Shown: positions 1 through 64,000 of the stretch, in pieces | How positions within the stretch are numbered: the stretch's first letter is position 1 | Layout: each line of letters begins with the position of its first letter | Source: Acidimicrobiales bacterium | GTDB taxonomy: Bacteria; Actinomycetota; Acidimicrobiia; Acidimicrobiales; SHLQ01 | NCBI GenBank assembly: GCA_020628865.1 | Contig: JAHDEJ010000008.1 | Location: forward strand, 62,001 to 126,000 | DNA length: 64,000 bases | Direction: 5' to 3' | Notes under the pieces: model-generated | Database searches by the model: none | The model's input: only the letters and a program-made list of their open reading frames with translations | Told to the model about the DNA's origin: nothing | Made by a program: the position numbers and the translations under genes

Positions 1-1
1 C

Positions 2-730
2 GGGATGGACTTCGACCCACCCGGCCCCCGCATGCGGGAGTACCTCCAGGCGGTGCAGCGCTGCCTCGCAGCGTTCCGCGGCGACGAGAAGCTCAACCAC
101 GAGGGCGACTACTGGTCCATGTCCCTCCTCCCGGGGCAGTGGAAACCGTTGGCGCACGAGCACGGCGACATCAAGGTCGATGTGTCGGCCGTGGGGCCGT
201 TCATGACGAAGATGGCCGGGGCTGTGGCCGACGGCGTGCACGTGCACCCGCTCCACTCCCGGAGCTATATCGACAACCGGCTGTTGCCGGCTGTGCAGGC
301 CGGCGCCGAATCTGCCGGCCGCACGGTGCAGGACGTCGATCTCCTCATTCCGGCGTTCATCGTTCCCGGAGACACACCCGAGGAGCGGGAGTTCCTGGCC
401 GAGCGGGCCCGAACGCAGATCGGCTTCTACGGCTCCACCCGCAACTACGCCTTCCAGTTCGACGACCTCGGATTCGAGGGCACCTCCGCCCGCCTGAACG
501 AGCGGTTGAAGGCGGGCGACGTGCAGGGCATGACGAGCCTGATCACGGACGAGATGCTCGATGCGTTTGCAATCGTCGGCAGATGGGACGAGATTCCCGA
601 CCGGCTGATCGAGCGATACGGACCCGTCGCCGAGCGGGTCATCAGCTACCTCACCACCGACGACATCGCTCGGAGCCCCGACAACGTGGCCAAGTGGGCC
701 GACATCGCTGGCGCAGTGCGAAAGGCCTGA
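2..730 (+). CDS. LLM-class F420-dependent oxidoreductase, 5'-truncated by window edge
   Basis: This looks like the C-terminal two thirds of a luciferase-like monooxygenase (TIM-barrel, F420/FMN-dependent oxidoreductase). The visible part runs from a segment resembling the PGPR-x-RE motif after the barrel core to the usual C-terminal helices, where a segment near residues 190-225 gives the family pattern of a conserved IVGRWDEIPDRLIERYG. The frame is open to the left edge, so the methionine at position 5 is probably internal and the real start lies outside. The substrate cannot be read from sequence. The stop is 2 bases before the GTG of the ureohydrolase gene, so the two are probably co-transcribed. 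Confidence 0.75.
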   Translation, partial: GMDFDPPGPRMREYLQAVQRCLAAFRGDEKLNHEGDYWSMSLLPGQWKPLAHEHGDIKVDVSAVGPFMTKMAGAVADGVHVHPLHSRSYIDNRLLPAVQAGAESAGRTVQDVDLLIPAFIVPGDTPEEREFLAERARTQIGFYGSTRNYAFQFDDLGFEGTSARLNERLKAGDVQGMTSLITDEMLDAFAIVGRWDEIPDRLIERYGPVAERVISYLTTDDIARSPDNVAKWADIAGAVRKA

Positions 731-732
731 CC

Positions 733-1674
733 GTGGACGAGGACCTTCGCATCGGCAATCTCTTCGGTGGCGACGCTGCCGGCGGCTTGTTCGACGTTCC
801 CCGCGGCGAACCGGGGGTCGTCGGCGACGCCGACATCGTCGTGATGGGCGCAGCAACGGCGACGCCGTACGCCTCCGTCGGGGCGTATTGCGCCAACGGG
901 CCTACGGCGATCCGCGGCGCCGTCGGCTGGCCGGGCATGGGAGAACACCACGACTTCGATCTCGGTGGCACGCTCCTCGACGGAGCGACCGCCGTGGACT
1001 GGGGAGACCTGCCCATTTCGGACACCGAATTCCCAGCAAACCGAGAGCTCATCGAGTCGCACATTCGCACCGTTCTCGATGGCGGGGCGGTACCGATCCT
1101 CCTTGGCGGCGACGACTCCATTCCCATCCCAACGCTCGCGGCCTACGACAACCACGGCCCGGTGACCGTGCTCCAGCTCGACGCGCACATCGATTGGCGC
1201 GATGAGGTCCAGGGCGAACGGTTCGGGCTGAGCAGCAACATGCGGCGCGCCTCGGAGATGCCGTGGGTGAAGCACATCGTGCAGGTCGGCGCCCGCGGAT
1301 CGGGCAGCGCTCGGCCGGCGGACGTCGCCGACGCCATCGGCTGGGGTGTCGACCTCTTCCCGATGCGTTCGATTCGCCAGGGCGGGATGCAACAGGTGCT
1401 CGACGCGATCCCCGACGACGCGAACGTGTACCTGGCGTTGGACATCGATGCCCTCGACCCGTCGGTCGTTCCGGGCGTCATCGGTCCTGCCCCGGGCGGC
1501 TTTGACTACGGCACCGTGAGCGATCTGTTCGAAGCCGTTGCATCGAAGGCACGGCTCGTCGGCTTCAACCTCGCCGAATTCGCTCCGTCCGCTGACGTCG
1601 GGAACCGAGGTGCGCTGGTCGCCGCCCGTCTGGCCGCAACCGTCATGGGGCTGATCGCCCGGCAACGGACATGA
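733..1674 (+). CDS. Ureohydrolase family protein (agmatinase/arginase-like)
   Basis: A 313-residue protein of the arginase/agmatinase superfamily, which hydrolyses guanidino compounds with a two-Mn centre in the cytoplasm. The metal motifs are recognisable: GGDDSIP about residue 122, QLDAHIDW about 148, and LDIDALDPS about 237. The first motif is normally GGDHS; here the metal-ligand His is replaced by Asp, which may alter metal affinity or substrate. The start is a GTG directly after the preceding stop. Its own stop overlaps the next ATG (ATGA). The substrate (agmatine, guanidinobutyrate or another) is not resolved. Confidence 0.8.
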   Translation: MDEDLRIGNLFGGDAAGGLFDVPRGEPGVVGDADIVVMGAATATPYASVGAYCANGPTAIRGAVGWPGMGEHHDFDLGGTLLDGATAVDWGDLPISDTEFPANRELIESHIRTVLDGGAVPILLGGDDSIPIPTLAAYDNHGPVTVLQLDAHIDWRDEVQGERFGLSSNMRRASEMPWVKHIVQVGARGSGSARPADVADAIGWGVDLFPMRSIRQGGMQQVLDAIPDDANVYLALDIDALDPSVVPGVIGPAPGGFDYGTVSDLFEAVASKARLVGFNLAEFAPSADVGNRGALVAARLAATVMGLIARQRT

Positions 1675-2546
1675 CCGGCTCGGTCCGTCCCGTTCCGTCG
1701 TTCGACCCGGGTGAAGACACGGATCGCATTCGACAGACGCTGCAAACGGACGGGGTCGTCCTGTTGTCCGGCGCGTTCGACCGCACTTGGCTCGACGTGA
1801 TCGAAACCGGAATCGCAGACGCCCTCGGCGGTTCGAGCGCCGACGTCGACGTCGTCAAACGAGACGGCGATGCCGGCGCCTTCTCCTTCAGCTCTGGAGC
1901 ATGGCGATCGGTGGAGCCGTTCCGCCGGTTCATCTTCGACAGCCCGCTCGCCGACCTGGTCTGGCCGCTGCTCCACTCCTCCAGCCTCACGCTCTTCTAC
2001 GACTTCCTCCTCATCAAGGAACCGCTCAGTGGCGGCGCCTCGACGCCATGGCACCAGGACCACTCCTACTACCCGCTCGATGGGACGAAGGTGGTCAACA
2101 GTTGGGTGGCGCTCGACCACATCCCGCTCGAGACCTCCTTGCGGTTCCTCCACGGGTCGCACCGGGACCAGACGCTCTACCGGGCCGTGAACTTCGAGAA
2201 CCCCGACCGCGAATACCGACACGCAAGGCCGGAGCTGCCGGAAACGCCACAGGCGGTTGGGGACGCCCCGATTCTCTCGTCACCGCTCCGGCCGGGAGAC
2301 ACCCTGGTCTGGTGGTCCCACACACTTCACAGCGCACCCGGGAACCACCTCGATCGACGGCGCGCCGCGTTCTCGGTCAATTGGGTTGGCGATGACGTGG
2401 TCTACAACGGTGCGGCTGCGCTCGACACCTACCTCGACGACTCGCTGGTCGTTGACCAACCGATCATCTCAGAGTCGTTCCCGCTGGTCCGGTCCACATC
2501 GGCAGCGGACCCTCGGATTGGGCAGGCTTTTTCGGGCCACGAGTAG
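1671..2546 (+). CDS. Phytanoyl-CoA dioxygenase (PhyH) family protein 1
   Basis: A 291-residue Fe(II)/2-oxoglutarate-dependent oxygenase of the PhyH family. The facial triad is visible: HQD in PWHQDHSYYP near residue 125, and the distal His in WWSHTLHSAPGNH near residue 215, followed by an Arg-rich stretch that would bind 2-oxoglutarate. The ATG overlaps the ureohydrolase stop by four bases, so it is translationally coupled. PhyH proteins hydroxylate diverse small molecules (ectoine hydroxylase EctD is one), so the substrate is open. A second PhyH gene lies 1.2 kb downstream on the other side of a PLP enzyme. Confidence 0.8.
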   Translation: MTGSVRPVPSFDPGEDTDRIRQTLQTDGVVLLSGAFDRTWLDVIETGIADALGGSSADVDVVKRDGDAGAFSFSSGAWRSVEPFRRFIFDSPLADLVWPLLHSSSLTLFYDFLLIKEPLSGGASTPWHQDHSYYPLDGTKVVNSWVALDHIPLETSLRFLHGSHRDQTLYRAVNFENPDREYRHARPELPETPQAVGDAPILSSPLRPGDTLVWWSHTLHSAPGNHLDRRRAAFSVNWVGDDVVYNGAAALDTYLDDSLVVDQPIISESFPLVRSTSAADPRIGQAFSGHE

Positions 2547-2590
2547 GGTGTGCGCACCTCGGCGCTCGCCGACACGACAGGGGGTCCCCC

Positions 2591-3772
2591 GTGACTGAAC
2601 AAGCTCCACGATCGCAGGCGTCGGTGACCGTGTGGGGCGGCGAAGACCGCTACCTCCTCGACCGCGCCACCCAGGTGCCGGTCGTGCACAGCGTCGCCTT
2701 CGGCTACCCGGATTTCGACGAGTGGTACGACGTCGCCACCGGCAAGGCCGAAGGCCACATCTACGGCCGCAACACGAACCCGACCGTTGCGGTGTTCGAG
2801 GAGAAGGTGCGCCTGCTCGAAGGCGGGGAGGCCGCCACGTCGGCCTCCACCGGCATGGCCGCCATCTCCAACATGCTCCACGCCCTGCTCCGGCCGGGCA
2901 ATCGGGTCGTGTCGGTGAAGGACACGTACGGCGGCACCAGCCTGCTGTTCACCGAGTTTCTCCCCGCCTTTGGCATCGAGTGCGACCTGATCGACACGAC
3001 CGACTTCGAGGCGATCGAGGCTGCGATCGCGCAGGGCTGCGACCTGCTGTACCTGGAGACCCCCACCAACCCGACGCTGAAGGTCCTCGACCTGCCCCGC
3101 CTCATCGCGGCCGGCCACGCCGTAGGCGCAACTGTGGTGGTCGACAACACGTTCGCCACGCCTGTCAACCAGCTGCCGCTCACCCACGGTGCCGACCTCG
3201 TCGTGCACTCGGCCACCAAGTTCCTCGGAGGCCACGCCGACGCACTCGGCGGCGTGGTCGTGGGCAACGCCGATCTGGTGAAGAAGGTGTACCAGTACCG
3301 CGAGATCAACGGCGCCACGCTGGATCCGATGGCCGCCTACCTGCTGCTGCGGGGCATGAAGACGCTCGACCTTCGGGTGAAGCGGCAGGCCGAGAACGCG
3401 ATGGCCATCGCCACGTTCCTCGAGGCTCACCCCCGGGTCACCGCCGTCAACTATCCGGGGCTCGCCTCCCACCCGCAGCACGACATCGCCGCCGCGCAGA
3501 TGACCGGCTTCGGCGGAATGCTCAGCTTCGCCATCGATGGCGGGCTCGATGCGGTGAAGGCGTTCCTCCCCCACATGACGATGGCGCACCGGGCCGCCAA
3601 CCTCGGTGCCGTCGAGACGACGATCGGCCCGCCGGCCACCACCAGCCACGTCGAATGCACGCCCGAGGAGCGGGCGGCCCTCGGCATCCCCGAAGGACTC
3701 GTTCGGTACTCGGCCGGGATCGAAGACACCGACGACCTCCTCGCCGACCTTCGTCAGGCGCTCGAGCACTAG
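2591..3772 (+). CDS. Trans-sulfuration family PLP enzyme (cystathionine synthase/lyase-like)
   Basis: A 393-residue Cys/Met-metabolism PLP-dependent enzyme of normal family length. The PLP lysine lies in HSATKFLGGHADALGG near residue 208. The substrate-domain signature around residues 58-62 (YGRNTNPT) and the SAGIEDTDDLL motif near the C-terminus are intact. Candidate reactions are cystathionine gamma-synthase, cystathionine gamma-lyase or methionine gamma-lyase; these cannot be told apart here. The start is GTG, preceded by a G-rich ribosome-binding region (AGGGGG). It sits between two PhyH-family genes, which suggests the three act on one amino-acid-like substrate, but that is inference. 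Confidence 0.85.
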   Translation: MTEQAPRSQASVTVWGGEDRYLLDRATQVPVVHSVAFGYPDFDEWYDVATGKAEGHIYGRNTNPTVAVFEEKVRLLEGGEAATSASTGMAAISNMLHALLRPGNRVVSVKDTYGGTSLLFTEFLPAFGIECDLIDTTDFEAIEAAIAQGCDLLYLETPTNPTLKVLDLPRLIAAGHAVGATVVVDNTFATPVNQLPLTHGADLVVHSATKFLGGHADALGGVVVGNADLVKKVYQYREINGATLDPMAAYLLLRGMKTLDLRVKRQAENAMAIATFLEAHPRVTAVNYPGLASHPQHDIAAAQMTGFGGMLSFAIDGGLDAVKAFLPHMTMAHRAANLGAVETTIGPPATTSHVECTPEERAALGIPEGLVRYSAGIEDTDDLLADLRQALEH

Positions 3773-3813
3773 CCGTGCGCTGGGAGGACGTCTGTGCGCA
3801 CGCCCCCAGGGCG

Positions 3814-4677
3814 ATGAGCTCAGAGGTCCGCGAGCGCTGGGCCACCGACGGATACCTCGCGTTCCCGGCCCTGATCGACGACGCCACCCTCGCAGGACTC
3901 ACCGGCGCGCTCGAGGCGATCATCGATCGCAGCCGCACGATGACCGAGTCGACCCACTTCATCGACCTCGACGCCGGCCACACCGCCACCGCTCCCCGAC
4001 TCCGCCGGGCCGCCTGCCTCGATGACGTCGACGAGGTCTTCTGGGACTTCTGCAGCAACTCCGTCCTCGTCGACATCGCCGCCGACATCCTCGGCCCGAA
4101 CGTCCGCTTCCGAGAGGCCTACGCCAACCTCAAATGGTCGGGCGGCGGCGCCGCCGTCCGGTGGCATCAGGACCTGGCGTTCTATCCGCACACCAACACG
4201 AGCACGTGCCAGTTCATCGTCTCGCTCGAAGAAGTCACCGGCGAGCGCGGTCCGCTTCAGGTCGTGCCGGGCAGCCATCGGGGCCCGGCGTACTCGCACT
4301 ACACGGCCGACGGCACGTGGATCGGGGCGATCGAGCCCGAACGCCTCGCCGATGCGAACCTGGACTCCGCCGTCGAGCTCACCGGGCCGGCCGGGTCGGT
4401 CAGCGTGCACCACGGGCTGATGCTGCATCACTCCGCCCAGAACCACAGCGACCGCAACCGCCCCGTGCTCGTCATCACGTACACGGCGGCAGATTCGATT
4501 CCGTACACGGCCCCGCCATACCGGAGCTCCCACCATGGCGAGCTCGTGCGGGGCATCGAGCCCGGTGTCGCCCACCACGAGGAACTCACGCTGGTCCTGC
4601 CGCCGGACTGGAGCCACGGCTACTCCTCGCTCTTCGCCCACCAGCACGACCGCACTTCCGAACCGCCAGCAACCTGA
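3814..4677 (+). CDS. Phytanoyl-CoA dioxygenase (PhyH) family protein 2
   Basis: A 287-residue protein from the ATG at 3814; an in-frame GTG at 3775 would add 13 residues. The non-haem iron motif is HQD in RWHQDLAFYPH, with the distal His in VHHGLMLHHSAQN and the 2-oxoglutarate Arg in DRNRPVLV. It shares family but little sequence with the PhyH protein at 1671-2546. It lies upstream of and in line with the ectoine hydrolase gene (22-base gap), so a role in osmolyte or betaine catabolism is plausible but unproven. Confidence 0.8.
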   Translation: MSSEVRERWATDGYLAFPALIDDATLAGLTGALEAIIDRSRTMTESTHFIDLDAGHTATAPRLRRAACLDDVDEVFWDFCSNSVLVDIAADILGPNVRFREAYANLKWSGGGAAVRWHQDLAFYPHTNTSTCQFIVSLEEVTGERGPLQVVPGSHRGPAYSHYTADGTWIGAIEPERLADANLDSAVELTGPAGSVSVHHGLMLHHSAQNHSDRNRPVLVITYTAADSIPYTAPPYRSSHHGELVRGIEPGVAHHEELTLVLPPDWSHGYSSLFAHQHDRTSEPPAT

Positions 4678-4699
4678 CGCACACCGAACGGAGCCATCC

Positions 4700-5872
4700 A
4701 TGCCACCCGCATTTCCCAAAGCCGAGTACGACGCCCGCCTGGCAAAGGTGCGTGCCGCGATGGCCGAGCGCAACCTCGACGTGTACGTCAGCGGCGACCC
4801 CAACAACCACAACTGGCTGACCGGTTACGACGCGTGGTCGTTCTACACGCCCCAGATCGTGGTCGTGCAGCATGATGTCGACCCGATCTGGATCGGCCGC
4901 AAGATGGACGCCGGCGCCGCATGGCTGACCACCCACATGACCGAGGACCAGGTTCGCCCGTACCCGGAGGACTGTGTCCAGCAGACCGGCACACACCCGA
5001 TGGCCGTGGCCGGCGGGTACCTGGCCGACATGGGTCTCGACGGGAAGCGGATCGGCTTCGAGAGCGACGTTTACCACCTGAGCTACAAGGCGGTGGCCTC
5101 GCTTCAAGCGGCGCTACCGAACGCAACGTGGGTCGATGCCGACCTGCTCATCAACTGGTGTCGCGCCGTGAAGAGTGACGCCGAGGTGGCGGTGATGCGG
5201 GAGGCGGCCGGCATTGCCAGCCGGGTCATGCAGAAGGCGTACGACACGATCGAGCCGGGACTGCGTCAGTGCGACCTCGTCGCAGCGATCCTGGCTGAAC
5301 AGGTCGGCGGCAGCATGAACGTGAGCGGCGACCTCACCTCGCTCCCGCCGCTGATCCTCGCGGGCGAAGCCGCAACGACGGCGCATCCGATGTGGACCGA
5401 CGCCCCGTTCGAAGCCGGCCAGACCGTGGCCCTCGAATTGGCGGGCGCGCACAAGCGCTACAACGCCGGGCTGGCCCGCACCGTGCAGCTGGGCGGCGGC
5501 ACGCAGGAACTGTTCGACACGGCCAAGGCGGTCGAGGAGGGTCTCGAAGCCGTGCTCGCCACGATGCGACCAGGCGTCACCGCCCATTCGGTCCATCGGG
5601 CGTGGCAGGACGTGCTCGATCAGTACGGCCTCACGAAGGACAGCCGCATCGGCTACGGCATCGGCGTCGCCTACACCCCCGACTGGGGCGAGCACACCAT
5701 CAGCTTGCGCCCCAACGACGAGACCGAGCTCGAGCCGAACATGACCATCCACGTGATGCTCGGCATGTGGATGGACGACTGGGGCATGGAGATGAGCGAG
5801 ACGACGCTCGTCACGGACGACGGCGTCGAGTGCCTCACCAACATGCCCCGGGGCGTCTACGTCAAGGGCTAG
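4700..5872 (+). CDS. doeA: Ectoine hydrolase (M24 peptidase family)
   Basis: A 390-residue M24 (creatinase/aminopeptidase P fold) protein that strongly resembles ectoine hydrolase DoeA/EutD, which opens the ectoine ring to give N-acetyl-diaminobutyrate. Recognised segments are MNWLTGYD-like NNHNWLTGYDAWSFY near residue 33, the KSDAEVAVMREAA dimer/linker region, and the C-terminal GIGVAYTPDWGEHTISLRP and MTIHVMLGMWMDDWGMEMSE blocks. These replace the classic metal ligands of M24 peptidases, as in DoeA. The ATG has a GGAG ribosome-binding site. The gene ends 11 bases inside the convergent doeB, the next enzyme of the pathway, which strengthens the assignment. Confidence 0.88.
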   Translation: MPPAFPKAEYDARLAKVRAAMAERNLDVYVSGDPNNHNWLTGYDAWSFYTPQIVVVQHDVDPIWIGRKMDAGAAWLTTHMTEDQVRPYPEDCVQQTGTHPMAVAGGYLADMGLDGKRIGFESDVYHLSYKAVASLQAALPNATWVDADLLINWCRAVKSDAEVAVMREAAGIASRVMQKAYDTIEPGLRQCDLVAAILAEQVGGSMNVSGDLTSLPPLILAGEAATTAHPMWTDAPFEAGQTVALELAGAHKRYNAGLARTVQLGGGTQELFDTAKAVEEGLEAVLATMRPGVTAHSVHRAWQDVLDQYGLTKDSRIGYGIGVAYTPDWGEHTISLRPNDETELEPNMTIHVMLGMWMDDWGMEMSETTLVTDDGVECLTNMPRGVYVKG

Positions 5873-6866
5873 CGACGGCGAGAAGCGCGATGGCGTCGCC
5901 CATCTTCACGAGGCCGGGGAAGTGGCGCATGGCGATGACACCGTCGATCGTTGCGACCACGTCGATGGGCGGGTTGCCGAGCTTTACGGTGTCGTAGATC
6001 CGGGCGACCGGCTGCCCCTCGGCAACGTCGTCGCCGAGCTCGACCAGCCATTCGAGGAGGCCCTCGTCCTCGCTGATGAGGTAGGCGTTGTCCTCGGGAA
6101 TGTCGAGCACGGTCGACGGCTCCGGTGTTGGTTCACCGGCCATCGCACCCCAGTGCTGGAGCACGTTGCGAACGCCGTCGACGACGATCTGCATCGAGGA
6201 CGGGCGGGTCGTTCCGCCGCCGGCCATCTCCGTCGACAGGAACGGGGTGCCGGAGTCCTCGACGACGGCATCCCACATGCCGAGCATGTCGAGCTCGACG
6301 AGCTTCGTGACGAACGGCGCGCCGAACGCGAGGGCGGCGTTCCAGTTGCGGGCCTCGTGCTCCTTGTTGTCCATCACGTGCGATGCCGCCATCGGGAGGA
6401 ACTCGAGCGTCTTGCCGCCGTCGTGGATGTCCAGAACGGCATCGGCGATGGGCAGCAGGTACCGGGTCATGTAGTCGGCGATCTTCTCGGTGACGCTGCC
6501 GGTGGGCGAGCCCGGAAAGACCCGGTTCAGGTTCTGGCCGTCGATTGGCGAGTTGCGCGACGCACCGGTGAACGCCGGGTGGTTCATGTACGGCACGACG
6601 ATGATGCGCCCCGTGACTTCGGACGCGTCGATCCCGTTGACCAGCTTCGTGAGGGCGAGCGGCCCGTGGTATTCGTCGCCGTGGTTGCCGCCGGTGAGAA
6701 GCACCGTGGGGCCGTCGCCGTTCACGATGACCGAAAGGGGAATCATGATGGCCCCGTAGGCCGAGTCGTCCCGACTGTGCGGAAGGTGGAGATGCCCGTG
6801 ATGGACACCGGGTGCGTCGAGCGGAATGGTGGCGCTGATCGGCGAGGCCGGAAGGGCACTGTTCAT
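5862..6866 (-). CDS. doeB: N-alpha-acetyl-L-2,4-diaminobutyrate deacetylase
   Basis: A 334-residue succinylglutamate desuccinylase/aspartoacylase-family metallohydrolase. Zinc ligands are visible in GGNHGDEYHG (His and Glu about residues 60-63) and in VLDIHDGG (His about 148); the substrate-binding NLNRVFPG motif lies between them. In ectoine breakdown DoeB removes the acetyl group left by DoeA to give diaminobutyrate. Its convergent tail-to-tail overlap with doeA supports the pairing. The later steps (diaminobutyrate transaminase DoeD, aspartate-semialdehyde dehydrogenase DoeC) and the usual ectoine importer are not in the window. Confidence 0.87.
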   Translation of the reverse strand: MNSALPASPISATIPLDAPGVHHGHLHLPHSRDDSAYGAIMIPLSVIVNGDGPTVLLTGGNHGDEYHGPLALTKLVNGIDASEVTGRIIVVPYMNHPAFTGASRNSPIDGQNLNRVFPGSPTGSVTEKIADYMTRYLLPIADAVLDIHDGGKTLEFLPMAASHVMDNKEHEARNWNAALAFGAPFVTKLVELDMLGMWDAVVEDSGTPFLSTEMAGGGTTRPSSMQIVVDGVRNVLQHWGAMAGEPTPEPSTVLDIPEDNAYLISEDEGLLEWLVELGDDVAEGQPVARIYDTVKLGNPPIDVVATIDGVIAMRHFPGLVKMGDAIALLAVASP

Positions 6867-6909
6867 TCCGCGAAGTTAGTGGATGCCCGGGCGCATCGAC
6901 CCCTTCGGT

Positions 6910-7107
6910 TCAGGCGACGTCGAAGCCGGCTTCGTCGATCGCTGCGACGATGGCGGGCTCCGCACCACCGACCACCGACACGAGCTTCGTGTCCAGATCG
7001 ACGGTGACCGTCTCGACGCCGTCGACGGCACCGACTTCCTTCGTGATGGCGGCGACACAGTGGTCGCAGCTCATGTCCGGCACGGAGAACACGGCGGGGT
7101 TGGTCAT
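6910..7107 (-). CDS. copZ: Copper chaperone, HMA domain (CopZ-like)
   Basis: A 65-residue stand-alone heavy-metal-associated domain with the MSCDHC copper-binding motif near residue 13, giving the usual beta-alpha-beta-beta-alpha-beta length. It would carry Cu(I) in the cytoplasm and deliver it to the ATPase. Its ATG overlaps the copA stop by four bases (7104-7107), so it is translated as the last gene of the copper operon. Confidence 0.85.
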
Positions 7108-9269
7108 GACGACTCCTGAGTTTGGGGTTGGCGGTGGCCGGTGAAGTTGCGGAGGCGGAGGCTGTTCGAGACGACGAACAACGACGACAGCCCCATTGCG
7201 CCTGCGGCGATCATCGGGTTGAGGATGCCGAAGGCAGCCAGTGGGATCGCGGCGGCGTTGTAGGCGAAGGCCCAGAAGAGGTTGCCCTTGATGGTCTGCA
7301 GCGTGCGGCGAGAAAGGGCGATCGCGTCGGCGACGGCTCGAAGGTCGCCGCTCACGATGGTGAGGTCGGAGGCCTCGATCGCCACGTCGGTTCCGGTGCC
7401 GATGGCGATGCCCAGGTCCGCCTGTGCGAGCGCGGGAGCGTCGTTGATGCCGTCGCCCACCATGGCGACCCGGGTGCCGCCTTCCTGCAGGCGTTGGATC
7501 ACTTCGGCCTTCTCGTTCGGGTGCACCTCGGCGATCACGTCGTCGATGCCCACGGCGGCTGCGACCGCTGCGGCCGTGCGCTGGTTGTCTCCGGTGAGGA
7601 GGGTGACCGAGAGGCCTTCCGCCTGGAGCGCAGCGACGGCGTCGGCCGACGTCGCCTTGATGCGGTCCGCAACGACGAAGACCACCTCGGCGGTCCCCGC
7701 CCGCCCGGCGAGCACCGCCGTTTCTCCGCGGCCTTCGGCTGCGGCAGCGGCCGCTTCGACGTCGGCGGGCACCTGATCGAACAGACTGCGGCGACCGACG
7801 GACACAGCCGTGCCATCGACGACAGCCCGCACACCGGAACCCGGCACGTTGGTGAACTCGTCGACAGCAAGCGGATCGTTCCCGGCAGCGGCAATCGCCC
7901 GAGCGATCGGATGCTCCGAACGACGCTCGGCGGACGCCGCCAACTGCACGACACGGCCCTTGTCTGCGACCTCCAGTTGCGGAGCGATGACGTCGGTGAG
8001 CGCCATTGCGCCCTCGGTGACGGTGCCCGTCTTGTCGACAACGACGGCGTTGACCGTGCGGGTGTCTTCGAGGATCTCGCCGCCCTTGATGATGACGCCG
8101 AGCTGTGCACCCCGGCCGGTACCCACCATGATCGCCAGCGGCGTGGCGAGCCCGAGTGCGCATGGGCAGGCGATGATCAGCACGGCGACGGCAGCGGTGA
8201 ACGCGTCGTCGGCCGCGTTGTCGAGCACGAGCCATGCCACGAGCGTGACCGCGGAAATCACGATCGCGAGCGGAACGAAGACGGCGGCCACACGATCGGC
8301 CAGCCGCTGGACGTCGGCCCGACTTCCCTGCGCCTGGTCCACGAGCTGGATGATCTGCGCGAGCGCGGTGTCGGACCCGACCCGCGTCGCTTCGACCACG
8401 AGCGAACCGTTTGCGTTGATCGTGGCCCCGATGACCTCGTCGCCGGGAACCACATCGACCGGCACCGGCTCGCCGGTGACCATGGAGGCGTCCACGGCCG
8501 ACCGGCCGTCGACGATGACACCGTCCGTTGCGATCTTCTCTCCCGGCCGAACCACGAATCGCATGCCCACGGCGAGGTCGTCGAGCTCGATCTCCCGCCC
8601 GTCTTCGAGGAGTGCGGTGCGGGCACCGAGGTCGGCCAGCGCCCGGATCGCGTCGCCCGTCCGTCGCTTGGCTCGCAGCTCGAACCACTTGCCGAGAAGG
8701 ATGAGCGTGACGATGACGGCGCCGGTCTCGAAATAGACGTGCCCGTCGCCCACGTCGCCGATGAGCACGACGGCCGACCACAACAGCGCCGAGAGCGAGC
8801 CCATCGAGACGAGCGTGTCCATGGTCGTCGCCCGCTGGCGAAGGTTCAGCCAGGCCGCCCGATGAAAGGGCCACCCGGACCACAGGATGACCGGGGTCGT
8901 GAGCGCGGCGACGAGCCACTCCCATCCGTCGAATCGCAGCGCCGGAATCATCGACAGCACCATGGCGGGGACCGTGAGGATGACGCCCACGAGGAGTCGA
9001 CGGCGAAGGTCGGCCTCTCGGCGGCGCTCTGCTTCCTCGGTCTCGTCGGACCGGATGACCGAGTAGCCGAGCGCCTCGACCTCGGCTCGAATGTCGGCCG
9101 CATCGAGGGTTCCGTCGTGGATCACGACGGCCCGACCGTTGGCGAAGTTGACCTGCGCGTCGGCGACCGCGTCGAGCTTTCCGAGGCGCCGCTGGACACG
9201 ACTCGAGCAGGCTGCGCAGGTCATTCCATCGATGGTGACGTCGGCGCGAACGCCGAGATCGGTGGTCAT
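7104..9269 (-). CDS. copA: Copper-exporting P1B-type ATPase
   Basis: A 721-residue CopA-type pump. In order: one N-terminal HMA domain with GMTCAAC (Cys 18 and 21), membrane helices from about residue 90, the TGEPVPV actuator motif, the metal-site [10 protein letters not shown] about residue 366, the phosphorylation motif DKTGT about 410, the nucleotide-binding SEHPIARA, and the hinge GDGINDAPA about 602. The CPC motif indicates Cu(I) or Ag(I). It lies behind a MerR regulator and its promoter carries a MerR-type operator (9276-9307). Confidence 0.95.
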
Positions 9270-9275
9270 GCGTTC

Positions 9276-9307
9276 AGTCTAAAGCTTCCATTCGACTGGA
9301 AGGTCAA
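9276..9307 (-). promoter_or_regulatory. MerR-type copper-responsive promoter/operator for copA
   Basis: On the minus strand a -35 TTGACC (9302-9307) and a -10 TAGACT (9276-9281) are 20 bases apart (19 if TTAGAC is used), the over-long spacing that MerR-family regulators untwist. The spacer holds a perfect inverted repeat, CTTCCA, six bases, TGGAAG (9285-9302). The -35 overlaps the stop codon of the merR-like gene, so copA has its own inducible promoter inside the regulator's tail. Confidence 0.85.
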
Positions 9308-9714
9308 GCTGTGTCGAGTGTCTCCACGATCACCTGACAGCGGTTGGGGTCGGTGCATGCCGCCGGATCGAGCCCCCTGGCCCGGTTCGCGAGCGTGGAC
9401 AGCTCCGTCCGAGCCGATTCCAGCTGCTTCATCTGCGCATCGATCGCACGAATTCGCTCCTCCAGCAGGGCGGCGGTGTGTGAACACGAACGCTCACCGG
9501 CGCCCTTCAGTTCGAGCACCGAGGCGATCTCGCTCAGCGTCAGACCCGTGGCCTGGGCGTCCCGAATGAACCGCAGCCGCTCCGCCGCGGCGTCGTCGTA
9601 GTCGCGGTAGCCGCTAGCCGTTCGCCCGGGCTCGTCGATCAGACCGATCGATTCGTAGTACCGAATCGTCTTGGCGGTGACCCCGCACTGGTCGCCCAGC
9701 TCCCCGATCTTCAT
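9304..9714 (-). CDS. MerR-family heavy-metal regulator (CueR-like)
   Basis: A 136-residue MerR protein. The N-terminal winged helix (MKIGELGDQCGVTAKTIRYYE) and the GLIDEP-x-R-x-SGYR-x-Y wing are typical. A dimerisation helix follows, and then a metal loop with two Cys in PAACTDPNRCQVI near residues 118-125. A further Cys in ERSCSH near residue 77 is a position used by Hg/Pb/Zn members. The two-Cys loop and the copA target suggest Cu(I) sensing; the third Cys leaves some doubt about metal choice. Confidence 0.85.
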   Translation of the reverse strand: MKIGELGDQCGVTAKTIRYYESIGLIDEPGRTASGYRDYDDAAAERLRFIRDAQATGLTLSEIASVLELKGAGERSCSHTAALLEERIRAIDAQMKQLESARTELSTLANRARGLDPAACTDPNRCQVIVETLDTA

Positions 9715-9796
9715 GGGACCAGCCTACCAACCTTCCAGCCGGCAGGAATCTCGCACGGAGTTCTCGGCTCGACGGCGAATCTGCCACGCTGTGGCG

Positions 9797-11842
9797 ATGG
9801 CCGACCCGCTGCTCGAACCCTTTCAGCTGAAGCACCTGGCGTTGCGGAATCGCATCTTCTCCTCCGCTCACGAGCCCGCCTACTCCGAGGAGGGCATGCC
9901 GAAGGACCGCTACCGGCTCTACCACGAGGAGAAGGCGAAGGGTGGCGTGGCGCTCACGATGACAGCGGGATCCGCCGTCGTCGCCGAGGACAGCCCACCC
10001 TCCTTCGGAAACCTCCACGCCTACGACGATGCGATCGTGCCCTGGATCCAACGGCTGACCGATGGCGTGCACGAGCACGGTGCCGCTTGCATGATCCAGC
10101 TCTCCCACCTCGGCCGCCGAACCAGCTGGTCGCACGACGATTGGCTGCCGGTGGTGGCCCCCTCCCCCATTCGTGAGGCCGCCCACCGCGCGTTCCCGAA
10201 GGAAGCCGAGGACTGGGACATCGAGCGCATCATCGGCAAGTACGCCGACGCCGCCGAGCGTATGCAGGCGGGCGGTATGGATGGCATCGAGCTCGAGAGC
10301 TACGGCCATCTGTTCGACGCGTTCTGGTCCCCCCGCACGAACCATCGCGAAGACGAATGGGGCGAGACGCACGAGGGCCGGCTGCGCTTCCCGTGGGAGG
10401 TGCTGCGAGCCATCCGGGAGCGGGTCGGCGACGACTTCATCGTCGGCCTCCGCATGGCGATCGACGAAGGAGTGCCGGACGGATTCGACGTGAATGTCGG
10501 CCTCGACATCCTCCAGCGACTCGAAGCCGACGGGCTGATCGACTTCATCAATGTCATTCGGGGCACCACCACCAACGACGTGCTGCTCAGCGAGATCATT
10601 CCCATTCACGGGATGCCCGCGGCCCCGCACCTGGACTTCGCCGGCCTCGTTCGGGAGGCCACCGACCTCCCCGTGCTGCACGCGTCGAAGATCGACGATG
10701 TCGCCACGGCCCGGCACTCCATCGCCGAGGGCCGGGTGGATCTCGTGGGGATGACCCGGGCGCAGATGGCCGACCCCCACCTCGTCCGCAAGATCATCGA
10801 TGGCAAGGAGGACCGGATTCGGCCCTGCGTCGGCGCCACCTACTGCCTGGACCGCATCTACGAAGCGGGCGAGGCACTGTGCATTCACAACGCCGCCACC
10901 AGTCGCGAGGCAACGATGCCGCACGACATCCCGAGAGCGACGGCGAGCCGGCGAGTCGTGATCGTCGGTGCCGGACCTGCGGGTCTCGAGGCGGCCCGAG
11001 TGGCCGGCGAACGGGGCCACGACGTCACCGTGCTCGAGGCGATGCCCTGGCCCGGCGGCCAGATCAACCTCGCCGCCCGCAACCCCCGGCGGGTGGACCT
11101 CGCCGGCATCGTGCAGTGGCGGGTGAGCGAACTCGACCGCCTCGGCGTCGATCTGCGGGTCGACACGATCGCCGACGCAGCCATGGTGGCTGACCTCAAC
11201 CCGGACGTGGTCATCATCGCGACCGGCGGTCAGCCGCAACTCCCGCCGCTCGACGACGGCGCCGACCACGTCGTCACCACCTGGGACGTGATCGGCGGAG
11301 ACGTCACACCCACTGGACAAGTACTGCTCTTCGACGACCACGGCCGGCACTCGGCACTCACGGCGGCCGAGATGATCGCCCGTTCCGGCGCCGAACTCGA
11401 GATCGTCACTCCCGAACGAATGCTGGGCATCGACATCGGCGGCATGAACCACGTGCCCTACGCCCGAGCGTTCAACGAGACCGACACCCGCATCACGCTG
11501 AACCAACGGGTCGTTGCGGTCCGCCCCGAGCTCGGCCGCATGTGCGTGGAGATCGGCAGCGACCACTCAGCCCACCGGTCCGTCCGTCACGTGGACACGG
11601 TCGTCGTCGATCACGGCACCCAGCCACTCGACGAGCTCTATTTCGCGCTCAAGCCGTCGTCGGCGAACCTCGGCGCCGTCGACTACGACGCGATGCTCAA
11701 CGCCCGACCGCAACCGGCCCGTGGCGCCGACGCCCGCAACCCCGAGGGAACGTTCGAGCTGTATCGAATCGGCGATGCCGTGGCCAGCCGGAACATCCAT
11801 GCCGCCGTCTTCGATGCGCTCCGGCTGCTCAAGGACATCTGA
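9797..11842 (+). CDS. FMN/4Fe-4S/FAD oxidoreductase, Old-Yellow-Enzyme family (dienoyl-CoA reductase/TMA dehydrogenase type)
   Basis: A 681-residue multidomain flavoprotein. An N-terminal TIM barrel binds FMN, with IQLSHLGRR near residue 102 and GMDGIELESYGHL near 160. Four Cys in IRPCVGATYC...EALCIHNAA about residues 340-365 form the 4Fe-4S site. A C-terminal FAD/NAD(P) module begins with VVIVGAGPAGLEAARVAGERG about residue 393. Relatives include 2,4-dienoyl-CoA reductase and demethylating enzymes acting on dimethylglycine or stachydrine. Given the Rieske oxygenases nearby, a methylamine-type substrate is possible but not shown. It is divergent from the MerR gene. Confidence 0.82.
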   Translation: MADPLLEPFQLKHLALRNRIFSSAHEPAYSEEGMPKDRYRLYHEEKAKGGVALTMTAGSAVVAEDSPPSFGNLHAYDDAIVPWIQRLTDGVHEHGAACMIQLSHLGRRTSWSHDDWLPVVAPSPIREAAHRAFPKEAEDWDIERIIGKYADAAERMQAGGMDGIELESYGHLFDAFWSPRTNHREDEWGETHEGRLRFPWEVLRAIRERVGDDFIVGLRMAIDEGVPDGFDVNVGLDILQRLEADGLIDFINVIRGTTTNDVLLSEIIPIHGMPAAPHLDFAGLVREATDLPVLHASKIDDVATARHSIAEGRVDLVGMTRAQMADPHLVRKIIDGKEDRIRPCVGATYCLDRIYEAGEALCIHNAATSREATMPHDIPRATASRRVVIVGAGPAGLEAARVAGERGHDVTVLEAMPWPGGQINLAARNPRRVDLAGIVQWRVSELDRLGVDLRVDTIADAAMVADLNPDVVIIATGGQPQLPPLDDGADHVVTTWDVIGGDVTPTGQVLLFDDHGRHSALTAAEMIARSGAELEIVTPERMLGIDIGGMNHVPYARAFNETDTRITLNQRVVAVRPELGRMCVEIGSDHSAHRSVRHVDTVVVDHGTQPLDELYFALKPSSANLGAVDYDAMLNARPQPARGADARNPEGTFELYRIGDAVASRNIHAAVFDALRLLKDI

Positions 11843-11848
11843 TCGACG

Positions 11849-12940
11849 TCAGACGGACACGACCTGCGTGACGATCGGCGGGAGCTCCGCTTCGGGCAGC
11901 AGGTAGCGGGCCAGAAGAATCGTCTCGCGTCGGCCCTTCGTGTCGAGCCAATTCCCCGTTCCGGGGTCCTCGGGCCCCACCAGCATGGTCACGCTGCCGT
12001 CGTCGTTCCGAAGCGCCTGCGCGTCGTTGACGCACACCCGCTGACCGTCCCGAAACTCGGGAGACTCGAGCCACCAGTTGTTGAGGTGCACGCTCCAGTA
12101 GCGGCATCGAGGTGGGTCGAGTTCGAGTTGGAGCGCCTGCCCCTCCTCGAGCTTCACGTAACAGAGCTGATAGTGGTTGTGAGGTGTCCCGGCCATCTCC
12201 GAGACGAGCTCGGCGGCCGCCTCGCTCATCGTGTTGGGCCGGTCCCGCAACAGCGTCGAGAGCCGAACGGTGGCGTCGTTGCTGAAGCGAAGCCCGAAGC
12301 CCATGAAGGCCAGGGCGACTTCGAGCGACGGAGCATCCAACTCCGGCCGGTGGCCTGGTGTGGGGGTGCGTTGTTCGACGGAGAAGGTGGCGTGTTGGCC
12401 GTGTTCCCGGTCGTGGCAGTACTCACGGATGATGACGAAGGCGGTGTCGTCGGTGATGGCGAGGTGGTTCTCGCCACCGCCCTCGGGCCCGACGGTGAGT
12501 GCGAACGTGCCGTCGGCTTCGATCGTCAGCTGACCGTCGTGCAGGTCTGCCACGAGGCGGTCCTCGAGCGATGCCCGGTATGCCGTGAAGGAGATGTACG
12601 GCGCTTCGCCGCGGGTTCCGGTGATTCGATAGGAGGCACCGGGCGTCACCGAGAACTGGCGATAGATCGTGTCCGGGCAATCGGCAAAGATCTTGCGGGT
12701 CGGCGACTCGGGAAGGAAGAATTCGGGGCGGGCGCCGCGGGGAAACTCGAGAAACTGCTCCTCCCGATAGGCCAGTTGGCGGAGGAGGAAGCGCAGGGCA
12801 TCCGCCCGGTCGGCTTCCGTGGGTGCGGAGGCGAGCAGGTCGTGACCCATCGAACCGAGGTCAGCCACGAAGGAGTCCCACGCAGCAGCGAGCGCATCGC
12901 TGGCCGGACTCGCAGTTGGCTCTGGCGTCGTGTCGGTCAC
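11849..12940 (-). CDS. DUF1214 domain-containing protein
   Basis: A 363-residue protein of unknown function from a GTG at 12940; an upstream ATG at 12982 is less likely because it would run into the divergent lipoprotein start. The C-terminal third has the DUF1214 hallmark (YWSVHLNNWWLES followed by QALRNDDGSVTMLVGPEDP). There is no signal peptide or membrane segment in the chosen form. Relatives often neighbour oxidoreductases and lipid genes, but no reaction can be inferred. It is convergent with the OYE-family reductase gene, 6 bases apart. Confidence 0.75.
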   Translation of the reverse strand: MTDTTPEPTASPASDALAAAWDSFVADLGSMGHDLLASAPTEADRADALRFLLRQLAYREEQFLEFPRGARPEFFLPESPTRKIFADCPDTIYRQFSVTPGASYRITGTRGEAPYISFTAYRASLEDRLVADLHDGQLTIEADGTFALTVGPEGGGENHLAITDDTAFVIIREYCHDREHGQHATFSVEQRTPTPGHRPELDAPSLEVALAFMGFGLRFSNDATVRLSTLLRDRPNTMSEAAAELVSEMAGTPHNHYQLCYVKLEEGQALQLELDPPRCRYWSVHLNNWWLESPEFRDGQRVCVNDAQALRNDDGSVTMLVGPEDPGTGNWLDTKGRRETILLARYLLPEAELPPIVTQVVSV

Positions 12941-12983
12941 GGGCGGATCGTACTCTGGCAGTGTTCGCGTCGCAGGAGTCACC

Positions 12984-13556
12984 GTGTTTCATACCGCCGC
13001 CAAACGTCTGGCCAGCCTCATCATCGTCGGCCTCATCCTGGTCGCCTGTGGCGGCGGCGGTGAAGGCGCCGAGTTCGTCGTCGACGGCGACATCGCCACC
13101 ATGACCGGAGACATCGGCCCGTCGACGCCCGACGATGTCCGAGCGCTACTCGAGGATCATCCGAACGTCTCGACCATCGTCCTGGCCGACGTGCCCGGCT
13201 CCATCGATGACGAAGCGAACCTGGAAGCCTCTCGACTCGTGCGCTCAGCCGGCCTCGCCACGCACGTTCCGAGCGACGGGGTGATCGCCTCTGGCGGCGT
13301 CGACTTCTTCCTCTCGGGAGTGGTGCGCACCTGGGATGCGGGAGCGATGTTCGGCGTGCACTCCTGGACCGATGGGGAGACCGAGGGAGCCGACCTTCCG
13401 GACGATGACGAAGGGCATGATCTGTTCCTCGACTACTACGACGAGATGAACATCGATCCGGACTTCTACTGGTTCACGCTCGACGCCGCCCCAGCCGCCG
13501 ACATCCACTACATGACGGATGATGAGCTCGACCGCTACGGATTCGCGACGCCATGA
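12984..13556 (+). CDS. Lipoprotein with ClpP/crotonase-like fold (COG3904-like)
   Basis: A 190-residue protein starting at GTG 12984, 5 bases after AGGAG. A hydrophobic leader ends in the lipobox LVAC (Cys about residue 20), so it is probably membrane-anchored on the outside. The mature part follows the periplasmic ClpP-like pattern: TMTGDIGPSTPDDVRALL, a strand TIVLADVPGS, then RSAGLATHVPSDGVIASGGVDFFLSG and GAMFGVHSW. The serine in IASGG sits where the family's nucleophile lies, but the usual CASAC context is absent, so activity is uncertain. Confidence 0.6.
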   Translation: MFHTAAKRLASLIIVGLILVACGGGGEGAEFVVDGDIATMTGDIGPSTPDDVRALLEDHPNVSTIVLADVPGSIDDEANLEASRLVRSAGLATHVPSDGVIASGGVDFFLSGVVRTWDAGAMFGVHSWTDGETEGADLPDDDEGHDLFLDYYDEMNIDPDFYWFTLDAAPAADIHYMTDDELDRYGFATP

Positions 13557-13589
13557 CCGACCCCACGATGAAGCCACGAGGTTGACCGC

Positions 13590-14702
13590 ATGGCTGAGCC
13601 ACTCAAACACGCCTTCGCCGACGAGCTGATCGATCGGATCGCCGACGCCGCAACTGCCTCGATGAGGGGCTTCGATCGGTCGACATTCGTGGCGGCAGCC
13701 GGCGCCGACCTGGACCAGCTCGAGCTCAAGGACAGGATCAATCAGTTCGCCGACGCCCTCCGTGCGCAACTCCCAGACGACTGGGACACCACCACCGGGC
13801 ACCTCGTCGAGATCGCGTCTGCGATCGCGTTCGAGGAGACGGAGGCGTTCGGCGACATGGCGGCCTGGCCGCTGTGCTCCGTCGTCGAGCGGCATGGTCT
13901 CGCTGAGCCGGACGTGTCGCTGCGCGCCATGACCGGGCTCACGAAGTCGTTCAGCTGTGAGTTCGCCATTCGACCCTACCTCATTGAGCACCTCGACCTC
14001 ACGCTCGACTGGTGTCGCTCTTGGTTGACCGACGAGGATGCGGCCGTTCGCCGCCTGCCGTCGGAGGGCACGCGCCCGTTCCTGCCCTGGGGCCAGGGCG
14101 TCCCGGCGCTCCTGGCCGACCCGGAGCTCGGTATCGCGCTGATCTCGGAACTTCGACACGACCCCGACGAGGTCGTGCGCCGTTCCGTCGCCAACCACCT
14201 CAACGACATCGCCCGCAACCATGGCGACCGTGTGGTCGGCATCACACAGGAATGGTCGACGGACGACGTCGACCCGGGCCTGATTCGCCATGCACTGCGG
14301 TCGCTCGTGAAGAAGGGCGACTCCGGCGCGTTGCAGGTGCTCGGGTTCACCACCGACCCGCAGATCGGCGATGTCGAGTTCACGGTCAGCCCGAGTGGCG
14401 TTTCTTTGGGCGACTCCATCGAGCTCTCCGCTGCGTTCACATCGACGGCTGACGCCGCACAGAAGCTCGTCGTCGACTTCGTCATCCACCACGTCAACGC
14501 CTCGGGCGCCACCGCGCCGAAGGTGTTCAAGTGGACGACGATCGACCTTGCGCCGGGCGAGGAACGCACGCTGACGAAGCGTCGCCGTATCGCCACCGCG
14601 TCGACCCGTCGCTACCACCGCGGCACCCACCGGGTGGAACTCCAGGTCGCCGGATCGGTCGTGGCCGAGAGCTCGTTCGAGCTCCGTGAATCGAGCGACT
14701 GA
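13590..14702 (+). CDS. DNA alkylation repair protein, AlkC-like
   Basis: A 370-residue HEAT-repeat protein. The central motif RRLPSEGTRPFLPWG about residue 153 is characteristic of the AlkC branch of the ALK DNA glycosylase superfamily, which excises N3-alkylated purines. About residues 1-270 are helical HEAT-like repeats. The last 100 residues form an Ig-like beta domain, also seen in AlkC. The start ATG has a GAGG site. No adaptive-response genes are adjacent. Confidence 0.8.
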   Translation: MAEPLKHAFADELIDRIADAATASMRGFDRSTFVAAAGADLDQLELKDRINQFADALRAQLPDDWDTTTGHLVEIASAIAFEETEAFGDMAAWPLCSVVERHGLAEPDVSLRAMTGLTKSFSCEFAIRPYLIEHLDLTLDWCRSWLTDEDAAVRRLPSEGTRPFLPWGQGVPALLADPELGIALISELRHDPDEVVRRSVANHLNDIARNHGDRVVGITQEWSTDDVDPGLIRHALRSLVKKGDSGALQVLGFTTDPQIGDVEFTVSPSGVSLGDSIELSAAFTSTADAAQKLVVDFVIHHVNASGATAPKVFKWTTIDLAPGEERTLTKRRRIATASTRRYHRGTHRVELQVAGSVVAESSFELRESSD

Positions 14703-14713
14703 ACCGCTCGAGA

Positions 14714-15433
14714 TCAGCTCCGGTCGATGCCGACGAGGATCGAGGCGATGTGGCCATCGCCGCTGGGTTCGACCCCCATGCGGAGGCCGGCGAGGTCGGC
14801 GCCGAGCCCGTCGCCGTCGTTGCTGGTGTCCTTGTCGCCGCGCCCGACGTACGCCTCGTGGGCGGTATAGACCGATGCCGACACGTCGTCCGGGAAATAG
14901 AACTGCGTGGTGACGACTGTCCGGTCGTCGAAGTGGATCTTCGCGTGCACGTGCGTCGTCCGACCCGGATACCAGCCCGGGTAGATCGAATCGAACACGG
15001 CGATCCCGCGGCGATCCGTCGTCTGCACGCCTCGAAGGAAGGACTCGGCCGTGGTGTCGACGTCCTCATCTTCGCCCTGCTCGGTGAACGCGGAGTAGAG
15101 GCCATCGGCGTCGGCGTGCCACACGTCCACTTCGGCGCCGCTGATCGCGGTGCAGCCATCGGCGTCGACCACGGCGATCCGCAGCTCAAGCGGCGAGCCG
15201 GCCCGACCGTCGGTGATGTCTCGACGTACCAGATCGAGGTCGGCGTAGAACGGCCCCTCCGCCTCGGAAGGCGTGAGCACGCAGGTGGGCGACGCGTTGC
15301 CGATCGGGTTGGCGTCGGCCGACAGCGAGAGCTCGTCGTCGCCACAGGCGGCGAGCACGATCGAACCGGCACCTGCCCCGGCGAGGGCGAGCAACCGGCG
15401 ACGGGTGAGCTCGATTGACGTGAATCCGTTCAT
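14714..15433 (-). CDS. Intradiol ring-cleavage dioxygenase-like exported lipoprotein
   Basis: A 239-residue protein. The N-terminus has a twin-arginine motif (TRRRLLALAGAG) that runs into a lipobox (LAAC, Cys about residue 30), so the folded enzyme is probably exported by Tat and lipid-anchored. The catalytic domain is of the intradiol dioxygenase fold: SEAEGPFY, VDVWHADADGLYS with a Tyr ligand, and YPGWYPGRTTHVHAKIHF with the Tyr/His/His Fe(III) ligands. It is the last gene of an operon with a two-component system (4-base overlap with the kinase stop). Confidence 0.85.
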   Translation of the reverse strand: MNGFTSIELTRRRLLALAGAGAGSIVLAACGDDELSLSADANPIGNASPTCVLTPSEAEGPFYADLDLVRRDITDGRAGSPLELRIAVVDADGCTAISGAEVDVWHADADGLYSAFTEQGEDEDVDTTAESFLRGVQTTDRRGIAVFDSIYPGWYPGRTTHVHAKIHFDDRTVVTTQFYFPDDVSASVYTAHEAYVGRGDKDTSNDGDGLGADLAGLRMGVEPSGDGHIASILVGIDRS

Positions 15434-16536
15434 GGCATCGAGTCTGGCGAACGAACCTGAACGGAACCTGACACGGCCGGGTTCTGCCGGTGCGGAAGAT
15501 CGATCCGGACGGTCGTGCCCGTCCCGAGACCGGAGCTCTCGGCGGCGATGGTACCGCCGTGGGCATCGACGATGAGCTTCGAGATGGCGAGGCCGACGCC
15601 GGTGCCATCGCTGAAGTGTTCGTCGACTCGGTGGAAGCGTTCGAAGACGCGGGTCTGATCGTCTTCGGCGAGGCCGCGCCCGGTGTCGGTGACAGCGACG
15701 TGCGAGCGATCGTCGGCCGACGTCAACCGGACGACGATCGATCCGGACTCGGTGTATTGGATCGCGTTCCCGATCACGTTCATGAAGACCTGGGTGAGGC
15801 GGTCGCGGTCGCCCTGGACGGTGGCCGGGGCTCCCTCGAAACGGAGCTCGAGCCCCTGCGCCATCGCCTGCGGTTCGAGCTGGGCAACGACGCCTTCGAC
15901 GACGTCGGCGAGGTCCACCGGCGCATCGTCGACCCTTCCGAATTCGGCTGCTGCGGAGAGGGATGAGAGATCGTCGGCCAACCGGCGAAGGCGCGAGGCC
16001 TCCCGGCCGATCCGGGTGTAGGTGTCGTCGTCTCCGGGGACGACGCCGTCGAGCAGAGCCTCCATGGTTCCTTCGATGGTGCTCAGCGGATTTCGCAGCT
16101 CGTGTGCGACATCACCGATCAGGCGGAGCCTGCGCTCCTCTGTTGTCCGAAGCTCGTGGGCGAGCCGGTTCACGTCGTCGGCGAGTGCATCGACTTCGAC
16201 CGTGTCGGCCCCCGGCACCTGCACGTCGTAGTTGCCGGCGGCGAGTGCTTTGGTCGCCGCGCTGATCTCTTCGAGCGGGCCGGCCAGCCGCTGGGTGACC
16301 CGCCACGAGACGATGCCGGACGCAATCGCTGCAGCCGAGAGGCCCACGAGCAGCCCGAACGGGGCATCGCCCTCGGACGGGCCACGGCCGAACCCGTGAC
16401 GTCCGCCGAAGACCTCCGTCAGGACGGCAACGACTCCGATGCCCACCATCAGGACGACGAGGGCAACGCCCATCACGAGGAGGTGCGACCCGAAGAGGCG
16501 CCGCCGGAGCGTCCGAAGGCTGCGATCGGCACTCAT
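15430..16536 (-). CDS. Sensor histidine kinase (HAMP, HisKA, HATPase)
   Basis: A 368-residue membrane kinase with two hydrophobic segments (about residues 20-45 and 65-85) and a short extracytoplasmic loop, then HAMP. The phosphoacceptor box is DVAHELRNPLSTIEG (His about residue 150), followed by the N box IGNAIQYTES, G1 DTGRGL and G2 GTGVGLAIS. Its ATG overlaps the response-regulator stop (ATGA), making a standard pair. The input signal is not evident. Co-transcription with the exported dioxygenase suggests an aromatic or envelope cue. Confidence 0.92.
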   Translation of the reverse strand: MSADRSLRTLRRRLFGSHLLVMGVALVVLMVGIGVVAVLTEVFGGRHGFGRGPSEGDAPFGLLVGLSAAAIASGIVSWRVTQRLAGPLEEISAATKALAAGNYDVQVPGADTVEVDALADDVNRLAHELRTTEERRLRLIGDVAHELRNPLSTIEGTMEALLDGVVPGDDDTYTRIGREASRLRRLADDLSSLSAAAEFGRVDDAPVDLADVVEGVVAQLEPQAMAQGLELRFEGAPATVQGDRDRLTQVFMNVIGNAIQYTESGSIVVRLTSADDRSHVAVTDTGRGLAEDDQTRVFERFHRVDEHFSDGTGVGLAISKLIVDAHGGTIAAESSGLGTGTTVRIDLPHRQNPAVSGSVQVRSPDSMP

Positions 16537-17222
16537 GCAACGAACCGGTAGCCGACGCCGCGAACGGTTTCGATGAAGCGGGGCGAGGAGGCCGAGTCGC
16601 CGAGCGCCTTGCGGAGGTTGCCCACGTGCACGTCGACGATGCGTTCCTCGCCGTAGAAGTCTCGACCCCACACGCGGTCGATCAGCTGGTGTCGGGCAAA
16701 GACCCGGCCCGGGCTCTCGGCCAGCGCCCGGAGCAGGTTGAACTGCAACGCCGACAGGTCGACCGGCGAATCGTCGACGGTCACGACATGACGGTCGATG
16801 TCGACCGTGATGCCATCGAAGACAAGCGGTTCCGTGAGCTGCTCCGAGGTGGACGTTCGGGTGCGGCGCAACACCGCCTTCACCCTGGCGACCACTTCGC
16901 GCGGAGAGAACGGCTTGGTGATGTAGTCATCGGCGCCCACGGAGAGTCCGATCAACCGGTCGGTCTCCTCCGCCGCAGCGGTCAGCATGATCACGTGCAC
17001 ATCGGAGAACCGGCGAAGATCCCGGAGGGTGTCGATGCCATCCGGGCCGGGCATGCGGACGTCGAGAACGATGAGGTCGATGGCGGGCTGGCGCTGCAGT
17101 CGTTCGAGCACGGCCGGCCCGTTGTCCAACTCCTCGACCACAAAGTCGTCGTCGACGAGGTAGGACGCAACGAGCCGTCGGATCTCACGCTCGTCGTCCA
17201 CAACCAGAATGCGCTGTGACAT
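16533..17222 (-). CDS. OmpR-family response regulator
   Basis: A 229-residue regulator with an N-terminal receiver (acidic pocket DDEREIR, phosphoacceptor Asp in IVLDVRMPG about residue 52, Lys in YITKPFSPRE about 103) and a C-terminal OmpR winged helix (LRALAESPGRVFARHQLIDRVWG, VGYRFVA). The ATG at 17222 is preferred over GTG 17228 because an AAAGG site sits 5 bases before it. It is the first gene of the regulator-kinase-dioxygenase operon. Confidence 0.93.
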   Translation of the reverse strand: MSQRILVVDDEREIRRLVASYLVDDDFVVEELDNGPAVLERLQRQPAIDLIVLDVRMPGPDGIDTLRDLRRFSDVHVIMLTAAAEETDRLIGLSVGADDYITKPFSPREVVARVKAVLRRTRTSTSEQLTEPLVFDGITVDIDRHVVTVDDSPVDLSALQFNLLRALAESPGRVFARHQLIDRVWGRDFYGEERIVDVHVGNLRKALGDSASSPRFIETVRGVGYRFVA

Positions 17223-17294
17223 GGTCACCTTTCAGAAAACGGCGAGTCGGAGGGCCGGCCCGTGGGCCAACCCTCCGAACGCTAACCGGTCAGG

Positions 17295-17615
17295 TCACTC
17301 TTCTTCGTCGGACGACGGGGGCGAGTCCGAGAAGGTTGTGGCCTGTGGCCGGCTCGGAGCCGGCGGGACAACGTCGGCTCCATCGAGCACCGCCTTGCGG
17401 TGTTCGAACTCCTCCCGGTCGATCTCGCCGCGGGCGAAACGATCCTGGAGGGTCTGCATCGGCGAGCCGTGGTGAGCGAACGCCATACCGCCCCGTCGAC
17501 GTCGAATCACCTTGGCGGCGATGAACGCAACGAGAAGCAGAAGCAGGAAGGGGAAGATGAAGTGGGGGCCTCGTTCGGCCCCTCGAACTCCATGGTCGAA
17601 AGCGGCCAAGAGCAT
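17295..17615 (-). CDS. Small membrane protein with SHOCT domain
   Basis: A 106-residue protein with one transmembrane helix (about residues 19-38, FPFLLLLLVAFIAAKVI), a basic stop-transfer RRRR, then a SHOCT helix pair (LQDRFARGEIDREEFEHRKAVL, about residues 55-76) and an acidic tail. SHOCT domains occur on many small membrane proteins and are thought to mediate oligomerisation. It lies 72 bases upstream of the response-regulator gene on the same strand, so it could be its target or the first gene of the transcript. Confidence 0.7.
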   Translation of the reverse strand: MLLAAFDHGVRGAERGPHFIFPFLLLLLVAFIAAKVIRRRRGGMAFAHHGSPMQTLQDRFARGEIDREEFEHRKAVLDGADVVPPAPSRPQATTFSDSPPSSDEEE

Positions 17616-17710
17616 GGTGGGTGGTTCCTTTCAGAAGTCTCCGGTGAACCATTCACCGGCGATGACATTCATCAAACCGGTGTCCCATGAACCGAAACCG
17701 CTTCCAAACA

Positions 17711-18742
17711 TCAAGCCTTCGTGAAGGTGAGCAACCGCGCCGGGTTCCTGACGACGAGCGTCTCAATGTCCTCGTCACGCAACCCTCGCTGGCGAAGGCG
17801 GGGCATCACGTTCGTGATGAGGTGGTCGTATCCGAGGCCGCCGTATGCGTGCAGTCGGTGCTTCGTTGCGATGTCGTGAGACAGCAAGACCTGGCGTTCG
17901 AACCCGTTTTCGAAGTGCCAGAGCACGACGTCCATGCGCTCGGCGTCGGACGGCATGTCGACCTGCGGGTTCGGCGGATACCACGAGCTCTCGTTGCCGA
18001 ACAGGTCGTATTCCAGATAGCAACCGGTGGCCGCCATGTCGGCGAGCCAGCCCCGGTCAGTGCAGGTTCGATCGATGTGGCAGATCGTCGTCCGGGTGAG
18101 GTCGCCACCTTCCTCATCGACGATCTCCGCGATCTCCACCGGTGACGCCGGGTCTCTCCCGGGGTGCACCATGAGCGGTGCTCCCGTCTCGATCTGGGCC
18201 GCTACCGCCGCCCGAAGGCTCTTCTTCTCGTTCGGGAGCCAGGGATGGGTGCACCCGATCTCGCCAATCAGCCCGGCGCGGACGTCGGAGTCTCCGACCC
18301 CAACAGTGATGTCTCGGATGATCTCTTCGGTGATGTCGTCGACCGACCGAACGCTCATGTTTTCGGGATGGGTCCCGCCGAGGTAGTAGCCGGCGCCCAT
18401 GATGATGTGGGTTCCGGTTGCCTCCGCGATTCGAACGAGCGGTGCCGGGTCGCGGCCGAGGCCCTGGTTGGTCGGGTCGACCACCGTCTTGCCTCCCGCC
18501 GCAACGAATCGGTCGAGCTCGCTGATGGCAAGGTCCACGCTGTCGAGCTCGACGTTGTGGTGGTTGGAGGTCCAGTGATAGGCGACCCAGCCCCGATTCT
18601 CGAGGGTGATCGTTTCTTCCGCCAGGTGTTGATCATCCGGGTTGGGAGGGTCCACATACATGAACGTGCCGTCCATGAGCACGTGGTCGTGCGCGAGGGT
18701 GACGCCAAGATCCGATGCGTCGACGGCGCCGAGCACCGTCAT
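17711..18742 (-). CDS. Phosphotriesterase-family amidohydrolase
   Basis: A 343-residue TIM-barrel metal hydrolase of the phosphotriesterase/PHP family. Metal ligands are visible: the HxH motif AHDHVL at the N-terminus, the bridging acid in IGEIGCT (Glu instead of the carboxylated Lys of true phosphotriesterases), His in MVHPGRD and CHIDRT, and Asp in LLSHDIATKHRL. The substrate is probably a lactone or an ester rather than an organophosphate. The ATG at 18742 is the only standard start after the RidA stop at 18766. It forms a minus-strand run with RidA and a Rieske oxygenase. Confidence 0.82.
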   Translation of the reverse strand: MTVLGAVDASDLGVTLAHDHVLMDGTFMYVDPPNPDDQHLAEETITLENRGWVAYHWTSNHHNVELDSVDLAISELDRFVAAGGKTVVDPTNQGLGRDPAPLVRIAEATGTHIIMGAGYYLGGTHPENMSVRSVDDITEEIIRDITVGVGDSDVRAGLIGEIGCTHPWLPNEKKSLRAAVAAQIETGAPLMVHPGRDPASPVEIAEIVDEEGGDLTRTTICHIDRTCTDRGWLADMAATGCYLEYDLFGNESSWYPPNPQVDMPSDAERMDVVLWHFENGFERQVLLSHDIATKHRLHAYGGLGYDHLITNVMPRLRQRGLRDEDIETLVVRNPARLLTFTKA

Positions 18743-18765
18743 CGCCTGGCCGGTCAGCTGCTCGC

Positions 18766-19158
18766 TCAGGACAGAACCGCCCGAGCGCTGATCTCCACGA
18801 GGAGTCCTTCGAACGCGAGGTCCACTCCCCCGACGAGCGTGGCCGATGGGCCGGGAGCATTGAAGAACTCCGCCCGGGCCTCCCCGGCGGCTGGGCGATA
18901 CCTGATGTCGGTCAGGAAAATGTCGAGCGAGACGACGTCGTCCATCGTGCCTCCGGCCGCCGTCACATACGCCTCGATGTGACGGAGGCACTGTCGGCAC
19001 TGCTCGAGCGGATCGTTGGGGCCCACCAGTTCGCCGTTGTCGAGGGCGATCTGTCCGGAGATGAACAGGAGGTCGCCCGTGCGAATGCACTGGGAGCCAG
19101 CACGAAGGTCGGCGGGCTCGCCCACGTTCGGAATCGAGATGCTCTCACGACGGGTCAT
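18766..19158 (-). CDS. RidA family protein (YjgF/YER057c/UK114)
   Basis: A 130-residue RidA-like protein with SGQIALDNGELVG, the DDVVSLDIFLTDIR core and the VEISARAVL end that holds the catalytic Arg position. RidA-family members hydrolyse reactive enamine/imine intermediates or act in specific catabolic pathways. Placement between a Rieske oxygenase and a phosphotriesterase-like hydrolase suggests a pathway member for a nitrogen-containing ring compound. That is inference. Confidence 0.82.
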   Translation of the reverse strand: MTRRESISIPNVGEPADLRAGSQCIRTGDLLFISGQIALDNGELVGPNDPLEQCRQCLRHIEAYVTAAGGTMDDVVSLDIFLTDIRYRPAAGEARAEFFNAPGPSATLVGGVDLAFEGLLVEISARAVLS

Positions 19159-19170
19159 CGAATTCTCCGA

Positions 19171-20346
19171 TCAGGTGGGGTCGGCGGGTCCGACCACGTG
19201 ATCGAGAACATAGTTCGAGAACTCATGGACGGTTCGTTCCTCGTCGGGCGAGTAGCGGGAGAAGCCGGCGAGGCTGCCGCCGATGCCGCGGTGGACGACT
19301 TCACAGATGCCTTTGTCCTCAGCCAGAAACAGGTCCATCGAGGGGTAGTACTTCTCCTCCGCTTCGTGTTCGAAATCCGGTCGTTCGACAGTGGACTTCG
19401 GGAAGCAGCACCAGGACGTGATGCGGGTCCATTCGGGACCTTCGGGAAAGTACTGATGAAAGGTGATGCGATCCGGCGGCACGTTGAGGAGCAGGTGCGG
19501 GTAGTGGATGACGAAGTGGGTCGACTCCCGATCCTGTTCCGACAGGCCCTCCACAAATGGAAGCGTGTGGTTCCGCGGAACGTACAGACCGTTCTCGTTG
19601 TCGCTGCTGTTGATGGCGTAGACCATCGGCTCGCCGTCGGCATGGAAGGCGGTGCGGATCGCTCCGGGATAGAAGGTGTCGAGCGACTCTTTGTGCACGG
19701 TTCGTACGTGGTAACCCTCCCGCGAATTCTCGACCCAGATCTTCCAGTTGGCGTTGAACCGGTTCTCCCACTTCTTCGTGACCACCATCTCGCCCATGTC
19801 GTAGGGAGCGAGTCGGTCGACGAGACCGCCCAGTGACGGGATCAGCGCGGTGGCGTCGGGATCGAAGTTGATGAAGACGAAGCCCGCCCAGGTCTCCGCC
19901 CGTACCGAAGGAAGCGGATGCTCGGTCTTGTCGAAGCCTTCGGCCGCCTTCATCGACGGTGTTGCGACGAGTGCGCCATCGAGCGAGTAGGTCCACGAAT
20001 GGTACGGACACGTGATTTTGCGGCAGTTTCCGGAGCCGACCAGGAGCTCAGCTCCGCGATGACGGCACGACGCTGAGAGTGCCCGGATCGTGCCGTCGGT
20101 GTCACGCAGGATGATCAGCGGTTCACCAATGATGTCGAGGCGCACATAGTCGCCCGGATTTGGAATCTCTTCCTCCCGGGTTGCAACCAGCCATCGCTTG
20201 CGAAAGATCGTCTCGATTTCCCGTTCGTACCAGACCTGGGAGAAGTAGACGTCCGGCGGGAGCGGTGATGCCTGTTCGATCGGCAGCCGCGTCGACGCGT
20301 ACCGGGCCGACTCGAAGATGTCGGTCACGTCACGTCCCGCGTTCAT
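19171..20346 (-). CDS. Rieske non-haem iron oxygenase, alpha subunit
   Basis: A 391-residue aromatic-ring-hydroxylating-type oxygenase. The Rieske 2Fe-2S site is CRHRGAELL...CRKITCPYHSW (two Cys, two His, about residues 87-110). The mononuclear iron His pair is in NSREGYHVRTVH about residues 205-215, with an acidic ligand toward the C-terminus. No reductase or ferredoxin partner is in the window. Adjacent RidA and phosphotriesterase-like genes suggest a short catabolic operon. Confidence 0.88.
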   Translation of the reverse strand: MNAGRDVTDIFESARYASTRLPIEQASPLPPDVYFSQVWYEREIETIFRKRWLVATREEEIPNPGDYVRLDIIGEPLIILRDTDGTIRALSASCRHRGAELLVGSGNCRKITCPYHSWTYSLDGALVATPSMKAAEGFDKTEHPLPSVRAETWAGFVFINFDPDATALIPSLGGLVDRLAPYDMGEMVVTKKWENRFNANWKIWVENSREGYHVRTVHKESLDTFYPGAIRTAFHADGEPMVYAINSSDNENGLYVPRNHTLPFVEGLSEQDRESTHFVIHYPHLLLNVPPDRITFHQYFPEGPEWTRITSWCCFPKSTVERPDFEHEAEEKYYPSMDLFLAEDKGICEVVHRGIGGSLAGFSRYSPDEERTVHEFSNYVLDHVVGPADPT

Positions 20347-20471
20347 GCCCGACAGTACCGCGGCGTCGATTCGTCGTCATCTGGAACGTTCGGGACGTTG
20401 GTCCCTGCCGCCGACAGGCCGCACCTCGCATGCTGATCCCATCAGCCAGCGCAATGACGGAAGAGGTAACC

Positions 20472-21239
20472 GTGGCTCCATTCGACCGCCCCCCAACCCC
20501 CAGTCCCGTTCCGACGGATGTCGCGCAGGAGCGCCCCGAGGGTCCGGTGTCGTACCAGTCGTGCTTCTCGATGCCGCTGTCGCCGGCCGAGCTGCGGGAC
20601 AAGCAGCGCGAGTACCTCGATGCACATGCGTACCGCTACGGCCTTCCGGCCCGGCTGCTCTTCTGGACTGCAGGCAAGGTGTTTCCGCAGGGCAGGAGCT
20701 TCGAGTTCTTCGCCTTCGTCGAACTCGTGGCTCGGGTGCCGTACATGGCGTGGGAGCACGTCGGCCACATCGCACAGACGCAGAACCACAAGGACCATGC
20801 GTTCGATCGCAAGATCCAGGATCGGGTCGTGCTCGCCCGGGACGAACAGGACAACGAGTTCTGGCACCTGTTGATCATGGAGGAGTTCTGCGAGAAGGCG
20901 GGCTACAAGCGGCGGTGGTTCCTGGACCGGGTCTTCCCCCAGATCCTCTCGTTCCTCTACTACCAGTTGTCGTGGATCCTGTACGTGGTGCGGCCGAAGT
21001 GGTCGTATCAGCTCAATTCAGACTTCGAGGACCATGCGATGCGGCAGTACGCACAGTTCGTGGCCGAGAACCCCGAGTTCGACTCGACCGCCTGGGAGTC
21101 GGCCTACCGAAGCGACTACGGCTTCCACGTGACGGTCGGCGACATGCTCCGGCAGATCGCCGTCGACGAGGAACAGCACAAGGACCATTCGGAGGACTAC
21201 ATCCGAACCGGTGCCCGCTTCTCCCGGTCGACGGGCTGA
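20472..21239 (+). CDS. Alternative-oxidase-like di-iron protein
   Basis: A 255-residue protein from GTG 20472, chosen because a strong GGAAGAGG site precedes it; in-frame ATGs at 20430 and 20454 are alternatives. Four iron-binding helices match alternative oxidase: FAFVELVARVPYMAW, a N-E-x-x-H motif (NEFWHL), FEDHAMRQY, and D-E-x-x-H (DEEQHKDH). Known members are quinol oxidases that reduce O2 without pumping protons, attached to one membrane leaflet. Here no other respiratory gene is adjacent. The role could instead be a related di-iron oxygenase. Confidence 0.75.
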   Translation: MAPFDRPPTPSPVPTDVAQERPEGPVSYQSCFSMPLSPAELRDKQREYLDAHAYRYGLPARLLFWTAGKVFPQGRSFEFFAFVELVARVPYMAWEHVGHIAQTQNHKDHAFDRKIQDRVVLARDEQDNEFWHLLIMEEFCEKAGYKRRWFLDRVFPQILSFLYYQLSWILYVVRPKWSYQLNSDFEDHAMRQYAQFVAENPEFDSTAWESAYRSDYGFHVTVGDMLRQIAVDEEQHKDHSEDYIRTGARFSRSTG

Positions 21240-21259
21240 CGGACCAAGCGGGGTCGGCT

Positions 21260-21718
21260 TCAGCCGTCGGATTCGAGGACAACCCGCATCGCTTCGAGTG
21301 TTTCGAGCATGCCCCGGCGGTTGGTCTCCCCACGCCAGCGGCCCATGGCGGCCCAGTAGAGCTTGTTCGCCAGGGTCGGCTGCAGGCGGAAGGACTCGGT
21401 CACCTCGGTGCCGCCGTCGACGGACCGGAGCTCGTACTTCCAGTTGTTGAGCGTCTTGCCTGCCGCCACCACAGCGAACCCGAAGACCTCGTTCTCGACG
21501 CACTCGGTGACGCGGCATTCGGACCAGTACTTCACGCCAGAGTCGTTTCGGTTCACGTGTCCGCGGAAGCGTGCTCCCGTTTCGGGGCCGGTGGCGCCGT
21601 CGAGCCATTCGGCCTCGAAGGTCTCCGGGCTGAACTCGCCGATGCGAGTCACGTCGGAGACGAGTGCCCACACATCTTCGACGTCCGCCTTGATCGTGAT
21701 GGTGACCGAGTCCTGCAT
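21260..21718 (-). CDS. SRPBCC (START-like) family protein
   Basis: A 152-residue polyketide-cyclase/START-like protein. It begins with the usual SVTITIKADVEDVWALVSDVTRIGEFSP helix-grip pattern and ends with a long C-terminal helix. Members bind hydrophobic ligands; no ligand is inferable. It is convergent with the di-iron protein gene, 20 bases apart. Confidence 0.8.
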   Translation of the reverse strand: MQDSVTITIKADVEDVWALVSDVTRIGEFSPETFEAEWLDGATGPETGARFRGHVNRNDSGVKYWSECRVTECVENEVFGFAVVAAGKTLNNWKYELRSVDGGTEVTESFRLQPTLANKLYWAAMGRWRGETNRRGMLETLEAMRVVLESDG

Positions 21719-21864
21719 GCTGGCTCCTGCCGTTGGCTGTTACCGAACCTACGTTGCAGGCCCGGCGGCTGGACGCAGCAACGGGTGTGACCTTCGCCGA
21801 CTGACTAGCTTTCGATGGTGGAGCGGCCCGCCCGGCTGCCCGTTTCGATTGCGAGGAGCACACC

Positions 21865-22755
21865 ATGACCGACTGGCTGGACCTGACCGCACGAGCGGGG
21901 CGTGCCGGCCACGACGTGGTCGGTTGGATGATGTGGGACCCCGCAGCCATCGAGCGGTTCGGCGCGCTGGGTGTGCCGAACGGCGGCGGCTGGATCATCT
22001 CGTGGCGGCTCGCCGCTCTGGGCGACCGCGTGAGCAAGGCGGTCGCTGCGGCGACGACCTATTCGATCCACCCCGACATCGTCGCGATGGTGATGGGCCT
22101 CCATGAAGACGTCACGACTGCCGATGCGATTCGCGGCGTCCGAAACTCGGCGGCCGTCGACGGGTTGGAGGCGATCGCGCCGGGGCTGGGTGAAGAATTG
22201 GCGCCGCTCGCGGCAGATCTGTGGCGCGGCGTGGATTCGGTGCATCACGGCGCCCGTCCGCTGTTTGCCGCCCACCGGGCCGAACCGCGGCCCGATCCGG
22301 TGGACTCGCCGCTTTCGGCTTGGCTTGCGATGAACTGCTTCCGCGAGCTCCGGGGTGACAACCACTGGGTTCTGTGCGCGGCCGCCGATCTGGACGATGT
22401 CGAGGTCGGGTTGCTTCATTCGGCGATGGTGGACGAGGGGGAGTACGGCAGCGAGGAGTGGATCGCCCGGAGCCGTGGCAACGACGACGAGTCGGTGGCA
22501 CGCGGCTGGGCCCGGCTCGAAGCGAAGGGTTTCGCTGCGGCCGGACGGCTCACCGATGAAGGCCATCGGTTCCGGCTCGATCTCGAGCGGCGGACCGATG
22601 AGCTCACGATGCCGGCGTGGCAGGCGGTCGGCGAGACGAGCACCATCCGATTGTGCGAGGCCGTGGAGTCACACCAGGGCGCGTTCCTCGCTCGGATCAA
22701 CGAGACCGCCGGCCCGCGCTGGATGCCGGCGGTTCGTCCGCGAACGGAGTCGTAG
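21865..22755 (+). CDS. SCO6745-type helix-turn-helix protein
   Basis: A 296-residue protein resembling an actinobacterial family (SCO6745/SalK-like) whose C-terminal part has a winged-helix-like fold. Recognised are the opening WMMWDPAAIERFGALGV, an internal SPLSAWLAMNCFRELRGDNH block, and a C-terminal ARLEAKGFAAAGRLTDEG winged-helix segment. Function is unknown. It is convergent with the dioxygenase gene and abuts it. Confidence 0.65.
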   Translation: MTDWLDLTARAGRAGHDVVGWMMWDPAAIERFGALGVPNGGGWIISWRLAALGDRVSKAVAAATTYSIHPDIVAMVMGLHEDVTTADAIRGVRNSAAVDGLEAIAPGLGEELAPLAADLWRGVDSVHHGARPLFAAHRAEPRPDPVDSPLSAWLAMNCFRELRGDNHWVLCAAADLDDVEVGLLHSAMVDEGEYGSEEWIARSRGNDDESVARGWARLEAKGFAAAGRLTDEGHRFRLDLERRTDELTMPAWQAVGETSTIRLCEAVESHQGAFLARINETAGPRWMPAVRPRTES

Positions 22756-23559
22756 TCAGCCCAGGCGGTAGCCGGACGAGGCCGTCCAGCCGCCCATCGA
22801 GTCGTCCTCGTGATATTGGCGATGGCCGGCATCGTCCTCAGCCGCGCCCACGGCGACGAGCAGCGGGATGAAGTGGTCCTCTCGCGGATGCGCCTGGCGG
22901 GCGCTGGGCGCCCGGTCCCATTCCAGGAGTCGGGACGAGCGCGCTTCCCCCGAGTGCTGCACCATGGTCTCGGTGAGCCAGGCGTCGAACTCCCGAGATG
23001 CTGTTTGTGATGCGGGCCCCATGTGCGAAAGGTCGTGGTAGCTGGGCAGGCCGCTGGCGACGATGAGGATGCCGCGGTCGCGTAGCGGTGCGAGCGCTCG
23101 ACCGACGGCGAGGTGGGCGGCCGGGTCGTAGTCCTGCCGGATGGACAGCTGCACGAGCGGGACGTCGGCGTGCGGGTACATCACGTGCATCGGAACGAAG
23201 GTGCCGTGGTCGAAGCCGCGGTCCGGATCGTCGGAGGTGGCGATCCCGTGCGCTTCGAGTGCAGCGGTCACTTCTGCTGCGACATCGGGGGCACCGGGCG
23301 CCGGGTACTGCACGTCGTAGGTGTGCTCGGGGAACCCCCAGTAGTCGTAGAGCATCGGGGGTTGGGGTGAGGTTTGGAGCCGGAAGGCCGGCGTCTCCCA
23401 GTGGGCGGAGATCATGAGGATGGCCCGCGGGGTCGTGCCGACCTCCGCGGGGATCGCCGCAAGTGCGTCTTCGAGCGGTTGCCAGTCGACGCCCATTGCA
23501 TCCTTCGCCCAGGGCCACGGCCCGCCGCCATGGGCGATCGCGTAGGTGGGGAGGCGCAT
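22756..23559 (-). CDS. Extradiol aromatic ring-opening dioxygenase, LigB/DODA family
   Basis: A 267-residue class III extradiol dioxygenase. Metal-site His residues are visible in AIAHGGGPW at the N-terminus and in ISAHWE about residue 50, with PVHVMYPHADVP-like PMHVMYPHADVPLVQLSI and SYHDLSHMG further on. Members open catechol-type rings (for example 4,5-DOPA dioxygenase). It overlaps the DoxX stop by one base (TGATG), so the pair is one transcript controlled from the palindrome at 23959-23991. Confidence 0.85.
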   Translation of the reverse strand: MRLPTYAIAHGGGPWPWAKDAMGVDWQPLEDALAAIPAEVGTTPRAILMISAHWETPAFRLQTSPQPPMLYDYWGFPEHTYDVQYPAPGAPDVAAEVTAALEAHGIATSDDPDRGFDHGTFVPMHVMYPHADVPLVQLSIRQDYDPAAHLAVGRALAPLRDRGILIVASGLPSYHDLSHMGPASQTASREFDAWLTETMVQHSGEARSSRLLEWDRAPSARQAHPREDHFIPLLVAVGAAEDDAGHRQYHEDDSMGGWTASSGYRLG

Positions 23560-23933
23560 CAGAATGCCTCTGGCCCGAAGCGCCCGATGGCGACGACGAG
23601 CGACAGTGCTCCGAGGACGATTGCGGGTACCGCTTGGGCGATCGGGTCACCGAGGCGCACGTGAGTGATGACGGCGCCGATCATCACGAGCACGAGCCCG
23701 GTGGCGGCCAACGGAACAAGAATCGGCGCGATTCCGGTGACTGCGGGGAGGATGAGCCCGATGGCGCCCAGGAGTTCGACGAGGCCGACGCCTTTGACCT
23801 GTGAATCCGTGGCGCTGGCGACCCAGGCCATGTCGGGTTCGAGTTCTGCGCGGGACTTGGCCAGCTTCATCGCTCCGGCTCCGCCGAAGGCCACTGCGAG
23901 TACGCCGGCGATGATCCAGAGAATGACGTTCAT
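23559..23933 (-). CDS. DoxX family membrane protein
   Basis: A 124-residue protein with four transmembrane helices typical of DoxX (helix 1 with GGAGAMKLAKS, then VGLVELLGAIGLILP). It is the first gene of the two-gene unit with the LigB-type dioxygenase and faces a MarR regulator. DoxX/dioxygenase/MarR sets commonly respond to electrophiles or quinones. Here that is inference. Confidence 0.85.
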   Translation of the reverse strand: MNVILWIIAGVLAVAFGGAGAMKLAKSRAELEPDMAWVASATDSQVKGVGLVELLGAIGLILPAVTGIAPILVPLAATGLVLVMIGAVITHVRLGDPIAQAVPAIVLGALSLVVAIGRFGPEAF

Positions 23934-23958
23934 CGTGTCGTTCCTTCCATGTACGATA

Positions 23959-23991
23959 TTGAATGTTCAAGTACAGTACTTGAACATTCAA
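23959..23991. promoter_or_regulatory. 33-base perfect palindrome, probable MarR operator
   Basis: Between the doxX and marR starts lies a perfect inverted repeat with 16-base arms and a single central A (position 23975). Each arm contains TGAATGTTCAAGTAC. Inside each arm TTCAAGTAC resembles the half-sites bound by MarR-family dimers. It covers both divergent promoters, so it probably serves autoregulation and control of the doxX unit. Confidence 0.8.
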
Positions 23992-24012
23992 CCATAAGCA
24001 ACTGGAGGATCC

Positions 24013-24513
24013 GTGGCGCCGGAGACCGACGACGCCGTCGAATGGCTGGACGACGACGAAATGCAATCATGGATGGCCGTCGTTGCGATGCTCGGCGCGC
24101 TCCCCTCGGCCCTCGACGGCCAGCTGAAGCGAGACGTGGGGGTGAATCACTTCGAGTATTCGATCCTCGCCGGCCTCTCCGCCAGCCCCGATCACACCCT
24201 GGCCATGTCCGACCTCGCCGGCGTCGTCTTCGGATCCCTGTCTCGACTGAGCCATGCGGTCGGCCGCCTCGAGAAGCGAGGCTGGGTCGTGCGATGCGGA
24301 ACCGAGGCCGGACGCCATCAGGCGACGAGACTCACCGACCTGGGTCGGGCCGAGCTCGAGGTCGGCGCTCCATCCCACGTGCGGGAGGTTCGGCGACTCC
24401 TCATCGACCCGCTCACCTCCGAGGAGTTCCACCAACTGGGGGAGATCTCCCGGAAGGTGCTCGACGCCGTCGACCCGAAACGGGCCGCGGACATCCGTCG
24501 ACTGTTCCACTGA
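24013..24513 (+). CDS. MarR-family transcriptional regulator
   Basis: A 166-residue winged-helix regulator: helices HFEYSILAGLSASPDHTLAMSDLA, recognition helix LSRLSHAVGRLEKRGWV, and wing CGTEAGRHQATRLTDLG. The start is GTG with GGAGG 5 bases before it. It is divergent from doxX across the palindrome and most likely represses both genes until a ligand, perhaps a phenolic or quinone, binds. Confidence 0.88.
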   Translation: MAPETDDAVEWLDDDEMQSWMAVVAMLGALPSALDGQLKRDVGVNHFEYSILAGLSASPDHTLAMSDLAGVVFGSLSRLSHAVGRLEKRGWVVRCGTEAGRHQATRLTDLGRAELEVGAPSHVREVRRLLIDPLTSEEFHQLGEISRKVLDAVDPKRAADIRRLFH

Positions 24514-24610
24514 CGCCGACGGTTCTCGTGAGCGAGCTCGCCCCGCAAACCCCACGCTCAACACCACCGATTTTAGTGGCATATTGAAACGCCGACGATA
24601 GAGTGCATTC

Positions 24611-26035
24611 ATGACCGGCGGAATCCAACCCTCCCACCACGCGCTGCCCGAGCGACCACTGCCCTCCCTCGAGGACTATCTTGACACGGGCGGGCTCGAG
24701 GGCCTCGGCTTCGCCCGCCACCACTCCCCCGACGAGGTCATCGACGTGATCGAGGCCGCCGGCATCCGCGGCCGCGGCGGCGCCGGCTTCCCGGCCGGGC
24801 GAAAGTGGCGCAGCCTCGCGAACGCCATCGGCGAGACCGATCAGGGCTTCGTGGTGATCAACGCGGCGGAAGGCGAGCCCGGCACCTTCAAGGACCGCGC
24901 CCTGCTCCGCCGGAATCCGTGGATCGTGATCGAGGGCGCACTGATCGCCGCCCGCTGCATCGCCGCCAACCGCGTCGTCATCGCCACGAAAGCCATCTAC
25001 ACAGAAGAGCTCGCACGAATCCGCAGTGCCGTTGCCGAGCTCGTTGCCGTCGGCGCCACGGGAGACGTGCAGATCGAGATCACCGAAGGGCCGGACCACT
25101 ACCTCTACGGAGAAGAGAGCGCGCTGCTCGAAGTGATCGAGGGCGAGGACCCGCTCCCCCGGCAGCTGCCGCCCTATCTCTACGGCCTGTTCACGGCATC
25201 GCCGAACCTGGGATGGTCGGCGGGCTCGGACCAGTCGCCGGGTGGACCGACCGAAGCGAGCGACAACCCGGCGCTCGTGAACAATGTCGAGACCTATGCG
25301 CACGCCGCCCTCGTCTGCCGCCACGGCGCCGACTGGTACCGATCGATGGGGACGGACGAGTCTCCCGGCCCGACGATCGTCACGATCACGGGCGATGTGC
25401 AGCAGGCCGTGGTGGCCGAAGTTCCGCTCGGCCTGCCGCTCGGCCAGGTGATCGACGAGCTCGCCGGCGGGCCCACCCGCGGCGTGATCAAGGGCGTGCT
25501 GTCCGGCGTGTCGAATCCGGTCATCACACCGAACCTGCTCGAGCTGCCGATCTCGCATGAGGCGTTCGGCGCTGCGGGAACGGGCATCGGTTCGGCGGGC
25601 TTCATCGTGTTCGACGACTCGAGAAACATGGTCGACGTCGCCTATCAGGTGTCCCGCTTCCTGCACGTCGAGTCGTGCGGCCAGTGCAACCCGTGCAAGA
25701 CCGGCACCCAGGGCATCACGCAGGCGCTGGAGTCGCTGGTCTTGAGCACGGCGACGAGCGCAGACATCGACCTGATCGAACGCCGGATCCTCACGGTGAC
25801 CGACGCCAGCCGCTGCTACCTGCCGACCCAGGAACAGCAGGTGATCACCAGCCTGCTCCAGCAGTATCCGGCCGATCTCGACGTGCGCCTCGCCGGCTTC
25901 CCCGGTGATCTCGATGTGCCGCTGCCGAAGTTGACGAACATTGCCGACGGTGTCGCCCACCTCGATCCGCAGGCCGGGTTCAAGCGTCCGGACTGGACCT
26001 ACGCGGAGACGCCGGTTCGCCTGACGATCGGCTGA
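24611..26035 (+). CDS. Stand-alone NuoF-like NADH-binding Fe-S flavoprotein
   Basis: A 474-residue protein with the complex I 51-kDa fold: NADH/FMN site GIRGRGGAGFPAGRKW about residue 53, FMN-binding EGEPGTFKDR about 90, EESALLEVIEG, an SLBB domain, then the 4Fe-4S motif ESCGQCNPCKTG with a distant Cys in RCYLP. It matches NuoF, HoxF and formate-dehydrogenase diaphorase subunits, but no NuoE, NuoG or hydrogenase subunit adjoins it. It may feed electrons between NADH and an unlinked partner; the hydrogenase 15 kb away is one candidate. Confidence 0.82.
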   Translation: MTGGIQPSHHALPERPLPSLEDYLDTGGLEGLGFARHHSPDEVIDVIEAAGIRGRGGAGFPAGRKWRSLANAIGETDQGFVVINAAEGEPGTFKDRALLRRNPWIVIEGALIAARCIAANRVVIATKAIYTEELARIRSAVAELVAVGATGDVQIEITEGPDHYLYGEESALLEVIEGEDPLPRQLPPYLYGLFTASPNLGWSAGSDQSPGGPTEASDNPALVNNVETYAHAALVCRHGADWYRSMGTDESPGPTIVTITGDVQQAVVAEVPLGLPLGQVIDELAGGPTRGVIKGVLSGVSNPVITPNLLELPISHEAFGAAGTGIGSAGFIVFDDSRNMVDVAYQVSRFLHVESCGQCNPCKTGTQGITQALESLVLSTATSADIDLIERRILTVTDASRCYLPTQEQQVITSLLQQYPADLDVRLAGFPGDLDVPLPKLTNIADGVAHLDPQAGFKRPDWTYAETPVRLTIG

Positions 26036-26083
26036 TCGAACTCCGAACAGACTCACAGAACGTTCACAAGAACGCTTCCTACG

Positions 26084-27196
<1,113 letters not shown>

Positions 27197-27207
27197 CCCG
27201 AGGCTGG

Positions 27208-28005
27208 TCAGCCGATCATCTGATCCAGCTGTTCGACGAGTGCTGCGTTCTTGGCGGCATCGAGGGCGTCGGGGTGCGGCGGGCCGAACGCGCGGGCATC
27301 GTTGTCGAAGTACGCGCCTGACGCGTCGGCAAACTCCTCGTCGAGCGATGCACGAACGAGGATGTCGGCGCCGATGTTGATGTCGCTTCCGGCAACGCCG
27401 AAGCCTTCCTGCACCATCTTGGTGGCGAGCAGGGAGCCGGGGTTGACGGCGACGACGATCGGGCCGGCCGAACCCAGGGTGTCGGCGAGGTGGCGGCTCC
27501 ACATGGTGATCGCCAACTTGCTCTGCGAGTAGGCGTCCATGTCGGCGAGCTGGCGTTGTCCGGCGAGGGCGGCCGCATCCACGGGGGCCTGCGCCGCGGA
27601 CGACAGGTTCACGATTCGGCCGTCGGCACCGAGGAGTGGCAGCAACAGTTTCGTCAGCCGGTACGGCGCCACCGTGTTGACCACGAAGCGGATGTCTTCA
27701 CCGCTCTCCAGGATCGGATTGGGTGCCTTCAGCACGCCGGCGTTGTTGATGACCACGTCCAGGTGATCGTGACGTTCGCGAATGGCGGCGGCGAGCGCGT
27801 CGACGTCGGCCATGTTCGACAGATCGGCGATGTAGGTCTCGAGCACGGCGTCGGGTGCTTCGGCCTGGACCGCCTGCATCGCGTCGTGGAGCTTGTTCGG
27901 GTTGCGGCCGTGGAGCAGCACGCGGTGTCCCAGCGCGGCGAGCTTCTTTGCGGCTTCGAGGCCGATGCCATCGGAAGCGCCGGTGAGCAGGATGGTCTTG
28001 GACAT
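27208..28005 (-). CDS. Short-chain dehydrogenase/reductase
   Basis: A 265-residue SDR. The nucleotide motif is TGASDGIGLEAAKKL, followed by NNAGVLKAP and the catalytic Ser in NLSSAAQ with the Tyr-x3-Lys in AYSQSKLA. The ATG at 28005 has a GAGGAG site. It is divergent from an HxlR regulator, which probably controls it; such SDR/HxlR pairs often handle quinones or aldehydes. Confidence 0.87.
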   Translation of the reverse strand: MSKTILLTGASDGIGLEAAKKLAALGHRVLLHGRNPNKLHDAMQAVQAEAPDAVLETYIADLSNMADVDALAAAIRERHDHLDVVINNAGVLKAPNPILESGEDIRFVVNTVAPYRLTKLLLPLLGADGRIVNLSSAAQAPVDAAALAGQRQLADMDAYSQSKLAITMWSRHLADTLGSAGPIVVAVNPGSLLATKMVQEGFGVAGSDINIGADILVRASLDEEFADASGAYFDNDARAFGPPHPDALDAAKNAALVEQLDQMIG

Positions 28006-28118
28006 GTGATGTTCTCCTCGAGCAACGGGAAGAAAGGCTTGCGTTTCCCGTACGCACTCATCATCCTCGTAGTGGTACCCGCAAGCAAGAAGGCACCTGA
28101 GTGTGAGGTAGGTACCCG

Positions 28119-28511
28119 ATGGAAACCACATCCACATCCGCCGACGATTGCGGCGATCTCTACCTGGCCGAATGTCCCTGTCGGGACATCCTCGATCTCG
28201 TCGCATCCAAGTGGTCGACGCTCATCATCGGCGTCCTCGAAGAGGAGCCGCACCGGTTCGGCCAACTCCGTCGGGCCATCCCGGGAATCACCCAGAAGAT
28301 GCTGACCCAGACGCTTCGCCGCCTCGAACAAGACGGGCTCGTCCACCGCGAGGTCCTCGTCGAAATGCGACCACCCCAGGTCGAGTATTCACTGACCGCG
28401 CTCGGCGAGAGCATCACCGAACCACTGGCGGCCATCCGGGACTGGTCCGAGCAGCACCTGCCCCACGTGCGTGAGGCGCGGGAGGCGTTCGAAGCTCGCC
28501 AGCCGGCGTGA
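28119..28511 (+). CDS. HxlR-family regulator
   Basis: A 130-residue winged-helix regulator (VASKWSTLIIGVLEEEPHRFGQLRRAIPGITQKMLTQTLR core). Three Cys lie near the N-terminus (Cys 11 and a C-x-C at ECPCRDIL), positions where HxlR proteins such as YodB and HypR carry redox-sensing thiols. It is divergent from the SDR gene; the intergenic region has two GGTACCCG copies at 28074-28081 and 28111-28118. Confidence 0.87.
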   Translation: METTSTSADDCGDLYLAECPCRDILDLVASKWSTLIIGVLEEEPHRFGQLRRAIPGITQKMLTQTLRRLEQDGLVHREVLVEMRPPQVEYSLTALGESITEPLAAIRDWSEQHLPHVREAREAFEARQPA

Positions 28512-28587
28512 GCCCGACGGCGCCGCCGAGTCTGAACGATCGTTCAAGGCGGGCTACGTTGGCTCGCAGCAGACGACGGGGAGGGAC

Positions 28588-29733
28588 ATGAGCACTGCGG
28601 AACAGCCGGTCGACATCGCCACGGGTTGGACGCCCGAACCCGGAGCCTCGATGTCGCTCCACGCCGATGCCTACACGCGACCGCACTGGTTCGAGACCGA
28701 CCAGAGCGCCATCATTCGCCGAAGCTGGCAGTGGGTCTGCCACGGCGAAAAACTGCGGGATCCCGGCAGCTACGTGACCGAGGACATCGGCGGCATGCCG
28801 ATCGTCGCACTGCGAGACACCGATGGCGTCCTTCGAGCGTTCTACAACGTGTGCCAGCACCGGGCCCACCACCTGGTCGAGGGCGAAGGCGCCATCCGCA
28901 ATCTCGTCTGCCCATACCACGCCTGGTCGTACGACCTCACCGGTCGACTGAAGGCCGCCCGCCACACGGGCAACCTGGAGAACTTCGACCCCGGCACCAT
29001 CTGCCTCGATGCGGTGCAGGTGGAGGAGTTCGGCGGATTCATCTACGTGAACCTCGACCCGGCTGCCGCCCCACTCGCGGAGCAGGCCGGCGATCTCGGC
29101 AATGAGATCGCCAACTGGGCGCCCGACGTGAACGAGCTCACGTTCGCCCACCGGCTCTCCTACACGATCGACAGCAACTGGAAGAACGTCGTCGACAACT
29201 TCCTCGAGTGCTACCACTGCCATGTCGCCCACAAGGACTTCGTCTCACTCGTCGACATGGACACCTACGAGGTGACGACGCACGGCATCTACTCGAGTCA
29301 CATGGCCGAGGCCGGCAAGACGGACAACACCGCCTACGACGTGAGCGACGCCACCGTCACCGACCACGCCGTCTGGTGGCTGTGGCCCAACACGTGCATC
29401 ATGCGGTACCCCGGTCGCGGCAACATGATCATTCTCAAGATCATCCCCGCCGGACCCAACCGCTCCTACGAGACGTACGACTTCTTCCTCGAGTCCGCCG
29501 AGCCGAACGAGGCCGAGCTCGAATCGATCCGCTACCTGGACGAGGTGCTGCAGGTGGAGGACATCAACCTCGTGGAGAGCGTGCAGCGTGGCATGGAGAC
29601 ACCGGCATTCACGCAGGGGCGCATCGTGAACGACCCGGCCGGTTCCGGCCTGAGCGAACATGCGCTCCACCACTTCCACGGGCTCGTGCTCGACCACTAC
29701 CGGGCGGCCGCCGCCGAAGGGACCACGCCATGA
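28588..29733 (+). CDS. Rieske oxygenase, carnitine/glycine-betaine monooxygenase-like (CntA/GbcA type)
   Basis: A 381-residue Rieske non-haem iron oxygenase. The Rieske site is NVCQHRAHHL...LVCPYHAWSYD. The mononuclear iron motif is ECYHCHVAH with an upstream Asp. Spacing and the ECYHC form resemble the quaternary-ammonium oxygenases GbcA, CntA and Stc2, which demethylate or cleave betaines. The start ATG has a GGGAGGGA site. It overlaps the following SDR gene by four bases; no reductase partner is nearby. Confidence 0.82.
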   Translation: MSTAEQPVDIATGWTPEPGASMSLHADAYTRPHWFETDQSAIIRRSWQWVCHGEKLRDPGSYVTEDIGGMPIVALRDTDGVLRAFYNVCQHRAHHLVEGEGAIRNLVCPYHAWSYDLTGRLKAARHTGNLENFDPGTICLDAVQVEEFGGFIYVNLDPAAAPLAEQAGDLGNEIANWAPDVNELTFAHRLSYTIDSNWKNVVDNFLECYHCHVAHKDFVSLVDMDTYEVTTHGIYSSHMAEAGKTDNTAYDVSDATVTDHAVWWLWPNTCIMRYPGRGNMIILKIIPAGPNRSYETYDFFLESAEPNEAELESIRYLDEVLQVEDINLVESVQRGMETPAFTQGRIVNDPAGSGLSEHALHHFHGLVLDHYRAAAAEGTTP

Positions 29734-30497
29734 CCGGAATGCTCGACGGACGGGTCGCGCTGGTGACCGGCGGGCGCGGTGGCGCCGGCCGCGCGATCTG
29801 CGCCCGGTTCGAAGCCGAAGGCGCTCACGTCTACGCGGCCGATCTGGCCGAGGGCGGTTCGGACGCCGACGGCCCAGCCGCCGGGACCTTCCTACGGCTC
29901 GACGTGACGAGCGAGGACGAGGTGCTCGCCGCGATGGACCGGGTCCGGTCCGATCACGGCCGGCTCGACGTGCTCGTGAACGCCGCGGGAATCGAGGTGG
30001 AGGCAACCATCGAAGAAACGAGCCTCGACGACTTCAACCGGATCATGGCGATCAACGTGACCGGCACCTTCCTCACGTCGAAGTATGCGCTGCCATTGCT
30101 CCGCGGGTCCGAGAACGCGTCGATCATCAACTTCGGCAGCTACGACGGATTCATCGCCGACCCGGGCCTGGCCGCCTATTGCGCCACGAAGGGCGCCGTG
30201 CACGCACTCACGAAGGCGATGGCTTGCGACCACGGCCCCGAGGGAATTCGGGTCAACGCCATCTGCCCCGGCTACGTGGACACGCCGATGTTGCAGCAGT
30301 TTTTCCCGGACGGCACCGACCCGGCCGACGTTCGGGCCGAGGCCGAGGCCGTTCATCCGCTGCGCACGATCGGCACTGCGACGGACATGGCCAACCTCGT
30401 CAACTGGTTGGCCAGCGACGAAGCCCGCTACGCCAGCGGCCAGCTGTGGGTCCTCGACGGTGGACTCTCCGCCCAGGTCCAGCAGATGCGCCTGTGA
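29730..30497 (+). CDS. Short-chain dehydrogenase/reductase
   Basis: A 255-residue classical SDR. TGGRGGAGRAI is the nucleotide motif, NAAGIE the structural motif, and Tyr-x3-Lys lies in AYCATKGAVHALTKA with PGYVDTPM after it. The catalytic Ser is probably the one in FGSYDG. It is translationally coupled to the Rieske oxygenase (ATGA), so it probably oxidises the alcohol or aldehyde that enzyme releases. Confidence 0.87.
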   Translation: MTGMLDGRVALVTGGRGGAGRAICARFEAEGAHVYAADLAEGGSDADGPAAGTFLRLDVTSEDEVLAAMDRVRSDHGRLDVLVNAAGIEVEATIEETSLDDFNRIMAINVTGTFLTSKYALPLLRGSENASIINFGSYDGFIADPGLAAYCATKGAVHALTKAMACDHGPEGIRVNAICPGYVDTPMLQQFFPDGTDPADVRAEAEAVHPLRTIGTATDMANLVNWLASDEARYASGQLWVLDGGLSAQVQQMRL

Positions 30498-30517
30498 GCC
30501 GCGCGATCGGCTGAGCG

Positions 30518-31162
30518 TCAGGCGGCCGGTTCTGCCAGCTGCTGGAGAAAGCTCGTGTAGGTGTCCACGCCCTGGGCACCGGTCACCAGATATTGGCGAT
30601 CAAACACCATCGCGGGCACGCCCGTGATGCCCTGCTGGATCCAGAAGCGCTGTGCGTCACGGACGTCAGAGGCGAACCGCTGATCGGTCAGCACTGCGTG
30701 CGCTTCGTCCCGGTCGAGCCCGATCTCGGCCGCCACGTCGGCGAGCACGTCGATGTCAGACAGGTTGCGCCCGTCGGTGAAGTGCGCCGAGAACAGGGCA
30801 AGCTTCAGGTCGTTCTTCCGGCCCTGCTCGTCGGCCCAGTGCAGCAACTGATGGGCGTTGAACGTGTTGTGCATCCGGACGCCATCATCGAACCGGAAGT
30901 CGAAGTCGAGTTCGGCGCCGAGCTTCGTCATCTGCTGGCGGGTTTGTTCGGACTGCTCCTTCGTCGAGCCGTACTTCTCGGCCAGATGCTCGGTCATGTC
31001 CTGCCCGACGAGGGGCATGTTCGGGTTGAGTTCGAACGGGTGCCAGTTGATGTCGTAGTCGGTCCCGGTCGCATCGAGCGCCTGGGTGAGCTGGCGATGC
31101 CCGATGATGCACCACGGGCACATGACGTCGGAGGCGATGTCGATACGAAGCGGTTCGGTCAT
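30518..31162 (-). CDS. DsbA-family oxidoreductase (FrnE-like)
   Basis: A 214-residue cytoplasmic thioredoxin-fold protein. The active site is CPWC in SDVMCPWCIIGHRQL near residue 12, and the cis-Pro loop is GITGVPAMVFDRQYLVTGAQ. The FrnE branch contains disulfide isomerases and 2-hydroxychromene isomerase-like enzymes. There is no signal peptide. It is convergent with the Rieske/SDR pair and precedes an ABC importer on its own strand. Confidence 0.85.
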   Translation of the reverse strand: MTEPLRIDIASDVMCPWCIIGHRQLTQALDATGTDYDINWHPFELNPNMPLVGQDMTEHLAEKYGSTKEQSEQTRQQMTKLGAELDFDFRFDDGVRMHNTFNAHQLLHWADEQGRKNDLKLALFSAHFTDGRNLSDIDVLADVAAEIGLDRDEAHAVLTDQRFASDVRDAQRFWIQQGITGVPAMVFDRQYLVTGAQGVDTYTSFLQQLAEPAA

Positions 31163-31218
31163 GGGGCCATCCTGTTCAGGTTCGAGCCAGTCGTTGCAGA
31201 ACCAGCCCAACCACGACG

Positions 31219-32019
31219 CTATTCCCGCTCGACCCCGTGCCGGCGGCGGACGCGCTCCTCGGCGGACCGAACCAGCGAGTTGACCACGAGGCTGATCAGC
31301 CCGGCGATCACGATCAAGGCATAGACGCGTGCGGGTTGAAACGTGCGTTGCGCATCGCCGACCAGGGCGCCGACGCCGTTGACGCCGGTCAGGTATTCGA
31401 CCAGCAGGGTGATCACGAGGGCGACCGGGGTCGCCACGCGCACGCCGAGCAGCACGGCTGGCATGACCGCTGGCAGCAGAACGCTGCCGATGGTGCGCCG
31501 CCGTGACAGCCGAAGCGAGCGGGCCATGTCCAACCGCACCGGATCGATGGAGCGAATGCCGGTTCGCGTGTTCAGCATGATCGGCCAGACTGCGGCGAGC
31601 ACGACGACGACGATCTTCATGGGCTCGTCGAAGCCCAGCAGGAGCGTGGCCACGGGCACCATGGCGGCGGGCGGCAGGGCACGGGCGAATTCGAACATGG
31701 GACCGAAGGCCCGGTCGGTGCGCGCCGACACGCCCACCGCAATGCCGATTGTCACGCCGACGATGGTGGCGATCACGAGACCGAGGCTGAACGTCCGTGT
31801 GGTGTCGATGATCGCCGGAATGATGTCTTCGCCCTGCCCTCGGGTGAACAGCGCCGGCCACCACGACGATGGCGCCGGGTAGAAGGGCGAGTCCGGGGAG
31901 CCGATGATCTCCCACACGATCACCAGGACCACGAGCGGAACCAGGCCCGTGAGGACCTCGAAGCGGCGACCCCTCGTGGAGTCGCCCGTCGGACGACCGG
32001 AACGGTGCATTGCGGTCAC
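31219..32019 (-). CDS. ABC transporter permease, nitrate/sulfonate/taurine type
   Basis: A 266-residue BPD_transp_1 permease with about six helices and the EAA-like loop MARSLRLSRRRTIGSVLLPAVMPAVLLGVR. The GTG at 32019 overlaps the stop of the upstream permease (GTGA); ATG 32010 is an alternative. It is the last gene of a four-gene importer (ligand binder, ATPase, two permeases). The substrate is not identifiable from sequence. Confidence 0.85.
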   Translation of the reverse strand: MTAMHRSGRPTGDSTRGRRFEVLTGLVPLVVLVIVWEIIGSPDSPFYPAPSSWWPALFTRGQGEDIIPAIIDTTRTFSLGLVIATIVGVTIGIAVGVSARTDRAFGPMFEFARALPPAAMVPVATLLLGFDEPMKIVVVVLAAVWPIMLNTRTGIRSIDPVRLDMARSLRLSRRRTIGSVLLPAVMPAVLLGVRVATPVALVITLLVEYLTGVNGVGALVGDAQRTFQPARVYALIVIAGLISLVVNSLVRSAEERVRRRHGVERE

Positions 32020-32810
32020 CACGATCGACCGTCCGGCGTGTCTCCTCCGGGCACCAGCGCTCGGACAACGGTGCGAAAGATCGCATTGAGCACCACGCCG
32101 AGGAGTCCGGCGACGATCACGTAGACGAACATGAGCGCGGGCTGAAGTGCCTGGCGGGCGCGGATGAGGCCGTCCCCGATGCCTGCGGGGTTGCCGACGA
32201 TTTCGGCGACGATCGCAAGGACGAGGCACAACGAGAGCGCCAGGCGCAGGCCCACGACGACCGAGGGAAGCGCTGCCGGCAACACGATCTTTCGAACGGT
32301 GGCGAGCCGGCCGAGGCGGAGCATGGCGCCCACATCGCGCAGCTCCGATGGGATCGCGTGCACTCCGCCGATCGTGTTGACCAACACGGGCCAGACGCCG
32401 CCGAAGATCACGAGGACGAGCTCCATGCGAAGGGAGAACCCGAAGATGAGTAGGGCGGCCGGCACGAACGTGATCGGCGGGATGGCTCGGGTGACTTCGA
32501 AGCTGGTCATCGAAAACCGATAGGCCGTGTTCGACAGTCCGAGGATCAACCCAAGTCCGAATCCGACGGCGCTGGCCACGGACCATCCGAGCAGGGTCAC
32601 GCCGACGGTGTGGATGACGCGCCCGAGCAGCTCGCCCTCGGTCACTGCGGACCGAGCCGCCAACAGAATCTCCGAGGGGGCGGGTAGGAACTGGAGTTCC
32701 GCCACCTCGGCCCGCACGAGCAGCTCCCAGAGCACTGCAGCCGCGACGAGCACGGCAGCCCCTGCGGGGTTCAGCGCCTGCCATCGACTCGTTCCCTCAG
32801 CGCGTCCCAA
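32016..32810 (-). CDS. ABC transporter permease, nitrate/sulfonate/taurine type
   Basis: A 264-residue permease paralogous to the one downstream. The cytoplasmic loop is GAMLRLGRLATVRKIVLPAALPSVVVGLRLA. The start is TTG at 32810, inside the end of the ATPase gene, consistent with coupling. Two different permeases imply a heterodimeric membrane part. Confidence 0.83.
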   Translation of the reverse strand: MGRAEGTSRWQALNPAGAAVLVAAAVLWELLVRAEVAELQFLPAPSEILLAARSAVTEGELLGRVIHTVGVTLLGWSVASAVGFGLGLILGLSNTAYRFSMTSFEVTRAIPPITFVPAALLIFGFSLRMELVLVIFGGVWPVLVNTIGGVHAIPSELRDVGAMLRLGRLATVRKIVLPAALPSVVVGLRLALSLCLVLAIVAEIVGNPAGIGDGLIRARQALQPALMFVYVIVAGLLGVVLNAIFRTVVRALVPGGDTPDGRSW

Positions 32811-33561
32811 AGATCACCTCGTGGACACGCGAGCGGGCGGCCAGAAACTCGGCGGACTCGCGGGTTCGAATCTGGGTGCGGGGGCGAGGACAGTCGACGA
32901 CGACATCGGCCGCAATCCCTGCCGGTTCTCCGCCCAACACCACGACCCGATCGCTGAGGTAGACGGCCTCGTCGATGTCGTGCGTGACGAACACGACCGT
33001 CGTGGACGTCTCTGCAACCAGCGCGAGCAGCTCGTCCTCGAGGTCGGACTTGGTGAGCGCGTCGAGTGCGCCGAATGGCTCGTCCATCAGCAATGCGGCC
33101 GGGCGAGATGCGAGCGCTCGGGCGAGCTGGACGCGCTGCTGCATTCCGCCGGAGAGTTGCGGGGGGCGGTCGTTGGCGCGATCGGCGAGGCCCACCATCT
33201 CGAGCGTCGCCGCGACGCGCTCGCTCCGTTCGGGCTTGGAAAGATGGCCTTCGAGCGGCAGTTCGACGTTTGCGGCCACCGTGCGCCATGGCAGCAAGGC
33301 GCTGGTGTAGTCCTGGAAGACGAGGCTCACGCCGTCGGGCGGGCCGTCGACGGGGCGCCCTTCGAACCGTACGGTCGACCCGGCCGAGGGCTCCTGCAGT
33401 CCGGCGAGCACACGAAGCAGGGTGGTCTTGCCGACTCCCGAGCGGCCCATGATCGAGACGAACTCGCCGCTGGCCACGTCCAAGGAGACGTCGTCGAGCA
33501 CGGTTCGGTTCGCGCCGACGGCACCGACATCAGCCCGGACGGACCGGCACTCGAAGCTCAT
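32797..33561 (-). CDS. ABC transporter ATPase (SsuB/TauB type)
   Basis: A 254-residue ATPase with Walker A GRSGVGKTTLL, Q-loop VFQDYTSALLPW, signature LSGGMQQRVQLARAL, Walker B LLMDEPFGALD and switch His in VFVTHDIDEAVYLSD. It energises the two permeases that follow. It lies 75 bases downstream of the ligand-binding protein gene. Confidence 0.93.
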   Translation of the reverse strand: MSFECRSVRADVGAVGANRTVLDDVSLDVASGEFVSIMGRSGVGKTTLLRVLAGLQEPSAGSTVRFEGRPVDGPPDGVSLVFQDYTSALLPWRTVAANVELPLEGHLSKPERSERVAATLEMVGLADRANDRPPQLSGGMQQRVQLARALASRPAALLMDEPFGALDALTKSDLEDELLALVAETSTTVVFVTHDIDEAVYLSDRVVVLGGEPAGIAADVVVDCPRPRTQIRTRESAEFLAARSRVHEVIFGTR

Positions 33562-33636
33562 GTCGGCGCACTCGCCGGACGGTTGTTCACGTGGTCTCGC
33601 CGACCGATTGCCGGCGAGACCACGAGTGGCGAATGC

Positions 33637-34752
33637 TCAGCCGATGACGAGGCTCGACACATCAATCTCCCCTTCGAAGTCCCCGAGCGAGACGAGGACG
33701 TCGACCCAGCGGGTGAGGTCGTCCGTGCGGATGTCGAGGTTGAAGGTGGGGAGCGACACGTTGGCGGCGACAGGATCGGGCATGCCGGTGTAGCCCTGCA
33801 GAATGGCGCGTGCCTCGGTTTCGTTGGAGTCGATGAACGCCTGCGCCTGCTCGAGAGACAGCTTGTATGCCTCGATGACGTCGGGGTTGGCGGCGGCCCA
33901 CTCACCGTTGGCGATCCAGAAGTTCGTGGCGAGCGGGAGGCCGATGGATGCGAACGGGTCGCCGATGGACACGTTGCCCTGGCCGACGAGCGCACCGGCG
34001 AACGGTTCGAGCGCCTCCGCAGCGTCGACCTGGCCGGCGTTGAACTGCTCGACCGTGGCCGGTGGCGGCACCTGAACGCCTTCGATGGAATCCGGGTCGA
34101 TGCCTTCCTGCTGCGCCCAGTAGCGGGTGGCGACGTGGATGACACCGCTGAGCGTGGGGCTGCTGACGCGCTTGCCGGCAAGGTCGGTGACGCTCTCGAT
34201 GCCGGAGTCGGCCGGGACGATCACGCGGACGAACGGGTTGTCCTCGGTGTCGTTGGTGTTGCCGAGGATCTGCACCACGTCGAGGCCGGAGTCGGCGGCG
34301 CGGATCAGGTCGGTGGCGGTGCCGAGCGAGATGTCGACCTGCTGGCCGAGCGTCGGGATGATCTCGGAAATGTTGGTGGCCGGCGTCAGCTCCACGTCGA
34401 GGCCGTTGTCGGCGAAGAAGCCCTCTTCCTGGGCGATGTTGACGAGCAGGCCGGTGGTTGCCGGCACGAAGACGAGGCGCACGGGTGTGGGCTCTGGGGC
34501 GGCCGTGGTGGTCGTCTCTTCGGGTTCTGCCTCGGTCGTGGTGGTTGTTTCGGCTTCGGTCGTCGTGGCGGCTTCTGCCTCGGTGGTCGTCACCCCCGCC
34601 GCCTCGGTCGTCGTGCTTGCCGTATCGTCGCTCGAGCTGCCGCAGGCAACGGCAATCAGCGCAAAGACGAGGGTGAGTGCGAGCACTCGTGCCCTCGACC
34701 TGGAACGGCGCCCGGGGCTCGATCCTTCACGTACCTGACCGCTGCTGCCCAT
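33637..34752 (-). CDS. ABC transporter substrate-binding lipoprotein (NMT1/SsuA-like)
   Basis: A 371-residue lipoprotein: leader ending in VACG (Cys about residue 37), then a long Thr/Glu-rich low-complexity linker of repeated TTTEAE units (about residues 45-87), then a periplasmic-binding fold with VPATTGLLVNIAQEEGFFADNGLDVEL. That segment is typical of binders for nitrate, sulfonates, taurine or thiamine precursors. The ATG at 34752 has an AGAGGGG site. The linker would extend the binder through the cell envelope. Confidence 0.87.
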   Translation of the reverse strand: MGSSGQVREGSSPGRRSRSRARVLALTLVFALIAVACGSSSDDTASTTTEAAGVTTTEAEAATTTEAETTTTTEAEPEETTTTAAPEPTPVRLVFVPATTGLLVNIAQEEGFFADNGLDVELTPATNISEIIPTLGQQVDISLGTATDLIRAADSGLDVVQILGNTNDTEDNPFVRVIVPADSGIESVTDLAGKRVSSPTLSGVIHVATRYWAQQEGIDPDSIEGVQVPPPATVEQFNAGQVDAAEALEPFAGALVGQGNVSIGDPFASIGLPLATNFWIANGEWAAANPDVIEAYKLSLEQAQAFIDSNETEARAILQGYTGMPDPVAANVSLPTFNLDIRTDDLTRWVDVLVSLGDFEGEIDVSSLVIG

Positions 34753-34875
34753 GCCTGTTCCCCTCTGATCGTGCCCGGCGCATTCCGGGATCGCAGGAGC
34801 ATAGTCCCCGCCAGAAGGCGCGTTCAAAGGGAACGAGGCAGAGGGAGTTGGAGCGATGGGGCTTGTGGGGGCTGT

Positions 34876-35139
34876 TCAGGCCGATTCGGCGATGGCCTCG
34901 GCCCGATCGGCGACGCCGCCCAGCGCCCCGGCAATCGTGGTGAGCTGCTCGTTGATCTTGGTGACGCTCGGGCCGATCGACGAACACTGGGTCTCGACCG
35001 CACGAACCCCGTAGGTCGACTTCGCCAGGTGCCGGGCGATCTCGTGAAGCGAAGCGGAGATTCGGATGAGATAGAACGCAAGGACGGCGATGACGAGGCC
35101 GATTTCGACGACGGTGAGGGTGATGAGGAGGTTGCGCAT
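34876..35139 (-). CDS. Small single-pass membrane protein, paralogue A1
   Basis: An 87-residue protein of unknown function: an N-terminal membrane helix (about residues 3-23) and a cytoplasmic helical tail. The tail segment STYGVRAVETQCSSIGPSVTKINEQL aligns with ITFGVRAIAHQTKPINELTESM in the protein at 35891-36154, so the two are paralogues. It is the last of six tiny genes on this strand; the stop of the preceding gene (35141) lies one base before its start. Confidence 0.6.
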   Translation of the reverse strand: MRNLLITLTVVEIGLVIAVLAFYLIRISASLHEIARHLAKSTYGVRAVETQCSSIGPSVTKINEQLTTIAGALGGVADRAEAIAESA

Positions 35140-35140
35140 G

Positions 35141-35425
35141 TCAGGCGTCTCCGCCGCTCTCCGCGGCATCGCCCTGGACGGAGGCGAGCAGGGCATCGTG
35201 GCGGAGCGCTTCCTCGGTCAGGCGGTCCAGGCGGACGGTGGTCTGCGTGAGCATCCAGGTTGTCGCCGTGTTTCGAGCGACCGGCTTTGCCGATTCCCAA
35301 ATCGCTTCCGCTCCGCGCTCGACACGCTTCACCTGGTTCAAGAAGGTCTGCAGCAGGACGACGGCGACAACGGCAACGACAAGGCCGGCGCCGAGGGTGA
35401 TCCACCAAAGGGTGTGGGTGCTCAT
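35141..35425 (-). CDS. Small single-pass membrane protein, unknown
   Basis: A 94-residue protein with one hydrophobic helix (about residues 7-27) and an amphipathic tail (FLNQVKRVERGAEAIWESAKPVARNTATTW). Its start overlaps the stop of the gene at 35422-35691 by four bases. The helix-plus-coil layout recalls DUF948-type proteins. Function is unknown. Confidence 0.6.
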   Translation of the reverse strand: MSTHTLWWITLGAGLVVAVVAVVLLQTFLNQVKRVERGAEAIWESAKPVARNTATTWMLTQTTVRLDRLTEEALRHDALLASVQGDAAESGGDA

Positions 35426-35691
35426 GCCTCTCCTCCTGCTGATTCGAGATACTCACGGGCGTCTCGGGCCGACGACGTGATGTCGACGATGTGGCGGTTG
35501 ACCGTGTCCACGTTCCAGAGGCCGTCGGTGTTCGTTTCGGCCTCGTTGAAGGCGGCGACGATCGATTCGGTCTTGATCGCTGCGTCTCGAGCGCCCTTGA
35601 TCATGAGCAGCAACAGCGCCACGACGAGGAGCACGACAACCAGGAAGATCACCCAGCCAACGATCCACCCAGCAGAAACGGCGATCACCAT
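35422..35691 (-). CDS. Small single-pass membrane protein, unknown
   Basis: An 89-residue protein with a long hydrophobic helix (about residues 8-32) followed by a helical tail (ESIVAAFNEAETNTDGLWNVDTVNRHI). It overlaps the next gene by four bases and follows the DUF1059 gene by five. Function is unknown. Confidence 0.6.
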   Translation of the reverse strand: MVIAVSAGWIVGWVIFLVVVLLVVALLLLMIKGARDAAIKTESIVAAFNEAETNTDGLWNVDTVNRHIVDITSSARDAREYLESAGGEA

Positions 35692-35696
35692 GGGTC

Positions 35697-35873
35697 CTAC
35701 TTTTCCGTGACCGTGGTCAGGGCGTAGTTGACCAGGGTCTCGTTGAGCTCGACACCGTGAACGTCGCGGGCGTGCGCCGCGACCTTGGCCAACAGCTCAT
35801 CTTTGGAGTCGGCGGTGGTGGCCGCCTTGCAATCGGTCACACCGACGTGTGCGCAACGAAATTCGAGTGCCAT
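35697..35873 (-). CDS. DUF1059 domain protein
   Basis: A 58-residue protein read from the minus strand. MALEFRCAHVGVTDC, then SKDELLAKVAAHARDVHGVEL, matches the small DUF1059 family (paired Cys near residues 7 and 15, conserved H-x3-H-type C-terminal helix). The Cys/His pattern may bind metal. It lies within the tight run of small membrane-protein genes and is the only soluble member. Confidence 0.7.
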   Translation of the reverse strand: MALEFRCAHVGVTDCKAATTADSKDELLAKVAAHARDVHGVELNETLVNYALTTVTEK

Positions 35874-35890
35874 CGCTCAACGCTCCTGTG

Positions 35891-36154
35891 TCATGCGGCG
35901 GGTTCTTCGACTTTTGAGACATCCGCAACGAGATCACTGAGCGCTCCGGAGATGGCACCCAGGTTGGCGCCCATCGACTCGGTGAGTTCGTTGATCGGCT
36001 TGGTCTGGTGGGCGATGGCCCGCACGCCGAACGTGATCTTGCCGAGCTGGTCGTTCACGTGGTTGAGCACCATGATCACGCGCACCAGATATGCGGCGAT
36101 CGCCAGGATGAGAACGGTGAACAAGATGATGCAGACGATGGCGGCGGCAGGCAT
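35891..36154 (-). CDS. Small single-pass membrane protein, paralogue A2
   Basis: An 87-residue protein with one N-terminal membrane helix (about residues 4-26) and a tail sharing the FGVRAI and NELTESMGANLGAISGALSDL pattern with the protein at 34876-35139. The start abuts the stop of the gene at 36155-36406. Function is unknown. The repeat of the same architecture suggests an assembled membrane complex. Confidence 0.6.
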   Translation of the reverse strand: MPAAAIVCIILFTVLILAIAAYLVRVIMVLNHVNDQLGKITFGVRAIAHQTKPINELTESMGANLGAISGALSDLVADVSKVEEPAA

Positions 36155-36406
36155 CTATCCGACCATCCTTCGCAGAGCGGTCACGTAGCGCACGGCTTCA
36201 CCGGTGATCCCGGCGATTGACGCATCGGTTTCGATGAGGGCGGGGACCGGCACGAGGTGCTCGGTGAGGATCACGCCGTGTTCGAGGATGTCGTCAGACG
36301 CGTGCTGAATCTCGACCGCCGGTCGGATCACCCGGTTGGCGAGGAAGATGACGAGGGGGACGACAACGAGGAGGATCAGCGCGTTCCCTATCCACCACAT
36401 CCACAT
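36155..36406 (-). CDS. Small single-pass membrane protein, unknown
   Basis: An 83-residue protein: hydrophobic helix about residues 5-25, then an amphipathic tail (EIQHASDDILEHGVILTEHLVPVPALIE). It is the first gene of the six-gene run (36406 down to 34876). It is preceded by a possible promoter at 36454-36483. Function is unknown. Confidence 0.6.
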   Translation of the reverse strand: MWMWWIGNALILLVVVPLVIFLANRVIRPAVEIQHASDDILEHGVILTEHLVPVPALIETDASIAGITGEAVRYVTALRRMVG

Positions 36407-36453
36407 GTTGGCACCCCCAGGAGCGTGAGACTTCAGGCTCGAATATCACCCGG

Positions 36454-36483
36454 ACTGTAGCCGATGTCACTAGGTGTTGTCTA
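36454..36483 (-). promoter_or_regulatory. Possible promoter of the small-membrane-protein run
   Basis: On the minus strand TAGACA (36478-36483) and TACAGT (36454-36459) are separated by 18 bases, a fair match to a vegetative promoter. It sits about 50 bases upstream of the first small gene and overlaps a CTACATGTAG palindrome (36481-36490). There is no experimental support. Confidence 0.35.
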
Positions 36484-36515
36484 CATGTAGTCGGCCGGTG
36501 CGAGCGGCCGTTGGC

Positions 36516-37232
36516 TCAGTCGAAGAGCTCGATCGACCGCAACGACGCGGGCGCGATTCGTTCGAGCATCCCCGTCGACGACTCCAGCACGAGGAACCCG
36601 TCCTTGTCGACGGCGGTGGCGCGGCCCCGGGCTTCGCCTCTCGGCAGCAGCGAGACGAGCACTCGCCGATTCATCGCCACGCAGCGGTCGTTGAATGCTT
36701 CGAGGAGGGCCAGCGGGTCACGCTCGATCAGACGAGTGGCGGCCTGAAGCTGCTCCTCGAGAGCGGCGAGCAACAGCGCCTTGGTGTCTTGCGGGGTGTT
36801 TGTGACTTCGAGCCCGCCGAGGTGCGCGCGCACGGCGAGAACGGAGTGTTCGACCCGGCCGGGGCCCAGCTGCGTGGTCACGTTGACGACGCACCGCGTC
36901 GTATCGCCGCCATCATCGCCTTCGGGCACGACCGTGTCCGGCCACTGCATCATGTGGGTGGCGCCGGTGACCGAGTCGAGCGCATCGGCGGCACCGAGCG
37001 AGGCGACGAGCCAGAGCAGGGCTTCTTGCAGTGGGTCGATGGCGGGCCGGATCACCATTGCCATGAGCAACGCATCGTCGCCGCCGTGGCGCCACGGCGT
37101 TCCCCCACGAAGCCGCCCGGAGATCTCGGAGTCGGCGACGACGATGGAGCCGTCGGGAGCGTCCTCGGTTCGCGCCCAGGCCGAGGCGAGCGCCTCGACG
37201 GACATGGCCACCTCGTAGTCGCGCCGGTTCAA
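36516..37232 (-). CDS. Degenerate biotin-protein-ligase-like protein in hydrogenase operon
   Basis: A 238-residue protein (TTG 37232; ATG 37205 is an alternative). It follows the BirA layout: DGSIVVADSEISGRLRGGTPW (residues 28-47) where BirA has the GRGRRG ligand loop, then LLMAMVIRP, LVASLGAADALD, MQWPDTVV (WPND in BirA), and a C-terminal SH3-like part GRATAVDKDGFLVLESSTGMLERI. The ligand loop is altered (GRLRGG) and the WPND Asn and catalytic Lys appear lost, so biotinylation is doubtful. It is the last gene of the hydrogenase transcript, 9 bases after the previous stop. Confidence 0.6.
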   Translation of the reverse strand: MNRRDYEVAMSVEALASAWARTEDAPDGSIVVADSEISGRLRGGTPWRHGGDDALLMAMVIRPAIDPLQEALLWLVASLGAADALDSVTGATHMMQWPDTVVPEGDDGGDTTRCVVNVTTQLGPGRVEHSVLAVRAHLGGLEVTNTPQDTKALLLAALEEQLQAATRLIERDPLALLEAFNDRCVAMNRRVLVSLLPRGEARGRATAVDKDGFLVLESSTGMLERIAPASLRSIELFD

Positions 37233-37241
37233 CAGCTGCGC

Positions 37242-37691
37242 CTATTCACTTCGGCTCACCAACGGACGAACACGATCGACACGCCAGGTGTCGTCGACGC
37301 GCGACAGCAGCAGTGAGCCGGCGGCCCAGGCCGCTTCGCCGAACGCCGCCGGACAGTGCAGGGAAACCTCGACGGATTGGGCATCTTCGGAGGGCGCTGG
37401 GTCCTCCGCCCGCACGTCTCCCAGTGGGACGGCGGCGAAGTCGACCCGCAGACCGTGCACGAGCCCGGTGAGGAACGCGTCCGATTCGTCCTGGGGGCTG
37501 GTGCCTTGGCGGATGCGCTGTGCCTGCAGCGGGTCGAGTCCGCGGCGAGCACCCGCTTCGAGCACGTGTTCGCGGCCGGCCTCGCTCAACAGGTCCCACA
37601 CCACGACATGCTCGCCCCACACGATTGCCTGGATGAAACGATCGGCGACGGACGCGGCGTTCTCACCAGACGTGGGTCCGCCCGCGGTCAC
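37242..37691 (-). CDS. Uncharacterised hydrogenase-operon protein
   Basis: A 149-residue soluble protein from a GTG that overlaps the TPR-protein stop (GTGA). The pattern SVADRFIQAIVWGEHVVVWDLL...VDDTWRVDRVRP is compatible with an NTF2-like/SnoaL-type fold, but I cannot confirm that. It is positioned between the TPR protein and the BirA-like protein, so an accessory or maturation role is inferred from context only. Confidence 0.6.
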   Translation of the reverse strand: MTAGGPTSGENAASVADRFIQAIVWGEHVVVWDLLSEAGREHVLEAGARRGLDPLQAQRIRQGTSPQDESDAFLTGLVHGLRVDFAAVPLGDVRAEDPAPSEDAQSVEVSLHCPAAFGEAAWAAGSLLLSRVDDTWRVDRVRPLVSRSE

Positions 37692-39049
37692 GGCCGGTCC
37701 CAACCAATGTCCTCCAGCATGTCTCGTACCCGGATTCGTTGTGGGCCGAACAACAGCGCATTGATCGCTTCGTCGAGGATGAAGTCCGCCGCCCGCTGGT
37801 CGTGGTTGTCGAGCATGGCGTGGGCGGCCAATTGCGACTCGAGCGCAGACTCGAGCAGCGTTTCGGGCAGCTCCATGAGCACGGTGATGATGGTGCGGAT
37901 CGATGCGACGAACGACGCTGCCGGCTGGGTGATGATTGCGTAGTACATGGCGGTCAGACGCTCGAGTTGGTTCGCCTTTGGCAGGCGTTCCATCTGCATG
38001 AGGCGTTGGCGCAGGAACATCAGGCGTTCGTTGTCGTCCATGGAGCCGGCGAGCGTGGCGATGTGATCGGCCCGCGTCGCTCCGGGCACCGCCGCTTCGA
38101 GGCGCTTCTCGACGGCTTCGGCGTTGGCGAAGGCTTCCTGCCACTGCGGCTGGTGGAGCCGAGGATCGAAGATGTTGAGCGAGTCTTCGTAGTACGCCAG
38201 CGCTCGCTGGAGAGAGGGAACGTCCTCGCGTCCGGCGTAGGCGTGGCCGAGGTTGTGTTTGGCGATCGCATGCTGCATCGGGAAGCCCACGCTGGTGAAG
38301 ACGGTGAGGCTCCGTTCGAATGCGGTGATCGCCTCGCCCAGGTGTCGCTCGTCGTCGGACGGGTCGAGACTGGCCTTGGCCTTCCACGCGATACCCAGTG
38401 TGTGGTCGATCATCGCGGTGTGCATCGAAGCCTGGGTGCCGCCGGCTGCCGTCGACGCATCGGAGAGCACCTCGATTGCGGCGTCGCAGCCGTCGATGCC
38501 ACCGCGGGCCAGGTGCACCTGGCCGAGGTTGTGCTTGGTGGCCAGCATCGTGCGGATCTGCTCGTCGTCGCCGCCGGGCGACATGTCGAGCGACGGCAAC
38601 TTGTCGAGCGACATGGTGAACGCTTCGACCGCGTCGTCGAGTCGCCCGCCCTCGGTCAGCACGAGACCAAGGTTGTTCAGCACCGAGGCTTCCTCGACGT
38701 CCACGCCCTTGCCCGACATCAACCCAAGGGCTTCACGGAACAGTCGGCTTGCGGTGCTGGGGTCGCCCAGCATCCGATGGGCCGAGCCGGCTGCGTTGAG
38801 AATGCGGGCGTGTTCGACCGGCGCCCGCTGCACGGTCAGAACTTCGGCTGCCTGTTGGTACAGGCCGAGTGCCTCTTGGAGGTTCTGTTGCGGGTGGGCG
38901 GTCGGCTGTTCGGCGGTGGCCATGCCCAACCGGTAGGCGTTGGCCGCCCACTGCAGCGAGTCGGTTGCGCGGTCGGTCGACTCGAAGCGCGCCCGCAGCG
39001 CAGCGACCGAGTCGGACGCAGAGAACGCGGTCGGCCCCTCGTTGCTCAT
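37688..39049 (-). CDS. TPR-repeat protein of hydrogenase operon
   Basis: A 453-residue protein dominated by helical tetratricopeptide-like repeats (for example ARILNAAGSAHRMLGDPSTASRLFREAL, ASVLNNLGLVLTEGGRLDDAVEAFTMSL, AIAKHNLGHAYAG). The ATG at 39049 overlaps the protease gene stop (ATGA). TPR proteins scaffold other proteins; here it may hold maturation factors or the oligomeric hydrogenase. No signal peptide or membrane segment is seen. Confidence 0.78.
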   Translation of the reverse strand: MSNEGPTAFSASDSVAALRARFESTDRATDSLQWAANAYRLGMATAEQPTAHPQQNLQEALGLYQQAAEVLTVQRAPVEHARILNAAGSAHRMLGDPSTASRLFREALGLMSGKGVDVEEASVLNNLGLVLTEGGRLDDAVEAFTMSLDKLPSLDMSPGGDDEQIRTMLATKHNLGQVHLARGGIDGCDAAIEVLSDASTAAGGTQASMHTAMIDHTLGIAWKAKASLDPSDDERHLGEAITAFERSLTVFTSVGFPMQHAIAKHNLGHAYAGREDVPSLQRALAYYEDSLNIFDPRLHQPQWQEAFANAEAVEKRLEAAVPGATRADHIATLAGSMDDNERLMFLRQRLMQMERLPKANQLERLTAMYYAIITQPAASFVASIRTIITVLMELPETLLESALESQLAAHAMLDNHDQRAADFILDEAINALLFGPQRIRVRDMLEDIGWDRP

Positions 39050-39543
39050 GCCGTCCTGCCCTCCAGCAGCGAGGCGATGCAACGGTCGATCTCGTCGATG
39101 GTGACGGGAATGGCGTTGGTGACGATGTCGGACATGCCGATCGCCATGGTGTCGACATCGACGGGCTGCACGCCGACCATCTTCACGATTGGGGGCAGCA
39201 CACCGAGCGCTCGGGCAACCATCAGCGAGCGTTCGGGCGTGGCCAGGTGCATATCGGCGAGCAGGTCGTATTTCGTGTTGTCGTCGAGCGCGTGCACGTC
39301 GATGACGTCGTAGTCGATCGTCATGACCGTGCCGGGCGGCCGTTCCCGGTCGACGGTGTCGATCACGATGATGGCGTCGTAGCCCTCCTGAAGATCGGAC
39401 ACGAGCTGGATCCCGGCGATGCCGGTTTCGACGACGGTCACGTTGGGAACGGTTTCCCGCTCGAGCAGCCGGTTCGCCACTTCAACACCGAAGGCGTCGT
39501 CGCTTCGCAGCACGTTCCCGACGCCGGCGACCAGGATGTTCAC
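39046..39543 (-). CDS. Hydrogenase maturation protease (HyaD/HybD family)
   Basis: A 165-residue endopeptidase family member. The N-terminus VNILVAGVGNVLRSDDAFG holds the acidic Ni-sensing residue (Asp about 17), IVIDTVD supplies the second acid about 64, and ADMHLATPE the His about 97. These proteases remove the C-terminal tail of the large subunit once NiFe is inserted; the large subunit here has such a tail (20 residues after the last His). The start is a GTG overlapping the preceding stop. Confidence 0.87.
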   Translation of the reverse strand: MNILVAGVGNVLRSDDAFGVEVANRLLERETVPNVTVVETGIAGIQLVSDLQEGYDAIIVIDTVDRERPPGTVMTIDYDVIDVHALDDNTKYDLLADMHLATPERSLMVARALGVLPPIVKMVGVQPVDVDTMAIGMSDIVTNAIPVTIDEIDRCIASLLEGRTA

Positions 39544-40061
39544 GACGCGTTGGACGTGCCAGCCGAGCGCAGGACTTCGGCCGCACGCATGGCGTACCCG
39601 TGGATCACCCACCAGGCCACGTAGTCCTCGAACATGGCCCAGTCGGCTTTGCTGATCTGGTTCTTCCAGTGCTCGACCCGCTTGTCGATCTCGGTACCGA
39701 TCACCGTGTTCAGCAGGTCAGCGACGAGCGGCATCTCCAGAAGTTGCGTGCCCGCGGGACGGCCCCGTTTCACTTCGTCGGAGAGTCGGGCCGTGTCGTG
39801 GGCCAGGGGCACGAGGGAGTCGGTCTGGGGCGTGGTTTCGGGGAGCTGCCCGACGTCGGCTTCTTCGATGCGCCGAATGCAGTAGCCGACCAGGAATGCG
39901 GTGCCGGCCCAGTCGGCAAATTCCGACATCGGTTGCGTGCGGCGTTCTTCCTCGATCATCTGCTCGCGGTAGGACGTGGCGGTCACCGTGAGCGGATGAG
40001 CCTGGGCGAGGGCCCGGGCTTTGAAGGTGAGGTCGCCGACGCGATCTGTGGGGTCAGTCAT
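39540..40061 (-). CDS. Uncharacterised hydrogenase-operon protein
   Basis: A 173-residue, largely helical soluble protein I do not recognise. Trp-rich segments near the C-terminus (RVEHWKNQISKADWAMFEDYVAWWVIHGY) and a central EFADWAGTAFLVGYCIRRIEEAD block stand out. It overlaps both neighbours (NifU-like and protease genes), so it belongs to the hydrogenase transcript. Function is unknown. Confidence 0.65.
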   Translation of the reverse strand: MTDPTDRVGDLTFKARALAQAHPLTVTATSYREQMIEEERRTQPMSEFADWAGTAFLVGYCIRRIEEADVGQLPETTPQTDSLVPLAHDTARLSDEVKRGRPAGTQLLEMPLVADLLNTVIGTEIDKRVEHWKNQISKADWAMFEDYVAWWVIHGYAMRAAEVLRSAGTSNAS

Positions 40062-40647
40062 CGCTGCTCTCGGGCTTCATGCGACTGGTGATCTGCAGGC
40101 CGGTGGTGATGCTGCCGGCGACCGGTGGAGGATGCGGCTCGGCGGTCATCTCTTCGACTTCGATCCGGCGGAAGTCGATCCAGTGTTCTTTCATCGCGGC
40201 CTCGACCTGCTCGATGATCGTGGCGTCGGATGCCGTGCACCCGTCGCAGCTGCCGTGCAGCTTCAGCCGGACGACGCCGTCCTCGATGTGCACGACCTCC
40301 ATGTCGCCACCGTGTGAATGCAGGTACGGCCGCACTTCGGCAAGCGCTGCTTGCACGCTCACGCGTGCCGCGTCGAGGTCGGTGTCGTCGCCGAGCCCGT
40401 AGGCCTGGAGCAGCACCCCGGCGACGGGATCGGCGGCGACGGCTTCCAGCAGGATCTCGCCACGCCACTCGCGAATCATCTCGACCAGGCGACCAACGCC
40501 GTTGGCGTGGAAGACGTCGATCCAGTCGAGCATCTCGGTTGCGGTGTCGGCAACGTCCTTGTCCTCGTGCTCGGCCAGACGTTCAGCCAGCTCACCGATC
40601 AGCGGCAGGATCTCGGCGAACTCGAGGCGTTCGTCGCCCCGGCTCAC
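40054..40647 (-). CDS. NifU-type Fe-S scaffold domain protein
   Basis: A 197-residue protein with a helical N-terminal part (residues 1-85) and a C-terminal NifU/NFU domain (VRPYLHSHGGDMEVVHIEDGVVRLKLHGSCDGCTAS) carrying the C-x2-C cluster motif. It could load the Fe-S clusters of the small subunit. NifU-like genes are known partners of high-affinity hydrogenase operons. It overlaps both neighbours. Confidence 0.85.
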   Translation of the reverse strand: MSRGDERLEFAEILPLIGELAERLAEHEDKDVADTATEMLDWIDVFHANGVGRLVEMIREWRGEILLEAVAADPVAGVLLQAYGLGDDTDLDAARVSVQAALAEVRPYLHSHGGDMEVVHIEDGVVRLKLHGSCDGCTASDATIIEQVEAAMKEHWIDFRRIEVEEMTAEPHPPPVAGSITTGLQITSRMKPESSDD

Positions 40648-41243
40648 AGTTCGGACCTGACGAGAGCGAGCACCTCGTCGACAGTAGCTTCAACCGTCTC
40701 GGTGAACCCAAGCCCGAAACCCTCGTCCTCGGGTTCGACTTCGATGACCACCGTGTCGTCGGGAAACTCGCCGTAGTAGCGAACGACAGCCAGCGTGTGA
40801 TCGAGGTCGATGATGCCCATGGCAGCCTCGGACAGGCGGTCCTGCACCTCGTCGTCGTCCGGCGGGGTGAGGTCGAGTTCGTACCGCCGGATCGTGCCCG
40901 GCGGGTCTTCACGGCGAGGCATGCAGCCAACCAGTACGACCTTGTTCGGGCGCACTTCCTGCAACCGGTGCAGCACCCGGTGCGCGGCGTACGACATGTC
41001 TTCGACGAGGACGTGGTCGGGCCAGTCGAGGTCGACCACTCGGTTGATCCATTGGGTGCCGTAGTCCAGGTCGCGCAGCCACGGCAGGCCGATACCGCCG
41101 ACGAGGATGCGGCCCGTATCGCTGTCGGGCAGCTCGTACTGCTTCTTCGCGTTGGCGAGTGCCGGGTCCGGAACGGTGAGCCCGGGGATGACGAGATCGG
41201 TCGCCGATTCGGCACCCGATCGTGATGGTTCACTTACCGGCAT
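40644..41243 (-). CDS. Second maturation-protease-like protein
   Basis: A 199-residue protein of the same fold as HyaD proteases: RILVGGIGLPWLRDLDYGTQWIN in place of GIGN-L-x-DD-GxG, then VLVEDMSYAAHRVLHRLQEVRPNKVVLVGCMPR and the C-terminal DEVLALVRSEL. The Asn and one acid of the canonical Ni-sensing site are altered, so it may be a chaperone rather than an active protease. It immediately follows the large-subunit gene (19-base gap). Confidence 0.72.
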   Translation of the reverse strand: MPVSEPSRSGAESATDLVIPGLTVPDPALANAKKQYELPDSDTGRILVGGIGLPWLRDLDYGTQWINRVVDLDWPDHVLVEDMSYAAHRVLHRLQEVRPNKVVLVGCMPRREDPPGTIRRYELDLTPPDDDEVQDRLSEAAMGIIDLDHTLAVVRYYGEFPDDTVVIEVEPEDEGFGLGFTETVEATVDEVLALVRSEL

Positions 41244-41262
41244 TGATCACTCGGCGACATCG

Positions 41263-43134
41263 CTACTCCAGCGTGCAACTGCAGGAGTTGACCTCTCGGG
41301 TGATGATGCCCTTGCCGGTGTCCATGTGCGTGGTGCACGGCATGCACGGGTCGAAGCTCCGGATCGCTCGCAGGATGTCGATGCCCTTGACGTCGTCGTC
41401 GCCGACGCTCTCGAGAATCGGCGTATCGACGATGGCTTCCTCGTACGGGCCGGGCAGACCGAAGGGATCGCGTGGGGCGGCGTTCCAGGTGGACGGGGTG
41501 TTGATCTGGTAGTTGACGATCTTGCCCTTGTCCATGTGCAGGTGATGGGTGAGGTAGCCGCGGCCGGCTTCCCAGAACCCGTAGCCGACCCGCTCGTCCT
41601 GTGGAACCGTGAACTTGGTGGCCGTCTTCGTTTGGCCGGCTCGCCACAGGTCGAACGCCTGCATGAGGTTGATCATGCCGATCGCTGCGGTGAAGGCCAC
41701 GCCGTAGGCACGGCCGCGGTTGCGCTCGAATGCGTTGAGCTTCTCGGGAATCTTCCAGTTGAGTTCCATCTCGGGAAGTTCATGGCGCGGCATGAGCATG
41801 CGCAGGCCGTCACCGGTCGACGCGATGTAGGGGTTGTCCTGCAGGTTGCCGGCGAGTGCGGTCGTCCACATACGGCCGTAGACGCCGGTCTCCATCGAGA
41901 CACGGTCCCAACGGGGGGCGGTGTCCCACGTGTACTTCTCTTTGAAGTTCTTGCCTTCAGGTCGGGGGATCGTGACCTTGTTCATCATGTGATACGGACT
42001 CATCGGGTTGCCCAATGGGTCGGTCTCGAAGCGCTGCGGACCGTTCTTGGTCCAGTCGTCGTAGTAGCTGTGCTCGACGAACTCCTCGATGCCCATGTTG
42101 ATGTGGGTGAGGTCGGTGGTGACGAGCTTGCCGTCCATGATGATGCCCGGCGCCGAATAGCGGGCGTTGCCCCAGGCGTCGATGTTGGCGTACGTGGCGT
42201 CGTAGACGTCGGGGTCGTCCCAGATGCCGGTCTGGATCAGGTTCGACGGACGCAGACCGACCAGTTCGTACTCGGGGTTGGCTTCGAGGAAGAAGTCGCA
42301 GATGTCGTCCCACCAGCCGGCGAGGCGCTTGGAGTAGTCGAAGATCTTCGCAAGCTGGTTGTAGAACTCGTTGAACGTCGAGGTCGAGATGGTGGTGGAC
42401 ACGCCGCCGGGCACGAGGGTCGACGGATGCGGGAACTTGCCGAACATCAGCGTGCACATGATGCGACCGATGCGCGTGTACTCGAGCGCTTCGAGGTAGA
42501 TCTGCCCCTCGAGCGGGTTCATCGCATCCATGATGTCTTTGACGGTCTTGTAACCGTGGATGTGTGCGTTCTTGGCCGGGGTCTGCTCGGCGAGCGTGAC
42601 GAGCTCGGGGTTCGTCATCGACACGAGGGCGGTCGAGTAGTCGGGACCGGCGAGCAGACCGAGGTGGATGGGGTGGTCGTAGAACATCTCGGCCACTTCG
42701 CCGAGGTTTCGCACGACCACGCCGAGCGGTGGCGGCACGATGCCGAAGGCCTGCTCGATGGCCATCGACGAGACGGTCGAGTGCACGCCGCCGCAGACGC
42801 CGCAAGCGCGGGAGCTGATGTCGATGGCATCGCGCGGGTCGCGGCCCTGCAGGATGATTTCGTAGCCACGGAACAACATGGCCTGGCTGTAGGCGTCGAC
42901 GGCTTTGCGGTTCTCGAGGTCGAGGGTCGTGTGCACGGCGAGAGCACCAGCGACACGGGTGACCGGGTCGATGCTCCATTCCTTCAACCGGGGCGGAGCC
43001 GAGCTCGCACCAGATTCGTTGGGGTCGTACTCCCAGATGGGCTTGGTGTCGACGCCGTACGGGTCGGCGACGCCATCGCGAATCTTGGTCTTGCCGTCGG
43101 CACCAACGTCGATTGGCAGGTTCGTGAATGTCAT
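41263..43134 (-). CDS. hhyL: [NiFe] hydrogenase large subunit, group 1h/5 (high-affinity) type
   Basis: A 623-residue catalytic subunit. Nickel ligands: L1 motif SRACGVCGGVHS (R-x-C-G-x-C-x3-H, about residues 110-121) and L2 motif DPCMPCTTH. A 20-residue tail beginning MDTGKG follows the last His and should be cut by the maturation protease. The N-terminus (TFTNLPIDVGADGKTKIRDG...PPRLKEW) is a feature of actinobacterial uptake hydrogenases that oxidise trace H2. The start ATG 43134 is 8 bases after the stop of the small N-terminal-like gene. Confidence 0.9.
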   Translation of the reverse strand: MTFTNLPIDVGADGKTKIRDGVADPYGVDTKPIWEYDPNESGASSAPPRLKEWSIDPVTRVAGALAVHTTLDLENRKAVDAYSQAMLFRGYEIILQGRDPRDAIDISSRACGVCGGVHSTVSSMAIEQAFGIVPPPLGVVVRNLGEVAEMFYDHPIHLGLLAGPDYSTALVSMTNPELVTLAEQTPAKNAHIHGYKTVKDIMDAMNPLEGQIYLEALEYTRIGRIMCTLMFGKFPHPSTLVPGGVSTTISTSTFNEFYNQLAKIFDYSKRLAGWWDDICDFFLEANPEYELVGLRPSNLIQTGIWDDPDVYDATYANIDAWGNARYSAPGIIMDGKLVTTDLTHINMGIEEFVEHSYYDDWTKNGPQRFETDPLGNPMSPYHMMNKVTIPRPEGKNFKEKYTWDTAPRWDRVSMETGVYGRMWTTALAGNLQDNPYIASTGDGLRMLMPRHELPEMELNWKIPEKLNAFERNRGRAYGVAFTAAIGMINLMQAFDLWRAGQTKTATKFTVPQDERVGYGFWEAGRGYLTHHLHMDKGKIVNYQINTPSTWNAAPRDPFGLPGPYEEAIVDTPILESVGDDDVKGIDILRAIRSFDPCMPCTTHMDTGKGIITREVNSCSCTLE

Positions 43135-43142
43135 GGTTCGAC

Positions 43143-43334
43143 CTAGTTCGTTCCCCACCCGCTGAGGCGGGGTGGTGTGGTGCTGGCGGCAGATCCAGCG
43201 TGTTCGCTGGAGGTGGAGACGGTGACGTATTGCTTGATGGGCGTTTCAGACGTGCCGTACGGGTCGCCGGCCGTCTCGAGCAGCTTGGCTTTGCCGTCGT
43301 TGTCGAATTCGATGGGAAGGTTCTTGAAGCACAT
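43143..43334 (-). CDS. 63-residue protein resembling the N-terminus of the large subunit
   Basis: This small frame encodes MCFKNLPIEFDNDGKAKLLE...DPYGTSETPIKQY...TPPRLSGWGTN, which aligns along its length with the first ~55 residues of the downstream large subunit (TFTNLPIDVGADGKTKIRDG, DPYGVDTKPIWEY, APPRLKEW). It fills the gap between small and large subunit genes exactly, 9 and 8 bases from them, so it is almost certainly translated. It is either a duplicated domain or an extra structural subunit; I infer the latter. There is no signal peptide. Confidence 0.8.
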   Translation of the reverse strand: MCFKNLPIEFDNDGKAKLLETAGDPYGTSETPIKQYVTVSTSSEHAGSAASTTPPRLSGWGTN

Positions 43335-43343
43335 GGCTGCGGC

Positions 43344-44576
43344 CTAACTGCTCTTGGCTTTGTCAGCGTTGCGGTTGGTCATCGTCTTGTAGAACCGGTG
43401 GACGGTCTTCTCGGCACCGACCGGCTGGCTCTTGTATCGGGCCCAGCCGCTCGGCGATTCATCGCTTTCCCATCGGACGGAGCGCTGCTTGTCGTGCATG
43501 GTGAGGTGGCGCATGCGACGGATGAAGCCGCCCATGACGCGGCTGGTCGTGCCGCTGACGAAGGATCCGGGTGGGGCGACGTAGAACGGTGCGAACTTGT
43601 CGGGGAAGCCGGGCATGGTGCAGCCGATGCAGATGCCGCCCATGTTCATGCAGCCGCCGTGGCCGTCGACGATGCCGCGTTCGGCGATGTTGCACTGCAC
43701 GACGGGGCCCCAGCAGCCGAGTTCGACGAGGCATTCCTTGTCGCCGTATTCCTCGGCGAAGACGCCTTCTTCGTAGTAGCCGGCGCGGGGGCAGTGGCGG
43801 TGCACGGTTTCGGTGAACAGCCAGGCCGGGCGGCCGAGCTCGTCGAACTCGGGCAGCGGGGCGAGGCCGTTGAGGAAGAGCAGTGCTGCGGCGGCGGTTT
43901 CGAGGACGTTGTCGCCAACCGGGGAGCAGCCGGGCACGTTGATGACGGGCAGACCGAGCGTGGAGCGGTAGTCCTTGCCCAGATGGTCCATCACGCCCTT
44001 GGCGTTGGTGACGTTGTTCGCCGCGGCCGGAATGCCGCCCCAGGTGGCACAGGTGCCAACGGCGATGGTGGCTGCGGCGAGGGGCGCCATGCGGTCGAGC
44101 CATTCGAGGCTGGTGATCTGGCGGCCGGTTTCGCGGTCTTCGCCGAGGCCCATCCAGTAGCCGTCGCCGGAGTAGGTCTCGTCCATGATCGAGCCCTCCC
44201 AGCAGATGATGAAGGGTGCGTCGAGTTCGCCGGCGGCGGCCATGCGAAGGTTCTCGGTCCATTCCGCACCCGACTCGACGGACACGACCGTGTGGATGAG
44301 CTCCACCTTGGGGAGGCCGGGGACTCGTCCCAGGAGGAGATCTTCGAGGCGTGGGTGCGTGGCGCCCGTGACGGAGATGGTGCAGCCGTCGCAGGAGGCG
44401 CCGACGATCCAGAACAAGTAGACCTTTTCGAGCTTGCTGCGGTAGACCTCGTCCCGTTTCGGGTTGATCTGGCTTCGCATTGCCACGGGCGCAAGCGGGT
44501 GGGCCGGGTCGACCGTGAGCGGCATCAGCTCGTTGTCGCTGTGCGAGTGATCGGGCAACTTCGTGTACTGCGCCAT
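43344..44576 (-). CDS. hhyS: [NiFe] hydrogenase small subunit, group 1h/5 type
   Basis: A 410-residue Fe-S subunit. Cluster ligand motifs: GASCDGCTIS (about residues 58-67), GTCATWGG, VPGCSPVGDN, the medial/distal HRHCPRAGYYEEG, LVELGCWGPVVQCN, and GCMNMGGICIGCTMPGFPDKF. There is no N-terminal Tat signal, fitting cytoplasmic or membrane-peripheral hydrogenases of this group. Asp in the CDGC motif fits the 3Cys/1Asp proximal cluster described for the actinobacterial-type enzyme. The ATG has a GGAG site. Confidence 0.9.
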   Translation of the reverse strand: MAQYTKLPDHSHSDNELMPLTVDPAHPLAPVAMRSQINPKRDEVYRSKLEKVYLFWIVGASCDGCTISVTGATHPRLEDLLLGRVPGLPKVELIHTVVSVESGAEWTENLRMAAAGELDAPFIICWEGSIMDETYSGDGYWMGLGEDRETGRQITSLEWLDRMAPLAAATIAVGTCATWGGIPAAANNVTNAKGVMDHLGKDYRSTLGLPVINVPGCSPVGDNVLETAAAALLFLNGLAPLPEFDELGRPAWLFTETVHRHCPRAGYYEEGVFAEEYGDKECLVELGCWGPVVQCNIAERGIVDGHGGCMNMGGICIGCTMPGFPDKFAPFYVAPPGSFVSGTTSRVMGGFIRRMRHLTMHDKQRSVRWESDESPSGWARYKSQPVGAEKTVHRFYKTMTNRNADKAKSS

Positions 44577-44667
44577 ACTCTCTCCAGTTGCTGTCCGTGC
44601 CTGGGCTAGGTGTAGTATACACACAGCCAAGAGACGTTCTAGCTGGCCGAAAACTTGAGAGTTTTGC
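44577..44667. promoter_or_regulatory. Divergent hydrogenase promoter region with two inverted repeats
   Basis: This 91-base gap separates the hydrogenase structural operon (minus) from the regulator/maturation operon (plus). GTGTA-GTA-TACAC (44610-44622) contains TATACT in minus orientation, a good -10. AAAACT-TGAG-AGTTTT (44650-44665) lies directly before the plus-strand ATG. Either could bind the PadR or Cys/His-rich protein encoded next door. This is inference. Confidence 0.55.
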
Positions 44668-45153
44668 ATGAACCCTCCCGACGAAAACGCTTCGCTTGTC
44701 GCACCGAAATCGTCAGCGCTCCAGATGCTCTACTGGCGGAGCGAGATCCTTCAGGTCATGTATTGGCTGCGCGGCGAAGGCTTCGGCGACATCGTCGATG
44801 CACCGATGGTCGAACGCTTTCTCGGGGTCGAGGCCCGCAACGGTGTCGGCTACCTCGATCGCCTGGTCGAAGAGGGGTACCTCACGGTCGACGGATCGTT
44901 CTATGCGCTGTCCGAGTTCGGCTTGAAGCAGGGTGCTCGTGAGTTCGCCGATTCGTTCAGCGAGCTCACCAAGCCCGCCCACGGCGAGTGCAGCGACGAC
45001 TGCTGGTGCCACGCATCGGTCGACGAGGCCGACGCATGCATGGCGCATCGCATCGAGCACAACCACGCCATGGACCTGAAGCACGACCCCCACGGCCACA
45101 CGCACGATCACGGGCATGCGCACATTCACTCCGAGGACGGCCATGACCACTAA
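44668..45153 (+). CDS. HTH-like protein with Cys cluster and His-rich tail
   Basis: A 161-residue protein. Residues 19-100 look like a winged helix (QVMYWLRGEGFGDIVDAPMVERFLGVEARNGVGYLDRLVEEGYLTVDG). Then comes a metal-type cluster, Cys 108, 112, 114 and 124 (GECSDDCWCHAS), and a C-terminal tail with about a dozen His in 30 residues (HDPHGHTHDHGHAHIH) like those of HypB or SlyD. I infer a metal- or redox-sensing regulator with nickel storage. It is the first gene of the plus-strand hyp operon and overlaps the PadR gene by 11 bases. Confidence 0.7.
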   Translation: MNPPDENASLVAPKSSALQMLYWRSEILQVMYWLRGEGFGDIVDAPMVERFLGVEARNGVGYLDRLVEEGYLTVDGSFYALSEFGLKQGAREFADSFSELTKPAHGECSDDCWCHASVDEADACMAHRIEHNHAMDLKHDPHGHTHDHGHAHIHSEDGHDH

Positions 45154-45505
45154 CAACCCGTCGGTGTTGCCACGGCGCTTCCTGCGGCCGCTGCTGTTTC
45201 TGGGTCTGTCCCAGGCGGACCGTTCCTACGGCTACGAGCTGGCCGAGGCTGTCCGTGGCTTCGGGCTGAACATCGACATGGCCGGCGTCTACCGCGAGCT
45301 GCGGTCGATGGAACAGAAGGATCTGCTGAGCTCGGGGTGGGAGCCGTCGGACAATGGCCCGGACCGCCGGGTCTACATGGTCACCGATGCCGGCCGCGAA
45401 GCAATGGCTCAGGCGGTTGCCGACCTGGGGCTCGCTCGAGACCAGCTGTCCGCTGCGCTCGAGTCGGTCTCGGTGAACAACGCTGCCGCGAAGACTGCGG
45501 AATGA
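45143..45505 (+). CDS. PadR-family transcriptional regulator
   Basis: A 120-residue PadR-type winged helix (RPLLFLGLSQADRSYGYELAEAVRGFGLNIDMAGVYRELRSMEQKDLLSSGWE). The ATG at 45143 lies inside the end of the preceding gene. It probably regulates the divergent hydrogenase promoter. Its stop overlaps the CooC-like ATPase start (ATGA). Confidence 0.85.
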   Translation: MTTNNPSVLPRRFLRPLLFLGLSQADRSYGYELAEAVRGFGLNIDMAGVYRELRSMEQKDLLSSGWEPSDNGPDRRVYMVTDAGREAMAQAVADLGLARDQLSAALESVSVNNAAAKTAE

Positions 45506-46278
45506 AGCTCGCGGTCGCCGGCAAGGGCGGGGCAGGCAAGACCACGTTCTCTGCCACTGCGTCGCGGCTGCTCGCTCGGTCGGGCCGCGATGTCGTGGCG
45601 ATCGATGCCGACACCAACCCGAACCTGCACGCCGCGTTGGGGGTGTCGAACGAGGACATCCAGGCGGTTCCGTTTCCGCCCACCTCGCTCGTGTCCCGCT
45701 CGTTCAACGGGCCGATGCTCAACGAGCCGTTGGCCGAGGTGCTCGACCGCCATACCTTGGTTGCCCCCGACGGGGTGCGCCTGCTGCGGATGGGCATGCC
45801 CGAGCACGCCGACGAGGGTTGTTTGTGCTCGGCCCATGCCGTCGTGTCCGCCCTGTTGGGCGACCTCGATGCGCTGCCCGAGACGATCACCCTCATCGAC
45901 ATGGAAGCATCGCCCGAACACCTCAGTCGGGGCACCGCACGGGAAGCGAACGCACTCGTGCTCATCGCCGAGCCCTACTTCCGTTCGCTCGAAGCCGTGA
46001 AGCTGCAAGCCAAGCTCGCGGCCGAAACGAACATCGGGCGCGTTGTTGTCGTGGCCAACAAGTGCCGGTCCGACACGGACTTCGCCGGAATCAGCGAGTT
46101 CTGCAACAACTACGACCTCGATCTCATCGCCCGCATCCCGTGGGGCGACGAAGTGCTCGACGCCGACGCGGCAACCACTCCCCTCCTCGACTTCGCACCC
46201 GACAGCCCGGTCATCGAGGCTGTGCAGCAGGTGTGCGATCTCCTGACCCAATCCCTACCGACAGAGCAGGCCCCCTGA
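45502..46278 (+). CDS. CooC-family nickel-insertion-type ATPase (hydrogenase operon)
   Basis: A 258-residue MinD/CooC-type P-loop ATPase: deviant Walker A GKGGAGKTT (residues 7-15), IDADTNPNL switch, metal-binding C-x-C at Cys 107 and Cys 109 (GCLCSAH), IDMEASPEHLSRGT Walker-B region, and NKCRSD. CooC proteins bind Ni or Zn between two subunits and insert nickel into CO dehydrogenase. In this locus it sits where hypB would be expected, so it may deliver nickel to the hydrogenase. Confidence 0.85.
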   Translation: MKLAVAGKGGAGKTTFSATASRLLARSGRDVVAIDADTNPNLHAALGVSNEDIQAVPFPPTSLVSRSFNGPMLNEPLAEVLDRHTLVAPDGVRLLRMGMPEHADEGCLCSAHAVVSALLGDLDALPETITLIDMEASPEHLSRGTAREANALVLIAEPYFRSLEAVKLQAKLAAETNIGRVVVVANKCRSDTDFAGISEFCNNYDLDLIARIPWGDEVLDADAATTPLLDFAPDSPVIEAVQQVCDLLTQSLPTEQAP

Positions 46279-46565
46279 TGTGTGTTGGCATTCCAGCCCA
46301 AGTTGTCGAGATTCTCCCCGCCGAGCGGAAGATGGCCGTCGTCGAGGTCGAGGGTGTGCGCCGTGAGGTGAGCATCGTGATGGTGCTCGACGACGGGGTG
46401 CAGGTGGGCGACTGGGTGTTGCTGCACGTTGGCTTCGCCATGAGCGTCATCGACGAGGACGAGGCCAGGTCGCAGCTCGACTTCATGCGAATGCTGGGCG
46501 AGGCCTACGAGGAAGAGCTCGAGGCATTCAGCGCTCCGGTACCGGGTGCCGAGCCAACAGCGTGA
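46278..46565 (+). CDS. hypC: Hydrogenase maturation chaperone HypC/HupF
   Basis: A 95-residue HypC-family chaperone beginning MCVGIPAQVVEI; the second-position Cys is the essential one that holds Fe(CN)2CO with HypD. The beta-barrel core (VEGVRREVSIVMVLDDGVQVGDWVLLHVGFAMSVID) and the C-terminal acidic helix are normal. The ATG overlaps the ATPase stop by one base (TGATG). Confidence 0.93.
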   Translation: MCVGIPAQVVEILPAERKMAVVEVEGVRREVSIVMVLDDGVQVGDWVLLHVGFAMSVIDEDEARSQLDFMRMLGEAYEEELEAFSAPVPGAEPTA

Positions 46566-47599
46566 CGACGAGCACGCTCCCGGCTGAAGCGCTCGCTCTT
46601 GCGCGGACGTTCACGGCGGGCGGACGTCTCATCGTTTCGGCGCTCGATCGGCCGGACCATGCCCGCCACGTTGCGGTGGAGTTCGTGCACCCGGCGATCA
46701 CCGGAGCCAAGTCGCTCCCCTCGTTCGCTGTTGCTCCGGGCGACCTGGACCATGTCGTGCGCCCCGACGACGCGGTGCTCATCATCGAGTCCGCCGGCCT
46801 TGCCTTCGATCGCACGCTGCCCGCCAACGCACAGCTGTTGGTCACCGGGGCCGACCAGACCGAGCCCGAACTGGTGCGCTGGTATCACGTGTTGTGGGAG
46901 CTCGTGCAGCTTGGTCTGGAGCATCCCGGCCTCACCGGCGGGTCGGCCAGTGAAGGTGGCGACCCCACCAACTTCCTGTATCCCTTTCTCGACGCAGCCG
47001 AGGACGACGAGCCGGCACTGTTGGCGTCGATGACGAGCTCCGAGAGCGCCAAGCACACCGAATCGACCGAGCTCGCCGCCCAGACGATCGCCGCAAACGC
47101 AGCAGCCGTCGAAGCAATCGTCGAGCAGATCGGCACCGCGGTCGCCGCCGGCGGCACGGTGTTCAGCATCGGCAATGGCGGTAGCGCCTGCGATGCCGCC
47201 CAGCTCACCCGGTTGCTTCAAGCCAAGGGTGTGCGTGCGATGTCGTTGGCCGAAGACCCGGCGACGCTCACGGCGCTGGCGAACGACCTTGGTGTCGCCC
47301 GAATCTTCTCTCGTCAGGTCGACGCTTCGGTGCGGCCGGGCGACGTGGTCGTGTTGTTCAGCACGAGCGGTTCGTCGGCCAACCTGTTGTCGGTGCTCGA
47401 CCTGCAGGTGGCGTCCGAGCTCACGATCGTTGCGTGTGCCGGATACGGGGGCGGCCCCATGGCGGCGCATGAAAATGTCGACCATCAACTGATCATCGAC
47501 TCGTCGTCGGTCCATCGCATCCAAGAGGCACAGGGCGTGCTGATCAACGAGATCTGCGCCCGCATCAATTCGACCGCTTCACCGGAGGTTCACGCATGA
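46562..47599 (+). CDS. SIS-domain protein in hyp operon
   Basis: A 345-residue protein. Residues 1-165 form an N-terminal domain I do not recognise (phrases such as DALDRPDHARHVAVEF and DPTNFLYPFLDAA). The C-terminal part (about 175-340) is a phosphosugar-isomerase SIS domain of the GmhA type (FSIGNGGSACDAAQLTRLLQAKG, LFSTSGSSANLLSVLD, HRIQEAQGVLINEI). The start is GTG overlapping the hypC stop, and its stop overlaps hypD. It is wedged between two partner maturation genes, which implies a hydrogenase role not yet defined. Confidence 0.8.
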   Translation: MTTSTLPAEALALARTFTAGGRLIVSALDRPDHARHVAVEFVHPAITGAKSLPSFAVAPGDLDHVVRPDDAVLIIESAGLAFDRTLPANAQLLVTGADQTEPELVRWYHVLWELVQLGLEHPGLTGGSASEGGDPTNFLYPFLDAAEDDEPALLASMTSSESAKHTESTELAAQTIAANAAAVEAIVEQIGTAVAAGGTVFSIGNGGSACDAAQLTRLLQAKGVRAMSLAEDPATLTALANDLGVARIFSRQVDASVRPGDVVVLFSTSGSSANLLSVLDLQVASELTIVACAGYGGGPMAAHENVDHQLIIDSSSVHRIQEAQGVLINEICARINSTASPEVHA

Positions 47600-48723
47600 A
47601 GTTCGTCAGCGAATTCCGAGACCCGGAAGCGGCCAAGATCCTCATCGCCGAGATCGAGGAGCTCGCCGCAGATCAACCGGCCCGCAAGTTCATGGAGGCG
47701 TGCGGCGGCCACACCCACGCCATCTACCGCCACGGCATCGAGTCGCTGCTGCCGGAGAGCATCGAGATGGTGCACGGTCCCGGCTGCCCCGTGTGCGTGA
47801 TTCCCATGGGGCGCATCGACGACGCCATTTCGATCGCCGAACAGGACGGCGTGACCATGTGTTGCTTCGGTGACCTCATGCGTGTTCCCGGCGGTTCGAG
47901 CACGTTGCTCGAAGCGAAGGCCAAGGGCGCCGACATTCGGGTCGTCTACTCCCCGCTCGATGCGCTCGCCATCGCCGAAAACGAACCCGACCGCAACGTG
48001 GTGTTCTTCGCCGTCGGGTTCGAGACCACGGCTCCCTCCACGGCAATCACCGTCATGCAGGCACGGGAGCGCAACGTGGAGAACTTCTCGATCTTCTGCA
48101 ACCACGTGACCATCGTTCCGCCGATGAAGGCGATCCTCGATTCGCCCGGCATGGAGCTCGACGGGTTCCTCGGCCCCGGCCACGTGAGCACCGTGATCGG
48201 CACCGGCCCGTACCAGTTCGTGTCTCGCGAATACGGCCTGCCCTTGGTGACCACCGGTTTCGAACCGGTCGACATTCTCCAGGGTGTCGCCATGCTGCTG
48301 CGCCAGCTGGCCGAGGGTCGGGCGGAAGTCGAGAACCAGTACAAGCGAGTGGTGCGCGACAGCGGGAACCCGGCTGCGCTGAGGATGTTGGGCGAGGTGT
48401 TCGAGCTTCGCCCACACTTCGAGTGGCGTGGCCTTGGGTTCATCGCCCAGTCCGCGCTGTCGCTGCGCGACGAGTTCGCCGGCTTCGATGCCGAGAAGCA
48501 CTTCGCGCTTCCCGGTGTGCGGGTGGCCGACCCGAAGGCCTGCCAGTGCGGCGAGGTACTCAAGGGTGCCATCCGCCCGTGGGAGTGCAAAGTCTTCGGC
48601 ACTGCGTGCACTCCGGAAACGCCGATCGGCACGTGCATGGTGTCGTCGGAGGGTGCGTGCGCCGCGTACTTCAACTACGGCCGGTTCCGGGCCAAGAAGC
48701 GCATCCCGGTGACGAGCACATGA
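47596..48723 (+). CDS. hypD: Hydrogenase maturation protein HypD
   Basis: A 375-residue HypD. Conserved blocks: FMEACGGHTHAIYRHGI about residue 34, HGPGCPVCVIP about 60, GFETTAPSTA, CNHVTIVPPMKAIL, GFLGPGHVSTVIG, and the 4Fe-4S Cys motif with CQCGEVLKG...ECKVFGTACTP near the end. It assembles the Fe(CN)2CO unit with HypC and HypE. Coupled to both neighbours by ATGA overlaps. Confidence 0.95.
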   Translation: MKFVSEFRDPEAAKILIAEIEELAADQPARKFMEACGGHTHAIYRHGIESLLPESIEMVHGPGCPVCVIPMGRIDDAISIAEQDGVTMCCFGDLMRVPGGSSTLLEAKAKGADIRVVYSPLDALAIAENEPDRNVVFFAVGFETTAPSTAITVMQARERNVENFSIFCNHVTIVPPMKAILDSPGMELDGFLGPGHVSTVIGTGPYQFVSREYGLPLVTTGFEPVDILQGVAMLLRQLAEGRAEVENQYKRVVRDSGNPAALRMLGEVFELRPHFEWRGLGFIAQSALSLRDEFAGFDAEKHFALPGVRVADPKACQCGEVLKGAIRPWECKVFGTACTPETPIGTCMVSSEGACAAYFNYGRFRAKKRIPVTST

Positions 48724-49802
48724 GCTCCGAAGACTCCCGCAAAGAAGCGCTCGCACGTATCGAGGCGTGGCGCCTGCGGCCATCGAAGATGACCGACGAG
48801 GTCATCACCATGGCGCACGGCGCCGGCGGCAAGGCCAGCCAGGCGCTGACCGACGCCGTGTTCCGCAGCGCCTACGGCGGCGACGAACTGGACCGTCTCG
48901 ACGACGGTGCCGTGCTCGACGTGCCCGAAGGCAAACGTGTCGTCTTCACGACCGACGCGTTCGTCGTCACCCCACGCACGTTCCTCGGCGGGTCGATCGG
49001 CGACCTTGCCGTCAACGGCACCGTCAACGACCTCGCCGTCATGGGGGCAACGCCCACGTGGCTGTCGGTGGCGGTCGTGCTCGAGGAGGGCTTTCCGCTC
49101 GACGAGCTCCGGGAGCTCGTGGCCGACGTGGCGACCGCGGCCGCCGCCGCCAATGTCACCGTCGTGGCCGGCGACACGAAGGTCGTCGAGCGGGGCGCCG
49201 CCGATGGCTGCTACTTCACCACCAGCGGCATCGGCCTCCGGGACGCCTCACTCTCCATGGGTGCCGAACAGGTGCAGCTGGGCGACGCCGTCATCATCTC
49301 CGGCACCTTCGGCGACCACGGCATGGCCGTCATGCTCGCCCGCGGCGACCTCGCCCTCGATGCCGACGTGAGCTCGGACACCGCATCGATCCACCAGGCC
49401 ACCGCCGCACTGCTCGACGCAGTGCCCGAGACCCGCTGGATGCGCGACCCCACCCGCGGCGGCGTCGCCTCGGCGTGCAACGAGCTCGCCGTCGCAGCGA
49501 ACGTCGGCGTCTCACTGTTCGAGGAAGCGTTCCCCGTGCTCCCGCCGGTCTCGGGTGCCTGCGAGCTCCTCGGCCTCGACCCGCTCTACGTCGCCAACGA
49601 AGGCAAGTTCATCGCCGTCGTCCCCGCCGACAGGGTCGACGCTGCCCTCGGATCCATGCGCTCGGTCGACGTATCAGCCCAAGCAACCGTCATCGGCGAG
49701 ATCAACGACGAACACCCCGGCATGGTCGTCGCCCACACCCCTTTCGGCGGGAGCCGGATCGTGGACATGCTCGTCGGCGCACCGCTACCGCGGATCTGTT
49801 GA
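48720..49802 (+). CDS. hypE: Carbamoyl dehydratase HypE
   Basis: A 360-residue AIR-synthase-fold enzyme: AHGAGGKASQALTDAVF, VFTTDAFVV, GSIGDLAVNGTVNDLAVMGATP, VAGDTKVVERG, DPTRGGVAS, and the C-terminal PRIC with the Cys that carries the thiocarboxamide converted to thiocyanate. It supplies CN ligands with HypF. Last gene of the hyp operon; about 130 bases without a gene follow. Confidence 0.95.
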   Translation: MSSEDSRKEALARIEAWRLRPSKMTDEVITMAHGAGGKASQALTDAVFRSAYGGDELDRLDDGAVLDVPEGKRVVFTTDAFVVTPRTFLGGSIGDLAVNGTVNDLAVMGATPTWLSVAVVLEEGFPLDELRELVADVATAAAAANVTVVAGDTKVVERGAADGCYFTTSGIGLRDASLSMGAEQVQLGDAVIISGTFGDHGMAVMLARGDLALDADVSSDTASIHQATAALLDAVPETRWMRDPTRGGVASACNELAVAANVGVSLFEEAFPVLPPVSGACELLGLDPLYVANEGKFIAVVPADRVDAALGSMRSVDVSAQATVIGEINDEHPGMVVAHTPFGGSRIVDMLVGAPLPRIC

Positions 49803-49882
49803 AAACTCAAGGAGTCGGCAACCCGATCCCTCCGGTAGGTCCCGAACGCGCTCATGGCGACCAGTTGTCACACCCCTTCGAC

Positions 49883-49898
49883 ATACTCAGGTCAGTAT
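49883..49898. promoter_or_regulatory. Inverted repeat upstream of DUF4365 gene
   Basis: ATACT, six bases CAGGTC, AGTAT forms a perfect inverted repeat about 40 bases before the ATG of the DUF4365 gene. It lies in AT-richer DNA than the flanking hyp genes and could be an operator of the two-gene islet. There is no further support. Confidence 0.35.
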
Positions 49899-49939
49899 CG
49901 GCTTGTCTTCTCTGAGCCAATGGATGCCATACTCACGTG

Positions 49940-50455
49940 ATGGCTCAAGCGGCGAACCGTGGACACCCAACTCTCACAAAAGAACAGTTCTCACTATCCT
50001 TTGTGAGAGCGATAGTAAGTGCAGCTGGATGCACCATGGCACAAATCGAGATCGACAACGACAAGATCGACTTCATGGTTCGGCCACAGAAGTCAGGTCC
50101 GAATCAGCAAGGTTTGCGTGCCCCTGTCATTGATGTCCAGCTCAAGGCAACATCGTCGCCCAACTATTCCAACTCGCACTTCAACTTCGACCTAGACGTT
50201 GATTCGTATAACTCTCTTGTGGGGGAAGATCGCCACCTGCCACCATTTCTCTTTGTGGTCGTCGTACCAACATCACAACACGATTGGATAGTGGCGTCAG
50301 AAAACGAACTGGCACTTCGACACCAAGGTTTCTGGTTTCCGATGTCGGGACTGCAGGTCTCAACCAATGCGAAAACCGAACGAGTGAAGATTCCACTGAG
50401 CAATCGCCTCAGTCCCCGAGCGGTAGCCGTCATCCTGGACGGGGTGCAGCGATGA
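49940..50455 (+). CDS. DUF4365 protein, PD-(D/E)xK/QxK nuclease-like
   Basis: A 171-residue protein. A predicted nuclease core is visible: Asp 44 in DKIDFMV, then VIDVQLKA with Gln 67-x-Lys 69, the Q-x-K variant of the PD-(D/E)xK signature found in Mrr-like proteins and DUF4365. Codon use is AT-richer than in neighbours, suggesting acquisition. The ATG at 49940 follows a GTG at 49937. It overlaps the next gene by four bases; the two form a self-contained pair that may be a defence or toxin module. Confidence 0.65.
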   Translation: MAQAANRGHPTLTKEQFSLSFVRAIVSAAGCTMAQIEIDNDKIDFMVRPQKSGPNQQGLRAPVIDVQLKATSSPNYSNSHFNFDLDVDSYNSLVGEDRHLPPFLFVVVVPTSQHDWIVASENELALRHQGFWFPMSGLQVSTNAKTERVKIPLSNRLSPRAVAVILDGVQR

Positions 50456-51582
50456 GCGAGTCAACAGCGCTTGAACAGTACCTGCTCTCTCTCGGCTGGA
50501 CCTCGGGCGATCCTGCAGATCTTCGAGAGTGGTTTAGCGAAGACGGAGACGTTGTCGTTGTTCCACACAAACAGGAATACGCGGACTACCGCAGGGTAAT
50601 GTCCCACACAAAGTCCGAGTTGGAGTCGATACTGGGCGTAAGCCGAACGTTCCTGGATTCGGTCACACAACTCGCTAGTTCGGATGTAATCGACGTGCAT
50701 GCGTTTCCCACGCTGCGACGACCGGCGTACGCTTTCGATGCCATACTCGAGCTGCTTGAGTCCACAAGAGCAAGCTTCACCCTTGCTGCTCGATCTCTCA
50801 CCAAACCGGCCATCCTCTATGGTGGCGGCTCTGTTGGCAAGGATGCTACCGAGTACTTAAAGGATCTGCGCATCGGGTTCTCACAACCAGGAAGCTATTC
50901 ATTCCCAGTATTTGCTCCGCTCGGACTCGAAAAACTCAAGAGTCGCACCGAGGAGATGGACGGCCAGAACGCAATTCCAGAAGCGGCAGCCGTAGAGACT
51001 TACGAACGACGCGTAACGCTACGAATGCTCGATTCTGTCCGCGAAACAACCGTTCTCGCGGAAGAAGCTTCCGAAAGCGGTCTCAGCGTATTCGACGAGG
51101 CGTACGTCAACGGTGTTTCGTCCAACCTGTGCGAAGCGATCGATGGGATGTTCGTTGACGGCTACTTCTCTGCAGTCGAAATTCGGCCTCGCCTAGCCGT
51201 CGAGATCACCTCCCAACCTCGCTCTATCATCAGAGTCGAAGCGTCTCGCGCCCCTGTTCTGAAGGAAGCCGCCTCCCACCTTCGAGAGCTCTCCAAGAGA
51301 GTTGAGCCGACGACGGTAACCGGCAGAGTTACGGACTTGCACCGGAGCACTCCTGGGACAGATGAGAGCGTCTCGGTGACGACCCTCTTGGGCGGGAAGC
51401 GCAGAGTTGTCCAGATGGAGCTCGATCCGGCCCAGTATCAGCAAGCGATTCGGGCGCATGACACCACTTCGACCGTGATTGCCCGAGGGGAGTTGTCAAA
51501 GAGAGGAACGCGCTCTTGGCTCGAGAACGTCTCGTCTTTCGCAATCGTCGACGACGCAACGCTGCCGGGCACAAATACCTAG
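50452..51582 (+). CDS. Uncharacterised partner of the DUF4365 protein
   Basis: A 376-residue soluble protein I do not recognise. There is no membrane segment or Walker motif; GGGSVGKDATEY about residue 123 only loosely recalls a P-loop. The C-terminal 75 residues (VTGRVTDLHRSTPGTDESVSV...SRSW-LENVSSFAIVDD) look like a small beta domain. It is coupled to the DUF4365 gene by an ATGA overlap and has the same AT-richer codon use. Function is unknown. Confidence 0.55.
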   Translation: MSESTALEQYLLSLGWTSGDPADLREWFSEDGDVVVVPHKQEYADYRRVMSHTKSELESILGVSRTFLDSVTQLASSDVIDVHAFPTLRRPAYAFDAILELLESTRASFTLAARSLTKPAILYGGGSVGKDATEYLKDLRIGFSQPGSYSFPVFAPLGLEKLKSRTEEMDGQNAIPEAAAVETYERRVTLRMLDSVRETTVLAEEASESGLSVFDEAYVNGVSSNLCEAIDGMFVDGYFSAVEIRPRLAVEITSQPRSIIRVEASRAPVLKEAASHLRELSKRVEPTTVTGRVTDLHRSTPGTDESVSVTTLLGGKRRVVQMELDPAQYQQAIRAHDTTSTVIARGELSKRGTRSWLENVSSFAIVDDATLPGTNT

Positions 51583-51647
51583 AGGGTCACGGGAACTTAG
51601 GCATAGCGGGCCCTCCCGGCCATGCCCCGCTCAACCGATCCGAACAC

Positions 51648-51985
51648 CTTCAAGGCCCAGCGAGTCGACCAACTTCTCGACCGCATCCCAGACATCCGGC
51701 GCGATTGCGCGGTCAAGGGGTTCGCCTCGGCGGTCGGCGGCGACGAGGTCGGCGGTGGGGGGGATGACGACGTTGGGCGGGACGTCGTGTCGCTCGCACA
51801 GTTCCTCGATCGTCAGGCGGGCGCCGTCAGAATCGGCCTTGTTGCCGACGCCGATCCGGCGCTCGATGCCGGCGTCCATGTCGATGATCGTGTCGTCGGT
51901 TTCGGACTGCAGCGCCTGACCGCTCGGCCCTTCACGCGGGCGCGGCCACCGCACGGGCACCCGGCGCCGGCTTCGTCGACGTAGC
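51648..51985 (-). pseudogene. Decayed duplicate of the CooC-like ATPase gene (55782-56543)
   Basis: This stretch encodes on the minus strand a C-terminal half nearly the same as the ATPase at 55782-56543 (ADRRGEPLDRAIAPDVWDAV, EKLVDSLGLE). An internal block of about 120 bases is missing; the join lies at a short repeated GCTCGATGCC/GTTCGATGCC. Beyond about 51925 the homology (VDEAGAGCPCGGRA) continues in another frame. There is no P-loop. It cannot make a working ATPase. Confidence 0.85.
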
Positions 51986-52041
51986 GACCACCATCTGCCT
52001 GCGACGCGATCGAGCGCGGTGACAACGACCTGCCGGCTAGC

Positions 52042-52204
52042 TCGTTCTAGGCGTTCGTTGGCGAGGCTGGTAGGCGAGCATCTTTGCTCTCGGTGAACGC
52101 TTGCCCGTGCTGACTCGTCCAGTTCGCAATCGTTTCGAGCACCGGGAGGAGCGTGTGTGCGGTGTCGGTGATGTCGTACTCGACCCGCGGCGGAATCTCA
52201 TTGA
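52042..52204 (-). pseudogene. Fragment copy of the HxlR gene (53816-54202)
   Basis: 163 bases here match 53811-53973 with four mismatches by direct comparison, covering the C-terminal part of the HxlR regulator including its stop. Similarity decays over the next ~35 bases. It lies directly beside the CooC fragment, in the same orientation as the intact gene. Confidence 0.9.
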
Positions 52205-52295
52205 TTGGTGTTCCAGGCCCTCGCGTTGGTAGCGGCGCAGGGTTAAGAACCCACGACCTGCGGGGTCTGGGCCCGACGAGACCTGATCTCAGACC

Positions 52296-52370
52296 GGAAT
52301 AGCTTCGAGTCCAAGCGAGTCGATGATCGTGTCATCGGTTCGGGCCGCGGCGCCTGACCGAGCAAGGCCT
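52296..52370 (-). pseudogene. Second, shorter relic of the CooC-like gene
   Basis: About 75 bases are a patchwork of two separate parts of the 55782-56543 gene: its 3' end (AGCTTCGAGTCCAAGCGAGT-like) joined to the segment encoding SETDDTIIDM, with small indels. It carries a larger deletion than the copy at 51648-51985. The rest of 52205-52413 shows no gene I can support. Confidence 0.65.
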
Positions 52371-52413
52371 AGACGAAGGCGTTTTCAGCACCGTCACGCG
52401 CACGCCGTGCCGC

Positions 52414-53589
52414 TCACAGGCTGCCTAGCGCTTCGCGGCGGTGGCGGGCTCGGTGGCATGGGGCGCAGCGGGGCTCGAGTTCGGTGGTGACGGTGTGATG
52501 CGTTTGCTCGTACGGAGGATTGTGGTCGAGTTCGAGCAGGTCTGTGCTCCCGCAATCGACACACTCATGCTTGTGGGCTTCGAGAACGACACGTTTTTGG
52601 CGTGTCGTGGGGTGGCGCCGCCGGTTTGACGCGTCGATCGGCTTGCCCTCGATGTCGTGCAGCAACAGTCGGACAAAGGACTGGTCGAGACGCTTGCACA
52701 CGGCGCTATCGGTGACAGGTGTGCCGTCGTCGAACGTGGTGCCGTCGCCACGCACATGTACGACGACCTCGGTGGTCAGGTCGATGTTCTTGCCCAGGAA
52801 CAACAGGACAAACGCATCCGCACGTTGTTGCGCAAGGCTCGGCATGTGCGAAGCATCATCATCGCCTGACTGCCACTGCTGCCTCAGCTGGCGAATCTGC
52901 TCCCCCATCGTTGGACCTGCAGGTGCGTCCGCGGACGCAATTCGAACACTGGGAGTGCCGTTTTCGTTCACTGAATGTGGCTGTTCTGCGTCCGCGGACG
53001 CACCTGGTTCGTCGCTCGCCAAGTCTTCTACCGCCTCGTCGAGCGGCGTCGCGGCCACCCGCTGGATGACCGTGTTCAGTGCTTCTGCTACATGCTTGCC
53101 GATGTTGGCCGGTAGAGCCGCCCGAATGATGACCATGCCATCACCGTCGGTGAACACCGTGACACTGCGGCTCTCATGTTGACGCTCGTCGCGCTCCTCG
53201 TCGGTTTCATCTCCGGCCAGATAGCTCGCGATCGCGGTGGTAAGCCGGTTGGCGGTTCTGTCATACGCGAGTTCGAGAAGATCTGCCTCGTTCTCGCTGT
53301 CGGCCCACCGCGTGACAATTCGTGTCTTCGCATACGACAACGCGTTCGTGGCGAACGCGTCGTGCACGAGAGGGAGTTCGTCGAGTGCGTGGCCGACCCG
53401 TATCCACTCCCGTGCGGTTGAATCATGGATGTCGAGTGCCCGAGCGATCGCCACTGCCGGACTCTTGAACCCTTCGTGGAACCACTCGAGCGTGGTGTCG
53501 TAGACGGCCGATAGGCGAACGACCTTGTATTGGTTGGCATTGAGCTCAACGCCAAGAGAAGCGATCTGTTCAACAAGTGAAGGGGGCAT
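52414..53589 (-). CDS. DUF222/HNH endonuclease (13E12-repeat family)
   Basis: A 391-residue protein. The N-terminal DUF222 region has AREWIRVGHALDELPLV and YAKTRIVTRWAD. The C-terminal HNH nuclease has ECVDCGSTDLLELDHNPPYE and ELEPRCAPCHRARH, with the two C-x2-C zinc pairs and the His-Asn core altered to DHN-P. The family resembles REP13E12 elements of mycobacteria, which multiply and insert. It lies between two same-orientation copies of HxlR sequence, so it may have been involved in the local duplications. Confidence 0.85.
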   Translation of the reverse strand: MPPSLVEQIASLGVELNANQYKVVRLSAVYDTTLEWFHEGFKSPAVAIARALDIHDSTAREWIRVGHALDELPLVHDAFATNALSYAKTRIVTRWADSENEADLLELAYDRTANRLTTAIASYLAGDETDEERDERQHESRSVTVFTDGDGMVIIRAALPANIGKHVAEALNTVIQRVAATPLDEAVEDLASDEPGASADAEQPHSVNENGTPSVRIASADAPAGPTMGEQIRQLRQQWQSGDDDASHMPSLAQQRADAFVLLFLGKNIDLTTEVVVHVRGDGTTFDDGTPVTDSAVCKRLDQSFVRLLLHDIEGKPIDASNRRRHPTTRQKRVVLEAHKHECVDCGSTDLLELDHNPPYEQTHHTVTTELEPRCAPCHRARHRREALGSL

Positions 53590-53815
53590 GGGCTAGTCCT
53601 GACAATCGGCGAAGCAACCCACCAGAAGGGTGGGCCGAATCGGTTTCGTTTGTAAGGACAGCTGGAACGCCGCTTGCGCAGCTCCTGAGGACGAGCCGTC
53701 GATCCACCCACCGGCGCAGAGAACACGCCGGCAGTCCAAAAACTACTCACCGACTGTGACACCGAACTTCGCTGCTTGATCGCGACGACTGAGGAGTTCG
53801 ACGCCCAAGATCGTT

Positions 53816-54202
53816 CTAGGCGTTCGTTGGCGAGGCTGGTAGGCGAGCATCTTTGCTTGCGGTGAACGCTTGCCCGTGCTGACTCGTCCAGCTCGCAATC
53901 GTTTCGAGCACCGGGAGGAGTGTGTGTGCGGTGTCGGTGATGTCGTACTCGACCCGCGGCGGAATCTCATTGAACTGCGTTCGGGTGACCAGGCCGTCGC
54001 GTTCAAGCTCGCGGAGTTGGCGAGTCAGTGTCGTTGGGGTCACTGGGCTCATACGTTCGGCGAGCTCGTTGAAGCGGGCCTTGCCGTCGCACCCAAGGCT
54101 GTAGAGGATTCCGATCTTCCAGCGACCGCCAACCATGCGAGTGAAGGTGGCGAGCGAGTCGACGGTGATGGCGGTCGATGTGTGATCTGCCACGTCTTCC
54201 AA
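53816..54202 (-). CDS. HxlR-family regulator
   Basis: A 128-residue winged helix: MVGGRWKIGILYSLGCDGKARFNELAERMSPVTPTTLTR, wing VTRTQFNEIPPRVEYDITDTAHTL. It is divergent from the hchA/nitroreductase unit and shares with it an intergenic inverted repeat (54212-54235), so it likely controls the aldehyde/quinone-defence genes. The single Cys in LGCDGKA could be a redox sensor. A partial copy of this gene lies at 52042-52204. Confidence 0.88.
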   Translation of the reverse strand: MEDVADHTSTAITVDSLATFTRMVGGRWKIGILYSLGCDGKARFNELAERMSPVTPTTLTRQLRELERDGLVTRTQFNEIPPRVEYDITDTAHTLLPVLETIASWTSQHGQAFTASKDARLPASPTNA

Positions 54203-54211
54203 CTTTCTGCG

Positions 54212-54235
54212 TTAGTACCGTAGAAGATACTACTA
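54212..54235. promoter_or_regulatory. Probable HxlR operator
   Basis: TTAGTA (54212-54217), ten bases, then TACTACTA (54228-54235) gives an inverted repeat TAGTA/TACTA in the 56-base divergent gap. The form is like operators described for HxlR/YodB-class regulators. It would overlap promoters of both directions. Confidence 0.5.
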
Positions 54236-54258
54236 CCTCAACGATACCGTGCTGCCTC

Positions 54259-55128
54259 ATGCGCACTCCCCTTTCTCCTCAAGCCGAAGAAGATGGCACG
54301 TTTCGTCCGTCGCGGCTCGCCATGAAACTCGCCACCCAAGACCAGACCGACTACGACGGTCACGTCTATGCAAACCCGTACCAGGGCGATCAGAAGATCC
54401 TGATGATCTGCACCGAGCAGAAGGCCATGACGATGGCGAACGGCAAGAAGTTCTCCACCGGCAACCACCCGGTCGAAATGCTCGTGCCCATGTTGCATCT
54501 GCGGGCTGCTGGATTCGAAATCGACATCGCAACGCCAACCGGCGCGCCTGTCCAGATCGAGATGTGGGCGATGCCCCAAGAAGACGAAGCGGTCATGGGC
54601 ATCTACAACGATTTCAAGACGCAGTTCGACAACCCAATCGCCCTCCCCACCTTCGTCGCTGGGTCCCTGACCGAGTCGTCGCCATACTGCGCCGTCTTCT
54701 TGCCTGGTGGCCACGGCGCAATGCTGGGGCTTCCCGACGACGTGAATGTGGGCAAGATCCTCCACTGGGCGAACAACCGGGACCTCTACACGCTTGCACT
54801 CTGTCATGGACCAGGAGCGCTACTTGCTGCTGACCTCCCCGAAGCCAAAGCGGGACAACCGAACACCGGCTTCCCCTACGAGGGCTACGACATGGTGGTG
54901 TTCCCCGACTCGGTCGACAAACAGACTCCGCTCATCGGCTACCTGCCCGGGCGCATGCCGTGGTGGCTCGGCGAACGCCTCAGCGGTCTCGGCGTGAACA
55001 TCATCAACAAGAAGTCGAACGGCATGGTTCACATCGATCGCAAGCTCGTTTCCGGCGATGGACCACAAGCCGCAAACGCATTCGGCCGCCTCGCCGCCGA
55101 CTCCCTCCTCAACGAACTCCAAAAGTAA
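54259..55128 (+). CDS. hchA: Glyoxalase III / Hsp31-type protein
   Basis: A 289-residue DJ-1/PfpI-superfamily protein closely resembling E. coli HchA. Blocks recognised: GKKFSTGNHPVEMLVPMLHL, EMWAMPQEDEAVM, VFLPGGHGAMLGLP and the nucleophile elbow LALCHGPGALLAA (catalytic Cys). HchA turns methylglyoxal into lactate without glutathione and has chaperone activity. It is first in a unit with a nitroreductase, opposite an HxlR regulator. Confidence 0.9.
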   Translation: MRTPLSPQAEEDGTFRPSRLAMKLATQDQTDYDGHVYANPYQGDQKILMICTEQKAMTMANGKKFSTGNHPVEMLVPMLHLRAAGFEIDIATPTGAPVQIEMWAMPQEDEAVMGIYNDFKTQFDNPIALPTFVAGSLTESSPYCAVFLPGGHGAMLGLPDDVNVGKILHWANNRDLYTLALCHGPGALLAADLPEAKAGQPNTGFPYEGYDMVVFPDSVDKQTPLIGYLPGRMPWWLGERLSGLGVNIINKKSNGMVHIDRKLVSGDGPQAANAFGRLAADSLLNELQK

Positions 55129-55139
55129 GGGCCACTCAC

Positions 55140-55781
55140 ATGACAACCACTTCGCTTACCGAACGTATGAACTGGCGCTACGCGGCCAAGGCAATGGATC
55201 CGGCATCGCCTGCGCCACAGGACAAGGTCGACGCGATCATCGAAGCCGTTCGCATGGCGCCGACATCGAGCGGCACCCAGCCGTTCGAGCTCTTCGTCGT
55301 GACCAACGCCGATGTTCGCGTCCAGATCCGTCAGGCGGCCCATGACCAGTCGCCAATCACCGACGGCTCTCACGTGCTCGTCTTCGCCGCATGGGATGAC
55401 TACACCGCCGAGCGCATCGACGAAGTTGTGCAGCTCAACAAGGACGCCCGCGGCGACCTCCCCGCAATCGATGCCTACTACGACAACTTGAAGTCGAACT
55501 ACGTCGGACGTGACGCGGAGGTCAACTACGCCCATGCTGCCCGCCAGGCCTACATCGCACTGGGATTCGCCCTGCTCGCCGCCGCCGAACACGGCGTCGA
55601 CAGCACTCCAATGGAGGGCTTCGACCCGGACAAGGTCGACGAGATCCTCGGCCTACGCGACAAAGGTCTGCGCTCGGTCGTGTTGCTGCCACTTGGCGAA
55701 CGCAACGCAGAGGCCGACTGGCTCCTGCCATTGCCAAAGGTGCGCAAGTCGCTCGACACCCTCGTCACGACAATCGACTAG
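55140..55781 (+). CDS. NAD(P)H nitroreductase (NfsB-like)
   Basis: A 213-residue flavin nitroreductase: SLTERMNWRYAAKAMDP, RMAPTSSGTQPFELFVV (FMN phosphate contacts) and ARQAYIALGFALLAAAEHGVDS. It lies 11 bases after hchA and ends flush against the convergent CooC-like gene. Likely substrates are quinones or nitro compounds, consistent with an electrophile-stress unit. Confidence 0.88.
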   Translation: MTTTSLTERMNWRYAAKAMDPASPAPQDKVDAIIEAVRMAPTSSGTQPFELFVVTNADVRVQIRQAAHDQSPITDGSHVLVFAAWDDYTAERIDEVVQLNKDARGDLPAIDAYYDNLKSNYVGRDAEVNYAHAARQAYIALGFALLAAAEHGVDSTPMEGFDPDKVDEILGLRDKGLRSVVLLPLGERNAEADWLLPLPKVRKSLDTLVTTID

Positions 55782-56543
55782 TCAGGAAACCGAAACAGCC
55801 TCGAGCCCCAGCGAGTCGACCAACTTCTCGACCGCATCCCACACGTCGGGGGCGATCGATCGGTCGAGGGGTTCGCCGCGACGGTCGGCGGCGACGATGT
55901 CGGCGGTTGAGGGGATGACGACGTCGAGCGGGACGTCGTGGTGCTGGCACAGTTCCTCGATCGCCTGGCGGGCGTCGCCGGAATCGACCTTGTTGCCGAC
56001 GCCGATCCAGCGCTCGATGCCGAGCTCCTTCGCCAGACCGATCGTTCGTTGCGCGGTGATGACCGCCTTGCGGCTCGGCTCCATCATCAAGATGAGCACG
56101 TCGGCGTTGGCCAGGGTGCCACCGGCACGGCTCAAGTGTTCGATGCCTGCTTCCATGTCGATGATCGTGTCGTCGGTTTCGGACTGCAGCGCCTGACCGA
56201 GCAGGCTCTTCACGCTGGCGTGGCCCCCGCACGTGCAGCCGGCGCCGGCTTCGTCGACACGCAGTGCCGACATGAGCGCCACACCCTCTGGGGTGGCGAC
56301 GGAAAAGTCTTCCATGAGCTCGGCCACCGTCATGTCGCCCCGCTGGCCCACAACCATGGACCGTGGAATCGGTGCGAGCGTTTCGGTTGCCTCGGGGCTC
56401 AGCCCCAGCGACAGCCCAAGGTTGGGATTCGAATCGGTGTCGACGGCCAGCACCCGACGCCCACGGCTGACGAGCACACGAGCCAGAAGCGACGACGTCG
56501 TCGTCTTGCCGACCCCGCCCTTGCCAACGATCCCGATCTTCAT
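55782..56543 (-). CDS. CooC-family ATPase (second copy)
   Basis: A 253-residue MinD/CooC-type ATPase: GKGGVGKTT (residues 8-16), DTDSNPNLGLSLGL, C-x-C at Cys 103 and Cys 105 (AGCTCGGHASVKSLL), IIDMEAGIEHLSRAG and GNKVDSGDA. It differs from the copy at 45502 (about the same length, different middle) and is the parent of the decayed copies near 51.6-52.4 kb. It lies 95 bases downstream of hypF on the same strand? In fact hypF ends at 56639, so this gene follows hypF and may share its transcript. Confidence 0.87.
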   Translation of the reverse strand: MKIGIVGKGGVGKTTTSSLLARVLVSRGRRVLAVDTDSNPNLGLSLGLSPEATETLAPIPRSMVVGQRGDMTVAELMEDFSVATPEGVALMSALRVDEAGAGCTCGGHASVKSLLGQALQSETDDTIIDMEAGIEHLSRAGGTLANADVLILMMEPSRKAVITAQRTIGLAKELGIERWIGVGNKVDSGDARQAIEELCQHHDVPLDVVIPSTADIVAADRRGEPLDRSIAPDVWDAVEKLVDSLGLEAVSVS

Positions 56544-56638
56544 GCGTGCCTCCGTCTCCTCGATCCAAGGTACTTCTTGGAGTCCGTGATCCCCCAGTCA
56601 TGTCACGGCTCACTCCAAACGGCACCGCGGTGCCGTTT

Positions 56639-58843
56639 TCAGCCCAGGTGCGCTCGACCGATGGCTACCTGCCCGAGGGAGATGCCACCGTCATTCGGCG
56701 GGACGACGAGGTGGCGCATCACGCTGAAGTGCTCCTTGCCCAACAACGGAACGAGAAGCTCCACGAGGTGCCGGTTCTGGAACACTCCCCCGCTGAGCGC
56801 AACCGTGGCGAGTCCCGTGGATTCCCGAATCCGAATGCACGTGTCGACGGCCATGCCGGCGAGTCCCCGATGAAACCGGTGCGCGACAAGCGAAGCATCG
56901 ACACCAGCGTCGAGATCGGCAACGATTGCCCCGATCACCTCTCCGGCATCGGTACCCGACCAGACGTAGCCATCAGCTGTCCGATCGGCGTCTGTGGCCA
57001 GGCCTTCGAGCGCGATCGCAGCCTCACCTTCGTAGGTGATGTGCTTGGCCAACCCGCACAGTGCGGCGACGGCGTCGAAAAGCCGCCCCATCGACGACGT
57101 CTGCAGCGTTGCCGGGTCGGCGCAAAGAGACGCCACCGCGTCGATGCGTTCTTCGTCGAGGATGTTCCTCACGAGCGAGGGGACCTCGCCGAACGTCGCC
57201 ATGCAATGGGCAACCGCCATGCGCCACGGCTCACGGATGGCCTTCGCTCCCCCGGGTAGCGCCACCGGTTGCAGGAAGGCCGCACGTTCATACCCGTGCG
57301 CGTCTCCCGCGAGGAACTCGCCGCCCCACGCCGTGCCGTCCTCGCCCCACCCGAAGCCGTCGAAGATGACGCCGATCGCCGGGCCTTCGTGGCCGTTCTC
57401 CACCAGACACGACACGAGGTGCGCATGGTGGTGCTGTACACCGAGGGTGGGCGCGATGTCCTGCCCGACCGCGAACTTCGTCGAGAGGTATTCCGGATGC
57501 AGGTCGTGCACCATCAACGCCACGTCCGCCTCGGCGAAGGCAATCTGATCGGCGATCGTCTCCTCGAACGCCCTTAGCGTCTGGGGGCTTTCGAGATCGC
57601 CCAGATGCAGCGACAGCGATGCCCGATCGTCGACGGCCAGACACGTCGTGCTCTTGAGCTCAGCGCCAACACCGAGCACGGTCGGTCCCGCTTGCAGCAG
57701 CGGCACCGAGCGGGGTGCGTACCCACGGGCTCGTCGAAGGAGTTGAAAATCGCCGGCAACGACCTGACCCACCGAGTCGTCGGCGCGGCGTTCGATTCGA
57801 CGATCGTGCGCCAGCACCAGGTCGGCGATGCCATCGAATGCGGTTGCGGCACGGTCGTCGTCGACGACGATCGGCTCGTTCGACCGGTTTCCGCTCGTGC
57901 AGACCAGCGGCACCGCGGTGCCGCTCGCCAGGAGGGCGTGCAGGTTCGAGGCGGGCAGCATGACACCGAGGCGGCGGGTTCCCGGAGCGACCTCCTCGGC
58001 CACCGCGTTCGACGGTCGGGCCTGCGCCAACACGATCGGCGCCTCGGCCGACTCGAGCGCCTCCCGCTCCACCGCATCCAGAACCACCAGGTCCTCGGCC
58101 ATCGCCACCGAGTCGACAAGAAGGGCGAACGGTTTCGACTCGCGATGCTTGCGGTCGCGCAGCCGTTGCACCGACTCCGGCCGGTCGGCCCGGCAGAGAA
58201 GTTGGTACCCGCCCAGGCCCTTCACGGCGACGATGGCGCCGTCCACGAGCGCGGCGACGGCCTCGTCGATGGTGGGGCCGGTCAGCTGCGGGCCGCACCG
58301 GGGGCACGACGTGGCCTGCGCATGGAAGCGACGGTCCGTCGGATCCTCGTATTCCGCCCGGCATTCGGCACACAGCTCGAACGCCGCCATCGTCGTGTTG
58401 GCCCGGTCGTAGGGAAGGTCGCTGACGACGCTGTAGCGAGGACCACAGGTCGTGCAACAGATGAAGGGGAATCCGTAGCGGCGATCGCCCGGGTCGTGCG
58501 CCTCATCCAGGCATTGACGGCACGTGGCGACATCCGGCGGAATCGCCATCGAACGCTGCTGTTCGAGTTGGCGGCTCGGCACAATCCGAAACCCCTCCAC
58601 GCCCCGGGGCGATGAGGCGACCACGGTCACCCGATGCACATCGGCCAGCTCCGGCGCTTCGGTCCGAACCCGCCGGACGAACGCGTCGCACTCGTCGGTC
58701 CCGCCCTCCACCACGCACACCACTCGGGCACCAGCGTTCGTGACCTCGCCGGCCAGACCCAGCGATGACGCCAACCCGAACACGAACGGGCGGAACCCCA
58801 CGCCCTGCACGGTTCCGGTGATCTCCACCGTCAGGCGCGTCAT
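56639..58843 (-). CDS. hypF: Carbamoyltransferase HypF
   Basis: A 734-residue HypF. In order: acylphosphatase domain (ITGTVQGVGFRPFVFGLA), two Zn-finger blocks (CRQCLDEAHD, CCTTCGPRY, CAECRAEY, CPRCGPQL), YrdC-like domain (KGLGGYQLLCRA, KPFALLV), Kae1-like domain (GVQHHHAHLVSCL, FDGFGWGEDGTAWGGEF, ALSGGVFQN). It makes the carbamoyl group used by HypE. The ATG at 58843 is used; GTG 58852 is possible. It is separated from the hyp operon by 7 kb of other genes. Confidence 0.94.
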   Translation of the reverse strand: MTRLTVEITGTVQGVGFRPFVFGLASSLGLAGEVTNAGARVVCVVEGGTDECDAFVRRVRTEAPELADVHRVTVVASSPRGVEGFRIVPSRQLEQQRSMAIPPDVATCRQCLDEAHDPGDRRYGFPFICCTTCGPRYSVVSDLPYDRANTTMAAFELCAECRAEYEDPTDRRFHAQATSCPRCGPQLTGPTIDEAVAALVDGAIVAVKGLGGYQLLCRADRPESVQRLRDRKHRESKPFALLVDSVAMAEDLVVLDAVEREALESAEAPIVLAQARPSNAVAEEVAPGTRRLGVMLPASNLHALLASGTAVPLVCTSGNRSNEPIVVDDDRAATAFDGIADLVLAHDRRIERRADDSVGQVVAGDFQLLRRARGYAPRSVPLLQAGPTVLGVGAELKSTTCLAVDDRASLSLHLGDLESPQTLRAFEETIADQIAFAEADVALMVHDLHPEYLSTKFAVGQDIAPTLGVQHHHAHLVSCLVENGHEGPAIGVIFDGFGWGEDGTAWGGEFLAGDAHGYERAAFLQPVALPGGAKAIREPWRMAVAHCMATFGEVPSLVRNILDEERIDAVASLCADPATLQTSSMGRLFDAVAALCGLAKHITYEGEAAIALEGLATDADRTADGYVWSGTDAGEVIGAIVADLDAGVDASLVAHRFHRGLAGMAVDTCIRIRESTGLATVALSGGVFQNRHLVELLVPLLGKEHFSVMRHLVVPPNDGGISLGQVAIGRAHLG

Positions 58844-58923
58844 CTCGCTCACGACTGCAAGTGTGCACCCCATGCCCCACCCAGGCCAGCTCCGACCTCC
58901 ATCGGATTGCATCTCCCCGTCCC

Positions 58924-59307
58924 ATGACCGATCGTGTTCACGTGAGAAAACTGGTCTTCTTCTGCAGCGCCGACCCCCGCGAAGACACCGGCGCGTTCTT
59001 CCGGGCCTATCACTTTGCGAACGTCGCCTCGAAGAGCGGACTCGACGCAGAAGTCCGCCTCGCCGGCTCCGCCGTGGACGTGACCGACACCGACACGCTC
59101 CCCGCCACCGAAGCCGGCGACCTGATCCGCGAGAAGATCCGCGAATCGATCGACGCCCCCTTCGACGTCTCCCTTTGACCGTTCTCCAGCGAGGCCCGTG
59201 GGGTCTCCGCCGACGACGCCGCAAAGATCGGCGGTTACTTCCGCCAGCTCGGCGACATCTTCAAGGAGACCGCTGCCGGCGAAACCGAATTCATCTACGT
59301 CGGATAG
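58924..59307 (+). CDS. DsrE-like protein, putative selenoprotein (TGA-encoded Sec85)
   Basis: Read through the in-frame TGA at 59176-59178, this is a 127-residue DsrE/TusD-type protein (KLVFFCSADPRED-TGAFFRAYHFANVA; then SL-U-PFSSEARGV; C-terminal KIGGYFRQLGDIFKE). The TGA falls exactly where the family has its persulfide-carrying Cys (Cys, seven residues before a conserved Arg-Gly; here U85 and R92-G93). Downstream codons keep family-like sequence to a proper TAG at 59305. A 7-bp hairpin with GU apex follows at SECIS distance. Without readthrough the protein would end at residue 84. Confidence 0.78.
59191..59207 (+). promoter_or_regulatory. Putative bacterial SECIS hairpin for the DsrE-like gene
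   Basis: GAGGCCC (59191-59197), loop GTG, then GGGTCTC (59201-59207): seven pairs including one G-U. Counting the U of UGA (59176) as 1, the apical G and U are at 23 and 24, the same positions as in the E. coli fdhF SECIS. It lies inside the coding sequence, as bacterial SECIS elements do. Confidence 0.72.
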
Positions 59308-59317
59308 TGAGCCCCGG

Positions 59318-60079
59318 GTGATCAGAATTGCGTTCGCGGGCAAAGGCGGCTCCGGCAAGTCCTCGGTCTCCGGCACGTTCGCCCGCCTGCTCGCCCGACG
59401 AGACCGACCCGTGCTCGCCGTCGACTCCGACCCGCTCCCCGGCATGGCCTACTCGCTCGGCATCCCGGTGGACGACCATCCGACCCCAGACGATGTCGTC
59501 GTGGAAGGCCCTGAGGGCGGCCCGAAGTGGGTGCTGCGTCCGGGCCTCGACGCCGCCGGGTTCATCGACCAGTACGCGGCCGCCGGCCCAGACGACGTGC
59601 GCTACCTGCAGTTCGGCAACAGCTGGGGACACTGGTCCACGCTGCAGCGGGGCCAGCACGCATGGAGTCAGGTCGTTCGAGAGATGGACCCGAACGCCTG
59701 GAACGTCGTCGGCGATCTTCCCGGCGGAACGAGACAGGCAATGTTCGGCTGGGCCAAGTACGCCGATGTCCTCGCCCTCGTCGTCGAACCCACGGCCAAG
59801 TCGATCCAGGTGGCGCGCCGCCTGCGCAACATCACGAAAGCCGAGTGGTCGCCGGAGCACGTCGTCGTCGTCGCCAACCGAATCGACCATCCCGACGACG
59901 TGCAACGAATTCACGACGCGTTGGAACGCCCGATCATCGGCGCGATCCCCGACGACGCCGCCGTCACCGCAGCCGACAAGCGGGCGGCCGCTCCGCTCGA
60001 CGACGGCTCCGGCCCCTTCGTCGACGCCGTCGAGCAACTGGTCGACACGGTCGAATCGTCCTACGATGCGGTCAGCTGA
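59318..60079 (+). CDS. CooC/MinD-type ATPase without the C-x-C motif
   Basis: A 253-residue P-loop ATPase: VIRIAFAGKGGSGKSS, VDSDPLPGMAYSLG, GDLPGGTRQAMFGWAKYAD, and VVANRID near the end. It belongs to the CooC/nitrogenase-like (NifH-like) group, but the region that holds C-x-C in its relatives instead reads QFGNSWGHWSTLQRG, with no Cys. It starts at GTG 59318, 10 bases after the DsrE-like stop. It may pair with the Sec-containing ATPase downstream as a heterodimer. Confidence 0.8.
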   Translation: MIRIAFAGKGGSGKSSVSGTFARLLARRDRPVLAVDSDPLPGMAYSLGIPVDDHPTPDDVVVEGPEGGPKWVLRPGLDAAGFIDQYAAAGPDDVRYLQFGNSWGHWSTLQRGQHAWSQVVREMDPNAWNVVGDLPGGTRQAMFGWAKYADVLALVVEPTAKSIQVARRLRNITKAEWSPEHVVVVANRIDHPDDVQRIHDALERPIIGAIPDDAAVTAADKRAAAPLDDGSGPFVDAVEQLVDTVESSYDAVS

Positions 60080-60099
60080 ACGCCGACCGACGGGATCAC

Positions 60100-60828
60100 A
60101 TGAGAGTCGCAGTTGTTGGAAAGGGAGGATCGGGCAAGACGTCCGTGAGCGGCGTGCTCGCTCGAAGCCTCGCCCGGCACGGCCACCACGTGATCGGCTT
60201 GGACTGCGACACGAACCCCAACCTCGGCCTCTCGCTCGGTGTCGGCGACCTCGAAACCGAACGGCTGCTCTCGCTCCGCGACCAGATCGACGAGGGCGAG
60301 CAGAAGCACGCCCACACGTGGGCCGACATCCTCGACGCCTACGGCACCGATGCGCCGGACGGCGTCCGCCTCACCGTCGTCAACCGAATCGACAATCCCG
60401 AACCGGATTGACCTTGATGCGGCCTGTCCGCTGAGCAGTTGCTCAGCTCCGTTCCCCACACCGACACGATCATCGTCGCCGACCTCGAAGCCGGCATCGG
60501 CACACTCACCCGCCTCCCCGAGCAGGCGGTGGAACACACACTCGTCATCGTCGAGCCCACACCACGGTCGATCGACGTGGGCCTGCGGGCCGTTCAGGTC
60601 GCCACCGATCGCGGGCAGGGTTCCGTGACCGTCGTGGCGAACAAGGTCGCCAACGACGAAGACGATGCGCGGGTTCGATCCACATTCGCCGACCACACCG
60701 TCGTAGCCGTCCCCGCAGACCGGGTCGTCGTACGCGCCGACCGAGAGGGCGCATCGCCGCTGGACTTCGGCGCCGAGTCACCCGCCGTCATCGCCATCGG
60801 CGAGCTCGCCCAACTCCTCACGCAGTAG
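60100..60828 (+). CDS. CooC-family ATPase, putative selenoprotein with U-x-U-C motif
   Basis: A 242-residue CooC-type ATPase read through two in-frame TGAs (60409-60411 and 60415-60417). P-loop GKGGSGKTS, DCDTNPNLGLSLG, then NRIDNPEPD-U104-P-U106-C107-GLSAEQLL, and a full Walker-B/C-terminal half (VADLEAGIGTLTRL, VVANKVANDEDDA) in the same frame to the TAG. U104 and U106 sit at the positions of the C-x-C metal motif in two paralogues here (Cys 103/105 at 55782-56543, Cys 107/109 at 45502-46278). A 7-bp hairpin with AGTT loop follows. Confidence 0.8.
60430..60447 (+). promoter_or_regulatory. Putative bacterial SECIS hairpin for the CooC-like gene
   Basis: GCTGAGC (60430-60436), loop AGTT, GCTCAGC (60441-60447): a perfect seven-pair stem. 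Counting the U of the second UGA (60415) as 1, the apical G and U are at 24 and 25, close to 23/24 of the E. coli fdhF SECIS; from the first UGA they are at 30 and 31. A single element may serve both UGAs. Confidence 0.72.
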
Positions 60829-60966
60829 CGGCCGTTCGAACACGAGGTCGAGGCCGGGATGGTCGGGGCTGAGTCCCGCTTGTTCAGTCAATTCGTTCGG
60901 GGCCACACCAAATTCGTAGCGAGCGAAGACGATGTCAGCCCCAAGGACGGCTTCAGCGATCTCCAC
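60778..60966 (-). CDS. Possible small unknown protein
   Basis: A 62-residue frame from GTG 60966, preceded by a GGAGG site 7 bases away and 20 bases after the TauD-like stop. It has no recognised domain and its last 17 codons overlap the end of the Sec-containing ATPase gene on the other strand. It fills otherwise empty sequence with plausible codons, but may be chance. Confidence 0.3.
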   Translation of the reverse strand: MEIAEAVLGADIVFARYEFGVAPNELTEQAGLSPDHPGLDLVFERPLLREELGELADGDDGG

Positions 60967-60985
60967 GCCGCGACCTCCGGGCGGC

Positions 60986-61834
60986 TCACGAGATCGGTTC
61001 GGGAAGGATCGTGGTCCGCCGCAGCAGGCGGGAATGGCCTTCGTAGCCGCCCGTGGCTTTGTGCAGAACGCTCCGGTTGTCCCACACGACGGCCATGTTC
61101 GGCTGCCACGTGTGCCGGTAGATGACCTCGTCGGCAATCTGATGGCGATGCACTGCCCGGAGGAGCGCCCGGGCCTCTGCATCGTCCATCCCGACGATGC
61201 CCTGGATGTACCCGGCCGTCGAGTAGAACGCCGGCCGGCCGTTCCCTTCGTGCATTCGGACCAGCGGATGCTCACCGTCGGTCGGCTCCCGCCGGGCGAC
61301 GATGTTCATGGTCCGGCCCTGCTCCCCTTCGTTGTCGGGATCGTGCATGCCGCCCTCGCCGTAGATGTTCCGGTCGGTGTGGGTGGCGAGCACGCCATCC
61401 ACCTGGTCTCGCAGGTCGTCCGGGAGCCGTTCGTACGCAAGGTGCTGGTTTGCGAACAGGGTGTCGCCCCCCACTGGCGGGATGTCGATGCCGTAGAGGC
61501 AGGTGGCGACCGGCGGTGTGTCGAGGAAGCTCCAGTCCGAGTGCCAACCCTCGGCAAACAGACGCGACGTCTCGTCGGCATCGCGACGCACCTCGGCGAT
61601 GTAGTCGCTTCCCTCGATGGGCACGAACCATGGATCGCGGCCGAGCGCACCGAACGTCTCCGAGAAGCGCTCCAGATCGTGGTTGGTCAACTCCTGATTC
61701 GGGAACACCAATACATGATGTTCGTCCAGGCCGGCCCGCAGTGCTGCGGCCGTTTCTGCTCCGAGCGGTTCGGTGAGATCGACCTCCGTGACGTGCGCTC
61801 CACAGGGCGCTCCTGTTGCTGTGATCTTCACCAT
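60986..61834 (-). CDS. TauD/TfdA-family Fe(II)/2-oxoglutarate dioxygenase
   Basis: A 282-residue oxygenase. The facial triad begins with H-x-D in GWHSDWSFL about residue 98, and the distal His lies in DNRSVLHKATGGYEGHSRLLRRTT with the 2-oxoglutarate Arg. PPVATCLYGIDIPPVGGDTLFANQ is family-typical. Related enzymes act on taurine, sulfate esters or aryloxyalkanoates; the substrate is not known. It is convergent with the Sec ATPase gene. Confidence 0.88.
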   Translation of the reverse strand: MVKITATGAPCGAHVTEVDLTEPLGAETAAALRAGLDEHHVLVFPNQELTNHDLERFSETFGALGRDPWFVPIEGSDYIAEVRRDADETSRLFAEGWHSDWSFLDTPPVATCLYGIDIPPVGGDTLFANQHLAYERLPDDLRDQVDGVLATHTDRNIYGEGGMHDPDNEGEQGRTMNIVARREPTDGEHPLVRMHEGNGRPAFYSTAGYIQGIVGMDDAEARALLRAVHRHQIADEVIYRHTWQPNMAVVWDNRSVLHKATGGYEGHSRLLRRTTILPEPIS

Positions 61835-61882
61835 GCATCGGCTCCCGGTGGGCGACTACCGACACCGTAGAGCAAACAGTCC

Positions 61883-62293
61883 TCAGATGGCCGAGGTCCT
61901 CGTCAGCGAGGCGATGGATCGGTGCTCGGCTGCTGCGATCCGCGCGAGCTTCTGAATGGTCGTACGAGTGCGGCTGGGCAGGATGTCTGCGCCCGCAGAG
62001 GTCCGGCGAAGCTGATTCATGTCCGCGCGAACGACACCACCCGAGGGCAGAAGGTCCCCGCCCAACGAGCCACGACGAGCGAATCTCTCGGGAGCACTAC
62101 CAAGCCAACGCACGGTCATCAGCACCCCGTCTGCCTCGGCATCCGCGGCGGAGGCGAAGCGCCGAATCGTCGAAACCGCGACGCCGATCTCTCGGCTGAG
62201 CGCCGCCCAGGTGAGCGACTCCGCTTCACGCTTCGCATCAACTGCGACGTAGAGCGCAGCGAGGTCGAATCCGCCCTCGCTTGCGGCAGTCAC
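61883..62293 (-). CDS. HTH protein coupled to the thioredoxin-like gene
   Basis: A 136-residue protein from GTG 62293, overlapping the preceding stop (GTGA). A helix-turn-helix is visible near residues 25-60 (SLTWAALSREIGVAVSTIRRFASAADAEADGVLM), of XRE-like type. The basic C-terminal part has no recognised domain. Translational coupling suggests it regulates or acts with the thioredoxin-like protein. Confidence 0.6.
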   Translation of the reverse strand: MTAASEGGFDLAALYVAVDAKREAESLTWAALSREIGVAVSTIRRFASAADAEADGVLMTVRWLGSAPERFARRGSLGGDLLPSGGVVRADMNQLRRTSAGADILPSRTRTTIQKLARIAAAEHRSIASLTRTSAI

Positions 62294-62586
62294 CGTGCTG
62301 AGAGTGCTGCGCGCAGGGACTCGAGAGTGGGCGAGCCGGCGGGGCCGTTCGGTGTTTGGTAGATCCGGCAGCTCAAGCCGACCGAAGCATCTGGATCGGC
62401 AAAGAGATCGACGCCGTCCACGTGAATGCTGGGCGACCCCCTGAAGCTGCTCGCCGCAGCGGATTCTGGTGTCGTGATCTCGACCCGTTCGAGTGTGAAC
62501 CCCAGCTCGCCTGCGAGCGTGCGCAGGTACCCGTCTGCGACCTGCCAGCTCGGGCAATCATCGAAATAGAGCAACGTCACGTTCAC
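62290..62586 (-). CDS. Small thioredoxin-like protein (DF family)
   Basis: A 98-residue thioredoxin-fold protein: YFDDCPSWQVADGYL holds a single N-terminal active-site Cys, then FRGSPSIHVDGVDLF (cis-Pro loop) and GLSCRIYQT with a second Cys. It resembles a small family that, as I recall, has Cys and selenocysteine members; this copy uses Cys. It is the first gene of a two-gene unit with an HTH protein. Confidence 0.65.
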   Translation of the reverse strand: MNVTLLYFDDCPSWQVADGYLRTLAGELGFTLERVEITTPESAAASSFRGSPSIHVDGVDLFADPDASVGLSCRIYQTPNGPAGSPTLESLRAALSAR

Positions 62587-62703
62587 GGCTTCAGCCTACG
62601 ACAGCACCGGGCGGAGAGCCTTTGGTTGGAGCCTGAGCGCATTCGGGATACTTCCAGTCTGTGGACGAGCAGAGCCCACCCGACGACCGACCAGCAAAAC
62701 GCA

Positions 62704-62732
62704 GAAGGCCCGGACCAGCGGTCCGGGCCTTC
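62704..62732 (-). terminator. Intrinsic terminator downstream of the tRNA relic
   Basis: Thirteen-pair perfect stem GAAGGCCCGGACC/GGTCCGGGCCTTC with a 3-base loop (62717-62719), followed on the minus strand by CTGCGTTTTG. It directly follows the tRNA-Met 3' end, as expected for the terminator of the original tRNA gene. Confidence 0.8.
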
Positions 62733-62739
62733 CGAAGAG

Positions 62740-62781
62740 TGGCGGGGGCAGGATTTGAACCTGCGACCTTCGGGTTATGAG
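62740..62781 (-). tRNA. Truncated tRNA-Met (3' half only), likely attachment-site relic
   Basis: Minus-strand sequence from the anticodon loop CTCATAA (CAU anticodon) through CCCGA, variable AGGTC, T-arm GCAGG-TTCAAAT-CCTGC and acceptor CCCCGCC plus discriminator A. The 5' half (D-arm and 5' acceptor) is absent: upstream bases cannot pair with the CCCGA or CCCCGCC strands. Integrases commonly recombine in this part of tRNA genes, so this is probably an att half-site. No intact integrase gene is visible. The remaining sequence at 62782-63025 shows no gene I can support. Confidence 0.75.
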
Positions 62782-63025
62782 ATCGATGCCACACGCCCTG
62801 CGGACTCCGTGTTCTCGGCGATTCGTTGAGTTTCCGGGGGTCCGATCCGTCCGGTGAGCACCATGATTCCCCGTGGTTTCCCGCCACTCAGGTACATCGT
62901 TGGTACATGCTCAGCCGACAGAGCTACACCTGTCAGATCGAGGCGCGATGTATCGGGCGCGGTCGAGCTCGCTCACGTCGATGGACAATATCGCCGTCGC
63001 TCCCAGTCGGCCGTGCGGTGGCCGG

Positions 63026-63301
63026 CTACTCGTTGGAGAGCCAGGGTGCGAGGAGTCCGTTGAGCGCAGGCACGAGGAGGAACGCCATGGCGGGGACCAG
63101 GATCGCGGTCAAGATCAGCGTCCGTACTGCGAGGGGCAGGGTGCGGATCTCGGGTCCGAGTTGCCAGAGCAGAATGGTGATCACGGGGTAGATAGCGAGC
63201 CACGTGATGAAGGCTTGCTTGAGTTGCAGACGATTCGGCACGGCGTCTCCACGGGCTTGGGGCTCCAACCAGTGGAGCTTTAACAGGTCGTTTCGTCTCA
63301 T
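63026..63301 (-). CDS. Small two-helix membrane protein
   Basis: A 91-residue protein from ATG 63301 (ATG 63331 would add ten residues encoded by the upstream DNA repeat). Two membrane helices (about LKQAFITWLAIYPVITILLW and LTAILVPAMAFLLVPAL) resemble the C-terminal membrane part of antibiotic-biosynthesis-monooxygenase-like proteins, without that domain. It is divergent from a TetR gene and probably controlled by it. Confidence 0.65.
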   Translation of the reverse strand: MRRNDLLKLHWLEPQARGDAVPNRLQLKQAFITWLAIYPVITILLWQLGPEIRTLPLAVRTLILTAILVPAMAFLLVPALNGLLAPWLSNE

Positions 63302-63332
63302 CAATATAGATAGGTCGTTTCGTATCGTCAAT
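63285..63332. repeat. Tandem 21-base direct repeats, probable TetR operators
   Basis: AGGTCGTTTCGTCTCATCAAT (63285-63305) recurs with two changes at 63312-63332, a period of 27 bases. The repeats lie between the divergent membrane-protein and TetR genes and overlap the first codons of the former. Operator function is inferred. Confidence 0.6.
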
Positions 63333-63354
63333 GCGCTGGGCTAGGCTCGTCGGC

Positions 63355-63945
63355 ATGGACGCCCAGGTGCGCGGGGTTGGCCGCCCCCCAGGACCACATG
63401 ACGACACGCTCGCGAAGCTGTTGCCGGTGGCGCTTCGGCTGTTCATCGAGGAGGGCGGGGCGGCGCTCACGCCGACCCGCCTGCACAAGGAGACCGGGGT
63501 GGGGCGGGCGACGATCTATCGCAACTGGCCTGAGCCGGCCGATTTGGTCGAGGTGATGTTGGGTTTTGCGACCGAGCAACCAGCGCCCGAGCGATTTGCT
63601 GGCGACCTCGAAGCGGACTTGTTCATGGCGTTGGATGTCTTGCTCGATCGGTTCGAACATCGCCCTGCTCGCGCCTTCTTCGCAGCGTGTATTGAGTACG
63701 GGCGCCACTCCGAGCGGGTGGCCGCTGCGGCGGAGGCGTTCATCGCTGGGATTCTCGGCCCGTTCCGAACGGTGCTGAAGCGAGCGGTCGACGATGGAGC
63801 GCTGACCGGGAGCGTCGATGACCTCGTGTCGGAGCTTGCCGGCCCGTTGATCCTCGAGCATGTCGTGATGGGCAAAGACATCAGCCGACGCCGCGGCCGC
63901 GCCGTTGTCCGGCGATTCCTGGACCACCACCAGCCGACCCAGTAG
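63355..63945 (+). CDS. TetR-family transcriptional regulator
   Basis: A 196-residue regulator: N-terminal helix-turn-helix (LLPVALRLFIEEGGAALTPTRLHKETGVGRATIYRNWPEPADLVE), then an all-helical ligand domain ending in a C-terminal helix with GKDISRRRGRAVVRRFL. It faces a small membrane-protein gene across two tandem repeats. The ligand is unknown. Confidence 0.88.
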   Translation: MDAQVRGVGRPPGPHDDTLAKLLPVALRLFIEEGGAALTPTRLHKETGVGRATIYRNWPEPADLVEVMLGFATEQPAPERFAGDLEADLFMALDVLLDRFEHRPARAFFAACIEYGRHSERVAAAAEAFIAGILGPFRTVLKRAVDDGALTGSVDDLVSELAGPLILEHVVMGKDISRRRGRAVVRRFLDHHQPTQ

Positions 63946-64000
63946 CGGGGGGCAACACGGCCGGGCGCGCAGCAAACAGCTCGCAGCCTCGACCAGCGAC

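Follow-up and report, generated by a model that had tools for sequence, protein, structure and literature searches.

The gene at positions 60100-60828 (plus strand) of the window, a 64,000-nt stretch of an Acidimicrobiales draft genome, encodes a CooC/MinD-type P-loop ATPase whose reading frame contains two internal stop codons. It starts with ATG at 60100 and ends with TAG at 60826-60828, and its only internal in-frame stops are TGA at 60409-60411 and TGA at 60415-60417. Read-through translation gives a product of 242 residues with the deviant Walker A motif GKGGSGKT and, if both TGAs specify selenocysteine (Sec), the motif Sec104-Pro-Sec106-Cys-Gly (UPUCG) in place of a metal-binding C-x-C. 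An earlier note on this DNA had claimed that the same open frame on either side of the TGAs encodes one complete ATPase, and this holds; the frame is otherwise uninterrupted. It had also set codons 104 and 106 against paired cysteines of two paralogues in the window, which is likewise correct: Cys103/105 in a CooC-like ATPase with a CTCG motif (55782-56543, minus strand) and Cys107/109 in one with a CLCS motif (45502-46278, plus strand). Directly upstream of the selenoprotein gene lies a Cys-less partner ATPase of the same superfamily (59318-60079, plus strand; the ORF is open from 59198 and the start is tentative), which could heterodimerise with the selenoprotein ATPase. These genes sit in a hydrogenase cluster.

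Among 59 relatives of the source genome searched for orthologues, we found eight more, seven with both TGAs and one with Cys-x-TGA. Scanning an alignment of the nine orthologues against 84,980 genomes, one per named species of bacteria or archaea, returned 73 loci. Seventy were readable at the motif (L139 and L140 were left out for frameshifts in the aligned stretch, and L142 is a paralogue of the CTC type), giving 71 genes for comparison with the window gene included. Codon 106 is TGA in 55, TAG in four and Cys in 12, with no other state; at codon 104, 39 genes have TGA and 32 have Cys, and Cys107 never varies. The consensus is thus Sec/Cys-x-Sec/Cys-Cys-Gly with Cys in other genomes, as the earlier note had anticipated when it proposed aligning homologues here. 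Both TGAs recur in 39 of the 71 genes, at least one stop codon occupies codons 104/106 in 59, and the remaining 12 have C-x-C, which excludes chance and bears out the argument that such a pair is hard to explain as random nonsense mutation. The carriers are mainly Acidimicrobiia, with others in Pseudonocardia, Nocardioidaceae and Geodermatophilaceae and in single metagenome-assembled genomes (MAGs) of Chloroflexi and Gemmatimonadales. A tree built with the motif columns excluded requires at least 10 changes among the UxU, CxU and CxC states.

These comparisons bear on two explanations that do not involve Sec. The source assembly is a draft of 113 contigs, and the stops could reflect a pseudogene or an assembly error. 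However, the same stops are present in dozens of independent assemblies, isolate genomes among them, and the downstream half of the gene is conserved throughout. We rejected this explanation, which conservation contradicts and which we consider vanishingly improbable. Alternatively, translation could stop at 60409 and restart at TTG 60439 or another internal start, yielding two proteins; an ORF from that TTG to 60828 does exist mechanically. But the Cys-form homologues are single unbroken proteins of the same length as the selenoprotein ATPase, a split would part the Walker A motif from the remaining ATPase, and the nucleotide-level conservation described below would be left unexplained. On these grounds two separate proteins were also rejected, as very improbable. 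Neither homologues without Cys at these positions nor homologues split in two, the observations that the note had named as counting against Sec, were seen.

The note had also drawn attention to a seven-pair hairpin with GU in its loop and suggested a search for a bacterial SECIS element (bSECIS) after 60409. The hairpin (60430-60447, plus strand) pairs 60430-60436 with 60441-60447 around the loop AGUU, has its core GAGCAGUUGCUC at 60433-60444, and begins 18-24 nt 3′ of the two TGAs. It matches the bacterial SECIS model: the loop is 4 nt with G in second position (published criteria, 3-9 nt with G in the first two positions), the stem 7 bp (4-16 bp), the distance from the two UGAs to the loop 25 and 19 nt (16-37 nt), and the folding energy -11.4 kcal/mol (MFE ≤ -7.5). 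Compared to shuffles, this energy is not significant (z = -0.91), so the SECIS claim rests on conservation. A scan of the window with Rfam found no family matching the hairpin.

Conservation of the hairpin is coupled to the stop codons. Its 12-nt core (GAGCAGTTGCTC, encoding Glu-Gln-Leu-Leu) is identical in 59 of 59 stop-codon genes and in 1 of 12 Cys genes (Fisher p = 4.7e-12; the sequences are related, so p is indicative only). In the Cys genes, identical or near-identical residues are specified here by varied codons. As a control for kinship, we compared codon columns, and among 68 columns of conserved amino acid the four core codons are the only invariant ones. The outer stem pairs also covary, with 25 doubly changed cells vs 11.0 ± 2.2 in shuffles. 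The single Cys-form gene that keeps an intact core (L113:2320-3048) comes from a genome in which selA was not detected, and probably reverted from Sec to Cys recently, leaving a relic SECIS.

The source genome encodes selA, selB, tRNA-Sec and selD; selA adjoins selB on contig 64, contig 13 carries tRNA-Sec(UCA), and selD lies on contig 106. An in-frame TGA also occurs in this selD (L201, G000:C106:117069-117992), giving the motif GAGUGCK, a Sec form already known for SelD. In a set of 50 named genomes, selA occurs in 33-34 of 37 with a Sec form of the ATPase vs 6 of 13 with a Cys form. We did not find selA in three Sec-form MAGs (L091, L104 and L126), and these may be incomplete. Co-occurrence of the ATPase gene and selA among the 59 relatives is in the expected direction but weak (p = 0.09), because most of these relatives have selA.

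The four genes with TAG come from Geodermatophilaceae (Blastococcus saxobsidens, B. mobilis, Geodermatophilus chilensis and a Modestobacter). All four genomes have a tRNA-Sec with the anticodon CUA, while all eight resolved TGA genomes, the source genome included, have UCA. ARAGORN labels the CUA tRNAs 'tRNA-Pyl' from the anticodon only; a covariance model identifies them as tRNA-Sec, with 65-67 bits. Two MAGs labelled Geodermatophilaceae (L121 and L134) have TGA; a clear tRNA-Sec is present in one of them, and its anticodon is UCA. Thus, the stop codon at the motif tracks the tRNA-Sec anticodon, as Sec decoding requires, and the matched TAG/tRNA-Sec(CUA) cases amount to a natural experiment. 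The CUA tRNA-Sec of Geodermatophilaceae was already known (Mukai et al. 2016, via PMC5330540). The UAG-decoded selenoproteins reported from this family (FDH, a UGSC-motif protein and AhpC; PMC5330540) use the same tRNA-Sec(CUA) and Sec-UAG but include no ATPase, unlike the present gene.

These data also address whether the TGAs specify an amino acid other than Sec, through a general reassignment of UGA (for example to Trp), or by unspecific read-through. Either would account for an open frame on both sides of the TGAs. Against them, the aligned residue elsewhere is always Cys and never Trp, TAG takes the place of TGA in genomes with tRNA-Sec(CUA), the gene has no further internal stops, and the SECIS core is coupled to the stop codons. 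Contradicted by the Cys alignment, the TAG/CUA genomes and the SECIS coupling, this explanation was rejected and in our view has almost no chance of being correct. Comparative genomics instead supports a mechanism in which SelB, tRNA-Sec(UCA) and the hairpin at 60430-60447 would cause UGA codons 104 and 106 to be read as Sec. Judged from sequence, both TGAs are almost certainly decoded as Sec to give a full-length selenoprotein.

The hydrogenase cluster encodes a [NiFe]-hydrogenase large subunit (41263-43158, minus strand; Pfam NiFeSe_Hases) and small subunit (43344-44669, minus strand), together with hypD-like (47596-48723, plus strand) and hypF-like (56639-59224, minus strand; start tentative) maturation genes, named from their translations and cluster conservation, and a NifU-like gene. 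The closest solved large subunit, from which the hydrogenase takes its group-1h-type label, is 5aa5_C, the Cupriavidus actinobacterial-type chain (3.2e-156; next chain, 2.3e-47). The partner ATPase is adjacent in 69 of 72 loci, and in 54 of 72 the flank analysed contains further hydrogenase-cluster genes, with the two paralogous ATPases included in the count. For the 18 loci without cluster genes in the flank, the hydrogenase is encoded elsewhere in 16 of the 18 genomes. Among the 59 relatives, the close hydrogenase large subunit is present in seven of eight carriers and in only one non-carrier (p = 2e-7); in that relative, G006, no orthologue of the selenoprotein ATPase was detected.

The two paralogous ATPases of the cluster also occur in Sec forms. 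Relatives of the CTC-type protein have UTC or UTG in five genes (L059, L060, L061, L062 and L063) from three genomes of the order, and the CLC type is ULC in L136 and L137 (ULCS in the Chloroflexi and Gemmatimonadales loci). In both types Sec is at the first metal cysteine, and the candidate hairpins differ in sequence. A sixth paralogue (G046C10) has UGG. From these sequences, Sec seems to have replaced these cysteines repeatedly in hydrogenase-cluster ATPases. The window also holds, 4 kb from the intact CTC-type gene, a second copy that is incomplete and decayed (87%; 51643-51922 and 55794-56199). Between the two copies are HNH-like, HxlR-like, DJ-1/PfpI-like and nitroreductase-like ORFs, identified solely by their translations, and a repeat of 175 nt is present at 52039-52213 and 53808-53982.

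By sequence, the best solved homologue of the selenoprotein ATPase is CooC1 of Carboxydothermus hydrogenoformans (PDB 3KJE/3KJG/3KJH/3KJI; 3kje, 4.1e-25), and the next solved SIMIBI ATPase scores 4.5e-12. Both proteins have the deviant Walker A and two metal-ligand positions, spaced by two, in the same place: Sec104 aligns with CooC1 Cys112 and Sec106 with Cys114. In CooC1, these cysteines bind Zn or Ni where the two subunits meet, while tight Ni binding is not general to CooC proteins (PMC6006190). The two differ in that CooC1 has no third cysteine, whereas Cys107 follows Sec106 in the selenoprotein, and in that CooC1 serves Ni-CO dehydrogenase, while the selenoprotein is linked to a hydrogenase instead. 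AlphaFold2 predicts the expected fold (mean pLDDT 88.8) and places the motif in a loop of lower confidence that precedes helix 111-117. Comparison of folds gave a TM of 0.75 with CooC1, but Z is tied with many MinD/NifH entries, so CooC is not separated from them.

By sequence, the gene specifies a P-loop ATPase of the CooC type that carries Sec-x-Sec-Cys in place of the metal-binding C-x-C. By analogy with CooC1, a soft metal, most likely Ni, may be bound at a selenolate site between two subunits, either in a homodimer or with the Cys-less ATPase as the second subunit, and could then be handed to the group-1h-type [NiFe]-hydrogenase in an ATP-dependent step. Metal delivery to the hydrogenase would be the simplest role, with Ni the natural candidate. 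More speculatively, an aerobe might use Sec here for its affinity for soft metals and because it can be oxidised reversibly.

The main rival to metal delivery is a selenoprotein without a nickel-chaperone role, in which Sec-x-Sec-Cys would serve a redox function or an Fe-S cluster (NifH-like or Mrp/NUBPL-like) in hydrogenase assembly or electron transfer. Selenoproteins are mostly redox proteins (PMC13188914), the NifH and Mrp/NUBPL families have related folds, and a NifU-like gene lies within the cluster; the extra, invariant Cys107 is missing in CooC1 and in the window paralogues. However, CooC1 is the closest sequence match, both chalcogens fall on its metal ligands, and the enzyme served is a Ni enzyme. 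We regard the redox or Fe-S role as possible but rather unlikely. Taken as a whole, Sec decoding directed by UGA and the hairpin, combined with CooC-type metal delivery to the hydrogenase, is highly probable. We give even chances to a more specific version: a selenolate metallochaperone in which up to four selenolates in the dimer (two with the Cys-less partner) would bind Ni and deliver it to a maturing hydrogenase of the high-affinity type; the three CooC-like ATPases of the cluster would each have changed metal-binding Cys to Sec in some lineage.

No selenoprotein of the MinD/CooC/NifH-like superfamily and no U-x-U motif is present in the 2026 catalogue of 119 prokaryotic families (PMC13188914), among the nine new deep-Sep families (PMC12013277) or in NCBIfam release 20. 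A literature search, which covered open-access papers, likewise yielded no CooC, MinD or hydrogenase-maturation ATPase with Sec. Decoding follows the standard mechanism and the metal site is new; the protein appears to represent an uncatalogued selenoprotein family, adding to the MinD/CooC/NifH-like ATPases, where none was catalogued, with a previously unlisted U-x-U-C motif. CobW-type proteins are P-loop metallochaperones. The conceptually nearest catalogued cases of UGA-Sec in metal handling, the CobW-related NF041053 (UxxC) and the Cu/Zn efflux transporter SO_0444 (UxC; PMC13188914), have a single Sec, belong to other superfamilies and have motifs other than U-x-U-C. While every check proposed in the earlier note came out in its favor, the TAG/tRNA-Sec(CUA) co-variation, the Cys-less partner, the cross-genome hydrogenase link and the Sec forms of the paralogues are new here. 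Standard gene callers would truncate or split such genes, making it easy to overlook a metal protein of the cluster.

In soil and marine actinobacteria, the association would tie selenium to relatives of the hydrogenase type that oxidises atmospheric H2. Several carriers are cultured, among them Pseudonocardia kunmingensis, P. nigra, Blastococcus saxobsidens and Geodermatophilus chilensis, which have single-Sec forms, so a selenium dependence of H2 oxidation is directly testable. In [NiFeSe] hydrogenases, selenium is likewise tied to a NiFe hydrogenase, but there Sec is a ligand within the enzyme, whereas here it would reside in an accessory ATPase; the L2 motif of the window hydrogenase, DPCMPC, has only Cys. 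Single in-frame stops were seen within three matches to the hydrogenase large subunit, at G002:C56:6193-8085 (TGA), G486:C7:32985-34868 (TAG) and G472:C62:3211-5097 (TAG).
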